Shown in pieces: positions 1 to 32,930 of a DNA stretch of 32,930 bases. Where the stretch lies: assembly GCA_023265925.1 (NCBI GenBank), contig JAHFSD010000014.1:1-32930 (forward strand). Reading direction: 5' to 3'. The stretch is from an archaeon. Its GTDB lineage: Archaea > Nanobdellota > Nanobdellia > Woesearchaeales > GW2011-AR9. Under the pieces are notes generated by a model. The model saw only the letters and a program-made list of their open reading frames with translations, had not been told where the DNA came from and made no database searches. Made by a program: the position numbers and the translations under genes. How positions within the stretch are numbered: the stretch's first letter is position 1; every line of letters starts with the position of its first letter.

Positions 1-6
1 AGCTTA

Positions 7-336
7 GTGTTGGCAATGAACAGCAAGGAGTCTGCCGAACGAAAGCTGGAGGCATTAGGCGGCTTCTTACGAAGAGCTTCTAAAGCGGGTGTCGACGTGC
101 GCGTCGGCGTACCTCCTGGTGCCACAGAACTGCACACGGAATTTGGCCGCTTTGCCAAAGTCAAGCCCTACAAGGATGCGGCCCGCTTCTGTCTCGTGGA
201 CAACAAGGAACTGTTGCTGTTCTTGACTGATGACACGAAAGTGCACAAGAGTTACGACTGTGCCGTCTGGGTGGAAGCACCTCAATTCGTGGAGTACTTT
301 GCCTCGCTGTTTGAGAAGGAGTGGAAAGGGAAGTAA
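7..336 (+). CDS. C-terminal part of a TrmB-like / PLD-like sensor-domain transcriptional regulator, likely truncated by the window start
   Basis: Open reading frame continues to the window edge; '...AGVDVRVGVPPGATELHTEFGRFAKVKPYKDAARFCLVDNKELLLFL...VWVEAPQFVEYFASLFEKEW' resembles the C-terminal domain of archaeal TrmB-type regulators. Confidence 0.5.
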   Translation: MLAMNSKESAERKLEALGGFLRRASKAGVDVRVGVPPGATELHTEFGRFAKVKPYKDAARFCLVDNKELLLFLTDDTKVHKSYDCAVWVEAPQFVEYFASLFEKEWKGK

Positions 337-378
337 AGGTTTTAAATAATACCCGAAACTGATTAAAGGAGAACAAAA

Positions 379-738
379 ATGACCCTCGACCGCTTAATCC
401 AAAGCAAGGAATTTTTTAATAGCCTGAGAGAGAAAGCTGTCCACATCAGTGAATCCCAACGAGTGCCCCTGCCGCCTCAGGAAGCAGACCAGCATTTTGC
501 GACTGCGGCCTATGCCGTTGCTTTCTTATATCAGCAGGGCATTGAACAATTATGTCAGCTGGAGCAAAAAAGAGTGGTTCATCCTTCCACTATCGCCGGC
601 GATTCTTTATCCAGTGCAATGCAATCATTAAACGATTACTTCCTTCGCCAGCAACATGCTTTCCAACGGGATGAGTATGAGCAATTGGCGCGATCCTGTT
701 ATTCTGCACACCGGCTGTTGGAGAGGGAAGGGGAATAA
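379..738 (+). CDS. HEPN-like helical protein, N-terminal part (interrupted; see 740-820)
   Basis: ORF 119 aa; 'AAYAVAFLYQQGIEQLCQL' resembles the HEPN 'AAFHAQQAAEKALKAL' helix; 'LTPEFVATRYPDV' (HEPN-like 'TRYPD' end) lies just downstream in another frame. Confidence 0.45.
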   Translation: MTLDRLIQSKEFFNSLREKAVHISESQRVPLPPQEADQHFATAAYAVAFLYQQGIEQLCQLEQKRVVHPSTIAGDSLSSAMQSLNDYFLRQQHAFQRDEYEQLARSCYSAHRLLEREGE

Positions 739-739
739 T

Positions 740-820
740 AAAATCCACAGGATTTTCCACCCGGTCTTTGACCGGTGGCGAACAGCGCCACTGGTTTCGG
801 TGGAAAATTCTGTGGATTTT
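740..820. repeat. 81-nt palindromic element: 22-bp outer stem (740-761/799-820) enclosing two hairpins (762-774; 775-791), a three-way-junction-like fold
   Basis: aaaatccacaggattttccacc / ggtggaaaattctgtggatttt (one G-T pair); cggtc-ttt-gaccg; gtggcg-aacag-cgccac. Confidence 0.85.
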
Positions 821-986
821 CTGTCAGGATTGACACCAGAATTTGTTGCGACCCGCTATCCTGATGTAGCGGATGAAATACCGGCACGGGTGAAAGAAGG
901 GATTATCATTAACGCGAGCTGAAGTAATGAGCTGGCTGGCACCTTCTGCCGATTAATTTTTAAACTTCATTCTTTTCCCACCAACC

Positions 987-1331
987 ATGCCTCTCAAACA
1001 AGCCCTGCTCATCCGGCAGGACCTGCAGCTGCCCAAAGGCAAGCTGGCGGTTCAGGTAGCTCACGCCTCCATCGACGCTGTCCTGAAATCAGACAAAAAA
1101 ATCGTGCAGGCCTGGCTGAACCAGGGCATGCCCAAGATTGTCCTGAAAGTGAAAGATGAAAAGGAATTGTTAGAATACTATCATCGGGCAAAAGAAGACG
1201 GATTGGCTGCTTCGTTGATCGCCGATGCCGGCAAAACGGTCGTGGCTCCCGGAACTAAGACTGCTGTGGGCATCGGGCCGGACGAGGAAGAAAAGATTGA
1301 TGCCGTTACCGGAAAGCTGAAATTGCTGTAG
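987..1331 (+). CDS. pth2: Peptidyl-tRNA hydrolase, archaeal/eukaryal type (Pth2)
   Basis: 114 aa, 'KQALLIRQDLQLPKGKLAVQVAHASIDAV...GLAASLIADAGKTVVAPGTKTAVGIGPDEEEKIDAVTGKLKLL'. Confidence 0.95.
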   Translation: MPLKQALLIRQDLQLPKGKLAVQVAHASIDAVLKSDKKIVQAWLNQGMPKIVLKVKDEKELLEYYHRAKEDGLAASLIADAGKTVVAPGTKTAVGIGPDEEEKIDAVTGKLKLL

Positions 1332-1369
1332 AAAGATTTATATAGTGAAGATTATACTTATATAACAAA

Positions 1370-1588
1370 ATGGAGGCAATTGAAGTTCAAGTAAGGGAAT
1401 GGGGGGGTTCTCTAGGAATAGTTATACCTAAAGAAGCAGCGATTGAAGAGGAATTAACAGCTGGAGATACTGTAGAACTCTTCCTTGTAAAAAAAACGAA
1501 TGTTCTCAAAGAAATTTTTGGAAAACTAAAGCTAAAACGTTCCACAGATGAGATCCTGAAAGAGATTGATGAGGAAGGCTGGGCATGA
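1370..1588 (+). CDS. AbrB/SpoVT-family antitoxin (VapB-like)
   Basis: 'VQVREWGGSLGIVIPKEAAIEEELTAGDTVELFLVKK' swapped-hairpin AbrB fold; overlaps downstream PIN gene. Confidence 0.8.
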   Translation: MEAIEVQVREWGGSLGIVIPKEAAIEEELTAGDTVELFLVKKTNVLKEIFGKLKLKRSTDEILKEIDEEGWA

Positions 1589-1953
1589 CTAGTACAACTT
1601 TTTTCTTTGACACCTATGCCCTCTTTGAGATTATCCGGGGAAATCTAAAGTATGCTCGCTATCAAGAAGCAGTCGTGGTCACGACCATCTTTAACCTGGC
1701 AGAACTGAATTATGGTCTCAAGAAAGAAACAAACCAATATCGGGCCAACGAATTGACGAGCAAATTTTCTTCAGCCGTGGTTGAAGTTACCGTTGAGGAT
1801 GTTGAAGAGGCAATGTCTTTAAAGATAAAAAATAAAGATTTATCTATTCCCGATGCCATTGGCTACACTGTCGCGAAACGACTACAGATATTATTCCTAA
1901 CGGGAGATGAAGATTTCAAAGAGATGCTCGGAGTAGAATTTGTAAAAAAGTAA
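1585..1953 (+). CDS. PIN-domain toxin (VapC-like ribonuclease)
   Basis: 'FFFDTYALFEIIRGN...TTIFNLAELNYGL...LSIPDAIGYTVAKRLQILFLTGDEDF' has conserved PIN acidic residues. Confidence 0.85.
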   Translation: MTSTTFFFDTYALFEIIRGNLKYARYQEAVVVTTIFNLAELNYGLKKETNQYRANELTSKFSSAVVEVTVEDVEEAMSLKIKNKDLSIPDAIGYTVAKRLQILFLTGDEDFKEMLGVEFVKK

Positions 1954-2008
1954 ACATTGAACCGAACGACAATAACCTTTATAAATAGTTCCCATTCCAA
2001 AACCCCAG

Positions 2009-2317
2009 ATGAAAATCCCCAAGACCATCAGGCGCTACTGTAAGTATTGTCGGAAACATACCGAGCAGAAAGTAGCGCAAACTAAAAAGAAAGCGCCGAG
2101 TTCATTAAGCCGTGGCTCCAAGTACCGTGCCCGCTTGCGGGGACGGGCCCGTGGCGTGGGCAATCTGGGACGGTATTCCAAGCCAGCCATCACCAAATGG
2201 AAACGGACCGGAGCCAAGGCGACCAAAAAAACCGATTGGCGCTACACCTGCAACGTCTGCAAGAAATCGTCCGTTCAGCGCACCGGTATCCGCACTAAAA
2301 AGGTCGAATTTATCTGA
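2009..2317 (+). CDS. rpl44e: Ribosomal protein L44e
   Basis: 'MKIPKTIRRYCKYCRKHTEQKV...' and C-terminal zinc ribbon 'YTCNVCKKSSVQRTGIRTKKVEFI'. Confidence 0.95.
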   Translation: MKIPKTIRRYCKYCRKHTEQKVAQTKKKAPSSLSRGSKYRARLRGRARGVGNLGRYSKPAITKWKRTGAKATKKTDWRYTCNVCKKSSVQRTGIRTKKVEFI

Positions 2318-2340
2318 ACCATGATCCATTTATCTAAACC

Positions 2341-2520
2341 ATGATCCCCCAGCCCCGCAGCAAATTCATCAAGGTCCGTTGCTCCAAGTGCAAGAATGAG
2401 CAGATTATTTTTGGTAATGCCAGCACGCTGGTGCGCTGCCTGGTCTGTAATAAGGAATTAGCCTATCCCACGGGAGGGAAGTCGCGGATCTCGGCCAGGG
2501 TGTTAGAGGTGTTGGAGTAA
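2341..2520 (+). CDS. rps27e: Ribosomal protein S27e (59 aa; missing from ORF track because of its length)
   Basis: My translation: MIPQPRSKFIKVRCSKCKNEQIIFGNASTLVRCLVCNKELAYPTGGKSRISARVLEVLE*; two CxxC motifs; adjacent to rpl44e and aIF2-alpha as in many archaea. Confidence 0.95.
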   Translation: MIPQPRSKFIKVRCSKCKNEQIIFGNASTLVRCLVCNKELAYPTGGKSRISARVLEVLE

Positions 2521-2523
2521 GAA

Positions 2524-3300
2524 ATGTTATATCACCGCACTGGAATTCCGGAAGAAGACGAAATCGTCTTATGTAAAGTTACTGAAATCTTTCCTAATTC
2601 TGTCTTCGTCGAACTGGTCGAATACCACCAGCAGGGGATGGTGCATATCTCAGAAATAGCTCCGGGAAGAATCCGCAACCTGCGGGAGTATGTCACGATT
2701 AGCCGCGAGATAGTCTGTAAAGTCCTGAGGATTGACCGGGAAAAAGGCCATATTGACTTATCATTGCGCCGGGTCAATTCCACCGAGCGGGAGCAGAAGC
2801 TGGAGGACCTTAAGCAGGAATTGAAAGCAGAAGCGCTGATTGCCGCTTTATCCAAGAAATTGAATGTCAAAGTGGAGGAGTTATACCGGACGATTGCGGC
2901 GGCAGTGTTCAAGGAATATTCTCATCTTTATTTGTGCTTTAAAGAGCTGGTCTCCGGCGAAGCCGATCTGGAAAAGCTGGGGCTGGAAAAGAAACTGGCT
3001 GAAGAAGTCACTGCTGCCGTCCTGGACAAATTCAAGCCGGAAAAGATCTTTCTGAAGGGAGAGATCCGCCTGCAGACCTATGACTCCAATGGCCTAAGGA
3101 AAATCAAGACCGTTCTCGCCGACGTGGAGAAAGTTTCACCCTCCATCTCCTTATCTTATTTAGGCGCTGGCCGCTATCGCCTCGTCATTGAAGATGTGGA
3201 TTACAAGCCGGCGGAAAAGAAATGGGGTAAAGTCGGGGACGTGATCGAAAAATTCAAGGACAAGATCTCCACGGCTTCCCTGCTCCGCGAGAAGGAATGA
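2524..3300 (+). CDS. eif2a: Translation initiation factor aIF2 subunit alpha
   Basis: S1 domain 'EIVLCKVTEIFPNSVFVELVEYHQQGMVHISEIAPGRIRNLREYV...IDLSLRRV'; 258 aa. Confidence 0.95.
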   Translation: MLYHRTGIPEEDEIVLCKVTEIFPNSVFVELVEYHQQGMVHISEIAPGRIRNLREYVTISREIVCKVLRIDREKGHIDLSLRRVNSTEREQKLEDLKQELKAEALIAALSKKLNVKVEELYRTIAAAVFKEYSHLYLCFKELVSGEADLEKLGLEKKLAEEVTAAVLDKFKPEKIFLKGEIRLQTYDSNGLRKIKTVLADVEKVSPSISLSYLGAGRYRLVIEDVDYKPAEKKWGKVGDVIEKFKDKISTASLLREKE

Positions 3301-3476
3301 TGGAACATCTCCATAACTGCGGTTCCTGCGGAAAGTATACGATGGAGAAAGCCTGTGCTTCTTGTAACACGGAGACAATGTTGCCCCGACCGCCAAAATT
3401 CTCGTTGGAGGATAAATATGCGGAGCTGAGAAGAGAGGTGAAGAAAGAAGGCTTGCGGAAAAAAGGATTATATTAA
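3300..3476 (+). CDS. nop10: H/ACA RNP protein Nop10 (58 aa; missing from ORF track)
   Basis: MEHLHNCGSCGKYTMEKACASCNTETMLPRPPKFSLEDKYAELRREVKKEGLRKKGLY*; start overlaps aIF2-alpha stop. Confidence 0.93.
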   Translation: MEHLHNCGSCGKYTMEKACASCNTETMLPRPPKFSLEDKYAELRREVKKEGLRKKGLY

Positions 3477-3503
3477 AAAAAGGATAAAAGGATTATACCA
3501 AAT

Positions 3504-4265
3504 TTACTGTAAATTCAGATCCAGCAACGCTCCGGAGACGCTGATTCCCCTGGCTACGCCTTCCATATTTAAGACCTCGGCCGCGGCCCGGTCAATCACG
3601 AGCTTCCCGTCAAAGAAATAGATTTTCAGCTGGTCCTGCTCCAGTTCATAGGTCAGCTTTTCCGCTACGGTCAATTGGCCGTTGCCGTGCGGCAGGCTCA
3701 CTTCTTCCAGTTCCAGCTCATCCAGGCCCAGATAATCGTATTGCAGGTCGTCAAAGGCGATTTTAATTTCCCCTTTAGAAGATAAGGCAATGTCATTCAC
3801 TTCAATGGCTTTGGCGCTTCCGCTGAGCGAGAAGCCCACTTTGTCAAAGTCCAGACTGCCGGAAAAGTCTTTAATTCGCAGTGTTACCTGCTGAATATTA
3901 TTAAGTTCCAATTTATCATTATTGACGCTGATGCGGGTAGTTAAGTCGTCAAAGCGGACTTCGATGTCACGCACTTTGGCATCATCCTTGACGCTGGGAA
4001 TCTGATCAAATAATACCGCCAGATCCACTTCCCGCTGATTTCTTTTCGCACTTTTGCCAAACACTTGCTCTAAGGATTCAGTATCAGTAGTCGCTTCTGG
4101 TTTTACTTCTTTGCTGTTATTTTTATCGACCAGCCCAACCATCGCGCTGGTGAGGCTGAAGTCATCATCATTGTTCAGGTACAGGAGAAAGATTATCCCG
4201 GCGACCACCAACGTGGTCATGACGATGTAAAACCGCAGACTGTGCTGCTGTTGTTCGTGGGGCAT
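3504..4265 (-). CDS. Hypothetical protein with a single N-terminal transmembrane helix
   Basis: 253 aa; hydrophobic 'FYIVMTTLVVAGIIFLLYL'; acidic beta-rich remainder. Confidence 0.7.
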   Translation of the reverse strand: MPHEQQQHSLRFYIVMTTLVVAGIIFLLYLNNDDDFSLTSAMVGLVDKNNSKEVKPEATTDTESLEQVFGKSAKRNQREVDLAVLFDQIPSVKDDAKVRDIEVRFDDLTTRISVNNDKLELNNIQQVTLRIKDFSGSLDFDKVGFSLSGSAKAIEVNDIALSSKGEIKIAFDDLQYDYLGLDELELEEVSLPHGNGQLTVAEKLTYELEQDQLKIYFFDGKLVIDRAAAEVLNMEGVARGISVSGALLDLNLQ

Positions 4266-4349
4266 GGATTACCTCTTTATGCTGGCTATATGCTGGCTAT
4301 GCTGGCAGTCAGGGCTAGGCTCTTAATAAACTTTTTGGTTATGGGGTAC

Positions 4350-4409
4350 ACTGTTCTTACCATTACTGTTTTTACCGCCACTGTTTTTACTATTACTGTT
4401 CTTACCATA
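4350..4409. repeat. Four tandem 15-bp units ACTGTTCTTACCATT-like
   Basis: ACTGTTCTTACCATT/ACTGTTTTTACCGCC/ACTGTTTTTACTATT/ACTGTTCTTACCATA, intergenic. Confidence 0.85.
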
Positions 4410-4433
4410 ACTCTTCTGGAAAGCTTAATTCTC

Positions 4434-4916
4434 TCACCCAGTGGACATCAACCCTCCCCGGCGGTTCTTCTCAATCAGCTCTTCAATCAGCTCCAGGATA
4501 CGCTGCGGATCATCAACATCTTTAATTTCAAACGAATTTTCTCCTGAACCATGGATGAAGACCGTGCCATAATTCAGCAGGCGCTGGAGCCGGCCCTGCT
4601 TGAGGTTAATTTCCGGAACGAAACCTAAAGGGATAAAATGGACACTTTTGGTTTGCTGCTTGATGAATCCTTTAGTGATGATCACTTTCTGCTGGGTAAT
4701 GGTGTAGGTGCTCAACAAGCGGGCGATTTCCGCGGACAGCAAGGCCACCAGGGCTAGGCCGCTGACCAGGTAGCTAATGCTGTTCACCACCGCCACTCCT
4801 TTCAGGAATAATGCTCCCAATAGCAGCAAGAGGAAAAAGCTACAGGCATATTCAATGCTATACGCCTTGCGGGAAGGCCGCAGCACCATCAGGATTTTAT
4901 CATCTTTTTCGCTCAT
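4434..4916 (-). CDS. Membrane protein with bacterial-PH-like (DUF304/YdbS-type) domain
   Basis: Two TM helices then 'YTITQQKVIITKGFIKQQTKSVHFIPLGFVPEINLKQGRLQRLLNYGTVFI'. Confidence 0.7.
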   Translation of the reverse strand: MSEKDDKILMVLRPSRKAYSIEYACSFFLLLLLGALFLKGVAVVNSISYLVSGLALVALLSAEIARLLSTYTITQQKVIITKGFIKQQTKSVHFIPLGFVPEINLKQGRLQRLLNYGTVFIHGSGENSFEIKDVDDPQRILELIEELIEKNRRGGLMSTG

Positions 4917-4968
4917 GGAGCATTTCCTTCCCTAAAAGTTTATATATCTTATGGCTGCAGAAAAGGCG

Positions 4969-5748
4969 ATGCCTGAATTACCGGAAGTGGAGACAATTGT
5001 GCGGCAATTACGGGATGTGGTGCAAGGCAAGAGCATTAAAGCCGTTAAAATTTTAGATAAAAAGGTAGTAGATGTCCGGATTGCCGCTCTTCCGCCCTCG
5101 ACCATCCAGAGAATTACCCGCCGGGGAAAATACCTGCTTTTCCACCTCGACAACAACAATGTCCTTCTTACCCATCTGCGGATGAGCGGGCACTTTCAGT
5201 ATGGGAAGGAACCTTCCCGCTATACTGCCGCAGTATTTCATTTCCAGGATGGAACACTTCTTACTTTCAATGAAATCAGGCGATTTGGCCGGATGAAAGC
5301 CGTGAAGGAAAAACAACTTCCCAAGATACTTTCCCCGCTGGGACCGGAGCCACTAGAATGTTCCTATACTGTCTTTAAGCAGCGGCTGGAAAAGAAAACA
5401 AAATCAAACCTTAAAACTACCCTGATGGATCAGCGGGTACTGGCCGGCCTTGGCAACATCTATGCCCAGGAAACGCTGTATAGAGCCGGCATTAATCCGC
5501 AGCGCACCGTCGGAACGCTGCAGGAAGGGGAAAGGAAGAAATTATATCATTCCATTCAATCTATCCTGCGCCGGGCGATCAGGCAGGGCGGCACGACGAT
5601 CGAGAATTACACCAGCCTGGAAGGCGCCGGCAGGTTTCAGAGATTTTTGGCAGTGTATGAGAAAGAGCAGTGTCCAAAGAAACATTCTGTTCAGAAAATG
5701 AAGATTGGGGGAAGGGGGACGTATTGGTGCCAGAAATGTCAGAAATAA
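4969..5748 (+). CDS. mutM: Formamidopyrimidine-DNA glycosylase (Fpg/MutM family); start likely 4969, not 4951
   Basis: 'MPELPEVETIVRQL' catalytic Pro/Glu N-terminus; 'LTHLRMSGHF', 'GLGNIYAQETLYRAGINP', C-terminal 'GGRGTYWCQKCQK'. Confidence 0.92.
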   Translation: MPELPEVETIVRQLRDVVQGKSIKAVKILDKKVVDVRIAALPPSTIQRITRRGKYLLFHLDNNNVLLTHLRMSGHFQYGKEPSRYTAAVFHFQDGTLLTFNEIRRFGRMKAVKEKQLPKILSPLGPEPLECSYTVFKQRLEKKTKSNLKTTLMDQRVLAGLGNIYAQETLYRAGINPQRTVGTLQEGERKKLYHSIQSILRRAIRQGGTTIENYTSLEGAGRFQRFLAVYEKEQCPKKHSVQKMKIGGRGTYWCQKCQK

Positions 5749-5749
5749 T

Positions 5750-6463
5750 TTACTGGTGATTTTCCGGAAGAATCTCCTTCACCTTCCCAAACCAAAACAC
5801 TTCCCCTTTACCGACGACATACACCTCAAACCGGGAAACATCTTCCAGAAACGGGCTTAATAACCTCTCCTTCAGAATATCCGTCCCTTCCAGCAAGGGA
5901 TTAAAGCTAGGCACGGCAATCAATTCTTTCCCCTGCCACTTTCCTTTCAGGAAACATTTGTACTTCTCCCGCTTGCTGCCTTTTCTGATGGTAAGGGCCG
6001 GATGCTCATGGCCGATGATGATGCGTTTGGCTTTCGTGTCCACCAGATGATCTCCATGGACAATTAAAGTATCGCCGACAAGATATTCAGTAACCACCTG
6101 AACAGCCCTCTTTTCGGCAATAAATTTCAGCAGCGGGTCATGATTCCCGCGGATGATTATCACCTCAGCCACCTCGTTCAGGACAAAATCCAGGAATTCC
6201 AGCACTTCTTTCCATTCCTGCTGTAAGACCGTGCCAAATTCGTGCTTTAAGTCACCGTTGATGATTACAGTGGCAGGGGAAACGTTGTGAAAAATTCTGG
6301 TTATCTGCTCTTTGATTTCCTGCAGCTGAAACCGCGGCACCAGAATGCCTTTTCGATGGAGAGCTTCCTCATAACCAAGATGGAGGTCGTTGATGATCAG
6401 GATTTTCTGTTTTCTGAGCCATAAGGCCGTGTCCACCATCTGCATGCCGGGGCTGATTTCCAT
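5750..6463 (-). CDS. Archaeal calcineurin-like metallophosphoesterase
   Basis: 'LIINDLHLGYEEAL...VIINGDLKHEFG...IIIRGNHDPLL...IVHGDHL...IIGHEHPAL'. Confidence 0.9.
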   Translation of the reverse strand: MEISPGMQMVDTALWLRKQKILIINDLHLGYEEALHRKGILVPRFQLQEIKEQITRIFHNVSPATVIINGDLKHEFGTVLQQEWKEVLEFLDFVLNEVAEVIIIRGNHDPLLKFIAEKRAVQVVTEYLVGDTLIVHGDHLVDTKAKRIIIGHEHPALTIRKGSKREKYKCFLKGKWQGKELIAVPSFNPLLEGTDILKERLLSPFLEDVSRFEVYVVGKGEVFWFGKVKEILPENHQ

Positions 6464-6519
6464 CTCATCCTTGGGAGTGAGAAATATTTATAAAGGATTT
6501 GGCTAGGAAGCAACCTACT

Positions 6520-6607
6520 GCCCCAGTGGCTTAGCCCGGTTAGAGCAGTCGGCTGTTAACAACAGAAAGATACCGACAGATCACCAGTTCAAATCTGGTC
6601 TGGGGCG
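6520..6607 (+). tRNA. tRNA-Asn(GTT), 13-nt intron at 37/38 (6559-6571)
   Basis: Acceptor gccccag/ctggggc; anticodon stem gtcgg/ccgac; spliced loop CTGTTAA; T-arm accag-ttcaaat-ctggt; TATA 'atttataaag' about 30 nt upstream. Confidence 0.88.
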
Positions 6608-6614
6608 CTTTTTA

Positions 6615-6773
6615 CTTCCCTAACCCCACTCCATACACTCTTTCCGCCACCTTCCTCATCGTGCCCACCTCCTCCCCTTTCCCGTTCTTAAACAGCAGTT
6701 CGCCATAGCCATGCACGACAATTTCCAGGCCCTGCTCCCTGATGACGAGAAGGATGGGAGTCTCTGGCAATTT
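6615..6773 (-). pseudogene. 5'-truncated copy of the small gene at 9978-10247
   Basis: Minus-strand translation ETPILLVIREQGLEIVVHGYGELLFKNGKGEEVGTMRKVAERVYGVGLGK* closely matches the C-terminus of the 9978-10247 product. Confidence 0.8.
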
Positions 6774-6938
6774 CTGCTACCGCCATAAAAAACTTAGAAC
6801 TCATACCAGACTTTCTCACCAAAAAACCTCCACATCAAGAATGTCTTAGCGAGGAAGCCTGGAAAGAGTGATATTTGATTTTGGAAGAACAGACCTTTCT
6901 ATCAAAAAGCTTAAATAATCTAAAAACAAGGAACAGTC

Positions 6939-7727
6939 ATGTCATTCAACCGAACGTATTTTAAAATACTCCTAGGTTTCTACCTATCATCTTTCCCTTC
7001 CTGCGCCAGGCCTGCAGGAAGAGGAGAGTACAACGAATATGTAGATCATTTAGAGATCCAGGCACCATCTTTCTTGAATGCAGTTCCAGATGAATGTAAC
7101 GAATTGACACAGCAGCAACGACGCCAAGAAATTCACCGACAACTTGAACAGGAGAAGGATGAGCATACCATCGATACGCTGCTCCAGGAACGAGCGTCTC
7201 TTAGTATCAGTTTAGCAAATTGTAAATACAAGAATGATAAAGTGGAGTACAGCTCCCTTCTTAAAGATGCTGCCCAACACTATGAAATGCTTGGTCAGTT
7301 TGAAGTAGCTGGCCGAATATATCATAAAATTAATGAGATTGCCCCAGCACAAGAATGTTTCAAAAAAGACACTAAAACTATAGAAGAGACGATGAAAATA
7401 ACTCCTCGGGAAAAACTTCTTCAATTTCGAGATGAATTTCTGGCACAAGGCGATTACTGGAAGGCCGGCAAAATTTCGTGGTACTTAGGAGATCAAATAT
7501 CGGGCCGGGCACTCATTGAAAATTCATCAGAGTACGGTAAAGCCCATCAGGAAGCGGAAAGATTGATGCAACAGCAGAGATTCCGTACTGCACTCAATTT
7601 TCTGTGGAGAGGAGAAATACTCCCATTCTATCGGGAATTAATGCTGGAATGGTGTGGTTCTCATCAGGATTGCCAACAAGAAGTAAAAGCATATGATCCG
7701 CTGAAAAACAGGCCTATACGATTTTAA
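6939..7727 (+). CDS. Hypothetical secreted or membrane-anchored helical-repeat protein
   Basis: 262 aa; hydrophobic N-terminus; TPR-like helices ('DAAQHYEMLGQFEVAGRIYHKINEIAPAQECF'). Confidence 0.55.
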   Translation: MSFNRTYFKILLGFYLSSFPSCARPAGRGEYNEYVDHLEIQAPSFLNAVPDECNELTQQQRRQEIHRQLEQEKDEHTIDTLLQERASLSISLANCKYKNDKVEYSSLLKDAAQHYEMLGQFEVAGRIYHKINEIAPAQECFKKDTKTIEETMKITPREKLLQFRDEFLAQGDYWKAGKISWYLGDQISGRALIENSSEYGKAHQEAERLMQQQRFRTALNFLWRGEILPFYRELMLEWCGSHQDCQQEVKAYDPLKNRPIRF

Positions 7728-7765
7728 AGAGTGAATAAATAAGGTGGGTAGTCGGTGTAGGGGGT

Positions 7766-9919
7766 TTATTGTAAAGGCGGGCAAGGTTGTTCATCTTCAC
7801 TTTGTACAAACCGACATTTCTTATTGAATCCGGTTCGTGAGGAAACTGCCCCCCAAGCACTAAAGTCGCAAAAATCACCAATAATGCAGTTATCCGCTGA
7901 ATTCTTTTTCGTTCCGAAATAGCCGCCGGCTCCACCACTTTCCCCCGCTTCATCACAAGCTGGAACTGGTGTACCGCCAACTTCATCGCCGGGGGGCAAA
8001 GGATCTGGCTTGATTTTTCCCCCTTCTTTTCCTAAAAAATTCCGCATCTGAGACTGTTCTAAGCAATCGGCAACGGCATCTATTTTTTGAGCTTGGGCAG
8101 AGCATTCATCTGGTTCTAGCTGATCTGGAGATGGCTGGCTTGCTGCTGGCACAAAATTACCAAAGTCAACATCTTTCTTATATATTTCTGGATGACTATC
8201 GAAAGGCAAATTTAGATGATTTACTTCGTGCCCTATAGCAGTAGATCTGTCATATACGGTCTGGTCATTTAATGGTGAAGGAACATTAGTTGGCGCGGTT
8301 GAATCTGCCTCTTCACTTACTAAATCCTCATTCAGGTATAAAATATTTTCATCTTTATTTACGCAGGCGACGGCAGTGTCCAAACCGCACACTTTTTTTG
8401 CATCCTCACTTTTAAATATGACTATTTTTGCATTATCTGCTCTTCCATCAGTAGTTTGAAACCCGCGTTTAGATTTTTCTCTAGATTCTTCTACTGCTCT
8501 TTCCTGTTGCTCAGTTGCCGGTTGACCACACTCCCCACCAGTTTCACCACGTTCTCGGCAACTAGGTTCCTCTGTTTCTTGAGAGTCATCCTGTGAAGCA
8601 GACGGCAAGCACTGATTATCAGGAAGACCATCCAAATTCTGCACCTGTTCCAGTCCTCTGGGACCAAAGAAATGATTAACACATTGCATCTCTTCTTTCA
8701 AACCAGTAGCTCCTAACTCCGGCGTCGCAGACAAAATACAGGCATTCGGCTTATTTAACCCAAACTGTCCCGCTCCTCCTCCACCGGCTAAATCCTTGGC
8801 TAAATCGCTCGGGTTTGCTGTACAAGCTTCGGAGAACAACGAGGCAAACAGCATCGCCTTCTCGTATTCCTCCTTGAGGCCTTCTCCCGTGCCGGTGGCA
8901 GCTGTAGCTGTGGAAATAACTCCGCTCGTAAGAGAACTTCCTGCTCCCGTTAATGTCGGAACAATGCTGCCGTATTTGGACGATTTTTCCTTTACTTTAG
9001 CACATTTCTGTTTGACGTTATCAATTATTGTTTTTCCATTGGCACCTAAGGCATTTTGGAATTCGTCTTTGATTTCAATGTGGAGCAGTGCAGTGCCATC
9101 GAGGGAGAAGATAGTGTTCATCACCAGTGTATTATTCCAAATATCAACTCCGTGCGTACAGACAAATCCCTGATTCATCCAGTCCGTTAAAGAACAACCA
9201 ACACCATAATTTATTGGGCCTGCCAGTGGGTCAGCAGCAAATTTCCAGAAGTAATCCCAGACGCCAAGGCATTTGCTTTTGTTCTCGGAAGGATCACAGA
9301 AGACACTGCGCTGAACGATTCGTCCGGTCCTCACGTCATAGGTAAACATTCCATGGCTGAGCTGTGGGTAGTAAAACTCACATTGAATGCCGACGTCTCT
9401 ATTTTGTTGCAGGACAGGATAAATTTGAGATTTTCCCGTCCATAACGTTAAGTCCATCACCAGTAAAGCAGGATTAAGCAGAGAATTAAAGTAGCTGCAG
9501 GCTTCGGCATCATTCTCTCCTGCTTCTATGGCCTTTTCTGCAGCTATTGCCAACGATTCCGCTAAGGCCCGGTCAAGTGTCAAAGCGCTCTGCAACCCTA
9601 TACCATTTAACCCCTGCTGGAACTGGATGAGATAAGAAAAAGTATCACCATAATCGTTATCATCACTAAATGCCAGTATATACCATTTCAATGTTTCTGC
9701 CGGAATAAAGCCAGCCTGGTAAATACCCTGGTTCTGCAATGATTTTGATGGGGGATAGGTCGCACGTAACGCTGGTGAGAGAATTTGTTCAAGATGTTGT
9801 TGAGGGGTTAGAATAACTGGTTTTTGCAAAAACCTGATGAGCAGAAAGCCCACTATAATAATCAACAAAATTACTATTAAAATATGAAAATTTTTGCTCT
9901 TCCTCTTTTTCATGTGCAT
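7766..9919 (-). CDS. Large membrane-anchored extracytoplasmic protein with zincin-like HExxH motif
   Basis: N-terminal TM 'FHILIVILLIIIVGFLLIRFL'; 'STAIGHEVNHLNLPFDSHPEIYK'; many Cys residues. Confidence 0.65.
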   Translation of the reverse strand: MHMKKRKSKNFHILIVILLIIIVGFLLIRFLQKPVILTPQQHLEQILSPALRATYPPSKSLQNQGIYQAGFIPAETLKWYILAFSDDNDYGDTFSYLIQFQQGLNGIGLQSALTLDRALAESLAIAAEKAIEAGENDAEACSYFNSLLNPALLVMDLTLWTGKSQIYPVLQQNRDVGIQCEFYYPQLSHGMFTYDVRTGRIVQRSVFCDPSENKSKCLGVWDYFWKFAADPLAGPINYGVGCSLTDWMNQGFVCTHGVDIWNNTLVMNTIFSLDGTALLHIEIKDEFQNALGANGKTIIDNVKQKCAKVKEKSSKYGSIVPTLTGAGSSLTSGVISTATAATGTGEGLKEEYEKAMLFASLFSEACTANPSDLAKDLAGGGGAGQFGLNKPNACILSATPELGATGLKEEMQCVNHFFGPRGLEQVQNLDGLPDNQCLPSASQDDSQETEEPSCRERGETGGECGQPATEQQERAVEESREKSKRGFQTTDGRADNAKIVIFKSEDAKKVCGLDTAVACVNKDENILYLNEDLVSEEADSTAPTNVPSPLNDQTVYDRSTAIGHEVNHLNLPFDSHPEIYKKDVDFGNFVPAASQPSPDQLEPDECSAQAQKIDAVADCLEQSQMRNFLGKEGGKIKPDPLPPGDEVGGTPVPACDEAGESGGAGGYFGTKKNSADNCIIGDFCDFSAWGAVSSRTGFNKKCRFVQSEDEQPCPPLQ

Positions 9920-9977
9920 ACTTAGAAATTGTGTGCATCTTTATATATTTTACTTTTTACTTAACAGCTCGTCCTCT

Positions 9978-10247
9978 TTACTCCCCTAACCCTTTCTCAT
10001 ACACCCTTGCCGCCACTTTTCTCATTGCGCCCGTATCCTCCTCTTTCCCGTTCTTAAACAGCAATTCTCCATAGCCATGGACGACAATTTCCAAGCCCTG
10101 CTCCCTGATGACGAGAAGGATGGGGGTTTCCAGGACAATTTCAAATTCCTTTTTAATCCTGGCTAAATTCAATTTCCGGGAAGAAGGCAGTTTGGCCGAA
10201 TAGCCGGCACGGGTTTTACATTTTTCGATGGTGAATTGAATCATCAT
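9978..10247 (-). CDS. Small conserved archaeal-type protein of unknown function
   Basis: 89 aa ORF between psmA and the large secreted protein; 3' end duplicated at 6615-6773. Confidence 0.7.
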   Translation of the reverse strand: MMIQFTIEKCKTRAGYSAKLPSSRKLNLARIKKEFEIVLETPILLVIREQGLEIVVHGYGELLFKNGKEEDTGAMRKVAARVYEKGLGE

Positions 10248-10313
10248 TATGGAAAATTTCCTTTAACCACCAGGAATGCCAGGACTGGCGATGACGTAAC
10301 CGTATTCAAACTT

Positions 10314-11039
10314 CTACTTCATCGCCTTGTCAATCTCCCCATCACTAAGTTTGGTCCACAGCCTGTTTTTCACGTCGATAAAGGCGACGTCCACCCGTTC
10401 GACATTGAAATCCTGCTTCAGAAACTCTTTCATTGCTTGCAAGCCTAGTTTTATCCCCTCGTCTACGGTCATGGTCGCCCGGTAGCGCTTCTGCAGGACG
10501 GCGTCCACTTCCGCTTCTCCTTCGCCGATCACCGTGGCCCGGTACTGGAAGTACAAGCCATACGGTTCGGTCAGGAATAATTTAATCGAGCCATCATCCT
10601 CTACCCCTCCTACCAGCAGGGAGACGCCAAACGGCCGTAAGCCTCCTGACTGGGTGCAGATCTGCTTTAAATCACAGATTTCTTTCACGATCGAGAGCAC
10701 ATCAATCTTTGACTCATAGGTCACGTAATGCTGCTGTGCCCGCAGCTGGGAGCGGTCCACTAAGACGCGGGCATCAGAGATAATCCCGGCAGCAGCCACC
10801 CCAATGTGGTCATCCACTTTAAACATCTTCTCGATCGCTTCCGGCACAATCAGTTTAGACGTGATGCGCTTGTCCGAGACAAACACCACGCCATCCTTGC
10901 AGGCAATCGCCAAAGCAGTCGAGCCTTGCTTTACCGTTTTCTTGGCATATTCGACCTGCAACAATCGCCCATCGGGAGCGAACATTGTAATCGAACGATC
11001 ATAGCCCATCTTATCAATCATTTGCTTGTTCATGGTCAT
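10314..11039 (-). CDS. psmA: 20S proteasome alpha subunit
   Basis: 'GYDRSITMFAPDGRLLQVEYAKKTVKQGSTALAIACKDGVVF'. Confidence 0.97.
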   Translation of the reverse strand: MTMNKQMIDKMGYDRSITMFAPDGRLLQVEYAKKTVKQGSTALAIACKDGVVFVSDKRITSKLIVPEAIEKMFKVDDHIGVAAAGIISDARVLVDRSQLRAQQHYVTYESKIDVLSIVKEICDLKQICTQSGGLRPFGVSLLVGGVEDDGSIKLFLTEPYGLYFQYRATVIGEGEAEVDAVLQKRYRATMTVDEGIKLGLQAMKEFLKQDFNVERVDVAFIDVKNRLWTKLSDGEIDKAMK

Positions 11040-11077
11040 GGTTCAACACCTCATTTCAGCATCTTTTTTCATGCACT

Positions 11078-11109
11078 AAAAATCCGCTTTTCGAAGAGAG
11101 CGGATTTTT
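11078..11109 (-). terminator. Perfect 11-bp hairpin between rnp2 and psmA
   Basis: aaaaatccgct - tttcgaagag - agcggattttt; overlaps the rnp2 stop region. Confidence 0.55.
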
Positions 11110-11443
11110 ATGATAAATGGGAACTGGCTTGTTTAAGTGTCCCGGATGTACTGACAGAGCGGAGAATTATAGGGGTGTTTTTAATCTTTTTGCTTAACAC
11201 GAGGGCTGCTTTCAGCTCATCGACAGCGGTAGGGCTGACTTTCACCACGAGCCTCTGGGTGGAAAGGTTGAACTTTTCCTTGATGATCAGCGGAGCTGCT
11301 TTCGCCAGGCCTAAAATTCCCCAGAAGGACGCAAAGGCCTGCTCCAGCCCCTCCCGCAGTTCTGAATAGGAAAACTTTTGGTCAGAGAGCGCTTCCACCA
11401 CTACATACCGTTTTCGTTCCCGCAGCGATGGAAGAAGTTTCAT
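11108..11443 (-). CDS. rnp2: RNase P protein component 2 (Pop5/Rnp2)
   Basis: 'MKLLPSLRERKRYVVVEAL...EGLEQAFASFWGILGLAKAAPLIIKE...QRLVVKVSPTAVDELKAAL'; next to psmA. Confidence 0.88.
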   Translation of the reverse strand: MKLLPSLRERKRYVVVEALSDQKFSYSELREGLEQAFASFWGILGLAKAAPLIIKEKFNLSTQRLVVKVSPTAVDELKAALVLSKKIKNTPIILRSVSTSGTLKQASSHLS

Positions 11444-11862
11444 TCTTCTAAGAATTCCTCGCCGGCGTCGGCATCTTCTCCGGTTTCACCAGCAGCTTCG
11501 TCCGCTCCTTCTGCTCCAGCCAGCGGTCCCGCAAAAGCGGTAGGATCATTGGTAAAGATGGTCTTCTCATCGCCTTTCTGCATCACTTCAATCTTGCCGA
11601 ATTTGCCGGTGGAAAGCTGCTTCTCGCCCTTAAACTCGGAGCACCAGCCGTTATGCAGCCTGATGGTATCGCCGACACTGATGCGGTCAATGTCTTCATT
11701 CCACAGCGTCAGCAGGATTTTCCCGCTGGCATCCTTAATGTGGACGCTGCACACTTTTCCCTTCTTGCCAAATTTGCTGAAGGTGCGAGGCTCTTCTTTT
11801 TCCACCACTTCCGCCACGACCTCGATTTTACTCTGGTTGGGCTTGACGTCTTTGATTTCCAT
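11440..11862 (-). CDS. OB-fold ssDNA-binding / RPA-like protein with acidic tail
   Basis: 'MEIKDVKPNQSKIEVVAEVVEKEEPRTFSKFGKKGKVCSVHIKDASGKILLTLWNEDID...VGDTIRLHNGW'. Confidence 0.85.
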   Translation of the reverse strand: MEIKDVKPNQSKIEVVAEVVEKEEPRTFSKFGKKGKVCSVHIKDASGKILLTLWNEDIDRISVGDTIRLHNGWCSEFKGEKQLSTGKFGKIEVMQKGDEKTIFTNDPTAFAGPLAGAEGADEAAGETGEDADAGEEFLEE

Positions 11863-11888
11863 GATTAGAGGCTCCTGCCTGCTGGCTT

Positions 11889-12536
11889 TTATATAGTTTT
11901 CGCTGCCCGTTTACAACAATGGAAGAACAGGAGGGCTTTTTGGGGCTGTACGTTAACTTTAAATCCGGCTTGTTCCAGGGCCGACCTCCACTCTTCGGCA
12001 GAAAAGGTGTTCACTTCTTTCTGCCGCTGCCAGTCATTGATGGGCTTAGACGATACCACTGCCACCAGGAGGCCTTTCCCGGTCAGGACGCGCTGGATTT
12101 CCCGCAGGAGTTTTTCGTATCGTGTAATATAATTTAGCACAAAGATGGCAGTGACGGAATCAAAGCTGCCCGCGGGAAATGGCAATCTTTTCTCCAGATC
12201 ATGGACAACTTTCTGCTGCAGGCGGTCATTCAGTGTGAGCATTTCTTCAGACAGGTCCAGGCCGGCCACGGAAGGAAGGTAGCTGTAGGCGCCGCAGCCG
12301 ATATCAAGATTTTTCCCATTGTTCAGGAAGGCTAATTCATCCTCAATCTGTGTTCTGGTTTTCTGGTCAATCTTCCGCTGCCACATGAAGGCTTCGGCAT
12401 TCCAGAAAGCGGTCTTATTGTCCGGCCAGCCCCGGGCCCAAGGGATAGCTGCAGCAATCCGTTTCAATTTCTCTTCCACTTTCTGGCCATATTGCAACTC
12501 TATCAGTCCTGATAAAAAGGCTGTTTCTGGATCCAT
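11889..12536 (-). CDS. Class I SAM-dependent methyltransferase
   Basis: 'LDIGCGAYSYLPSVAGLDLSEEMLTLNDRL...FPAGSFDSVTAIFVLNYI'. Confidence 0.85.
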   Translation of the reverse strand: MDPETAFLSGLIELQYGQKVEEKLKRIAAAIPWARGWPDNKTAFWNAEAFMWQRKIDQKTRTQIEDELAFLNNGKNLDIGCGAYSYLPSVAGLDLSEEMLTLNDRLQQKVVHDLEKRLPFPAGSFDSVTAIFVLNYITRYEKLLREIQRVLTGKGLLVAVVSSKPINDWQRQKEVNTFSAEEWRSALEQAGFKVNVQPQKALLFFHCCKRAAKTI

Positions 12537-12557
12537 GGTTAAAAGTTATGGCGGGTA

Positions 12558-12980
12558 TTATCCAAGTTCTTCTTTCAATCGTTTGATGATGTTCTTGAAC
12601 TCCAATTCGTTTCTCTCTAAGTAATCTTTCTTGACAGCTAATCCCCTGTAATTGATTTCGTTTCGTACTTTTCGTAACTCATCGATCTTTTGGATTTCAA
12701 AGTCAAAGTCTTTCATTTTCTCTTTGAGATAGGCAATGAGGCAGAGATGATTGCTACAGTTATAGCCATTTTTGTAAAGATGAGCAAAAATAAGTTCTTT
12801 GATGATATCATAGTAAGCCTCAACTTTCAAGACGATGAATTCATCAGAAACTTTCTTATCCCAGAATTTTAAGCGAAGATTAGCCATTATCAACATTTGA
12901 TTTGACCGTTCTTCATCCGGAACAGATGGCGTGATTATTTTCTCTTCAACGCATTCTTTCCAGCTCATTTCTTTTGCCAT
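12558..12980 (-). CDS. HEPN-domain protein (partner of an MNT nucleotidyltransferase)
   Basis: Helical protein with 'ELRKVRNEINYRG' (HEPN RNxxxx-type motif); immediately follows the MNT gene. Confidence 0.7.
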   Translation of the reverse strand: MAKEMSWKECVEEKIITPSVPDEERSNQMLIMANLRLKFWDKKVSDEFIVLKVEAYYDIIKELIFAHLYKNGYNCSNHLCLIAYLKEKMKDFDFEIQKIDELRKVRNEINYRGLAVKKDYLERNELEFKNIIKRLKEELG

Positions 12981-12982
12981 AG

Positions 12983-13528
12983 TTAGCCTCCATTAATTTT
13001 GATGAAACCATATAAAATAACACCATTAATAATATTGTTTCGCAATTCTTTAGAGAGATTGTTGATATTTTGCTCAAAGAGGAGGTTAATTTTGTGGTTT
13101 AGTTTTTTCTCGTATTTGACAAGGTCTAATTTGGGTTCATTTGCTTCTACAAAAATGTCAATATCACTCTTCTCAGTAAATGTTGCTTTTGCACCACTAC
13201 CAAAGAGAATGATGGATGATGGTAATGTTTCTTTTTGGACGTAATCAATAAGTCCTGATTCGTTGATTTTGAAAATAAGCCCATTCCTTTTGTAAAAGGT
13301 GTATTTCTGGTTTTCAGTATTGGCAAAATAAGTAGGGTAGAGAGTGGCTTCTTTCTTTTTGATAAAGCCCATTTTTTCGAGGTCAGCAATGTATTTTAAC
13401 ACTGTCGCATGGCTAAGCTTCAAGTGTCGAGCGATCCCTCTTATCGAGAAGTCTTTGCTCGGAAATTCTATAAAGAGTTCCAGTATTTTATAGGTGTTGT
13501 TTTTGAATAATTCATCCATTTTGACCAT
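12983..13528 (-). CDS. Winged-HTH plus minimal nucleotidyltransferase (MNT) protein
   Basis: HTH 'FSIRGIARHLKLSHATVLKYIADLEKMGFI'; 'IILFGSGAKATFTEKSDIDIFVEA' (GS...DxD). Confidence 0.85.
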   Translation of the reverse strand: MVKMDELFKNNTYKILELFIEFPSKDFSIRGIARHLKLSHATVLKYIADLEKMGFIKKKEATLYPTYFANTENQKYTFYKRNGLIFKINESGLIDYVQKETLPSSIILFGSGAKATFTEKSDIDIFVEANEPKLDLVKYEKKLNHKINLLFEQNINNLSKELRNNIINGVILYGFIKINGG

Positions 13529-13678
13529 GTGGTTAATTATTTGACCAGCTGGTTGGAAAAATGACCAGTAGGTATAAATATCTTTCGTTTTATAGTGTGA
13601 TTACTGAAGAAAGACGAAAGAGTTATATAGTGGGGCCACTTTAAGAGCTATAAAAGATTAAAATAGAGGCCAATAAAA

Positions 13679-14140
13679 ATGAACATAAAACAAAATGTTG
13701 CGGGAGCTGTTGCGGCTGTTGGTTTAGTTGGATTACTATATGCTGTTGCTCCTGGAAGAGAAATTAAGCCCATTGGATGGGGTGATGTGAATGGTGACGG
13801 TGTTAGTGATGCACTGTTGATCGATAGGCCAGAAGGATTGACAAGCGGCTTTTGGTACACATTAGGATTTGTAGATGGAACTCGTGTTCAACCAGATAAA
13901 GAAGGAACGCTACGAACGAAGGCACCATTCGAATATTTTCTAATCGAAGGAAAACAACCTAGCTTAAATTCTTCAGAATTACGAAATTTCCTTACTCGTC
14001 AAGGCATTACCTATACCGCCAGGGTTAACCGGCTTGGTCAAAGACCGGGTGATTGTGTTAACTTGACATTGTATACTAATGTTGATGAAGAACCCGGATT
14101 TAACGAAGAGATTTTTCCATGCATAAACCGAGATTTGTAA
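13679..14140 (+). CDS. Hypothetical secreted protein with an FG-GAP/dockerin-like Ca-binding segment
   Basis: N-terminal hydrophobic segment; 'GWGDVNGDGVSDALLIDRPEG'. Confidence 0.55.
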   Translation: MNIKQNVAGAVAAVGLVGLLYAVAPGREIKPIGWGDVNGDGVSDALLIDRPEGLTSGFWYTLGFVDGTRVQPDKEGTLRTKAPFEYFLIEGKQPSLNSSELRNFLTRQGITYTARVNRLGQRPGDCVNLTLYTNVDEEPGFNEEIFPCINRDL

Positions 14141-14310
14141 GAGGAATAACGCCCCCCATAAATATCTGGAAAATTTTGTTTAGTCAACGTGAGACGAAGT
14201 TAGTCATTTCATTCCTGTTTTTCTATCGACCAAACGATAAGGTCTCTTAGTTACACCTAGCACTCAGAACAAGAAAGTTTATAAAACCATATAAGCCTTG
14301 CGCTTTCCCA

Positions 14311-14530
14311 GGGCCTGTGGTCTAGTGGCTATCTCTTTAAAAGAGACCATTGATGACGTCTCGTTGACGAAAACTCGTTAAATTCGTTGTTTTCAGAGTC
14401 GAGAAGAACCCCGGTTCGAAAGCAAGTTACACTATGCAAGTCGTACTCAGGTGGGATATTCCTCCCTGTGGTCGGAAATCCCACGACACTGGCAAAATAA
14501 TGTAACAGAACGAAAGTCCGGGCAGGCCCA
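14311..14530 (+). tRNA. tRNA-Val(GAC) with three introns: 14331-14352 (20/21, 22 nt), 14370-14398 (37/38, 29 nt), 14421-14516 (59/60, 96 nt)
   Basis: Spliced: GGGCCTG TG GTCTAGTGGCTATGAC G TCTCG TTGACGT CGAGA AGAAC CCCGG TTCGAAT CCGGG CAGGCCC A; each junction lies in a bulge-helix-bulge-like fold; TATA 'tttataaaa' about 32 nt upstream. Confidence 0.88.
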
Positions 14531-14556
14531 TTTATTCATAATTGGCGTAAGCCTGT

Positions 14557-14607
14557 GGGGTTGATAAGGGGCGAAGCCTCTTATGAGCTAGCCAACTTTA
14601 TCCTCAC
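14557..14607. repeat. Copy of a ~50-63-nt repeat (GGGGTTGATAAGGGGCGAAGCC..TTATGAGCTAGCCAACTTTATCCTCAC) downstream of tRNA-Val(GAC)
   Basis: Near-identical to the repeats at 27506 and 27569, which follow tRNA-Val(TAC). Confidence 0.85.
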
Positions 14608-14620
14608 TATCATTTTTTTC

Positions 14621-15910
14621 ATGAAACGGCATTTGAGAGCGGCACTAATTGGAATTGCTTTTCTGATAGCTGTACTCAGCAGCTCTTTCATCCGCGAGAA
14701 TATCTTTTACAGCGTTATAGCAACGTTAGTCCTCTTAGAACTTCTCTACCTCCGAACCAGTCTCAAGGAAGAAAAATGCGACCGTTTCCTCATTACTTTT
14801 ATCTTTATTACTTTTATCGCTGCAAAAATCTTCTTCCCCCAGGTTGATCCCATCAGCCTGGTCGTGCGCACGGCCTCGTTACTCGCTTTCTTCCTGCTCA
14901 ACCTGGTTTTGTTGATCGGCCCCTGGTCGCGGTTTTCGGAGAGAATTCGTCGCCTCTACTTTTACCGCCGGCATCTGGGCGTTACCGTCTTCCTGCTGGG
15001 GTCACTGCATGCTGCCATCATCTTTTCCAGCTACTTCTCCTTTTCCCTCCGGGACACTTTTTCCTCTCCATTTACCTTTTATGGCTTTACTGCCTGGTTT
15101 ATTTTCCTGTGGCTGGCAGCAAGCTCCTGGGACTTCCTGCAGAAGGCAGTGCCATCATGGGGATGGAAGTCGCTGCACGCTGCTCTCTTTCTGCTCTATA
15201 TGGGAGCGGGATACTATTTCTACACCCTTCAGCAAGCCGATCCTGCGGTAAATACTCATCTTGGCATCATTCTTCTGTTTGCTGGTCTATGGATAGTAGT
15301 GGCTCCCTACAGCCTCATCAGAAAAATCATGCAGACTTATGTCTTCGGCTGGAAACAGCTGCATGTTCTGATCTATATTGCCTACCTTTCCATACTGCTG
15401 CATGCCTGGCTGGGCGTCATTTCGCTGCAGAATGTCTGGCTCAAGGGATTATTCTGGCTCTCACCTATTATTGTCTTCGGTTCGCATCTGGCGGGATGGA
15501 TCAAACGCGGGCAGGAAGACCGAACCATAAACCAGTCAATTCAGGCGACCAACCAGGAGTTCCACGATGGCGGAAAACGATTTATCGCCCTGGCGCTGGT
15601 CAAGGACTTCCAGGAGGGGAAGGGAAAGAAATTCTACGTCGGGAAACAGCCCATCGCCATCTTTAAGCAAGGCAACTCGTTTTTTGCCATCTCTAACCTC
15701 TGTGCCCATCAGAAAGGACCGCTTTATCAGGGCAGATTCTCCGAAGGAGTGGTCGAATGCCCCTGGCATTACTGGACGTATAATCTGAAAGACGGCTCCT
15801 TTTTGGGAAAGGAGAAATTCTGCCTGCCCGTGTATGAGACGAGAGTCAGGGACGGAATTCTTTTTGTCAGCGAGGAGCCGGTGAATAAGGAGAAGGTGCG
15901 GCATCCTTAA
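14621..15910 (+). CDS. Ferric-reductase-like membrane domain fused to C-terminal Rieske [2Fe-2S] domain
   Basis: Multiple TM helices with His ('LHAAIIFSSYFSF', 'LHVLIYIAYLSILLHAWLG'); 'NLCAHQKGPLYQG...VECPWHYWTYNLKDG'. Start at MKRHLRAA; upstream in-frame ORF is repeat-derived. Confidence 0.85.
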   Translation: MKRHLRAALIGIAFLIAVLSSSFIRENIFYSVIATLVLLELLYLRTSLKEEKCDRFLITFIFITFIAAKIFFPQVDPISLVVRTASLLAFFLLNLVLLIGPWSRFSERIRRLYFYRRHLGVTVFLLGSLHAAIIFSSYFSFSLRDTFSSPFTFYGFTAWFIFLWLAASSWDFLQKAVPSWGWKSLHAALFLLYMGAGYYFYTLQQADPAVNTHLGIILLFAGLWIVVAPYSLIRKIMQTYVFGWKQLHVLIYIAYLSILLHAWLGVISLQNVWLKGLFWLSPIIVFGSHLAGWIKRGQEDRTINQSIQATNQEFHDGGKRFIALALVKDFQEGKGKKFYVGKQPIAIFKQGNSFFAISNLCAHQKGPLYQGRFSEGVVECPWHYWTYNLKDGSFLGKEKFCLPVYETRVRDGILFVSEEPVNKEKVRHP

Positions 15911-15930
15911 CAAATAGAAACATTGAAAAC

Positions 15931-16033
15931 ACCGTTGGAGGAGGCAACTTCGCTTAATCTGGTGTTTGGCATCCCGACCGGAGCGAAGCGAAGGGAGAGC
16001 GCAGCGTGGCTTGAGTAATTTTCTGGGGCGTTA
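15931..16033. repeat. Left inverted-repeat arm flanking the RibD-like gene
   Basis: Shares 'aacacc..', 'ttcgcttaatct' and 'taattttctggggc' blocks with the reverse complement of 16775-16842. Confidence 0.65.
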
Positions 16034-16738
16034 ATCAATCTTGGTGTCATTGATAACATCATACTTCAAATGCAGATAAGAATCATTTAGTTTTTTCACT
16101 TCGGTTAATTTCAACGCTTTAATAAATGATAATTCTTTCACAGAAGATAAAGATTTTCCGTCAATCAAAGAGGGCGTATCTTTTCCACCTATTAAAGTTG
16201 GGGCAACAACAATAGAAATCTTATCAATCAATTTGTTCCTCAAAAAAATCGAGTTCAGTGTACCGCCAGTTTGAATAGTCATTCTATTGATTTTATAATC
16301 CTGCTTCAGTTTTCTGAACAAATCAACGAAGTCAATTTTGTTCTTGTAGTAGATAATTTCCAGATTATCAGCATCCTTTCTTTTGAAAGCAGGATGGCTT
16401 TTGTTTGTGGTAATTATGTAAAGTTTCTTACTTTTCTTGAGGAGATTATCTACGCCAGTCTTATTTAGATGAGGTTCGTTATCTATAATCAGAAAACTGA
16501 CAGGCAATTTTACGAGATTTTTTTGAGGTTTGTTTGCCCCAACTTTTGCTAAAACTCTGCCAGAGTTCAAAGAAAGCAAATCAGTGGTTTGCTCAATTTC
16601 ATAGTACTGTTTTAAGCCCTCTTTGATTCCTCTTATTTTAGGAAAATCTTTATCGACATCTAATTTATCATTACTTCCAGTTGAAATTTTGCCATCAACC
16701 GAAGTGAGCATGAATAAAGTTGTGATTGGTCTGTTCAT
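16031..16738 (-). CDS. RibD C-terminal / dihydrofolate-reductase-like family protein
   Basis: 'MNRPITTLFMLTSVDGKIST...TIQTGGTLNSIFLRNKLIDKISIVVAPTLIGGKDTPSLIDG'. Confidence 0.85.
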   Translation of the reverse strand: MNRPITTLFMLTSVDGKISTGSNDKLDVDKDFPKIRGIKEGLKQYYEIEQTTDLLSLNSGRVLAKVGANKPQKNLVKLPVSFLIIDNEPHLNKTGVDNLLKKSKKLYIITTNKSHPAFKRKDADNLEIIYYKNKIDFVDLFRKLKQDYKINRMTIQTGGTLNSIFLRNKLIDKISIVVAPTLIGGKDTPSLIDGKSLSSVKELSFIKALKLTEVKKLNDSYLHLKYDVINDTKID

Positions 16739-16774
16739 AATATAAAACTAAATGATTCTTCTTTATAAAAACAT

Positions 16775-16842
16775 CGTTCCGTAGCCCCAGAAAATTATTT
16801 CACTTAACTAAGATTAAGCGAAACTTTCGGGAGGTGGTGGTG
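16775..16842. repeat. Right inverted-repeat arm flanking the RibD-like gene
   Basis: gccccagaaaattattt...agattaagcgaaa...ggtggtggtgtt, reverse complement of the blocks at 15931-16020. Confidence 0.65.
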
Positions 16843-16871
16843 TTTTCCCTCTCCCCAACTTACTACTTGGT

Positions 16872-16925
16872 TCTTCTCATCCTTAAATTTCACTTTCCCC
16901 TGACAGCCATCACTCACTTTTTGGA
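16872..16925 (-). pseudogene. Remnant copy of the 3' end of the CDGSH gene at 17887
   Basis: Minus-strand KVSDGCQGKVKFKDEKN vs CDGSHGKVKFKDGNN; about 33/38 nt identical by eye. Confidence 0.65.
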
Positions 16926-16997
16926 CAGTGCCCTATCATACATCACCGAAAGGTTTATAACTCTTGTTATCATTTGCTATACAAGGAGATAACCACC

Positions 16998-17315
16998 ATG
17001 GAAACTGAACAATTAAACATCCGCGTTTCGCCAGAACTTATCCACGATTTAGACATCGTTAGCGGCCTGTTAAAAATTAATCGCTCCGAATGGGTCAAGA
17101 CCAAGCTCGCCGAAGAAGCCCAACGGGAAAAGAATCGATTATTGATGGAGTTAAGTACGTTATACGCCAAAGGAATGATTACTAAGCAGAAGGTCGAAGA
17201 ATTGGTTGGTACCAAAATTGCCGATGAGATGGAATTCCTTAAGAGAAAATCAATTGGATCTATCCGCCAGGGTCGTGAACTTGGCAGGAGACTTCAAGGA
17301 AAACTCAAAAAATGA
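16998..17315 (+). CDS. Ribbon-helix-helix antitoxin-like protein
   Basis: 'METEQLNIRVSPELIHDLDIVSGLLKINRSEWVKTKLAEEA'; overlaps the PIN-like reading frame by 4 nt. Confidence 0.75.
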   Translation: METEQLNIRVSPELIHDLDIVSGLLKINRSEWVKTKLAEEAQREKNRLLMELSTLYAKGMITKQKVEELVGTKIADEMEFLKRKSIGSIRQGRELGRRLQGKLKK

Positions 17316-17813
17316 TTTCTTTCATCGTTGACACTTCTGCTTTCATTAGTCTGGAAAGTGTCTATCTTTTGGAGACAGTCCTGAAGAACTTTGAGATTAT
17401 TACCGCACTCCGAGCTTTTGATGAACTTCGCCAAAAACTCCGTTCTTGATTTTGATGATGAATTGGGGAAAGCGGCACAAAGAGTTATCGAGAAAAAGAA
17501 GAAAATCATTATAGAGGAGCCTGAAATCAAAGAAGAACTTTCTTTTGTAAGCCCAACAGATAACGAGATTTTTAACTTAGCTCTGGCCAAGAAAATGACC
17601 CTGATTACTGACGACATTAAACTAACAAGACATGCTTTCAATAAAATTCAGATTGAATTCAGCACTTATTTCCTGCCCGTATTCATTGAATCTGGATTAT
17701 TAACCAAGAGTGAAGCATTGCATAAACTTGAACTGATGAGAACAATTAGAAACTGGCAGGATAATGTTATCTACGTTTCTGCCAAAGAAGAATTAAATAA
17801 TAGTGAAGAGTAA
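17312..17813 (+). pseudogene. PIN-like toxin, frameshifted (17312-17449 then 17391-17813 frame)
   Basis: 'MISFIVDTSAFISLESVYLLETVLKNFEIIT..FDEL' in one frame, 'NFAKNSVLDFDDELGKAAQRV...PTDNEIFNLALAKKMTLITDDIKL' in another. Confidence 0.75.
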
Positions 17814-17886
17814 TGCCCCCTCTTCATCTATCTTAACAAAAAATTTTCCGCAGCTTTCGTCAACATAACGGTCTGGAGTCAATCCT

Positions 17887-18576
17887 CTAATTATTCCCAT
17901 CCTTAAACTTCACTTTCCCATGACTCCCATCACAAAACGGCTTATTCTTGGAAGCGCCACAGCGGCATAAGGTGTAATGTTCCGCAGAATCTGGTCGAGA
18001 GTTTATTTCATCCTTTAATTCCGGAGAGCCAACGACATAATATGGCCCGTTTCTGGAGACGGTAAGGCCCGGCTGCCGGTCAGCCTGATCATCCATTTTT
18101 CCTTTTAATTTATACCTCAAAGCGCCCGATGGACAAAGCTTGATACGCTCCATAATCTTCTCTTGGGAGGCAGCATCAGGATGGGGAATTCGTTTCCCCC
18201 CCTCAAATTTCCAGAACACGTCCGGCAACCCGCCATCACAAAATCCGGCATGGGAACAGACACTTTCATTATCAAGAATGGTGATCTTCTTTCCGGGGAA
18301 TTCCCGGCGTTCCTGAGGAACTCTTCCTGGCAATTTCTCGTCGGAAAAGCCAATTTTGCCATGCGTGCCATCACAGAACGGCTTGCCGGAGGAATGCCCG
18401 CAGCGGCAGAGAGTCATTACCGGCTTTAACGGCAATTGCTGCTGGTGAGAGTTGGTAAAAGTCTGAATATCTTTCACCACATAAGGGCCGTTCTTCATTA
18501 CATCAATAGTTGCCATCAAAGTTGCCCCCATCAGACTGTATCCACCTGCCCCTTTCTCCCTTCCACATATACTCAA
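17887..18576 (-). CDS. CDGSH iron-sulfur protein with two CDGSH motifs and a central Fe-S segment; true start possibly internal (MATIDVMKNGP)
   Basis: 'LCRCGHSSGKPFCDGTHGKIGF', 'LCRCGASKNKPFCDGSHGKVKF', 'CSHAGFCDGG...IKLCPSGAL'. Confidence 0.92.
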   Translation of the reverse strand: MSICGREKGAGGYSLMGATLMATIDVMKNGPYVVKDIQTFTNSHQQQLPLKPVMTLCRCGHSSGKPFCDGTHGKIGFSDEKLPGRVPQERREFPGKKITILDNESVCSHAGFCDGGLPDVFWKFEGGKRIPHPDAASQEKIMERIKLCPSGALRYKLKGKMDDQADRQPGLTVSRNGPYYVVGSPELKDEINSRPDSAEHYTLCRCGASKNKPFCDGSHGKVKFKDGNN

Positions 18577-18609
18577 AGTGATTAATTTTCGTACAAATTA
18601 ATCACTTTG
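18574..18609. repeat. 15-bp perfect hairpin, loop TCGTAC
   Basis: caaagtgattaattt-tcgtac-aaattaatcactttg. Confidence 0.9.
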
Positions 18610-18617
18610 GTATATAC

Positions 18618-18654
18618 AAAAGGGCAAAATAAAGTACGATTATTTTGCCCTTTT
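18618..18654 (-). terminator. 15-bp perfect hairpin, loop AGTACGA, at the 3' end of the AI-2E transporter gene
   Basis: aaaagggcaaaataa-agtacga-ttattttgccctttt. Confidence 0.8.
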
Positions 18655-19566
18655 AGTATACACTTCCGCAACGACTTGCAGCAGGGACAATACCAATGGG
18701 CCGATAATCACGCCAGCTGCTCCTAAACTAAATATCCCGCCCACTGTTCCTACTAAGATGACCAGGGGATGGATCTTCGCCGCTTTCCCGATAAATTTTG
18801 GCCGGAGAAAGTTATCAATGCTGCTTACAATAACCAACCCATAGAAAAACAGGCCAGCGCCCTTGAACATCAATGCGGTCGAATCCTGAAACATCCCTTC
18901 CAGAAACAGGAAGAGGGATGCCGGCACCCAAATCACGCCCGTGCCCACATACGGAATCAGCGACAGTACCATCATCACCAGCCCCCAGAAGATGGGTGAG
19001 GAAATGCCAAACAGAAGGAATCCTAAGCCCCCTAACGCGCCTTGAATAAGGGCGATAAGGAGATACCCATATACCACCCCATGAATGATTTGCTGCAGCC
19101 GCTGGGTGATTTGGTGATACGTTTTCGTATGGATATGCAGGTAGGCATTTGCTTGTTCAAAGACACGCTTTCCATCCTTCAGCGTGTAAAACATCGTGAA
19201 TAAGACAATCAGTGCCTGCGTCACTAAAACTGGCACGCGAAACAGAAACGTTGAGCCTTGATTGCTCACCCAGCTGGTGATGCTTTTGACTACTTCCTGC
19301 ACTTTGGCACTTACAATGGGATCGCGGCTTAACGTTTTAATTGACTCACAGAACTCGTTATAGCAGTTCTGGAATACGCCAATGGCTAATTTTTGCTTGG
19401 CCAGGACAAAGAGCACAGCCGATTCCTGGATCAGCGTCTTAACCAGAAAGCCAGTGGGAATCAGCACGACTAGGAAAACTACCAGACAGGTCAGGAAAGC
19501 TGTCCAGCTGGAATTCCGAAGCCGCCTCTGGAAGAGCGTATACAACGGGTAAACCATATAACCCAA
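18640..19566 (-). CDS. AI-2E family (PerM-type) transporter/permease; N-terminus probably extends upstream to about 19675
   Basis: Hydrophobic; 'LLIALIQGALGGLGFLLFGISSPIFWGLVMMVLSLIPYVGTGVIWVPASLFLFLEG', 'IDNFLRPKFIGKAAKIHPLVILVGTVGGI...GAAGVIIGPLVLSLL'. Confidence 0.92.
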   Translation of the reverse strand: MGYMVYPLYTLFQRRLRNSSWTAFLTCLVVFLVVLIPTGFLVKTLIQESAVLFVLAKQKLAIGVFQNCYNEFCESIKTLSRDPIVSAKVQEVVKSITSWVSNQGSTFLFRVPVLVTQALIVLFTMFYTLKDGKRVFEQANAYLHIHTKTYHQITQRLQQIIHGVVYGYLLIALIQGALGGLGFLLFGISSPIFWGLVMMVLSLIPYVGTGVIWVPASLFLFLEGMFQDSTALMFKGAGLFFYGLVIVSSIDNFLRPKFIGKAAKIHPLVILVGTVGGIFSLGAAGVIIGPLVLSLLQVVAEVYTKRAK

Positions 19567-19750
19567 TAAAACACCAAAAAAGATGGCGAGGAAAAATGGG
19601 TGGATAATGGTATAGGCAACGAGTAGTAGAACTAGCAGAAGAAACAGTGGGATATACTTTCGGTAGTAAATAATCTCACCTCGGCAGAGCCATCGCTAAG
19701 GCTAAACGACAAAAAAGAGAAAAGAAAAAAGAAGAAAAGCTCAAGTGAGC

Positions 19751-22372
19751 TTAGCTTGCTTTTGGCGTACTAATGGTTGCGTCGCTGTAGGTGGTCCCTT
19801 CCACTTCGACTTCCATTCCTGACATTTCACCTGCTCTATGGGCAACCACTTTACCTGCCAAGCGTGTGTCGGCACCGCTGTATCCCGCTACCAGCATCGC
19901 CATTTTTCCATTGGCATGCTCAAACAGCTTGACCCGAGCTTTGCCCGGCGTAAAGCCAGTCGTACAGTCTGCCGGGTTACCCAGCAACTCTGCAGCCACG
20001 GTGTTGACACATGGCCCGCCAACCACGACCAGGTTTTGTGCAGTTACGGACGCAACTTCGCTGTCCAGCTTGGTAGCATCCACAATGGTGACAGCCGTTA
20101 GATCACCGCCAGTTGCGGTACCAGACGTTGTCGCGCCACTGGTAACATACACTTGTGGCAAGCGTTGCTTCTCTGGGTATTTCATTGTTAACAACTGCGG
20201 GTCACCAGAGGGTGTTTCATGCGTAAAGAACACACCCATTGTCGAGTACCCATAGGCAATGTTGGACTTTCCTTCCGGCGTCAGCAACGTTAACCCTCCA
20301 GCCGCTGCACTTGTTGTACTTAGTGCACCTCTCACTTCCGGATCAGATGTGGCGGTGATGTTCCAGACCACTCCCGAAGGCAAGATGTTGTCATAGTCAT
20401 CCGCATTGGGCGTTGACATAGTTAAGCTGATCCAATTGGAATTAGTGCTGTTACCAGGACTACCCCCGAAAGTTTCGTTTCCACTGTTAGTAATGTTCCA
20501 GGCAAACGCCCACTGAGAGCCATAAGCATCAACCCAACTGGCAGTTGCTGTTCCGGGAGCTGTATGTCCTATTCCATCACCATTATAATCCACGGCGATC
20601 TCAAAGTCGTCAGAACTTTGGGCAGAACGGTTTTCTGCAAGGAAAGAATACCCACCAAGCTTAATGGTGGCTGTCGTTCCAGTTGTCGTGAGCGAAGTTA
20701 CAGAATATTCCAATGTCTCCCCGCTACCGAGATTCTTAAACTTGATTTTTGGGCTGCTCTTGGTCTGCCGGTCTGCACCTTTATATTGCATTATATATGA
20801 CTTCGCCGAACCGTCAGAAGCAGTGCCACCAGTTACAATGAAAAAGTCGTCCTTGGCAACCGGTTCACCTTCCGTAAGCCTCAGCCTCTTTTGGCTGGTT
20901 CTTGTTCCAGACCACGCTTCTTCACCCAAGGTAACGTTTCCAGTTCCGACGGCATAGGCAATCGGCACATCGACACTCTTCCCATCACCATCCTGCGTCT
21001 GCAACTGGTAGCGCCGTACACCGTTGCTTTTGAGTTTCAGATCAAAGGTCTTTTCATCCGAGAGGCCTTTATACTCAAAATTTAGAGCACCGTTAAACAA
21101 GACATCCTTGTTCTCTGCTGCCGTAACAATGGCTTCACTAAGCTTTTTGCCAGTAGGGACAAAAAAGTCATCTTCCGCCGTCATGTTCAACTCAATGGTG
21201 TTGATAGTAAATGTGGCGTTGTTGTCCGTCCCGGTAATAATCACGTTCGCCCCGTCAATATCTGTCGAACCAACACGGAGCCGATGCGTGCTGGGAGCAA
21301 TCGTTGTGCCGGACGAATCGGTCGCGTCCTGAACTTCATCATCCCGCAACTCTAACTTGGATGCCCCAATAAAGAAGGTACAGGAGTGGATTCCGCCAGC
21401 ATAATCCTGATACAGGACTTCACTGACACCAACTTCGCTCTTATCAGCAATGACATAGGTCTCACCAACTTTGAGCTTGTTCGTCCCCTCCCCATTGACC
21501 ACGAACTTACATTCATCGCTATCGATGAAGCTGATGGAAGCATCATAACTCTTGCTACTGACCGAATAGGTTTTGGTTTCCCCTTCCAGTAGGGTATCAC
21601 GGGCAGCTCCCGCCATCAAGGTCAGCTTAATGCTGTCATCAACCGGCGTTCCTGGTCTTCTTGCAAGAACCACGGTAAACGCTTTCCCCAAGAAATTAAG
21701 TTGAGTATTCTCAAAGTCGTCCAGGTATGTTCCACTGGTATCAGACGTACCAGCACTGTCCGTAACATCGGACTGGGCCGCTGAGCTGAATTCCAGGCGA
21801 TAACGCCCAATCTGTCGGGCATTTTGAAAAAAGAGGTGGTCGGCAGTGACATCCGTATCACTATCTTCCACGTACTTGACAATTCTATTGGTGTTCGCAG
21901 AGTTAGAGGGCTCTGCATCAAAGAATAAAAACTGCTGGTAGTCAAAATTTCGCTCGTTAGTGTTCCATTTTCCATCAGCCAAAGCAAGTAATTCTTCATC
22001 CCCGATGAAAGTATTAATATCACGGAAGGTCTCACCATTCATTGTGCTGGCTGTAGTGTTAGTATTGGACATTTCTAGCTTCTTGGAACTCGTTGCCACC
22101 AGCCAGGCATCCCCTTCCACTTTTGCCGTAGACGTCGCACTTGGCTTGACATATTTCATGCTCGCGGCAATATCAGTCATCGCTAAGTTATCCACTGCTG
22201 CTGCTTTATCCCCCACAACGAAGGCACCGTTAAACGTCCCTTCCGTCACAAACATGCTGGGGTAATCCTTCAAATCGGCTGCTAAGGCACCCATAGCCGT
22301 CGCGCCAAGCATCGCTGCACCGGTACTTACCGCTAATAATCGTTTCACCATTCTTTTTATTTTCATGTTCAC
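19751..22372 (-). CDS. S-layer protein
   Basis: 873 aa with signal peptide 'KRLLAVSTGAAMLGATAMGALAADLKDYPSMFV', 'GGPCVNTVAAELLGNPADCTTGFTPGKARVKLFEHANGKMAMLVAGYSGADTRLAGKVVA'. Confidence 0.9.
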   Translation of the reverse strand: MNMKIKRMVKRLLAVSTGAAMLGATAMGALAADLKDYPSMFVTEGTFNGAFVVGDKAAAVDNLAMTDIAASMKYVKPSATSTAKVEGDAWLVATSSKKLEMSNTNTTASTMNGETFRDINTFIGDEELLALADGKWNTNERNFDYQQFLFFDAEPSNSANTNRIVKYVEDSDTDVTADHLFFQNARQIGRYRLEFSSAAQSDVTDSAGTSDTSGTYLDDFENTQLNFLGKAFTVVLARRPGTPVDDSIKLTLMAGAARDTLLEGETKTYSVSSKSYDASISFIDSDECKFVVNGEGTNKLKVGETYVIADKSEVGVSEVLYQDYAGGIHSCTFFIGASKLELRDDEVQDATDSSGTTIAPSTHRLRVGSTDIDGANVIITGTDNNATFTINTIELNMTAEDDFFVPTGKKLSEAIVTAAENKDVLFNGALNFEYKGLSDEKTFDLKLKSNGVRRYQLQTQDGDGKSVDVPIAYAVGTGNVTLGEEAWSGTRTSQKRLRLTEGEPVAKDDFFIVTGGTASDGSAKSYIMQYKGADRQTKSSPKIKFKNLGSGETLEYSVTSLTTTGTTATIKLGGYSFLAENRSAQSSDDFEIAVDYNGDGIGHTAPGTATASWVDAYGSQWAFAWNITNSGNETFGGSPGNSTNSNWISLTMSTPNADDYDNILPSGVVWNITATSDPEVRGALSTTSAAAGGLTLLTPEGKSNIAYGYSTMGVFFTHETPSGDPQLLTMKYPEKQRLPQVYVTSGATTSGTATGGDLTAVTIVDATKLDSEVASVTAQNLVVVGGPCVNTVAAELLGNPADCTTGFTPGKARVKLFEHANGKMAMLVAGYSGADTRLAGKVVAHRAGEMSGMEVEVEGTTYSDATISTPKAS

Positions 22373-22701
22373 ACACCTCTGTGTTTTTAGTTTTGTTAAT
22401 CGTTACTCGACCCTGTTCCCCGCCTAAAGTTTCGCAAGAAGCACCGTTCTAGCGCCCCTTTTCGATTTAGACGTGTACGAGGTTAGTAACCTACCAACCT
22501 GAAACCCCTTTATAAGTCTTTCGCAAACTCTTCCGGCCCAAATGGGAAAAAAGCCATATTAAACGTTAAAGTGAGAAAACAGTTGACTTTTAAGACTTCA
22601 TCATTTTGAGATAACAAATCACGAAGTATAGAATTCTGTTCTGGAACAGGGAGCAGAAGCGGAGCCATACACCACGAGGAGGGAGGCAGGTATATATAAT
22701 A

Positions 22702-23412
22702 GTGTCTTTCTATCGGGGCATGGAGCGACCCCACCTGAGCATGAAGCTGCCTCATCACCGCATGAAACTGGCAGAACTGCCCCTTCCCGCCTACTTTAGG
22801 GAGCATCCACCATTTTCTGGCCTTACCCTTACTCCCATCCAGGAAAAGGCGGTGAAGGCGGGCCTGCTGCAGGGGAAATCGCTGTTGTGCTGCGCTCCCA
22901 CCGCATCAGGAAAGACGCTGATTGCCAGCCTGGCCATCGCCACGATCCTTAGCCGGGGAAAAGCTATTTATCTTGTCCCGCTCAAAGCCTTGGCGGGGGA
23001 GAAGTTCCGGGAATATCAGCGACTGCTCCAGGGAACAGCCTATCGAACCATCCTGTCCATTGGTGACATTGACTCTGACTCTTCGTATCTGGTGAACTAC
23101 GACCTGCTCATTCTTACTACGGAAAAGCTGGATTCGCTGCTGCGGCACCATGTTCCCTGGCTGAATGAGGTAAAACTAGTGGTCGTGGACGAAATCCATC
23201 TTCTCCATGATCCTTCCCGCGGCCCGACACTGGAAGTAGTGCTTACCCTCCTTCGCACCCTGATTCAACCCCAGATTATTGGCTTATCAGCGACCGTTGG
23301 CAATCCACGGGCGATGGCTGACTGGCTCAAGGCCACGTTGGTTACCGATTCCTGGCGGCCGGTGGAATTAAAGCAGGGCATTCATTGCCAGAACGAGACG
23401 GAATTTTATTGA
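22702..23412 (+). CDS. Truncated Ski2/Hel308-like superfamily 2 helicase (first RecA domain only)
   Basis: Q-motif 'LTPIQEKAV', 'APTASGKT', 'VVDEIHLLHD', 'GLSATVGNP'; stops after 'PVELKQGIHCQNETEFY'. Confidence 0.88.
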   Translation: MSFYRGMERPHLSMKLPHHRMKLAELPLPAYFREHPPFSGLTLTPIQEKAVKAGLLQGKSLLCCAPTASGKTLIASLAIATILSRGKAIYLVPLKALAGEKFREYQRLLQGTAYRTILSIGDIDSDSSYLVNYDLLILTTEKLDSLLRHHVPWLNEVKLVVVDEIHLLHDPSRGPTLEVVLTLLRTLIQPQIIGLSATVGNPRAMADWLKATLVTDSWRPVELKQGIHCQNETEFY

Positions 23413-23429
23413 GAGCAGCCTCATAAAAA

Positions 23430-23957
23430 ATGGTAAAGCTTACCAAAGAGAACTGGGATGAACAATTTTCTCAGGGCCAATGGGATTCTCTTGCTTCTTT
23501 GAAAGAAGCCGGGCATAACGCCATTATCGCAATGTATTGCCATTTTCTTTGCGTCGAAGCAGAAATTCTGGATGTTGGTTGTGGTTTGGCGAATATTACC
23601 AATTTTCTTAAATTTAAATATTACCTGGGAATTGATATTTCTGAGGTAGCCATACAAAAAGCAAAAGAGAAGAAAAACGGTGAGTTTCAGTGCGTGAATG
23701 CCGATGACTTTAACACCGATAAAAAATTTGATATCATCATTTTTAATGAGGTCCTTTATTATTTAGATGCTTTGGGGACGCTAAAGAAATTTGAAACCTA
23801 TCTGACAGAAAAGGGCTTTTTTGTGATTTCGGTGTGGAAACATCCCCAAACGATGAGGTTATGGGATGAGATAAATAAAATCTACTTCCGTCTGGACTCC
23901 ACCGAAATTTCTCATAAAGATAATCAGTGGATTATTGGAGTTTATAAACGGAAATAA
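23430..23957 (+). CDS. Class I SAM-dependent methyltransferase
   Basis: 'ILDVGCGLANITNFLKFKYYLGIDISEVAIQKAKEK...DIIIFNEVLYYL'. Confidence 0.88.
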   Translation: MVKLTKENWDEQFSQGQWDSLASLKEAGHNAIIAMYCHFLCVEAEILDVGCGLANITNFLKFKYYLGIDISEVAIQKAKEKKNGEFQCVNADDFNTDKKFDIIIFNEVLYYLDALGTLKKFETYLTEKGFFVISVWKHPQTMRLWDEINKIYFRLDSTEISHKDNQWIIGVYKRK

Positions 23958-23973
23958 ATGTGGGATATTACCG

Positions 23974-25893
23974 TTAAATGCTACCAAGAGGTTCTTTCTC
24001 TTCTGTCTCCATTTCCTGCACAAATCTCTTCATCCGCACCACTTTATCCTGCAATTCCTCCCGCCGGACATAATGGAGTTTTATGGCTTGCTCATAACAG
24101 CCTATCGCCAGGGGAAGATTCATCAGCTTCTCCTGTATCACCCCCATATTATAATAGACCCGGGGCTGACGCGGAGAAAGCTGCGCAGCTGTTCTCAGCA
24201 TTTCCGCTGCTTCAGTATACTTTTCCAGCCGTTCATAGACTGCTCCAAGGTTAATGTAGGCATCAACCATCAAGGGATTATGAGTAATGGCCTGGTGAAA
24301 AAAGTCTGCCGCTTTCTCCAGTTCCTCTTTACGAAAATAACAGAATCCCAGGCCGAAGCAGGCATCGGCAGATTGCCTATTCTTGGCCAGCACCTGCTGA
24401 TACGTCGTAATAGCCTGGTCATAGTTCCCTTGTTTCTGCCGTACAATTGCCAGATTCAACAGCGGTGACTGTGGCACCGGATCGAGGCGGACCGACTCAG
24501 TTAGGGCCTTTTCCGCCGCAGCCAACTGCCCCAGATGCAGATATTGCACTCCCAGCTCATAATAAGCTTTGGCATTGTGGGGGTCGTCCTGGATTTTCTG
24601 TTTCTGTAATTCCAGATGATATCGCACTTTTTCCTGAGAATTGCCTTTCCGTGCCCCGTAATGATGCACCGGCACGGGCAGCGATCGTATTCTTCCACCG
24701 GCCTGCTCAAGAGCGCCATCAACCAGTTCATGAACCTTTCCGGTAAAGATAAATTCCGGCTTTCGCTGGAATAACCGCACTTTCAGTGAGGGATACCAGC
24801 CGGAAAAGGATCTATTGAATGTATCACTATCGCGGTCGCGGGGAAGAACTGGCACCCAGCCGCTAATGGAGGAGTCATTGCTGTAATTCCTGGTCAGGAG
24901 CCGGTAGCCGGCAACATCCCACTGGTTCACTGCTTCCAGAAGAAAGTGCCGATCGTCCTGGTTAATCATTTCATCGGCATCCAGCAGCAGAACCCAGTCG
25001 CCGCGGGCATACTTTAATGATTCATTTCGGGCCGCAGCAAAATCATCGCACCAGGCAAAATCATAAATCCTATCGGTAAATTTTCTGGCAATCTTTTTTG
25101 TCCCATCGGTACTGCCGGTATCAACGATAATGATTTCATCGGCCACCCCCTGCACCGACGCCAGGCACGATTCCAGGAATAGCTCTTCATTCTTGACGAT
25201 TAGGCAGACCGATAACCTTGGCCGTTGCAGGAGTTTTCCAAAGGTATCTAAAGTAATCTCGTTCAGGATCCACTGTCGGGCATATGCCCCTGGTTGCCGG
25301 GAAAAACCTTTCTCAATCGTCACGGCAGTTTCATAGCGCTGCTGAACAAGGGATTGGACCGTTTCATTGCTTTTCCCGTGAGGATAGGCAAAGTGGCGGA
25401 CTGTTTTTCCCAAATGGGAAGTAATCAATTCATCAGCAGCTGCCAACTCCTGGATGACTGTCTTTTCATCAAGGGCAGTAAGGTCCAGGTGGCGTAAGGA
25501 ATGGGAGCCAATTTCAAATCCGTCCCCGGCCAGCTCCTGCAGCTCGCTCCAGGAAAGAAAGCCAGAGTAGGTTTCCTCTTCCGGAACATCTTTCCCATCG
25601 GTCCAGTGCGGAACAATATAGATGGTAGCAGTAAAACCCAGTTTTTTCAGCAGTGGATAGGCTTGCCGATAGACTCCGCTTCGCCCGTCGTCAAAGGTGA
25701 GGACAACTGATTTTTCATTAGTTTCCTGCTGTTGCCCGACTCCTTTTTTCAGTTCTGCCAGGGTGATTGTCCGATAGCCCTGCTGTTTTAAGAAAAGCAT
25801 CTGCTGTTCAAATTGCGTTGGGGAGACGCACCAGGGGCTGTTCTGATAGCCAATTTCATGGTACATCAGGATGGGAATATCGGCATATTTCAT
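23974..25893 (-). CDS. Polysaccharide deacetylase (NodB) - GT2 glycosyltransferase - TPR fusion protein
   Basis: 'ILMYHEIGY...VVLTFDDGRSGVY...EIGSHSLRHLDLT'; 'LSVCLIVKNEELFLESCLASV..ADEIIIVDTGSTDGT...LLLDADE'; C-terminal TPR array. Confidence 0.92.
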   Translation of the reverse strand: MKYADIPILMYHEIGYQNSPWCVSPTQFEQQMLFLKQQGYRTITLAELKKGVGQQQETNEKSVVLTFDDGRSGVYRQAYPLLKKLGFTATIYIVPHWTDGKDVPEEETYSGFLSWSELQELAGDGFEIGSHSLRHLDLTALDEKTVIQELAAADELITSHLGKTVRHFAYPHGKSNETVQSLVQQRYETAVTIEKGFSRQPGAYARQWILNEITLDTFGKLLQRPRLSVCLIVKNEELFLESCLASVQGVADEIIIVDTGSTDGTKKIARKFTDRIYDFAWCDDFAAARNESLKYARGDWVLLLDADEMINQDDRHFLLEAVNQWDVAGYRLLTRNYSNDSSISGWVPVLPRDRDSDTFNRSFSGWYPSLKVRLFQRKPEFIFTGKVHELVDGALEQAGGRIRSLPVPVHHYGARKGNSQEKVRYHLELQKQKIQDDPHNAKAYYELGVQYLHLGQLAAAEKALTESVRLDPVPQSPLLNLAIVRQKQGNYDQAITTYQQVLAKNRQSADACFGLGFCYFRKEELEKAADFFHQAITHNPLMVDAYINLGAVYERLEKYTEAAEMLRTAAQLSPRQPRVYYNMGVIQEKLMNLPLAIGCYEQAIKLHYVRREELQDKVVRMKRFVQEMETEEKEPLGSI

Positions 25894-25909
25894 GGGTTTA
25901 TTTCATGGG

Positions 25910-25998
25910 TATAGTTAATTCCGATGATCAGGTTACATCCTTTTCGGAATTGACTATATTAGAATTCCGCCAATATGTCATTTAATTAGCGGAATTCT
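25910..25998. repeat. Two tandem intergenic hairpins (25910-25958, 15 bp; 25961-25998, 10 bp)
   Basis: tatagttaattccga/tcggaattgactata; agaattccgc/gcggaattct. Confidence 0.85.
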
Positions 25999-26018
25999 CT
26001 ATATATTTCACCGCTGAG

Positions 26019-27224
26019 TCAGCCCTGGAGGAGGTTAAGAAGGTTATGGAACGCTTCTTTATCCCTGTTTTTGTGGTAGAGAGAGGCCGCCTGACGGAAT
26101 TCCTGCACTTCAGTTTTCCATCCTTTCTCAGCTAATTCCTGCTGGAGGCGGCCGATGAATTCGGCTGCCTGGGTAACATTATGGGGTGTTTTAGTTTCAT
26201 GAGCACGTTCAAAATCAAGGAAGACTGCCTGCTGGCAGGAAGTGATTAAAATATGCTGTTGCGGGTGCTGTAATTCCTCTTTGGCCATGCCCAGTTGGTC
26301 AAGGCGGTACGCTTGCTCCAAGATTTGGGAGAGGATAGTTTGGATTTTATCTTTGGAATGCGTCTTAATCCAGTCAACAATATCTTCTCCTTCCACAAAT
26401 TCATAGACGAGATAGCCCTCGCCGTGAAAGAGAAAACGTGGCCCGATTCCCTGCTGGTTCAGCAGCGGCAGCCACCTGGCTTCATTTTCCATCCGTTGGA
26501 CTGCCTGGCTTTCTTTCCGCTTAACTTTTATTGCTACTTTAACGATGTCTTTCCTCAGCGGAAGATGCTTCTTGATAAATTTGCTGCGGTCAATAGTGCC
26601 GGTAAATATATTTCCCCTTTTTCCATGCGTGAAGTACTGAATGTTCTCGATGCCTTTCTTCTCTAATTCACGACGGAGAAGGCTTTTTTCGATCAGGTAG
26701 AGGTAGAGCGTTTCAAAGGCCAGCTTCTGCTGTTCCAGATCCGTGAACAACAACAGATTTTTGCCGATGATCTCATCGATCTTTCCCTTGTGAGTATGCG
26801 ACGAAAACAGAAATAATATTTTGCCGTCGGGAAAGAGGTGCCCGGAAGCCTGCTGGAAGAACCGCTCTGAAATTTCCCAGCCTTTTTTCCCGCCATAGAT
26901 GGCCTGGTCAGTAATTCCTTTATCCTGGGGAAGGTAGGGTGGATTAAAAATGATCAGGTTGAATTGTCCTTCCACTTTATCAAACAAGTCGCTCTGCCGA
27001 ACCTGAACCTTGCGAAGTTTTTCCTTCTTTATTTTTTCCTGCAGGGCTTTGACCGCTTCGCTATCCTGATCAACTGCGACGACCAGCTGGGTGTTGGGGT
27101 TAGTGATAGCAGTCAACGCCTGGATTCCCGACCCCGTGCCTAGATCGAGTACCCGGCCCACGGCCTGCTGCCGGACATATTTCTGCAGAAGGTGCGAGTC
27201 CTCGGCCGGTTCATAGATACCCAT
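26019..27224 (-). CDS. HemK/Mtq2-like methyltransferase fused to protein-kinase-like domain
   Basis: 'VLDLGTGSGIQALTA...LIIFNPPYLPQ'; C-terminal half 'VKVAIKVKRKESQAVQRMENEARWLPLLNQQGIGPRFLFHGEGYLVYEFVEGEDI...VFLDFERAHE'. Confidence 0.88.
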   Translation of the reverse strand: MGIYEPAEDSHLLQKYVRQQAVGRVLDLGTGSGIQALTAITNPNTQLVVAVDQDSEAVKALQEKIKKEKLRKVQVRQSDLFDKVEGQFNLIIFNPPYLPQDKGITDQAIYGGKKGWEISERFFQQASGHLFPDGKILFLFSSHTHKGKIDEIIGKNLLLFTDLEQQKLAFETLYLYLIEKSLLRRELEKKGIENIQYFTHGKRGNIFTGTIDRSKFIKKHLPLRKDIVKVAIKVKRKESQAVQRMENEARWLPLLNQQGIGPRFLFHGEGYLVYEFVEGEDIVDWIKTHSKDKIQTILSQILEQAYRLDQLGMAKEELQHPQQHILITSCQQAVFLDFERAHETKTPHNVTQAAEFIGRLQQELAEKGWKTEVQEFRQAASLYHKNRDKEAFHNLLNLLQG

Positions 27225-27280
27225 GGTATTCTCGTTCTCATCAGAACATTTTTAAAGTTATCGTTGGAATTCTCCGTAAC

Positions 27281-27473
27281 GGGCCTGTGGTCTAGCGGCT
27301 ATCTTTGGGCGAAGAAGACTGCAGATGACAACTCCCTTACACGGAGTAGATCCCCGGTTCGAACGCAAGTTACACTAGGCAAGTCGTACTCAGGTGGGAT
27401 ATTCCTCCCTGTGGTCGGAAATCCCACGACACTGGCAAAATAATGTAACAGAACGAAAGTCCGGGCAGGCCCA
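27281..27473 (+). tRNA. tRNA-Val(TAC) with two introns: 27301-27324 (20/21, 24 nt) and 27364-27459 (59/60, 96 nt)
   Basis: Spliced: GGGCCTG TG GTCTAGCGGCTATGAC A ACTCC CTTACAC GGAGT AGATC CCCGG TTCGAAT CCGGG CAGGCCC A; TATA 'tttttaaag' about 30 nt upstream. Confidence 0.88.
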
Positions 27474-27479
27474 CTTTAC

Positions 27480-27612
27480 CACTTTATCCTCACGCGCAGC
27501 GCTCTGGGGTTGATAAGGGGCAAAGCCCATTATGAGCTAGCCAACTTTATCCTCGCGCGCAGCGCCTTGGGGTTGATAAGGGGCGAAGCCCATTATGGGC
27601 TAGCCAATTTTA
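27480..27612. repeat. Tandem ~63-nt repeats downstream of tRNA-Val(TAC) (full copy 27506-27568, partial copies either side)
   Basis: GGGGTTGATAAGGGGC(A/G)AAGCCCATTATG(A/G)GCTAGCCAA(C/T)TTTA...; internal hairpin gggc-gaa-gccc in the 14557 and 27569 copies. Confidence 0.88.
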
Positions 27613-27762
27613 CTACCTATTTCCTTTTGTTATTATATTTCCACCTTATTATGACAGAAATGACAATAGACTTTCTTTATCCCAGAAAAGAGGTACGCCG
27701 TAAACCGGTTACGGCAGCCGCTGCATTCAAAGTTTTTTACACCCATTTTTTAATCAGGCGTT

Positions 27763-28122
27763 TTAATCCGACGCCAGCTTCCAGATTGCTTTCAGTCCCA
27801 CCAAAATCGCGCCGGGAACAACAAAGACAACAATGTTGTTGAGGATGCTACGCAAATACAGTCCGACGCCAGGAATCAATCCCAGATTGACAATTCCCGC
27901 CAGCATCAAGGCAACTGCTGCCAGTAAAAACGGCATGGTCTCCTTTGCTGTTAAGTTAAACAATCCTACGATGAATCCTAAAATGACTAAGGTGGTAACT
28001 AGCACTCCCGGCGCCAGGACATCGCGAAAAAAGCCTGCGACAATTGCCACCAGCAAGCCGACAAAGAAGGTATAATGTGCTACCCGATGAATCTCCAAGG
28101 ATGTTTTGCCTCTTTTTACCAT
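27763..28122 (-). CDS. Small multi-spanning membrane protein
   Basis: 119 aa, about 4 predicted TM helices. Confidence 0.7.
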   Translation of the reverse strand: MVKRGKTSLEIHRVAHYTFFVGLLVAIVAGFFRDVLAPGVLVTTLVILGFIVGLFNLTAKETMPFLLAAVALMLAGIVNLGLIPGVGLYLRSILNNIVVFVVPGAILVGLKAIWKLASD

Positions 28123-28191
28123 GATACTATCACCTCTTAATTTTCCTTAAAAATCATTTTACTATATAAATCATTCGGTCAGCCCGGCCGT

Positions 28192-29286
28192 TTATAATTC
28201 AACCATAACCTTCTTTTCTTTCAAATTGACCTGCTTGATTTTCCTTAACTTCCGTAATTCCGCCGCAATCTCTTCCCAGCTTTTCTGCAATCTCCATTGT
28301 TTTACCGTATCCAGCAGTTTCTGCAGGGCCGCATAGTGTTCATAAACCGCTTCTCCTTTCCTGGTATTGTCAGCAAGGCTTTGTTCATACCCGGCAATGG
28401 CTTGCTCCTGCTGCTGAATGGTTTGCTGCCAGGCCGTAATTTTCTTCTCATAGGGAGAAATTTTTGGAAAGGGTGTCAAGGTGTCAATCGCCTCATTGTA
28501 GGTAACCGTCTGGTGAGCCGGGTTCTTGCTTTTCAGGGTGCTTTTCAGGGGAAAAGGGGTTATTTCTCCATCATAGAGATTACCATGAGGCTGCTTAATG
28601 TTGTCCAGAAACTTCTGAACAGCCCGCTGAAGCGACTTTACGTCGGATGAAATTAGCGCGGCCGGAATGGTATTCTTGTCCACCCCGGCAACGGCACAAA
28701 GCTCTTCGGCATACAATCCTCCTAAACCAAGATCAGTAGCCAGCGCGGTCACCAGATTGCGCTTCTCGCTGCGCTGCAGGAGGGCGGACAATTCCGCTTC
28801 CGTAAGTGCCTTCCAATCCGCCCCTGGCTTGGGAAAGTGGTATTTTCCGCCCCGTTTAATGGTACGGTCTTTCCATTCCTGCTGTTCCAGAAGAAGCAGG
28901 ATCCTATACTCTTTATCCGTCACCACCAGATTTCCTTTGGAGAACAGCTCAATAATAACTTGATATTTCTCTTTTTTTTCCACGTCCATCACCACGATGC
29001 GTTCCGACTCTTTTTGCGACAACGATTTCAGGATTCCTCCTTCCAGATGCCGGCGCAATTGCCGGCAGAATTCCGTGGGTATTGCCGCAGATTCTTTTTT
29101 TTTCGTCAGGCAGAGAAATTTTCCCGGCACGAGTCGTAAAAATTGTTTTCCCTGGTCCTGAAGATGAAGCTGGAACAGAAATTCTTTGTCAAACTGATAG
29201 ATTCCGGCAATTTTTCCTTTGACTAATACCTGTAGTTCATTCACCAGCGCGGCCAATTCCAGGGAAGAGATGGAAGTTTTGGGCAT
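28192..29286 (-). CDS. NFACT-N (RqcH/Rqc2/FbpA-like) protein lacking the C-terminal NFACT-R domain
   Basis: 'SSLELAALVNELQVLVKGKIAGIYQFDKEFLFQLHL...FCRQLRRHLEGGILKSLSQKESERIVVMDV...ELFSKGNLVVTDKEYRIL'; ends 'NLKEKKVMVEL*'. Confidence 0.85.
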   Translation of the reverse strand: MPKTSISSLELAALVNELQVLVKGKIAGIYQFDKEFLFQLHLQDQGKQFLRLVPGKFLCLTKKKESAAIPTEFCRQLRRHLEGGILKSLSQKESERIVVMDVEKKEKYQVIIELFSKGNLVVTDKEYRILLLLEQQEWKDRTIKRGGKYHFPKPGADWKALTEAELSALLQRSEKRNLVTALATDLGLGGLYAEELCAVAGVDKNTIPAALISSDVKSLQRAVQKFLDNIKQPHGNLYDGEITPFPLKSTLKSKNPAHQTVTYNEAIDTLTPFPKISPYEKKITAWQQTIQQQEQAIAGYEQSLADNTRKGEAVYEHYAALQKLLDTVKQWRLQKSWEEIAAELRKLRKIKQVNLKEKKVMVEL

Positions 29287-29299
29287 GGGGTAATAAAAA

Positions 29300-29454
29300 A
29301 GCGCCCGGAGGGATAGTCGAAGTTCCGCTTCTCCTTTAGTTCCTACGGAACTTACTCGAACCCTCGAATGCTCGCTGTCTTCTGTTCATTGCCATGATGG
29401 CTCATCCTTGCGGACGACTGCAGGCGAGTACCTTTGCCGCTTGGTGACGGGCGC
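29300..29454 (-). tRNA. tRNA-Cys(GCA) with two introns: 29377-29417 (37/38, 41 nt) and 29314-29354 (59/60, 41 nt)
   Basis: Minus-strand spliced: GCGCCCG TC ACCAAGCGGCAAAGGT A CTCGC CTGCAGA GCGAG CATTC GAGGG TTCGAGT CCCTC CGGGCGC T; U73 fits Cys. Confidence 0.88.
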
Positions 29455-29555
29455 TGGAGATAAAGCGAGGAGCAATTTCTCCTGCTTTCTTATGTTTCCA
29501 AAGCCGATGTGCTTATAAAAGTTTCTGAACGAAGATAAACCATCCAACAAACACT

Positions 29556-29593
29556 AAAAATCACCACGATTTGCTGTGGTTGGGATTTTTAAT
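29556..29593 (-). terminator. Hairpin terminator downstream of the 29604-30386 gene
   Basis: aaaaatcaccac-gatttgct-gtggttgggattttt. Confidence 0.5.
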
Positions 29594-29603
29594 TTAAGCT
29601 ACC

Positions 29604-30386
29604 CTACCGAAACTTCTCCCAGGGATTGGTCAGCCATTTCACATAGGCATACATCACTAAGGCGAGCTGCACCATGCGCCTGTTGCCCTGATAGGCCCGT
29701 TCCACCCCTTTCTTGATCACGTCCACATTGCCGCGCAGATGCTCCATAAATTCAGCGGTGGGGAGAGGAAGGCGCGCTTTCAGCGTTTCATAATTGACTT
29801 TCTTCAGTTCTTCTTCCAGGGAAATACGCAGCAGAAAGCCTTTCCCCAGGCCTTCATCCAGGCCGCGGATATGGTCAAGATGAGCTTCATTGATGACGTC
29901 AGCATAGTTGAAGCTAAAGGCTGAGTTACGCAGGATCTTCTCAAAGAAATCGCTGAAATGCTTGTTCCAGGCCGCTTTATCCTCAGCAGTTTTGCTGCGG
30001 GGGATGCCGTTCAGCACGGGAATGGTCTGGGCGATCCAGTTCTCCTGCCAGCCGATGATTTCTTCCGCATAGTCGAGATTCCTTTTCAGGGGAACGAGCA
30101 GCTCATTCAGAATCGTCAGGGCACGTTGAACATTGACTTCCTCATACACGGACGATTGATCTGAAAGCAGGCTCATCATCTCTTCAATCGTCGGCTGCAC
30201 TAAATAGAAAGCCTGCAGCATCGTTTCCTTATCGGTGGGGGAAAGCAGCAGTTCCGCCACCTGATTCTGCAGCTTTTCATTGGTCAACGGGTAGGACGTT
30301 TTCTCCTTCAGCTCACGCACGATCGTGGCGCTCTCTAACTCTGCCGATTTCAGGTTCAGGTGCCGCAATTCATTGACATAGACCAT
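29604..30386 (-). CDS. Hypothetical helical cytoplasmic protein
   Basis: 260 aa ORF, no recognised family. Confidence 0.65.
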   Translation of the reverse strand: MVYVNELRHLNLKSAELESATIVRELKEKTSYPLTNEKLQNQVAELLLSPTDKETMLQAFYLVQPTIEEMMSLLSDQSSVYEEVNVQRALTILNELLVPLKRNLDYAEEIIGWQENWIAQTIPVLNGIPRSKTAEDKAAWNKHFSDFFEKILRNSAFSFNYADVINEAHLDHIRGLDEGLGKGFLLRISLEEELKKVNYETLKARLPLPTAEFMEHLRGNVDVIKKGVERAYQGNRRMVQLALVMYAYVKWLTNPWEKFR

Positions 30387-30483
30387 GGTAAAGTGTTATT
30401 GGTGGCCAGGCCGGTTACATTCTTTTGTTATTTTCTATTGCTATATATTATTTTTTTAGGTTCTATCAGGGTGTATTATTTCT

Positions 30484-30804
30484 TCACTGTTTCTTTAATT
30501 GGTCAGATTTGCCGCAGTAGGGGCAATGCAGACGATGTAAGACGCCGGCTTTACTTTGATCGGCGCGGAAGGCATAGTTGCAGCGCCGGCAGAGCAAGGT
30601 CACAAATTCTGCTGCAGGCAGAGCGGTAATGGTTTTGACCTTGGTCAACGGTTCGGGAACTTTGCGCTGCACTTCCCGGCTGCATTTTTCACAGAGCATC
30701 ATCGTTTTTCCATCCGGTTTGGGGTGGATGCGTACTTGGTCTAAAGGAACAGAATTGCGGCAACGCTCACAGGTTCTGGTTTTGCGGATGTCCATGCTGA
30801 CCAC
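30484..30804 (-). CDS. Multi-zinc-ribbon protein
   Basis: CxxC pairs: 'CERC', 'CEKC', 'CRRC', 'CPYC'; 106 aa. Confidence 0.7.
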   Translation of the reverse strand: MVSMDIRKTRTCERCRNSVPLDQVRIHPKPDGKTMMLCEKCSREVQRKVPEPLTKVKTITALPAAEFVTLLCRRCNYAFRADQSKAGVLHRLHCPYCGKSDQLKKQ

Positions 30805-30858
30805 CTATTTTTTGTCTCTATAAAGAAGGAAGAAGTATTTAAAGATATTGCTGGTGGA

Positions 30859-31056
30859 AGTAATACTTTAGCTTCCTGAAGTGAAGCTCTACCGTCTTCT
30901 CGGCAAGTAACCTATGCAAGTTACTCAGGTGGGGTACTCGCTCCGCTCGACCCCACGATAATGATAGTGGATGGGACAACCCCCCGTCTGCTTGCTACAG
31001 CACCCGAGGAGGCTCGACCTGAGGATGGTAGAGCTTCACAAAGCTAAAGTATTACT
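30859..31056 (+). ncRNA. Candidate structured ncRNA (or IR-bounded element) with long paired termini and a core shared with tRNA-Val T-loop introns
   Basis: gtaatactttagctt...aagctaaagtattac and gtgaagctctacc...ggtagagcttcac nested stems; 'tatttaaag' TATA at 30836-30844; core 'GCAAGTAACCTATGCAAGTTACTCAGGTGGG..CCCACGA'. Confidence 0.65.
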
Positions 31057-31071
31057 GGTGGAAAGAGAGAA

Positions 31072-31200
31072 TGGACCTGGGGAGACAGTCAAAGCTCCGC
31101 TGTTCGGTCAGTTCCTGCGGAACTTATTTGAACTCCCGACCCCCAGCTTAGAAGGCTTGCACAATACTTTGGTGCCCTATCCAGGCTAGGCTACAGGTCC
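31072..31200 (-). tRNA. tRNA-Arg(TCT) with two introns: 31157-31169 (29/30, 13 nt) and 31086-31126 (59/60, 41 nt)
   Basis: Minus-strand spliced: GGACCTG TA GCCTAGCCTGGATAGGGC A CCAGC CTTCTAA GCTGG GGGTC GGGAG TTCAAAT CTCCC CAGGTCC A; TATA 'tttataaag' about 30 nt upstream. Confidence 0.9.
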
Positions 31201-31236
31201 TTACCGTCAACAGAAAAGAATATTCTTTATAAACAT

Positions 31237-32154
31237 TTAGTTGATATCCCAAATCATCTCTAAACGCAGGACGCGATCGTCCGGCTGCAGGGTAATTTCT
31301 CCCGCCTGAGCCAGGTAATCCTCTTTTTTCACCACGACAATATAGGTTTCCTCATACTCAACATTGGTAAAAGAGACTTTTCCCCGGCGATTGGTGTAAT
31401 CTTTCCCTAACGGCAAGGCGGCCCCCGGCGCGTGATATTGTTTCTGAGTGAACAGCCAGACTTCCGCATTAGCTAATGGACTGCCCTGCTGATCGGTGAC
31501 TTGGACTTCCAGTTGCGCCAGCGGGGTTAACTCCACGGAAAGGGAAGTGAACTCGCCCTCTTCAGAAAAATCAACATTGTGCTTGGTCCGGAGCAATTCA
31601 TAGCCTTCCTTGGCCACGGTGACGATATACTCGCCATCAGGAAGATCCTGAAAGAGGGCATCGCCATGCTGGTCGGTCTGTTCTATCTGCAGAGGAACGG
31701 ACTTTCCTTCCGGGAACAGGGAGACCCGGGCCTGTTCTAAAGGCTCACCGGCAGCACGGACTGAAACGACATAATTGGTTTGCTTCTTCTCCAGGATGAT
31801 GGTAAGGGATTGTTCACCGTCGTCGCTGGCGCTGACCGTGATCGGACGGGAACTTTCATAGCCGGCTTTGCGCACCTGGATCTTGTTTTCCTGCCCTTCC
31901 AGAATCATGGTTTGGCTGCCTTTGCTGCCCCCATATTTGCTGGTCTCGCCCTTGAATTCGTTATTGAGATAGACGCGGGCTTCCGGGACCAGACTGCCGC
32001 GGTCATCCTTGACGGTAACAGTCAAGGTACTTACCTCGGCGGTGGCGACGCCGCTGCCGGTGATTTTTTCTTCCTGCTGGGAACAGGCGGTGAGAATAAG
32101 TGCCATGAGTATGAGCGCAATGGACAGCAGTCCCGGAAGCCAGCGTTTTTCCAT
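31237..32154 (-). CDS. Lipoprotein with repeated carboxypeptidase-regulatory/PEGA-like beta domains
   Basis: Lipobox 'LILTACSQQ'; 'TVTVKDDRGSLVPEARVYLNNEFKGET', 'VQVTDQQGSPLANAEVWLF'. Confidence 0.85.
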   Translation of the reverse strand: MEKRWLPGLLSIALILMALILTACSQQEEKITGSGVATAEVSTLTVTVKDDRGSLVPEARVYLNNEFKGETSKYGGSKGSQTMILEGQENKIQVRKAGYESSRPITVSASDDGEQSLTIILEKKQTNYVVSVRAAGEPLEQARVSLFPEGKSVPLQIEQTDQHGDALFQDLPDGEYIVTVAKEGYELLRTKHNVDFSEEGEFTSLSVELTPLAQLEVQVTDQQGSPLANAEVWLFTQKQYHAPGAALPLGKDYTNRRGKVSFTNVEYEETYIVVVKKEDYLAQAGEITLQPDDRVLRLEMIWDIN

Positions 32155-32242
32155 AAGAACCGGTTGAGGAAGGGATAACTTTTAAATATTTCGTTACTCC
32201 ACTAGTGCTAATGGGCTAAGGCTATGAATTGCGGAGGAAAGT

Positions 32243-32917
32243 ATGAGTGATGGAGAGATTATTTTTATTGTAGCAAAATCAGTAAAGGCAACCGGGCTCA
32301 ATAAGGCAGCTCGCCCCAATCTCCAAAAACTCCGAACCTACTTCTTCCAGGAAGAATGGGAAAGGCTCGCCTTACTAAAACAGCTTCCTCAATTCCCGCA
32401 GAGGAGCAAGGTGAAAGTACTCTATCCTGGCTGTGGTGCTGACCTGTTCCTGCCGTTATTCTATCTGGAGCAGCTCTTTCCACAGCTACAGCAGGCCGAG
32501 CTGGTGCTAGTGGATATTCATAATCTGAAGGATACCATGAAAACTCTCCTTGACGAGGTAGGGATTAGTTTTTCCGAAGAGCAGGAGTCGATTTTATTTT
32601 ATTGGAACAACCTGCTCATCCGCCTTACTCTCGTGGAAGGCGATGTTTTTGAGCTCTTTCCTGCCCTGCCTGCCTTTGACCTTTATTTTGAGCGTGCCTT
32701 TCGGATTATGAAAGATCAGCACCATGATTATGAGGAAACCGTGCTGGAGAAATTGCTGCCGGGAGGGTTGGTGGTCAGCGATTCCGGGTTTGAGAACGCT
32801 GAATTACAGAGATTTCCCGTGCCCAGCGAACTAAGCTCGTATGGCGAGATGGTGGTGGGGACATATCCTCTGGACTTACACACGAGCTATGCACATACCA
32901 AAAACCGAACTATTTAA
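32243..32917 (+). CDS. Class I methyltransferase-like hypothetical protein
   Basis: 'KVLYPGCGADLFLPLFYLEQLFPQLQQAELVLVDIHNLKD' glycine-rich motif. Confidence 0.6.
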   Translation: MSDGEIIFIVAKSVKATGLNKAARPNLQKLRTYFFQEEWERLALLKQLPQFPQRSKVKVLYPGCGADLFLPLFYLEQLFPQLQQAELVLVDIHNLKDTMKTLLDEVGISFSEEQESILFYWNNLLIRLTLVEGDVFELFPALPAFDLYFERAFRIMKDQHHDYEETVLEKLLPGGLVVSDSGFENAELQRFPVPSELSSYGEMVVGTYPLDLHTSYAHTKNRTI

Positions 32918-32930
32918 ATATTGAATCACT

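Follow-up and report, generated by a model that had tools for sequence, protein, structure and literature searches.

Structure and Detection of the tRNA-Cys Gene

We are confident that positions 29454 to 29300, on the minus strand of the window (the whole 32,930-nt stretch of archaeal DNA analyzed here), hold the cell's tRNA-Cys gene, with two introns that would be cut out by the splicing endonuclease before the exons are joined into a 73-nt tRNA-Cys with U73 (Table 1). Transcription, cleavage and ligation are steps that we infer. Read on the minus strand, the gene showed an acceptor stem GCGCCCG/CGGGCGC followed by T73, a D-arm ACC/GGT with A14 and G18G19, an anticodon arm CTCGC CTGCAG^(41 nt)^A GCGAG, a variable region CATTC and a T-arm GAGGG TTCGAG^(41 nt)^T CCCTC. 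The spliced cloverleaf has the conserved T8, A14, G18G19, T33, G53, TTC, A58 and C61. Exon 3 does not encode CCA, and a T run starts at U73. The anticodon GCA and U73 were also seen in syntenic relatives. Cloverleaf and relatives agree with an earlier note on this DNA, which had proposed a minus-strand tRNA-Cys(GCA) with U73 after removal of both inserts. Its placement of two 41-nt introns at 37/38 and 59/60 also stands, as the gene in relatives is uninterrupted, carries the 37/38 intron alone, or carries both.

The gene was detected neither by ARAGORN nor by the Rfam tRNA model, which is expected because an insert interrupts the T loop. Our custom intron-tolerant tRNA finder gave it a score of 35.0, with no match at 26 or above in a Markov-simulated control genome of 1.2 Mb. 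This match is far beyond chance. An intact tRNA-Cys elsewhere, which the earlier note had named as evidence against its reading, was looked for with the same intron-tolerant search, and no second tRNA-Cys was found in the 86%-complete assembly, whose missing part could hold one. A cysteinyl-tRNA synthetase is present (CysRS, PF01406 on contig C16, E 3.1e-90).

Table 1. Coordinates of the tRNA-Cys gene, its predicted splice elements and other features of the window.
Feature	Position	Strand	Details and basis
tRNA-Asn(GTT), 13-nt intron at 37/38	6520..6607	+	Finder
Interrupted tRNA, finder call Val(GAC), 96-nt long-family T-loop intron	14311..14530	+	Finder
Interrupted tRNA, finder call Val(TAC), 96-nt long-family T-loop intron	27281..27473	+	D-arm and anticodon-arm splice sites provisional
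Presumed rqcH-like (NFACT) gene, synteny anchor, downstream of tRNA-Cys	28192..29286	-	Homologues in 56/60 relatives
tRNA-Cys(GCA) gene, two introns	29300..29454	-	155 nt primary, 73 nt mature; sequence, finder score, syntenic relatives
tRNA-Cys exon 1, positions 1-37 (acceptor 5', D-arm, anticodon stem 5', loop up to G37)	29418..29454	-	Sequence, relatives
tRNA-Cys anticodon GCA (34-36)	29419..29421	-	Sequence
tRNA-Cys intron 1, 37/38, 41 nt	29377..29417	-	Alignment with relatives
tRNA-Cys exon 2, positions 38-59 (A38, anticodon stem 3', CATTC, T-stem 5', TTCGAG)	29355..29376	-	Sequence, relatives
tRNA-Cys intron 2, 59/60 (T loop), 41 nt	29314..29354	-	Uninterrupted relatives; homologous introns elsewhere
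Intron 2, inner helix 5' strand AAGTTCCG	29346..29353	-	8/8 pairs with 29320-29327; largely conserved in homologues
Intron 2, inner helix 3' strand CGGAACTT	29320..29327	-	Pairing; homologues
Intron 2, CGAC, intron strand of central helix	29316..29319	-	3/4 pairs with UUCG (54-57, 29357-29360)
tRNA-Cys exon 3 (U60, T-stem 3', acceptor 3', U73)	29300..29313	-	Sequence
Partial long-family copy outside recognised tRNAs	30903-30973	+	One of five
tRNA-Arg(UCU), two predicted introns (13 nt at 29/30, 41 nt at 59/60)	31072..31200	-	T-loop intron a sister copy of the Cys one

Intron Load of the Genome

The assembly comprises 57 contigs (1,204,582 nt) and is 85.9% complete. The first finder returned 37 tRNAs at scores of at least 26, and an extended version, in which stem introns and longer T-loop introns were allowed, returned 39 at scores of at least 25; both gave none in the simulated genome. 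Thirty-seven of the 39 tRNA genes are interrupted, by about 72 introns, the splice sites being provisional for several tRNAs (type II, D-loop introns) with a finder that does not allow introns in every stem. At least two introns are present in 26 genes, and 25 genes have one in the T loop. The load differs within the family, uninterrupted tRNAs being 4 of 9 in 394 kb of relative G010 and 0 of 9 in 394 kb of relative G016. Also, two tRNA-Tyr(GTA) genes were seen (L046/L088 region, G000:C28:22374-22444, and G000:C45:21068-21228), one of them interrupted and the other not, and the uninterrupted gene could be acquired or a contaminant.

Bulge-Helix-Bulge Motifs

Each of the two tRNA-Cys introns shows a 4-bp helix flanked by one 3-nt bulge on either strand, in a relaxed form with three of four pairs. 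For intron 1, this central helix is CUGC/GAAG at the 37/38 offset, and there is no continuous inner helix; in intron 2, the mismatch is U54 opposite C, and the inner helix pairs throughout. In the T-loop intron, the elements described in the earlier note were all recovered at their places: an 8-bp helix (AAGTTCCG/CGGAACTT) and two bulges (AGT, TAT). A cut after the second bulge base does yield TTCGAGT.

The single-sequence minimum-energy fold gave another arrangement, and the predicted bulge-helix-bulge structure rests on comparison. Over seven homologues of the T-loop intron, 86.6% of cells were paired in this structure, with a covariation of 0.345 vs 0.184 for shuffles. Among six pairs with double changes, four lie in the T-stem, which belongs to the tRNA and not to the intron, and two in the intron motif. 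RNAalifold proposed, unprompted, almost the same structure, with A58 paired with the intron and the bulge slightly shifted.

The same register recurs in other tRNAs of the genome. For 23 T-loop introns, UUCR at 54-57 pairs with the four intron bases that precede the 3' bulge; at least three of the four pairs form at exactly the 59/60 register in 22 of them, with a mean of 3.52 pairs, and no other offset exceeds 2.48. The analogous helix of anticodon-loop introns (32-35) has at least three of four pairs at 37/38 in 22 of 28 cases, the introns in both tests having been placed beforehand by the finder, whose scoring ignores the helix. As the UUCR with which its 3' end pairs is nearly invariant, a T-loop intron would bring its own half of the splice motif and be portable, fitting almost any tRNA.

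Intron Copies Shared Between tRNAs

The T-loop intron of tRNA-Cys is identical at 32 of 41 positions (z = 8.6) to that of tRNA-Arg(UCU), a gene 1.6 kb from it within the window. It also resembles the insert of a tRNA-Pro(GGG) on contig C57 (z 6.0), the other T-loop introns then listed giving z from -1.9 to 1.0. Among relatives, it matches 36 of 41 positions in a tRNA-Gln of G002 (z 10.5) and is homologous to the tRNA-Cys T-loop introns of G014 and G020. Taken together, these homologues (Arg, Pro, relatives' Cys, Gln) reach z of 4.6-10.5, a range that none of 2000 shuffles attained. Judged by this likeness, the intron has moved between tRNAs in the lineage, since homologous copies occupy Cys, Arg(UCU), Pro(GGG) and the Gln of a relative, and such T-loop introns would have been copied from tRNA to tRNA. 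The direction and mechanism of the spread we infer; a Y1 (IS200/IS605) transposase as mobiliser was searched for and none was found.

Could the splicing motif itself have imposed this likeness by convergence across Cys, Arg, Pro and Gln, with no transposition? The intron ends are indeed constrained by UUCR pairing and by the bulges, but the likeness extends through the unpaired interior (GAGAAGCGGA) with z of at least 6, and the other T-loop introns just mentioned, under the same constraint in the same genome, are unlike the Cys intron. We consider convergence very improbable and keep movement between tRNAs as the preferred reading. More broadly, tRNA introns appear, from their sequences, to have spread through this genome, because nearly all tRNA genes are interrupted, several of them by copies of the same insert.

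A second and longer T-loop intron family (about 65-140 nt) joins at least 11 tRNAs of this genome and has relatives in 16 of the 60 genomes searched, this one counted. Five partial copies lie outside recognised tRNAs, one in the window and four on contigs C5, C27, C28 and C39, and in each of them the part present is the 5' two-thirds of the element. The motif was not found in viral contigs. In tRNA-Ala(TGC) (L062, G000:C44:12096-12301), an intron of this family sits in the anticodon loop and not in the T loop, which means that the family is not limited to one site. Two other loci are worth describing. At L246 (G000:C27:13844-13922), the 3' end of tRNA-Thr(CGT) is duplicated, with a partial intron copy in inverted orientation next to it, as if an insertion had doubled the T-arm. 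At L055 (G000:C37:3259-3603), only a few bases separate a tRNA-Lys from a tRNA-Asp, and the T-loop introns of the two, ~90 nt long, are very similar.

tRNA-Cys of the Relatives

The loci of relatives were gathered by a search with the protein of the downstream gene, which we take to be rqcH-like (NFACT; a family name read off the sequence and not from a domain search), together with a search that used the tRNA-Cys itself as query, and the finder was then run on them. Most of the resulting tRNA-Cys series, though not all of it, comes from the syntenic rqcH-like site. Uninterrupted genes were found beside rqcH (L115, L127, L128, L140) and at L235. The 37/38 intron is alone at L119 and L133 (beside rqcH) and at L228, and the T-loop intron is alone at L236. 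Both introns are present at L116, L121-L124, L129, L136 and L139 (beside rqcH), as well as at L218, L220, L224, L229 and L232. A D-loop intron was seen beside rqcH at L118, L130 and L134, and the finder gave no match beside rqcH in some relatives, e.g., L117 and L125. The inserts are thus missing at the same site from the orthologous tRNA-Cys of some relatives. By hand count, the predicted spliced tRNA-Cys and its uninterrupted counterpart in G013 (L235) differ at 8 of 73 positions; two of these eight changes compensate each other within the anticodon stem.

The relatives also fix the T-loop cut. Their uninterrupted genes read TTCGAGTC in the T loop (TTCGAGTCCC at greater length). In the interrupted homologues, the base after G59 is variable and a T precedes the T-stem, and in nearly all T-loop-interrupted tRNA-Cys of relatives the 3' exon begins with U60. 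We therefore set the cut at G59^U60.

Relative G030 (L227/L254) has two tRNA-Cys copies in tandem, one uninterrupted and the other a 3'-half remnant in which the T-loop intron survives, and the pair may record a step of intron loss. Such an arrangement, together with the completeness of our assembly, is what might suggest that the gene of the window is a decayed pseudogene, the working intact copy lying in the 14% of the genome that the assembly lacks. Yet all stems are intact after removal of the inserts, many syntenic relatives have both introns at the same positions, the pairing of the T-loop intron is kept across tRNAs, and the same argument would make pseudogenes of 37 of the 39 tRNAs; we hold decay to be highly unlikely. 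Equally small is the chance that a working gene is cut at 58/59 or 60/61: all three cuts give a seven-base T loop starting with TTCGA, and the shifted bulge and paired A58 of RNAalifold point the same way, but a cut at 58/59 would yield TTCGAAT and not the TTCGAGTC of uninterrupted relatives, U60 is assigned to the 3' side by the variable base after G59 and the T before the T-stem, and the pairing register peaks at 59/60. A working tRNA-Cys cut at 59/60 is the reading retained below.

A homologue of intron 1, of 38-45 nt, is present in 10 of 10 aligned relatives. A pattern resembling GATGAGCY...RGCRATGA is kept across them (alignment A1), beyond the apparent needs of splicing, and a kink-turn or another role is possible. 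A guide-RNA role, considered for the GATGA motifs, was not adopted, with no matching second box and little covariation in the fold alignment.

Splicing Machinery

One splicing endonuclease gene was found, on contig C53, encoding 197 aa with PF02778 and PF01974. A search of the genome gave no second match to E 10, and phmmer no paralogue. No beta subunit gene was found by these searches, which a minimal crenarchaeal-type beta could escape. The protein retains the acidic loop (VDDEGD), which recurs with slight changes in the aligned relatives, and a single endonuclease gene is present in nearly all of the 117 genomes of the class. In G065, there is a second, weaker endonuclease match, whose 161-aa product has the acidic loop and shows weak similarity to known endonuclease subunits, the beta chains of 3IEY and 2ZYZ among them; the alpha of the same genome is without the loop. 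Because the loop is kept in relatives, and in G065 is absent from alpha and present in the putative beta, the sequences suggest that the C53 enzyme, which is of alpha type, forms a homotetramer. RtcB is encoded as well, its gene being divided between the ends of two contigs.

With these components, the gene would be transcribed with both introns in place and each exon-intron junction would fold into a motif of the bulge-helix-bulge kind. The endonuclease, encoded by the alpha gene, would cut each bulge 3' of its second base, and the exons would be joined, most likely by RtcB.

Comparison With Known Systems

Marck and Grosjean, in 2003, reportedly placed archaeal bulge-helix-bulge tRNA introns at 37/38 and at non-canonical positions including 59/60. 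Fujishima and colleagues are said to have described tRNA intron transposition in Thermoproteales in 2010. What we describe belongs to a known kind, with an ordinary mechanism in an extraordinary setting. As in other archaeal introns of this type, which occupy the canonical 37/38 and non-canonical sites including 59/60 (PMC4090602), we find both positions, the bulge-helix-bulge logic, lengths under 100 nt and two introns per gene. The lineage is different, however, being archaeal by its genes and probably DPANN/Woesearchaeales judged by gene content and genome size, and the T loop is interrupted in 25 of its 39 tRNAs. We found no earlier description of such tRNA introns for this lineage in our literature search.

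In Thermoproteales, the intron transposition outlined in the summaries that PMC4090602 and PMC4033280 contain concerns another lineage, whereas here there are two T-loop families, of which the longer (about 65-140 nt) is also represented by partial copies that lie outside tRNA genes. With 71 introns spread over 46 tRNA genes, Pyrobaculum calidifontis has the highest number among the complete genomes assessed (PMC8450103). In three intron-rich Asgard genomes (Atabeyarchaeia, Freyarchaeia), 92-95% of tRNA genes are interrupted, more than half by multiple introns (PMC11291895). The 37 of 39 found here are alike in this respect, but in another lineage, with a genome of 1.2 Mb and an apparently alpha-only endonuclease. 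The (alpha-beta)2 endonuclease of Nanoarchaeum equitans (3IEY) is the best PDB match of the alpha subunit. Unlike in N. equitans, no beta gene was found here, and the acidic VDDEGD loop, shortened in the N. equitans alpha, is kept.

We put forward only tentatively, and as rather doubtful, the wider proposal of a lineage of small archaea with ~72 introns in 39 tRNAs, many of them non-canonical and relaxed and removed by an alpha-only homotetramer, in which the T-loop introns are mobile families that use the near-invariant UUCR as landing and splice site in any tRNA and also exist as partial copies elsewhere. To a specialist, the points of interest would be an endonuclease that is apparently alpha-only and T-loop introns that are mobile. 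The alpha4-type endonuclease is described as narrow in specificity, and among known enzymes only the (alpha-beta)2 and epsilon2 types are described as efficient on relaxed motifs (PMC6379350). This published rule, which ties relaxed non-canonical introns to those two types, can be put directly to the test in this genome, where the one endonuclease found looks alpha4-like. Genomes of this sort can look translation-deficient though their tRNAs are present, as ARAGORN without introns finds 3 tRNAs in this genome vs at least 39 by the intron-tolerant search. Also, relatives with the same syntenic tRNA, interrupted or not, offer a natural series for the study of intron gain, movement and loss.

Follow-up and report, generated by a model that had tools for sequence, protein, structure and literature searches.

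A probable promoter-targeting MITE carrying a fragment of a tRNA T-loop intron family in a woesearchaeal archaeon

The stretch of archaeal DNA that we analyzed (the window, 32,930 nucleotides, which corresponds to contig C55 in a 57-contig genome assembly of 1.2 Mb) contains at positions 30860-31055 a MITE, a non-coding mobile DNA element, whose enclosing stems are its terminal inverted repeats. We consider it highly probable (about 93%) that this element is a non-autonomous, promoter-targeting MITE that carries, as a passenger, a fragment of a family of introns that interrupt the T-loop of tRNA genes.

The element and its repeat family

The initial annotation had described nested stems of 15 and 13 bp joining the ends of an element of about 198 nt. 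Both stems were located, and the element proper is 196 bp in length:

30860-31055, plus strand: MITE, 196 bp, with ends GTAATACTTTAGCT and AGCTAAAGTATTAC; member of a repeat family in its own and related genomes
30852-30859, no strand: left 8-bp target site duplication TGGTGGAA, identical to 31056-31063
31056-31063, no strand: right 8-bp target site duplication TGGTGGAA, a perfect copy of the left one
30860-30874, plus strand: outer 15-bp arm of the left terminal inverted repeat, paired with 31041-31055; covaries across 16 MITE copies
31041-31055, plus strand: right terminal inverted repeat, outer arm; pairs with 30860-30874, with covariation in the 16 copies
30881-30893, plus strand: inner 13-bp arm on the left, paired with 31027-31039, with covariation in the 16 copies
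31027-31039, plus strand: right inner arm; pairs with 30881-30893, with covariation in the 16 copies
30903-30958, plus strand: captured T-loop-intron core, 56 nt, GCAAGTAACCTATGCAAGTTACTCAGGTGGGG...CCCCACGA (starting GCAAG), in place of a hairpin CCTCTCG...CGAGGG
30969-31055, plus strand: right part of the MITE, 97% identical to a core-free copy (G000:C5:21279-21365)

The terminal positions of this copy are complementary at 15 of 15, and no ORF of 80 codons or more lies within it. When the element was used to search its own genome for similarity, its outer part was found to recur on contigs C5, C3, C1, and C23 and as fragments, and the core (query positions 59-117) did not recur alongside it. 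Copies of the family start with GTA(A/T)T and finish in the reverse complement. Other copies are likewise flanked by 8-bp direct repeats (GCGAGTGG on C5, CAGGAATC on C1, and TATTTTTT on C23). Because the outer part is a repeat family flanked by 8-bp duplications, the nested stems are the inverted repeats of a MITE.

The genome harbors at least eight complete or partial copies, and further ones are present in four related genomes (G001, G009, G013, and G073). Taking inverted repeats that match at 12 or more of 15 positions and a duplication that matches at 7 or more of 8 as the conditions for inclusion, we recognized 47 distinct insertions in the genome and its relatives, in several genera. The duplication was perfect (8/8) in 36 of them, a fraction that is biased upward because the duplication was itself a selection criterion; however, similarity was what first revealed the window copy and many of the others. 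The base length of the family is about 165 bp, with a range of 77 to 419 bp.

The stretch is predicted to fold with an energy of -93 kcal/mol, as compared with -65.8 +/- 4.6 for shuffled sequences (z = -6.0). In an alignment of sixteen core-free copies of 164-169 bp, 97% of cells pair in the consensus fold, and double-change cells number 78 versus 26 after shuffling and 16 or fewer when the pairing partners were slid. The 13 interior pairs alone account for 28 such cells versus 7.5. Since the interior pairs covary too, conservation of the palindrome extends past the terminal repeats. Either the folded strand may matter for transposition, or a transcript may have a role. The second possibility would give the element a double nature, as transposon and as functional RNA, transcribed and folded with a secondary role such as stabilizing or regulating a neighboring transcript. 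The compensatory changes in helices beyond the terminal repeats are in keeping with such a role, as is the stable stem-loop folding known for MITE transcripts (PMC10969869), but the same pattern would arise if transposition depended on single-strand folding or on gene conversion from one arm to the other, and we regard a function for the RNA as unlikely, if the best of the alternatives. The initial annotation could not match the element to the RNase P, SRP, 5S, or C/D RNA consensus, and no Rfam family matches it: an Rfam scan yielded nothing credible at 30780-31260, and its sole match in the window at E values of up to 1 was a tRNA at 6520-6607.

A search for IS66 transposases and an examination of larger candidate transposons revealed no autonomous partner with the inverted repeats of the family. 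As a possible partner we considered IS66, which has GTAA ends and gives rise to 8-bp duplications. This agreement is insufficient, as IS66 transposases (PF03050) scored above the cut-off only in G021 and the ends of the element there do not match the inverted repeats of the MITE. A partial IS66 match that adjoins a MITE fragment on contig C80 of G013 is a mere fragment. Larger transposons bounded by the inverted repeats, considered near G009:C8, G002:C44, G006:C4, and G044:C38, dissolved into ordinary genes with no transposase seen. Two copies of the MITE, L131 (G000:C3) and L106 (G009:C30), have in common an extra double hairpin (CAAGAAATG...CATTTCTGTGC / GAAAACAAA...TTTGTTTTCGTGC), so that exchange of hairpin modules within the MITE has taken place repeatedly.

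The promoter register

The surroundings of the window copy include three features on the minus strand:

30836-30844, minus strand: TATA box TATTTAAAG (CTTTAAATA on the minus strand), kept upstream of the orthologous gene where the MITE is absent and in the register seen family-wide
30484-30804, minus strand: gene for a zinc-ribbon protein, 106 codons; the insertion site is at its promoter
31073-31200, minus strand: putative tRNA-Arg(TCT) gene, its T-loop interrupted by about 41 nt, recognized by reading the sequence

The TATA-like motif that the initial annotation had placed about 20 nt upstream of the element is thus real, its hexamer TTTAAA beginning 22 bp outside the MITE end. In two related genomes, G012 and G013, the motif is present at the orthologous position and the MITE is absent. 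Because the motif is kept at loci that lack the MITE, we conclude that it serves as promoter for the zinc-ribbon gene, which is divergent. The 3' end of the tRNA-Arg(TCT) gene on the other side lies 10 bp from the target duplication, and at the orthologous locus of G012 the neighbor is again a tRNA-Arg gene with a T-loop insertion. The insertion in the gene at 31073-31200 is without the core, the gene was missed by ARAGORN, and the central helix of its putative bulge-helix-bulge (BHB) pairs at only 3 of 4 positions.

The family as a whole has the same disposition. A TATA-like hexamer starts between -24 and -17 from one end of the MITE at 29 of the 47 insertions, against 4.6 expected (P = 4e-18); it is on the left at 18, on the right at 10, and on both sides at 1, and nearly all of the starts fall from -20 to -22. 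Read outward, the consensus consists of the 8-bp duplication, a BRE resembling NAAAYM (an A-rich stretch with 80% A at position 11 and 87% at position 12), TTTAWAWA at 15-22, and finally a codon resembling a start, which in most cases lies 44-46 nt out. The order of BRE and TATA points away from the MITE. Among the 19 insertions with an assignable ORF, the only such ORF leads away from the MITE at 14 and lies beyond the MITE at 3, and 2 have both kinds. With a leave-one-out matrix the register was detected at 34 of the 47 insertions, mostly those of GTAAT-ended copies, and the seven GTATTTG-ended copies were mostly without it.

Most simply, these data are read as targeting of insertion to the upstream edge of the BRE/TATA complex, either by bound TFB/TBP or by the sequence. 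It could instead be that insertions occur elsewhere and are lost, those just upstream of promoters being tolerated, so that the register reflects nothing but survival. These genomes are compact, with little neutral space, and an insertion upstream of the BRE would presumably be harmless. However, the register is 2-3 bp wide, with 32 of the 44 hexamer starts in the -24 to -17 interval falling at -20 or -22, and hexamers are nearly absent between -24 and -32. Survival bias alone does not explain so narrow a register, and we judge this account less probable still than a function for the MITE transcript.

The initial annotation had proposed a free-standing structured RNA gene with its own TATA box, from which the core of the T-loop introns would derive; despite the strong fold (z = -6.0), the interior covariation of the family, and a TATA spacing compatible with a start close to the left end of the element, this proposal is very improbable in the face of 8-bp duplications around dozens of scattered copies, TATA boxes that lie outside the right end as well as the left (10 and 18 insertions, with 1 at both), a BRE-TATA order directed away from the element, a TATA box also at loci without the element and serving the zinc-ribbon gene at this one, and the absence of the core from other copies in the same genome. 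What can be counted against the MITE explanation is that neither IS66 nor the larger candidates furnished an autonomous partner, that the 47 copies were selected in part by their duplications, that the GTATTTG-ended copies mostly fall outside the register, and that a TATA box can fire both ways and would put a plus-strand start near 30865, so that the MITE may be transcribed.

The captured core and the T-loop introns

The two introns in the window with which the element shares its core are

14421-14516, plus strand: T-loop intron with core, in the tRNA-Val gene at 14311-14529, parsed as an intron and matched by the covariance model
27364-27459, plus strand: T-loop intron with core, in the tRNA-Val gene at 27281-27472, parsed as an intron and matched by the covariance model

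The claim that the element and both Val introns have a core in common held up well, the matches being far beyond chance: in a genome search the core was 82-84% identical to the Val introns (E = 1e-4 to 3e-3) and 90% identical to an intron in an Asp tRNA (E = 1.2e-14). The motif ACTCAGGTGGG occurs exactly three times in the window, in the element and in each Val intron, and at one further site with one mismatch, as compared with 0.46 matches expected at up to one mismatch. Exact copies of the core motif were also found in public records titled Woesearchaeota, Nanoarchaeota, or "archaeon", and no exact match was found in viral contigs.

In the MITE, the core is a replacement. In a standard copy the sequence CTTCTCG is followed by the hairpin CCTCTCG...CGAGGG, which is what other, core-free copies in the genome have at the same place; in the window copy it is followed by GCAAGTAACC...CCCCACGA and then by the common right part. 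A copy in G001, from the same genus, has the identical junction CTTCTCG|GCAAGTAACC. In G009, MITEs contain two inverted cores at a different site, with the junction GCTCGACCT|GCAAG, and three of them (L075, L082, and L089) form a subfamily amplified at several loci. True T-loop introns of the same GTAACC...GTTAC variant occur in G009 and G017. MITEs that bear the core were found in only three genomes and at two different internal sites. The window core sits in a MITE, outside any tRNA, and is without the 3' half of the intron and the YGAA/AAAR-U splice motif. Thus, the window MITE cannot be spliced as a T-loop intron, and we ruled out that the element is itself a BHB tRNA intron.

To define the intron family, we parsed twenty introns of 82-143 nt by T-stem complementarity and built a covariance model from eight of them. 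The model produced about 130 matches in the GTDB family and places the introns in 26 of its 51 genomes. Matches in other families of the order were few and weak, and among 382 genomes sampled from the phylum, none outside the order was matched. Among 90 aligned matches, 93.5% of cells pair versus 72.9% after shuffling, and double-change cells number 300 versus 75, in an alignment that was fitted to the model and hence leans towards it. The introns form a strict BHB at tRNA position 59/60, with two 3-nt bulges and a 4-bp helix. In this arrangement the T-stem is followed by T54-R57 (TTCR), which pairs with YGAA at the 3' end of the intron, the bulges being ANN and NNU. NGAA is kept in 79 of 83 introns, and the pyrimidine covaries with R57 (40 A-T, 18 G-C, 3 G-T, and 1 A-C; P = 1.3e-11). 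The splicing endonuclease, which the initial annotation had listed among partners to look for, is encoded in the genome by an ORF of 220 aa (EndA; PF01974, E = 1.8e-29), and it would remove the introns. On the strength of these sequence features we take the T-loop introns to be a real family of the BHB type, with splicing predicted.

Other candidate structures did not survive. A resemblance or pairing between the 3' end of the intron and the exon segment before the T-stem had seemed likely by eye, but identity was as high in 149 of 500 shuffles, and pairing of the same segments as high in 445 and 362 of 500; HDV-like and group I-like topologies, considered by eye, were dropped after the BHB had been demonstrated. 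We also note that an intron with the core is present in the anticodon loop of a putative tRNA-Ala(TGC) at L044 (G001:C141) and L058 (G000:C44), and that very short T-loop introns of about 30-40 nt (L249, L192:2701-2747, and L247:91-133) are core-free, with only the BHB and a small hairpin retained. A repeat, GGGGTTGATAAGGGGCRAAGCC...TTATGRGCTAGCCAA, is located directly downstream of both tRNA-Val genes (about 14552-14605, 27505-27550, and 27569-27615).

Free copies of the core were seen at L006, L009, L040, L051, L073 (minus strand), L154, and L262, in each case between direct repeats of 16-23 bp. The repeats mostly correspond to the 3' end of a tRNA gene, relative to which the core is in antisense orientation; by reading of the sequence, the flanking gene is 5S rRNA at L154, and there is no RNA gene at L006. 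These copies resemble a mobile unit, about 66 bp in size, whose target duplications are long. The idea of a module moving between contexts stands in part: it is seen in tRNA-intron, intergenic, and transposon settings, and a free-standing RNA gene is not supported. Since the intron family is present in 26 of 51 genomes and core-bearing MITEs in only three, the transfer most simply ran from the intron family to the MITE.

The favored explanation, then, is one in which a transposase supplied in trans would cut at the GTAAT inverted repeats and, by way of an 8-bp staggered cut, insert the MITE directly next to the upstream side of the BRE in an active promoter, which at the window locus would be that of the zinc-ribbon gene on the minus strand. 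The long palindrome would be kept by selection on the MITE fold, with no signature of a separate RNA gene, and the intron-core fragment would have taken the place of an internal hairpin in an ancestral MITE, an event that probably predates the split between the two species of the genus. More specifically, and tentatively, at a little under even odds, we propose that an archaeal transposase docks on promoter-bound TFB/TBP (or on BRE-TATA) and so places the MITE at the upstream edge of the initiation complex, and that the mobile structured module of about 66 bp is a T-loop BHB intron when in a tRNA and otherwise a hitch-hiker of the MITE.

Relation to known systems and significance

MITEs are known from prokaryotes, including QMITE2 of Coxiella and, among the archaea, those of Sulfolobus and Haloquadratum (PMC10969869). 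Like them, the family described here is short, non-coding, and multi-copy, with terminal inverted repeats, a stem-loop fold, and a passenger core, and its 8-bp target duplications are short, as are those of QMITE2 (7-9 bp; PMC10969869). Unlike them, it lies at a fixed register immediately upstream of BRE/TATA promoters, has compensatory interior helices, and in some copies contains a captured tRNA-intron module.

Transposition of tRNA introns has been described in the Thermoproteales, where similar intron sequences are reported from many tRNAs at non-canonical positions with BHB splicing (PMC4033280). The T-loop family resembles them in each of these respects, occurring in many tRNAs at a non-canonical position with a BHB; it differs in its phylum, in its conserved and covarying internal core, in its T-loop 59/60 site, and in the occurrence of the core at the 3' ends of tRNA and 5S genes and in MITEs. 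In Caldiarchaeum, integration of a mobile element has been put forward as the origin of tRNA disruption (PMC3293823). Mobile DNA is tied to tRNA intron gain there as here, but the Caldiarchaeum element is 1.8 kb and codes for a recombinase, whereas our module is non-coding and about 66 bp. Structured introns of group I have also been reported from archaea (PMC6125680); unlike those, the T-loop introns have no Rfam group I match, are 82-143 nt in length, and have a strict BHB. In the open-access literature we found no earlier account of the MITE family, of promoter-register insertion in archaea, or of the T-loop intron family.

The closest parallel for the register comes from yeast. Ty1 and Ty3 are retrotransposons with an integrase that insert beside Pol III promoters through TFIIIB, a safe-haven strategy. 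The MITE family similarly inserts at a fixed place beside a TBP-containing promoter complex, perhaps under the guidance of TFB/TBP, but it is an archaeal DNA element and lies upstream of the promoters of protein genes.

If our interpretation is correct, promoter-adjacent safe-haven insertion, familiar from eukaryotic retrotransposons, exists in archaea too, and the MITE family would be a prokaryotic counterpart of the TFIIIB-guided Ty elements. The MITEs would then mark real BRE-TATA promoters genome-wide in uncultured DPANN archaea without recourse to transcript data. A strongly folded intergenic stretch with a TATA box nearby can, by the same token, be a promoter-targeting MITE and not an RNA gene. 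Finally, the T-loop family indicates that outside the Thermoproteales, too, structured copies of a single module have become tRNA introns, and with tRNA- and 5S-flanking copies and MITE copies as intermediates of intron gain, the spread of archaeal tRNA introns becomes directly testable.

Follow-up and report, generated by a model that had tools for sequence, protein, structure and literature searches.

The locus at 31072-31200 of the window (by which we mean the whole 32,930-nt stretch of DNA analysed) is very probably a functional Woesearchaeote tRNA-Arg(UCU) gene interrupted by two independent introns of the bulge-helix-bulge (BHB) type. The sequence here was as given in a preliminary description, which had been silent on the strand; we found the gene to lie on the minus strand, running from 31200 to 31072. 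The precursor has the layout GGACCTGTAGCCTAGCCTGGATAGGGCACCA-(AAGTATTGTGCAA)-GCCTTCTAAGCTGGGGGTCGGGAGTTCAAA-(TAAGTTCCGCAGGAACTGACCGAACAGCGGAGCTTTGACTG)-TCTCCCCAGGTCCA, where parentheses mark the introns of 13 and 41 nt, and its parts, with the basis of each assignment, are the following.

31072..31200, minus strand: tRNA-Arg(UCU) precursor, 129 nt including discriminator A73 (ARAGORN on the spliced form; unguided scan)
31226..31233, minus strand: TATA box TTTATAAA, ~30 nt before the 5' end of the tRNA (sequence)
31170..31200, minus strand: exon 1, tRNA positions 1-29 (sequence and spliced form)
31157..31169, minus strand: intron 1, 13 nt, at 29/30, AAGTATTGTGCAA (sequence, fold, pairing across sequences)
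31127..31156, minus strand: exon 2, positions 30-59, anticodon UCU (sequence and spliced form)
31086..31126, minus strand: intron 2, 41 nt, in the T loop at 59/60, TAAGTTCC...TTTGACTG (sequence, helix test, covariation, fold)
31072..31085, minus strand: exon 3, positions 60-73 (sequence and spliced form)

Removal of both introns gave a 75-nt tRNA-Arg(TCT) whose stems are all fully paired (acceptor 7/7, D 4/4 with one G-U, anticodon 5/5, T 5/5), which is the spliced product that had been claimed, and ARAGORN called this doubly spliced form tRNA-Arg(tct), in agreement with the proposed identity and anticodon. The same program missed the precursor in any mode and the singly spliced forms in default mode. 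Searches of Rfam at gathering and relaxed thresholds returned neither a tRNA nor any other credible RNA at the locus, as expected because the gene is doubly interrupted, and across the whole window tRNA-Asn was the sole tRNA found by ARAGORN and Rfam. An unguided spliced-tRNA scan, whose model allows at most one D-arm, one anticodon-arm and one T-loop intron per tRNA, scored exactly five tRNAs in the window at 47.5 to 57.5, namely Asn(GTT), Arg(TCT) (54.5), Val(TAC), Cys(GCA) and Val(GAC), while the same scan of 40 Markov-simulated null windows produced zero tRNAs and a best score of 34.2. The predicted fold of the precursor (z = -3.0) holds both splice-site hairpins. Upstream of three other tRNAs of the window we also found TTTATAAA or the AT-rich TTTTTAAA; a sigma-70/terminator scan, which is not suited to archaea, found nothing.

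AGA codons account for 44 of the 6543 codons in the main ORFs of the window. We looked for an intact second tRNA-Arg(TCT), which would speak against the preliminary description, and found none in this genome (86% complete), where the sole full-length homologue was tRNA-Arg(CCT), itself interrupted at both of the same places. Given that AGA is in use and that the search recovered no other tRNA-Arg(TCT), it is probable that the gene is both essential and spliced.

At the 29/30 site, the GCAC/GTGC pairing with bulges CAA and AAG that had been described proved exact. The outer helix is AGG/CCT, the central GCAC/GTGC helix has 4/4 pairs, the bulges are CA^A and AA^G, and a short loop stands where the inner helix would be, which corresponds to the relaxed hBH/BHL type. 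The 9-bp helix reported for the 41-nt T-loop intron at 59/60 (AAGTTCCGC/GCGGAGCTT, one G-U) was equally exact, and 0 of 2000 shuffles reached such an inner helix in exact register. Here the T stem GGGAG/CTCCC forms the outer helix, the bulges are AA^U and UG^U, and in the central helix U54-A57 (TTCA) faces the intron sequence UGAC (TGAC) through three pairs and one U.C mismatch; this site is close to a strict BHB. Two 3-nt bulges with a 4-bp helix between them, the arrangement that characterizes a BHB, were thus present at both sites, at 29/30 in relaxed form. Because A and T are repeated, the cut points are ambiguous by one base (28/29 versus 29/30; 59/60 versus 60/61), and 29/30 and 59/60 were chosen on the basis of the 3-nt bulge geometry.

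In comparisons across sequences, both splice-site structures kept their pairing. In the family of the 41-nt intron (described below), 94% of cells were paired, both partners had changed in five pairs (A57-U to G57-C among them), and 0 of 500 shuffles reached the observed covariation score; as this comparison comprises only four sequences and four of the five two-sided pairs lie in the T stem, we regard it as supportive rather than strong. The U.C mismatch in the central helix recurs in all four members, which counts against the model. At the 29/30 site, 100% of cells were paired in six sequences, and the one two-sided change (A-U to G-C) was equalled in 68 of 500 shuffles, which also counts against the model.

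For transcription, cutting, ligation and the order of splicing, we infer the following pathway. The gene would be transcribed from the TATA-box promoter, after which positions 24-27 would base-pair with the last nucleotides of the 13-nt intron to give a relaxed BHB in the anticodon arm, and the T stem, the pairing of U54-A57 with the intron and the 9-bp intron hairpin would together give a near-canonical BHB in the T arm. A homo-oligomeric splicing endonuclease (EndA) would then cut in both bulges of each BHB, and the RNA ligase RtcB would join the exons into a mature tRNA reading AGA.

Homologues of tRNA-Arg(TCT) were obtained by searching 99 related genomes and were aligned with introns allowed. 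Intact orthologues (L018, L021, L031) were found alongside one with the 59/60 intron alone (L032), one with a 29/30-type intron alone (L011) and two with both introns (L010, L012). In other lineages (L013, L015, L016, L020) the aligner put the anticodon-arm intron at 28/29, with a slightly different BHB. The tRNA-Arg(TCT) of genome G002, 93% identical over query positions 1-74, carries an unrelated 47-nt intron at 59/60. These data bear on the possibility that the locus is a decaying pseudogene with two random insertions, AGA being read by another tRNA. Standard tRNA finders do miss the gene and the genome is a draft, 86% complete; however, all exon bases fit a perfect cloverleaf, the TATA box is in place, both inserts have a BHB geometry that covaries, relatives have different intron sequences at the same two sites, and most tRNA genes found in the genome are likewise interrupted. 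We considered a pseudogene extremely improbable and rejected it in favor of a functional, spliced tRNA-Arg(UCU) gene.

The host genome (1.20 Mb, a Woesearchaeote by its EndA relatives) has a heavy intron load. A plain tRNA model detected 8 genes in it and 3-29 in other family members. Targeted parsing yielded 28 genes, or 29 with tRNA-Cys, among which 27 had at least one intron and 17 a T-loop intron, with about 47 introns in all; this inventory, from targeted searches, is incomplete, and several genes were found via the T-loop pattern or element, so that the intron fractions are biased upward. Automatic anticodon-loop boundaries are approximate, we assigned anticodons manually wherever they were of consequence, and L053 and L066 are uncertain. 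A strict T-loop intron pattern matched 152 times in 51 genomes of the family versus 32 times for the reversed control; in 116 genomes that belong to the class but not to the order, the two counts were 62 and 59. This indicates that T-loop intron enrichment belongs to the order and family and not to the whole class. In the relatives G027, G009, G223 and G205, a short T-loop intron peculiar to each genome recurs at many sites (TATCCTTTAGGGAGACTACAAATCTTCCTGAAGATTTGAAAG in G027, for instance), which suggests that short T-loop introns have spread repeatedly within genomes.

Intron 2 belongs to a small family that crosses tRNA isotypes. Its second carrier in the window lies 1.7 kb from tRNA-Arg.

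29300..29454, minus strand: tRNA-Cys(GCA), unguided scan score 49.5
29417-29377, minus strand: anticodon-loop intron of tRNA-Cys(GCA)
29354-29314, minus strand: T-loop intron of tRNA-Cys(GCA), 41 nt, 78% identical to intron 2

Homologues at the same T-loop position were found in Arg(TCG) of G050 (85%) and Gln(TTG) of G002 (73%), two genomes from other genera than the host, and 0 of 5000 shuffles gave alignments of the 41-nt introns as good as those observed. The mature Arg(TCT) and Cys(GCA) sequences agree in 43 of 75 columns, well below the identity of their introns. Homologous introns in different isotypes, the mark of transposed introns, were therefore found in Arg(TCT), Cys(GCA), Arg(TCG) and Gln(TTG), and a pattern search of the 51 family genomes recovered four copies in all. 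The presence of related introns in T loops of several distinct tRNAs implies that introns have moved or been copied between tRNA genes, and we infer that the T-loop intron of tRNA-Arg(UCU) would have come by copying from another tRNA gene. Two pattern matches to this family in IMG/VR both fell within a phage DNA polymerase reading frame and were dismissed as chance.

If the introns were instead old, vertically inherited and immobile in a genuine tRNA, the likeness of the T-loop introns would have to come from the T-loop pairing constraint alone. Both sites are indeed interrupted in many family members, and the intron 3' ends are constrained because they must pair with TTCR. However, the likeness spans the whole 41 nt, unconstrained loop included, across isotypes; in G002 the 59/60 intron of Arg(TCT) is unrelated, while the 41-nt family sits in Gln(TTG) of the same genome; and in many genomes an intron sequence particular to that genome recurs in several tRNAs. 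We consider vertical inheritance alone improbable, and movement or copying of the introns remains our preferred reading.

A second family of longer introns (80-141 nt, core CTAGGCAAGTCGTACTCARGTGGGG..CCCCACGACACTGG) occupies the same kind of position. In this genome it was found at about ten T-loop sites, in Arg(CCT), Val(GAC), Val(TAC), Asp, Lys, Gly and other tRNAs, and at one anticodon-loop site, in Ala(TGC); in relatives it also occurs in T loops of Arg(TCT). The remaining tRNA genes of the window comprise its two carriers and the sole tRNA there that lacks a T-loop intron.

14311..14530, plus strand: tRNA-Val(GAC) with D-loop, anticodon-loop and T-loop introns, the T-loop intron (14421-14516) being of the longer family
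27281..27473, plus strand: tRNA-Val(TAC) with D-loop and T-loop introns, the T-loop intron (27364-27459) being of the longer family
6520..6608, plus strand: tRNA-Asn(GTT) with a 13-nt anticodon-loop intron

The two tRNA-Val genes have a 96-nt T-loop intron in common (repeat D2), and standard tRNA tools miss both genes. Copies or fragments of the longer element also occur at L070 (G000:C39) and L068 (G000:C5) with no recognizable tRNA around them, hinting that the element is not confined to tRNA genes. At L067 (G000:C27, around 13844-13877), a truncated, reversed copy adjoins a Thr-like tRNA with an intact T loop, and after it the T-arm/acceptor end occurs once more (GTTCAAATCACGGCAGG), an arrangement that is possibly the trace of an insertion or recombination event.

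How the introns were copied is less certain. Gene conversion or recombination at the common T arm, as opposed to a transposition-like process, would concern only the origin of the introns and is compatible with the explanation that we favor. T loops differ very little from one tRNA to the next and could direct recombination over short tracts, and most copies of both families lie at the same 59/60 site; against this stand the longer-family copy in the anticodon loop of Ala(TGC) and the partial copies near or outside tRNAs (L067, L068, L070). We regard recombination as a serious possibility, if one that we would put at about one chance in three.

Genes for both EndA and RtcB are present in the genome, the latter split over two contig ends. 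A search with PF01974 found one EndA gene in each of 31 genomes, as a single match in 30 and as two adjacent fragments in G018. When the host genome was searched for a second subunit with PF02778 (the N-terminal domain), only the PF01974 gene was returned, and a fused three-unit EndA of about 395 aa was not found, the protein of this genome being 197-220 aa in length. The protein aligns with the M. jannaschii alpha4 enzyme and the N. equitans catalytic subunit and is closest in sequence to the latter. The A. pernix insertion, which represents the crenarchaea-/ARMAN-specific loop, is absent from the host EndA and from 64 of 65 relatives, and the segment at the specificity-loop position has 8-10 residues in 64 of the 65. 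Judging from these sequences, EndA likely assembles as alpha4. In woesearchaeal EndA, the short segment after FG and before LSLLE has a recurring lysine, mostly as GK[VI], where the crenarchaeal specificity loop sits; it might stand in for the loop lysine.

According to previous work, relaxed introns are removed efficiently by (alpha-beta)2 and epsilon2 EndA only (PMC6379350), and lineages with alpha4 or alpha2 enzymes have few introns (PMC4090602). A heavy intron load together with one short, loop-less EndA places this lineage outside the published rule, unless a diverged subunit was missed. The relaxed 29/30 site also counts against the model, since a single short EndA is not the type of enzyme expected to cut it. 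We tentatively propose that Woesearchaeota rely on a short EndA, encoded by one gene, lacking the loop and probably alpha4, to excise introns of both the near-canonical and the relaxed kind from most of their tRNAs, and that small intron families, including the 41-nt one, have been spreading between tRNA genes by exploiting the invariant T loop (TTCR), which would supply half of a splice site in advance; we would give this two-part proposal somewhat less than an even chance of being right. If true, it would break the accepted link of noncanonical introns to (alpha-beta)2 and epsilon2 enzymes, and the T loop would be a landing site for mobile BHB introns.

The tRNA-Arg(UCU) gene itself is a known type of feature, with BHB introns at published positions. 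Noncanonical archaeal intron positions that include 29/30 and 59/60 have been reviewed, with Crenarchaeota and Nanoarchaeota as the rich sources (PMC4090602); positions, bulge-helix-bulge anatomy and the occurrence of more than one intron per gene are the same here, in a Woesearchaeote host. Multi-intron tRNAs and large-scale intron transposition were described in Thermoproteales by Fujishima 2010, as cited in PMC4090602 and PMC4033280, and P. calidifontis has 71 introns in 46 genes (PMC8450103). The present genome resembles Thermoproteales in that introns of unrelated tRNAs are alike, that a gene may hold as many as three introns and that the load is comparable (about 47 in 29 genes), but differs in lineage, in endonuclease type and in that most of the copies shared between tRNAs lie at one site, 59/60. 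The Asgard Atabeyarchaeia and Freyarchaeia also have intron-rich tRNAs (PMC11291895); by load and positions, the terms in which we compared them, they are alike in having >90% of tRNA genes interrupted, noncanonical positions and multiple introns, and differ in phylum. Nanoarchaeum equitans and Nst1 are likewise DPANN, Nst1 has no identified beta subunit, and the EndA described here is closest to the N. equitans catalytic subunit, whereas Nst1 has only two intron-containing tRNAs compared with most of those found here (PMC3655853). It is less expected to find a T-loop hotspot, intron families that cross isotypes and a single EndA lacking the loop together in a DPANN lineage. Our literature search, which lay outside subscription journals, found no report on woesearchaeal tRNA introns.

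Plain models recover about 8 tRNA genes here and in some relatives as few as 3, so counts that take no account of introns probably underestimate the tRNAs of this lineage, and hidden introns may explain part of the apparent loss of tRNAs in DPANN. The lineage offers another system, in addition to Thermoproteales, in which to study the movement of BHB introns, and it raises the enzymatic question of whether a loop-less alpha-type EndA can cut relaxed sites.

Two further elements adjoin tRNA genes of the window. Just downstream of tRNA-Arg, ~200 nt at 30859-31056 form a long closing stem (16 + about 19 bp) with several inner hairpins (-93 kcal/mol, z = -8) and have no credible Rfam match; the plus strand of this region contains a segment similar to introns of the longer family (CTATGCAAGTTACTCAGGTGGGG..CCCCACGATA), and the predicted fold is possibly that of an unknown structured RNA or a mobile element. 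A direct repeat of 157 nt, 85% identical between 6608-6764 and 9974-10130, has its first copy beginning at the 3' end of tRNA-Asn.

Follow-up and report, generated by a model that had tools for sequence, protein, structure and literature searches.

Two tRNA genes with T-loop introns

The window, the whole 32,930-nucleotide stretch of DNA analyzed here, corresponds to contig C55 of G000, an archaeal genome assembly of 1.2 Mb and 57 contigs. Genes for tRNA-Cys(GCA) and tRNA-Arg(UCU) lie on the minus strand at its right end, and each contains two introns (Table 1). In a scan of named genomes, the neighboring NFACT protein matched only archaeon nzgw58 (53%) and an Archaeoglobi MAG (30%). Neither ARAGORN nor the Rfam tRNA model reports either gene in the window. 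Since both tools are blind to such genes, the tRNA sets of genomes of this kind are under-counted.

Table 1. Features of the window that bear on the tRNA introns; positions are those of the window
Feature	Position	Strand	Details
tRNA-Cys(GCA), two introns	29301–29454	−	acceptor stem GCGCCCG/CGGGCGC; T-stem GAGGG/CCCTC; anticodon loop CTGCAG..A; discriminator T at 29300
tRNA-Cys T-loop (59/60) intron, 41 nt	29314–29354	−	TAAGTTCCGTAGGAACTAAAGGAGAAGCGGAACTTCGACTA; BHB with core T55-C56-G57 opposite CGA, bulges AG|T and TA|T, intron helix AAGTTCCG/CGGAACTT
tRNA-Cys canonical 37/38 intron, 41 nt	29377–29417	−	read from sequence; conserved in tRNA-Cys of relatives
tRNA-Arg(UCU), two introns	31073–31200	−	acceptor stem GGACCTG/CAGGTCC; T-stem GGGAG/CTCCC; anticodon loop CTTCTAA; discriminator A at 31072
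tRNA-Arg T-loop (59/60) intron, 41 nt	31086–31126	−	TAAGTTCCGCAGGAACTGACCGAACAGCGGAGCTTTGACTG; BHB with core T55-C56-A57 opposite TGA, bulges AA|T and TG|T, intron helix AAGTTCCG/CGGAGCTT
tRNA-Arg small intron, ~13 nt, 5' side of anticodon stem (28/29 or 29/30)	31157–31169	−	removal gives stem CCAGC/GCTGG; matching insert in G002 Arg(UCU)
Larger intron family	14311–14529 and 27281–27472	+	also on G000 contigs C37, C5, C51, C34, C28 and C44

The original prediction had placed a 41-nt intron at site 59/60 of each gene, and its coordinates proved exact. Excising these 41 nt leaves both tRNAs with a 7-nt T-loop (TTCGAGT in Cys, TTCAAAT in Arg) and with fully paired T and acceptor stems. A segment of the other tRNA-Cys intron, at 37/38 (ATGAGCC..GGCAATGAACAGAAGAC), also occurs in a Leu-type tRNA of a relative (L089, G018:C44). 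This common Cys/Leu-type segment suggests that anticodon-loop introns may have moved between isotypes as well.

Similarity of the Cys and Arg introns

The end-to-end alignment that had drawn attention to the two T-loop introns holds: they are identical at 32 of 41 positions (78%) and align without gaps. The alignment score of 27.5 corresponds to a z of ~9 against dinucleotide shuffles and of ~8 against random introns constrained to form a BHB. It was not reached by any of 20,000 dinucleotide shuffles (best, 19.5), nor by any of 20,000 random introns built with the same BHB pairing (best, 20.5), so that the alignment beats both null models. Judged from their sequences, the two are the same intron, homologous in Cys and Arg.

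Predicted structure and splicing

Both introns give the same predicted precursor fold, comprising the T-stem (h), a core helix TCR/YGA, two 3-nt bulges, and an intron helix AAGTTCCG/CGGARCTT. The central helix of Cys and Arg has three pairs and a T54.C mismatch at the fourth core position versus four pairs in the ideal motif, so the BHB is slightly relaxed. Among 15 related introns, the BHB pairs are present in 93% of cells, and both sides have changed in 11 of the 16 pairs. None of 500 shuffles of these introns reached the observed covariation score, and no sliding control came near it.

The original prediction had described a paired A-to-G change within the intron stem. That change turned out to be one-sided (U-A to U.G). 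It is an exon base and an intron base that have changed together, at position 57, with a G-C pair in Cys and an A-U pair in Arg. In 113 T-loop introns, position 57 and its intron partner are A-T in 52, G-C in 43, G.T in 8, and other combinations in 10, a count biased somewhat towards pairing because the scanner required three of four core pairs.

The genome encodes a catalytic subunit of the splicing endonuclease on contig C53 (PF01974, E 1.8e-29), in which the Y/H/K region is present. Its best match among solved structures is the Nanoarchaeum equitans catalytic subunit (3iey_A), with the Methanocaldococcus enzyme just behind. This resemblance and the size of the genome make it probable that the lineage belongs to DPANN. 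Broad-specificity splicing endonucleases are known to accompany scattered introns (PMC12397907). The restored cloverleaf, the modeled bulges, and the endonuclease gene all mark the two 41-nt inserts as probable archaeal BHB tRNA introns, which would be spliced as such. We found no match to an Rfam intron at the gathering threshold anywhere in the window that would point to a group I or group II mobile intron or a homing element, and a length of 41 nt leaves no room for an ORF. Neither the 41-nt Cys/Arg family nor the larger second family matches any Rfam family.

A competing fold can be drawn for both introns and for their relatives. The segment AGTTCC has two possible partners, a nearby GGAACT and the GGARCT with which the intron ends, and a second hairpin can form within GAAGC-GNA-GCTTC. 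Both sets of pairs covary in the 15 members. Across the order, hairpin 1 is weak (mean z of −0.8) and the BHB helix is strong (−3.2), although the model used selects for the BHB helix. The two-hairpin fold, which is conserved in some members, may belong to the excised form of the intron.

Distribution across the order

Covariance models were built from the two introns and then from 15 relatives. With the loose model, 50 of the 295 genomes sampled from the order gave hits. Its weak hits include generic T-loop BHB introns, and the core of members related in sequence is smaller. When a sample of the phylum was searched (model R2), 38 genomes gave hits, 35 of them from the same order and 3 from the same class. 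The host isotypes, some of which were assigned automatically, include Cys, Arg, Gln, Lys, Pro, Ala, Glu, Asp, Gly, Asn, Thr, and Ser. A pattern scan with the 20-nt core of the family returned T-loop introns already known and one further match, in G179, where no surrounding tRNA was found.

Near-identical copies occur within one genome, in Asp and Arg(UCU) of G073 and in Thr and Lys of G253. The nearest neighbor of an intron came from the same genome in 15 cases versus 0.9 expected by permutation, and from the same isotype in 7 cases versus 4.7 expected (p = 0.21). On sequence relationship, the Cys/Arg pair is part of a T-loop intron family that appears to be spread across this archaeal order in many isotypes.

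Origin of the Cys/Arg pair

The tRNA-Cys of a sister genus (G014) carries the same intron as the Cys gene of the window, which means that the intron was either present in Cys before the genera split or exchanged between them. The orthologous Arg genes look different. Arg(UCU) of G002 matches the Arg gene of the window in its tRNA body (93% tRNA identity over the 5' part) and in its small stem intron, and its T-loop contains an unrelated 47-nt intron. The T-loop is empty in about 20 Arg genes of the family, including Arg(UCU) of G327.

In a tree of the introns, which is based on 47 columns and has few firm forks, the Arg intron of the window groups with the Cys introns of G014 and G000 with a support of 95/87. 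A single clade of Arg(UCU) introns was rejected (p-AU 0.0076), whereas a single clade of Cys introns was not (p-AU 0.068). The relationships of the introns and of the tRNAs, whose comparison had been proposed as a check, therefore disagree. Taken with the empty or unrelated T-loops of the Arg(UCU) orthologs, these results support the original prediction of intron transposition between isotypes at one site.

The exchange is not private to Cys and Arg. By score, the Cys intron of the window is no closer to the Arg intron than to those of G002 Gln(UUG) and G014 Cys. The pair thus belongs to a broader movement of introns among tRNAs and does not have to stem from a single direct jump. With 86% completeness, the MAG G000 could also lack a tRNA that is a nearer donor.

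We consider it very likely that a family of BHB introns present throughout the order spreads among tRNAs by copying into site 59/60, and that a copy of the lineage carried by Cys entered Arg(UCU). This explanation draws on the homology, structure, and covariation of the introns and on their incongruence with the tRNAs. Two other histories were weighed against it. Convergence would have the common splicing structure make both introns look alike, given that each must complement TTCRA at one end and fold into a BHB. Even so, random introns bound by that same constraint score 20.5 or less against the 27.5 observed, the loop segment AGGAACT is common to both introns without having a BHB role, and many T-loop introns that fold equally well have nothing in common. 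We rejected convergence, which seems to us extremely improbable, because the BHB-constrained null model falls short of the observed score. Ancient vertical inheritance would place a T-loop intron in the ancestor of the Cys and Arg tRNAs, with loss in most lineages since. The wide occurrence of T-loop introns in the order fits this history, as does the failure to reject one Cys-intron clade. It would also require 41-nt sequences to have stayed 78% identical since the isotypes arose, and it conflicts with the unrelated introns at the same site in close orthologs such as G002 Arg, with a similarity that is predicted by genome rather than by isotype, and with the rejection of a single Arg(UCU) intron clade. 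On the orthologous T-loops, the nearest-neighbor permutation, and the AU test, we rejected this history too and give it next to no credence. The two outcomes named beforehand as contrary to transposition have thus both been tested: the similarity survives statistics, and inheritance from before the isotypes diverged is contradicted.

Possible route of transfer

In the precursor, TTCR of the T-loop would pair with YGA near the 3' end of the intron, and the intron ends would pair with each other, leaving two 3-nt bulges to be cut by the archaeal splicing endonuclease. A ligase, assumed to be of the RtcB type, would then rejoin the exons into a normal T-loop. Across the order, the intron family would spread by inserting copies at this site in one tRNA after another. 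The copy of the Cys-borne lineage probably entered tRNA-Arg(UCU) after G000 split from G002-like relatives, and a base of the exon–intron helix would have changed later, keeping its pair with A57 of Arg. Transfer from Cys to Arg could have proceeded by reverse splicing or by short recombination confined to the conserved TTCRA. Between tRNAs of the same genome, T-stems have 3.1 of 5 bases in common when the introns are similar versus 2.7 of 5 when they are dissimilar. T-stems do not travel along, so the transferred unit is the intron, give or take the TTCRA common to all tRNAs.

An alternative is gene conversion, in which T-loops recombine as DNA and homologous recombination carries the intron along with no route specific to introns. 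All tRNAs have GTTCRA at the site, and partial 3' copies of tRNAs that contain introns of these families are found adjacent to complete tRNAs (L078, G046 Cys; L100, G000:C27), an arrangement of tRNA fragments that resembles the integrase/recombination model for Caldiarchaeum (PMC3293823). Conversion tracts, however, would have to be ~6 nt on each side, as T-stems and acceptors were not co-transferred. The second intron family of G000 occupies both 59/60 and, in Ala (G000:C44), 37/38, where the flanks differ; this speaks for an insertion that follows the splicing structure and against simple recombination through the sequences flanking the T-loop site. We lean against gene conversion while regarding it as a serious possibility. 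Beyond the copying of introns at 59/60 that we favor, T-loop introns might be minimal mobile RNA elements that use reversed endonuclease and ligase reactions at TTCRA, followed by copying to DNA, and so form a selfish family across the order. We find that proposal rather doubtful. If it is true, a 41-nt RNA that has no gene would be maintaining itself in this selfish manner across the whole order.

Two tRNA-fragment loci deserve separate description. In L078 (~1490–1660, G046:C35), an intact, intronless tRNA-Cys is followed by a partial second copy that runs from the anticodon loop to the 3' end. The T-loop of this partial copy contains a Cys/Arg-family intron with a broken BHB helix. In L100 (~1480–1720, G000:C27), the sequence after an intronless tRNA 3' end consists of a larger-family intron, reversed in orientation, and then the tRNA 3' end once more (GTTCAAATCACGGCAGGAGC). 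The G000:C27 arrangement looks like a small insertion between tRNA-end repeats.

Comparison with known systems

Transposition of BHB introns between tRNA isotypes has been described in the Thermoproteales (Fujishima et al. 2010, as related in PMC4033280 and PMC4090602). In those accounts, as here, near-identical BHB introns occur across isotypes and were gained after the tRNA bodies had diverged. Compared by description, the present case differs in coming from another, small-genomed order and in having a Cys/Arg family that is found only at 59/60 and can be traced over many taxonomic families of the order. Both marks of Thermoproteales-type transposed introns are seen here, namely sharing between isotypes above chance and disagreement between intron and tRNA relationships.

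Site 59/60 is a listed non-canonical position of archaeal BHB introns (PMC4090602), and our introns have this site and a predicted excision by the BHB endonuclease in common with those listed. That list gives positions only, whereas here sequence-related introns fill the site in many isotypes. The tRNA fragment near the G046 Cys locus recalls the gain of an intron through integration of a mobile element in Caldiarchaeum tRNA-Thr (PMC3293823); beside the Cys and Arg introns, no integrase or larger element was noticed. In Asgard Atabeyarchaeia and Freyarchaeia, too, most tRNAs contain introns, often outside the canonical site, and the part of that account considered here (PMC11291895) does not mention isotype-crossing intron families. 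We found no published account of such families in archaea of this kind in the open-licence literature.

The order thus offers a second, very extensive case of tRNA intron transposition, in uncultured small-genomed archaea, of a kind known mainly from the Thermoproteales. Its close relatives with empty, occupied, and swapped-intron orthologous sites make the rate, direction, target choice, and exon co-conversion of such transfers measurable.

Other intron families

The second, larger intron family of G000 has members of about 90 nt (GCAAGTTACACTATGCAAGTCG...), within an overall range of about 80–141 nt (GCAAGTTACACTATGCAAGTCGTACTC..GTGGGG..CCCCACGACACTGGC). It is found at 59/60 in nine tRNAs of this genome, in addition to its 37/38 site in tRNA-Ala, and its T-loop hosts are Val(GAC), Val(UAC), Arg(CCU), Gly, Asp, Lys, and others. 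In relatives, the larger family sits in the T-loops of Cys and Arg. Directly downstream of tRNA-Arg, at 30855–31060 of the window, lies an inverted-repeat element of ~200 bp, parts of which are repeated on other contigs; the inside of this element resembles the larger intron family (GGCAAGTAACCTATGCAAGTTACTCAGGTGGGG). A further T-loop intron (TCAGCATAC..GTATGCTGATGA) is common to Arg(UCU) and a probable Gly(CCC) of G002 (L044, L065).
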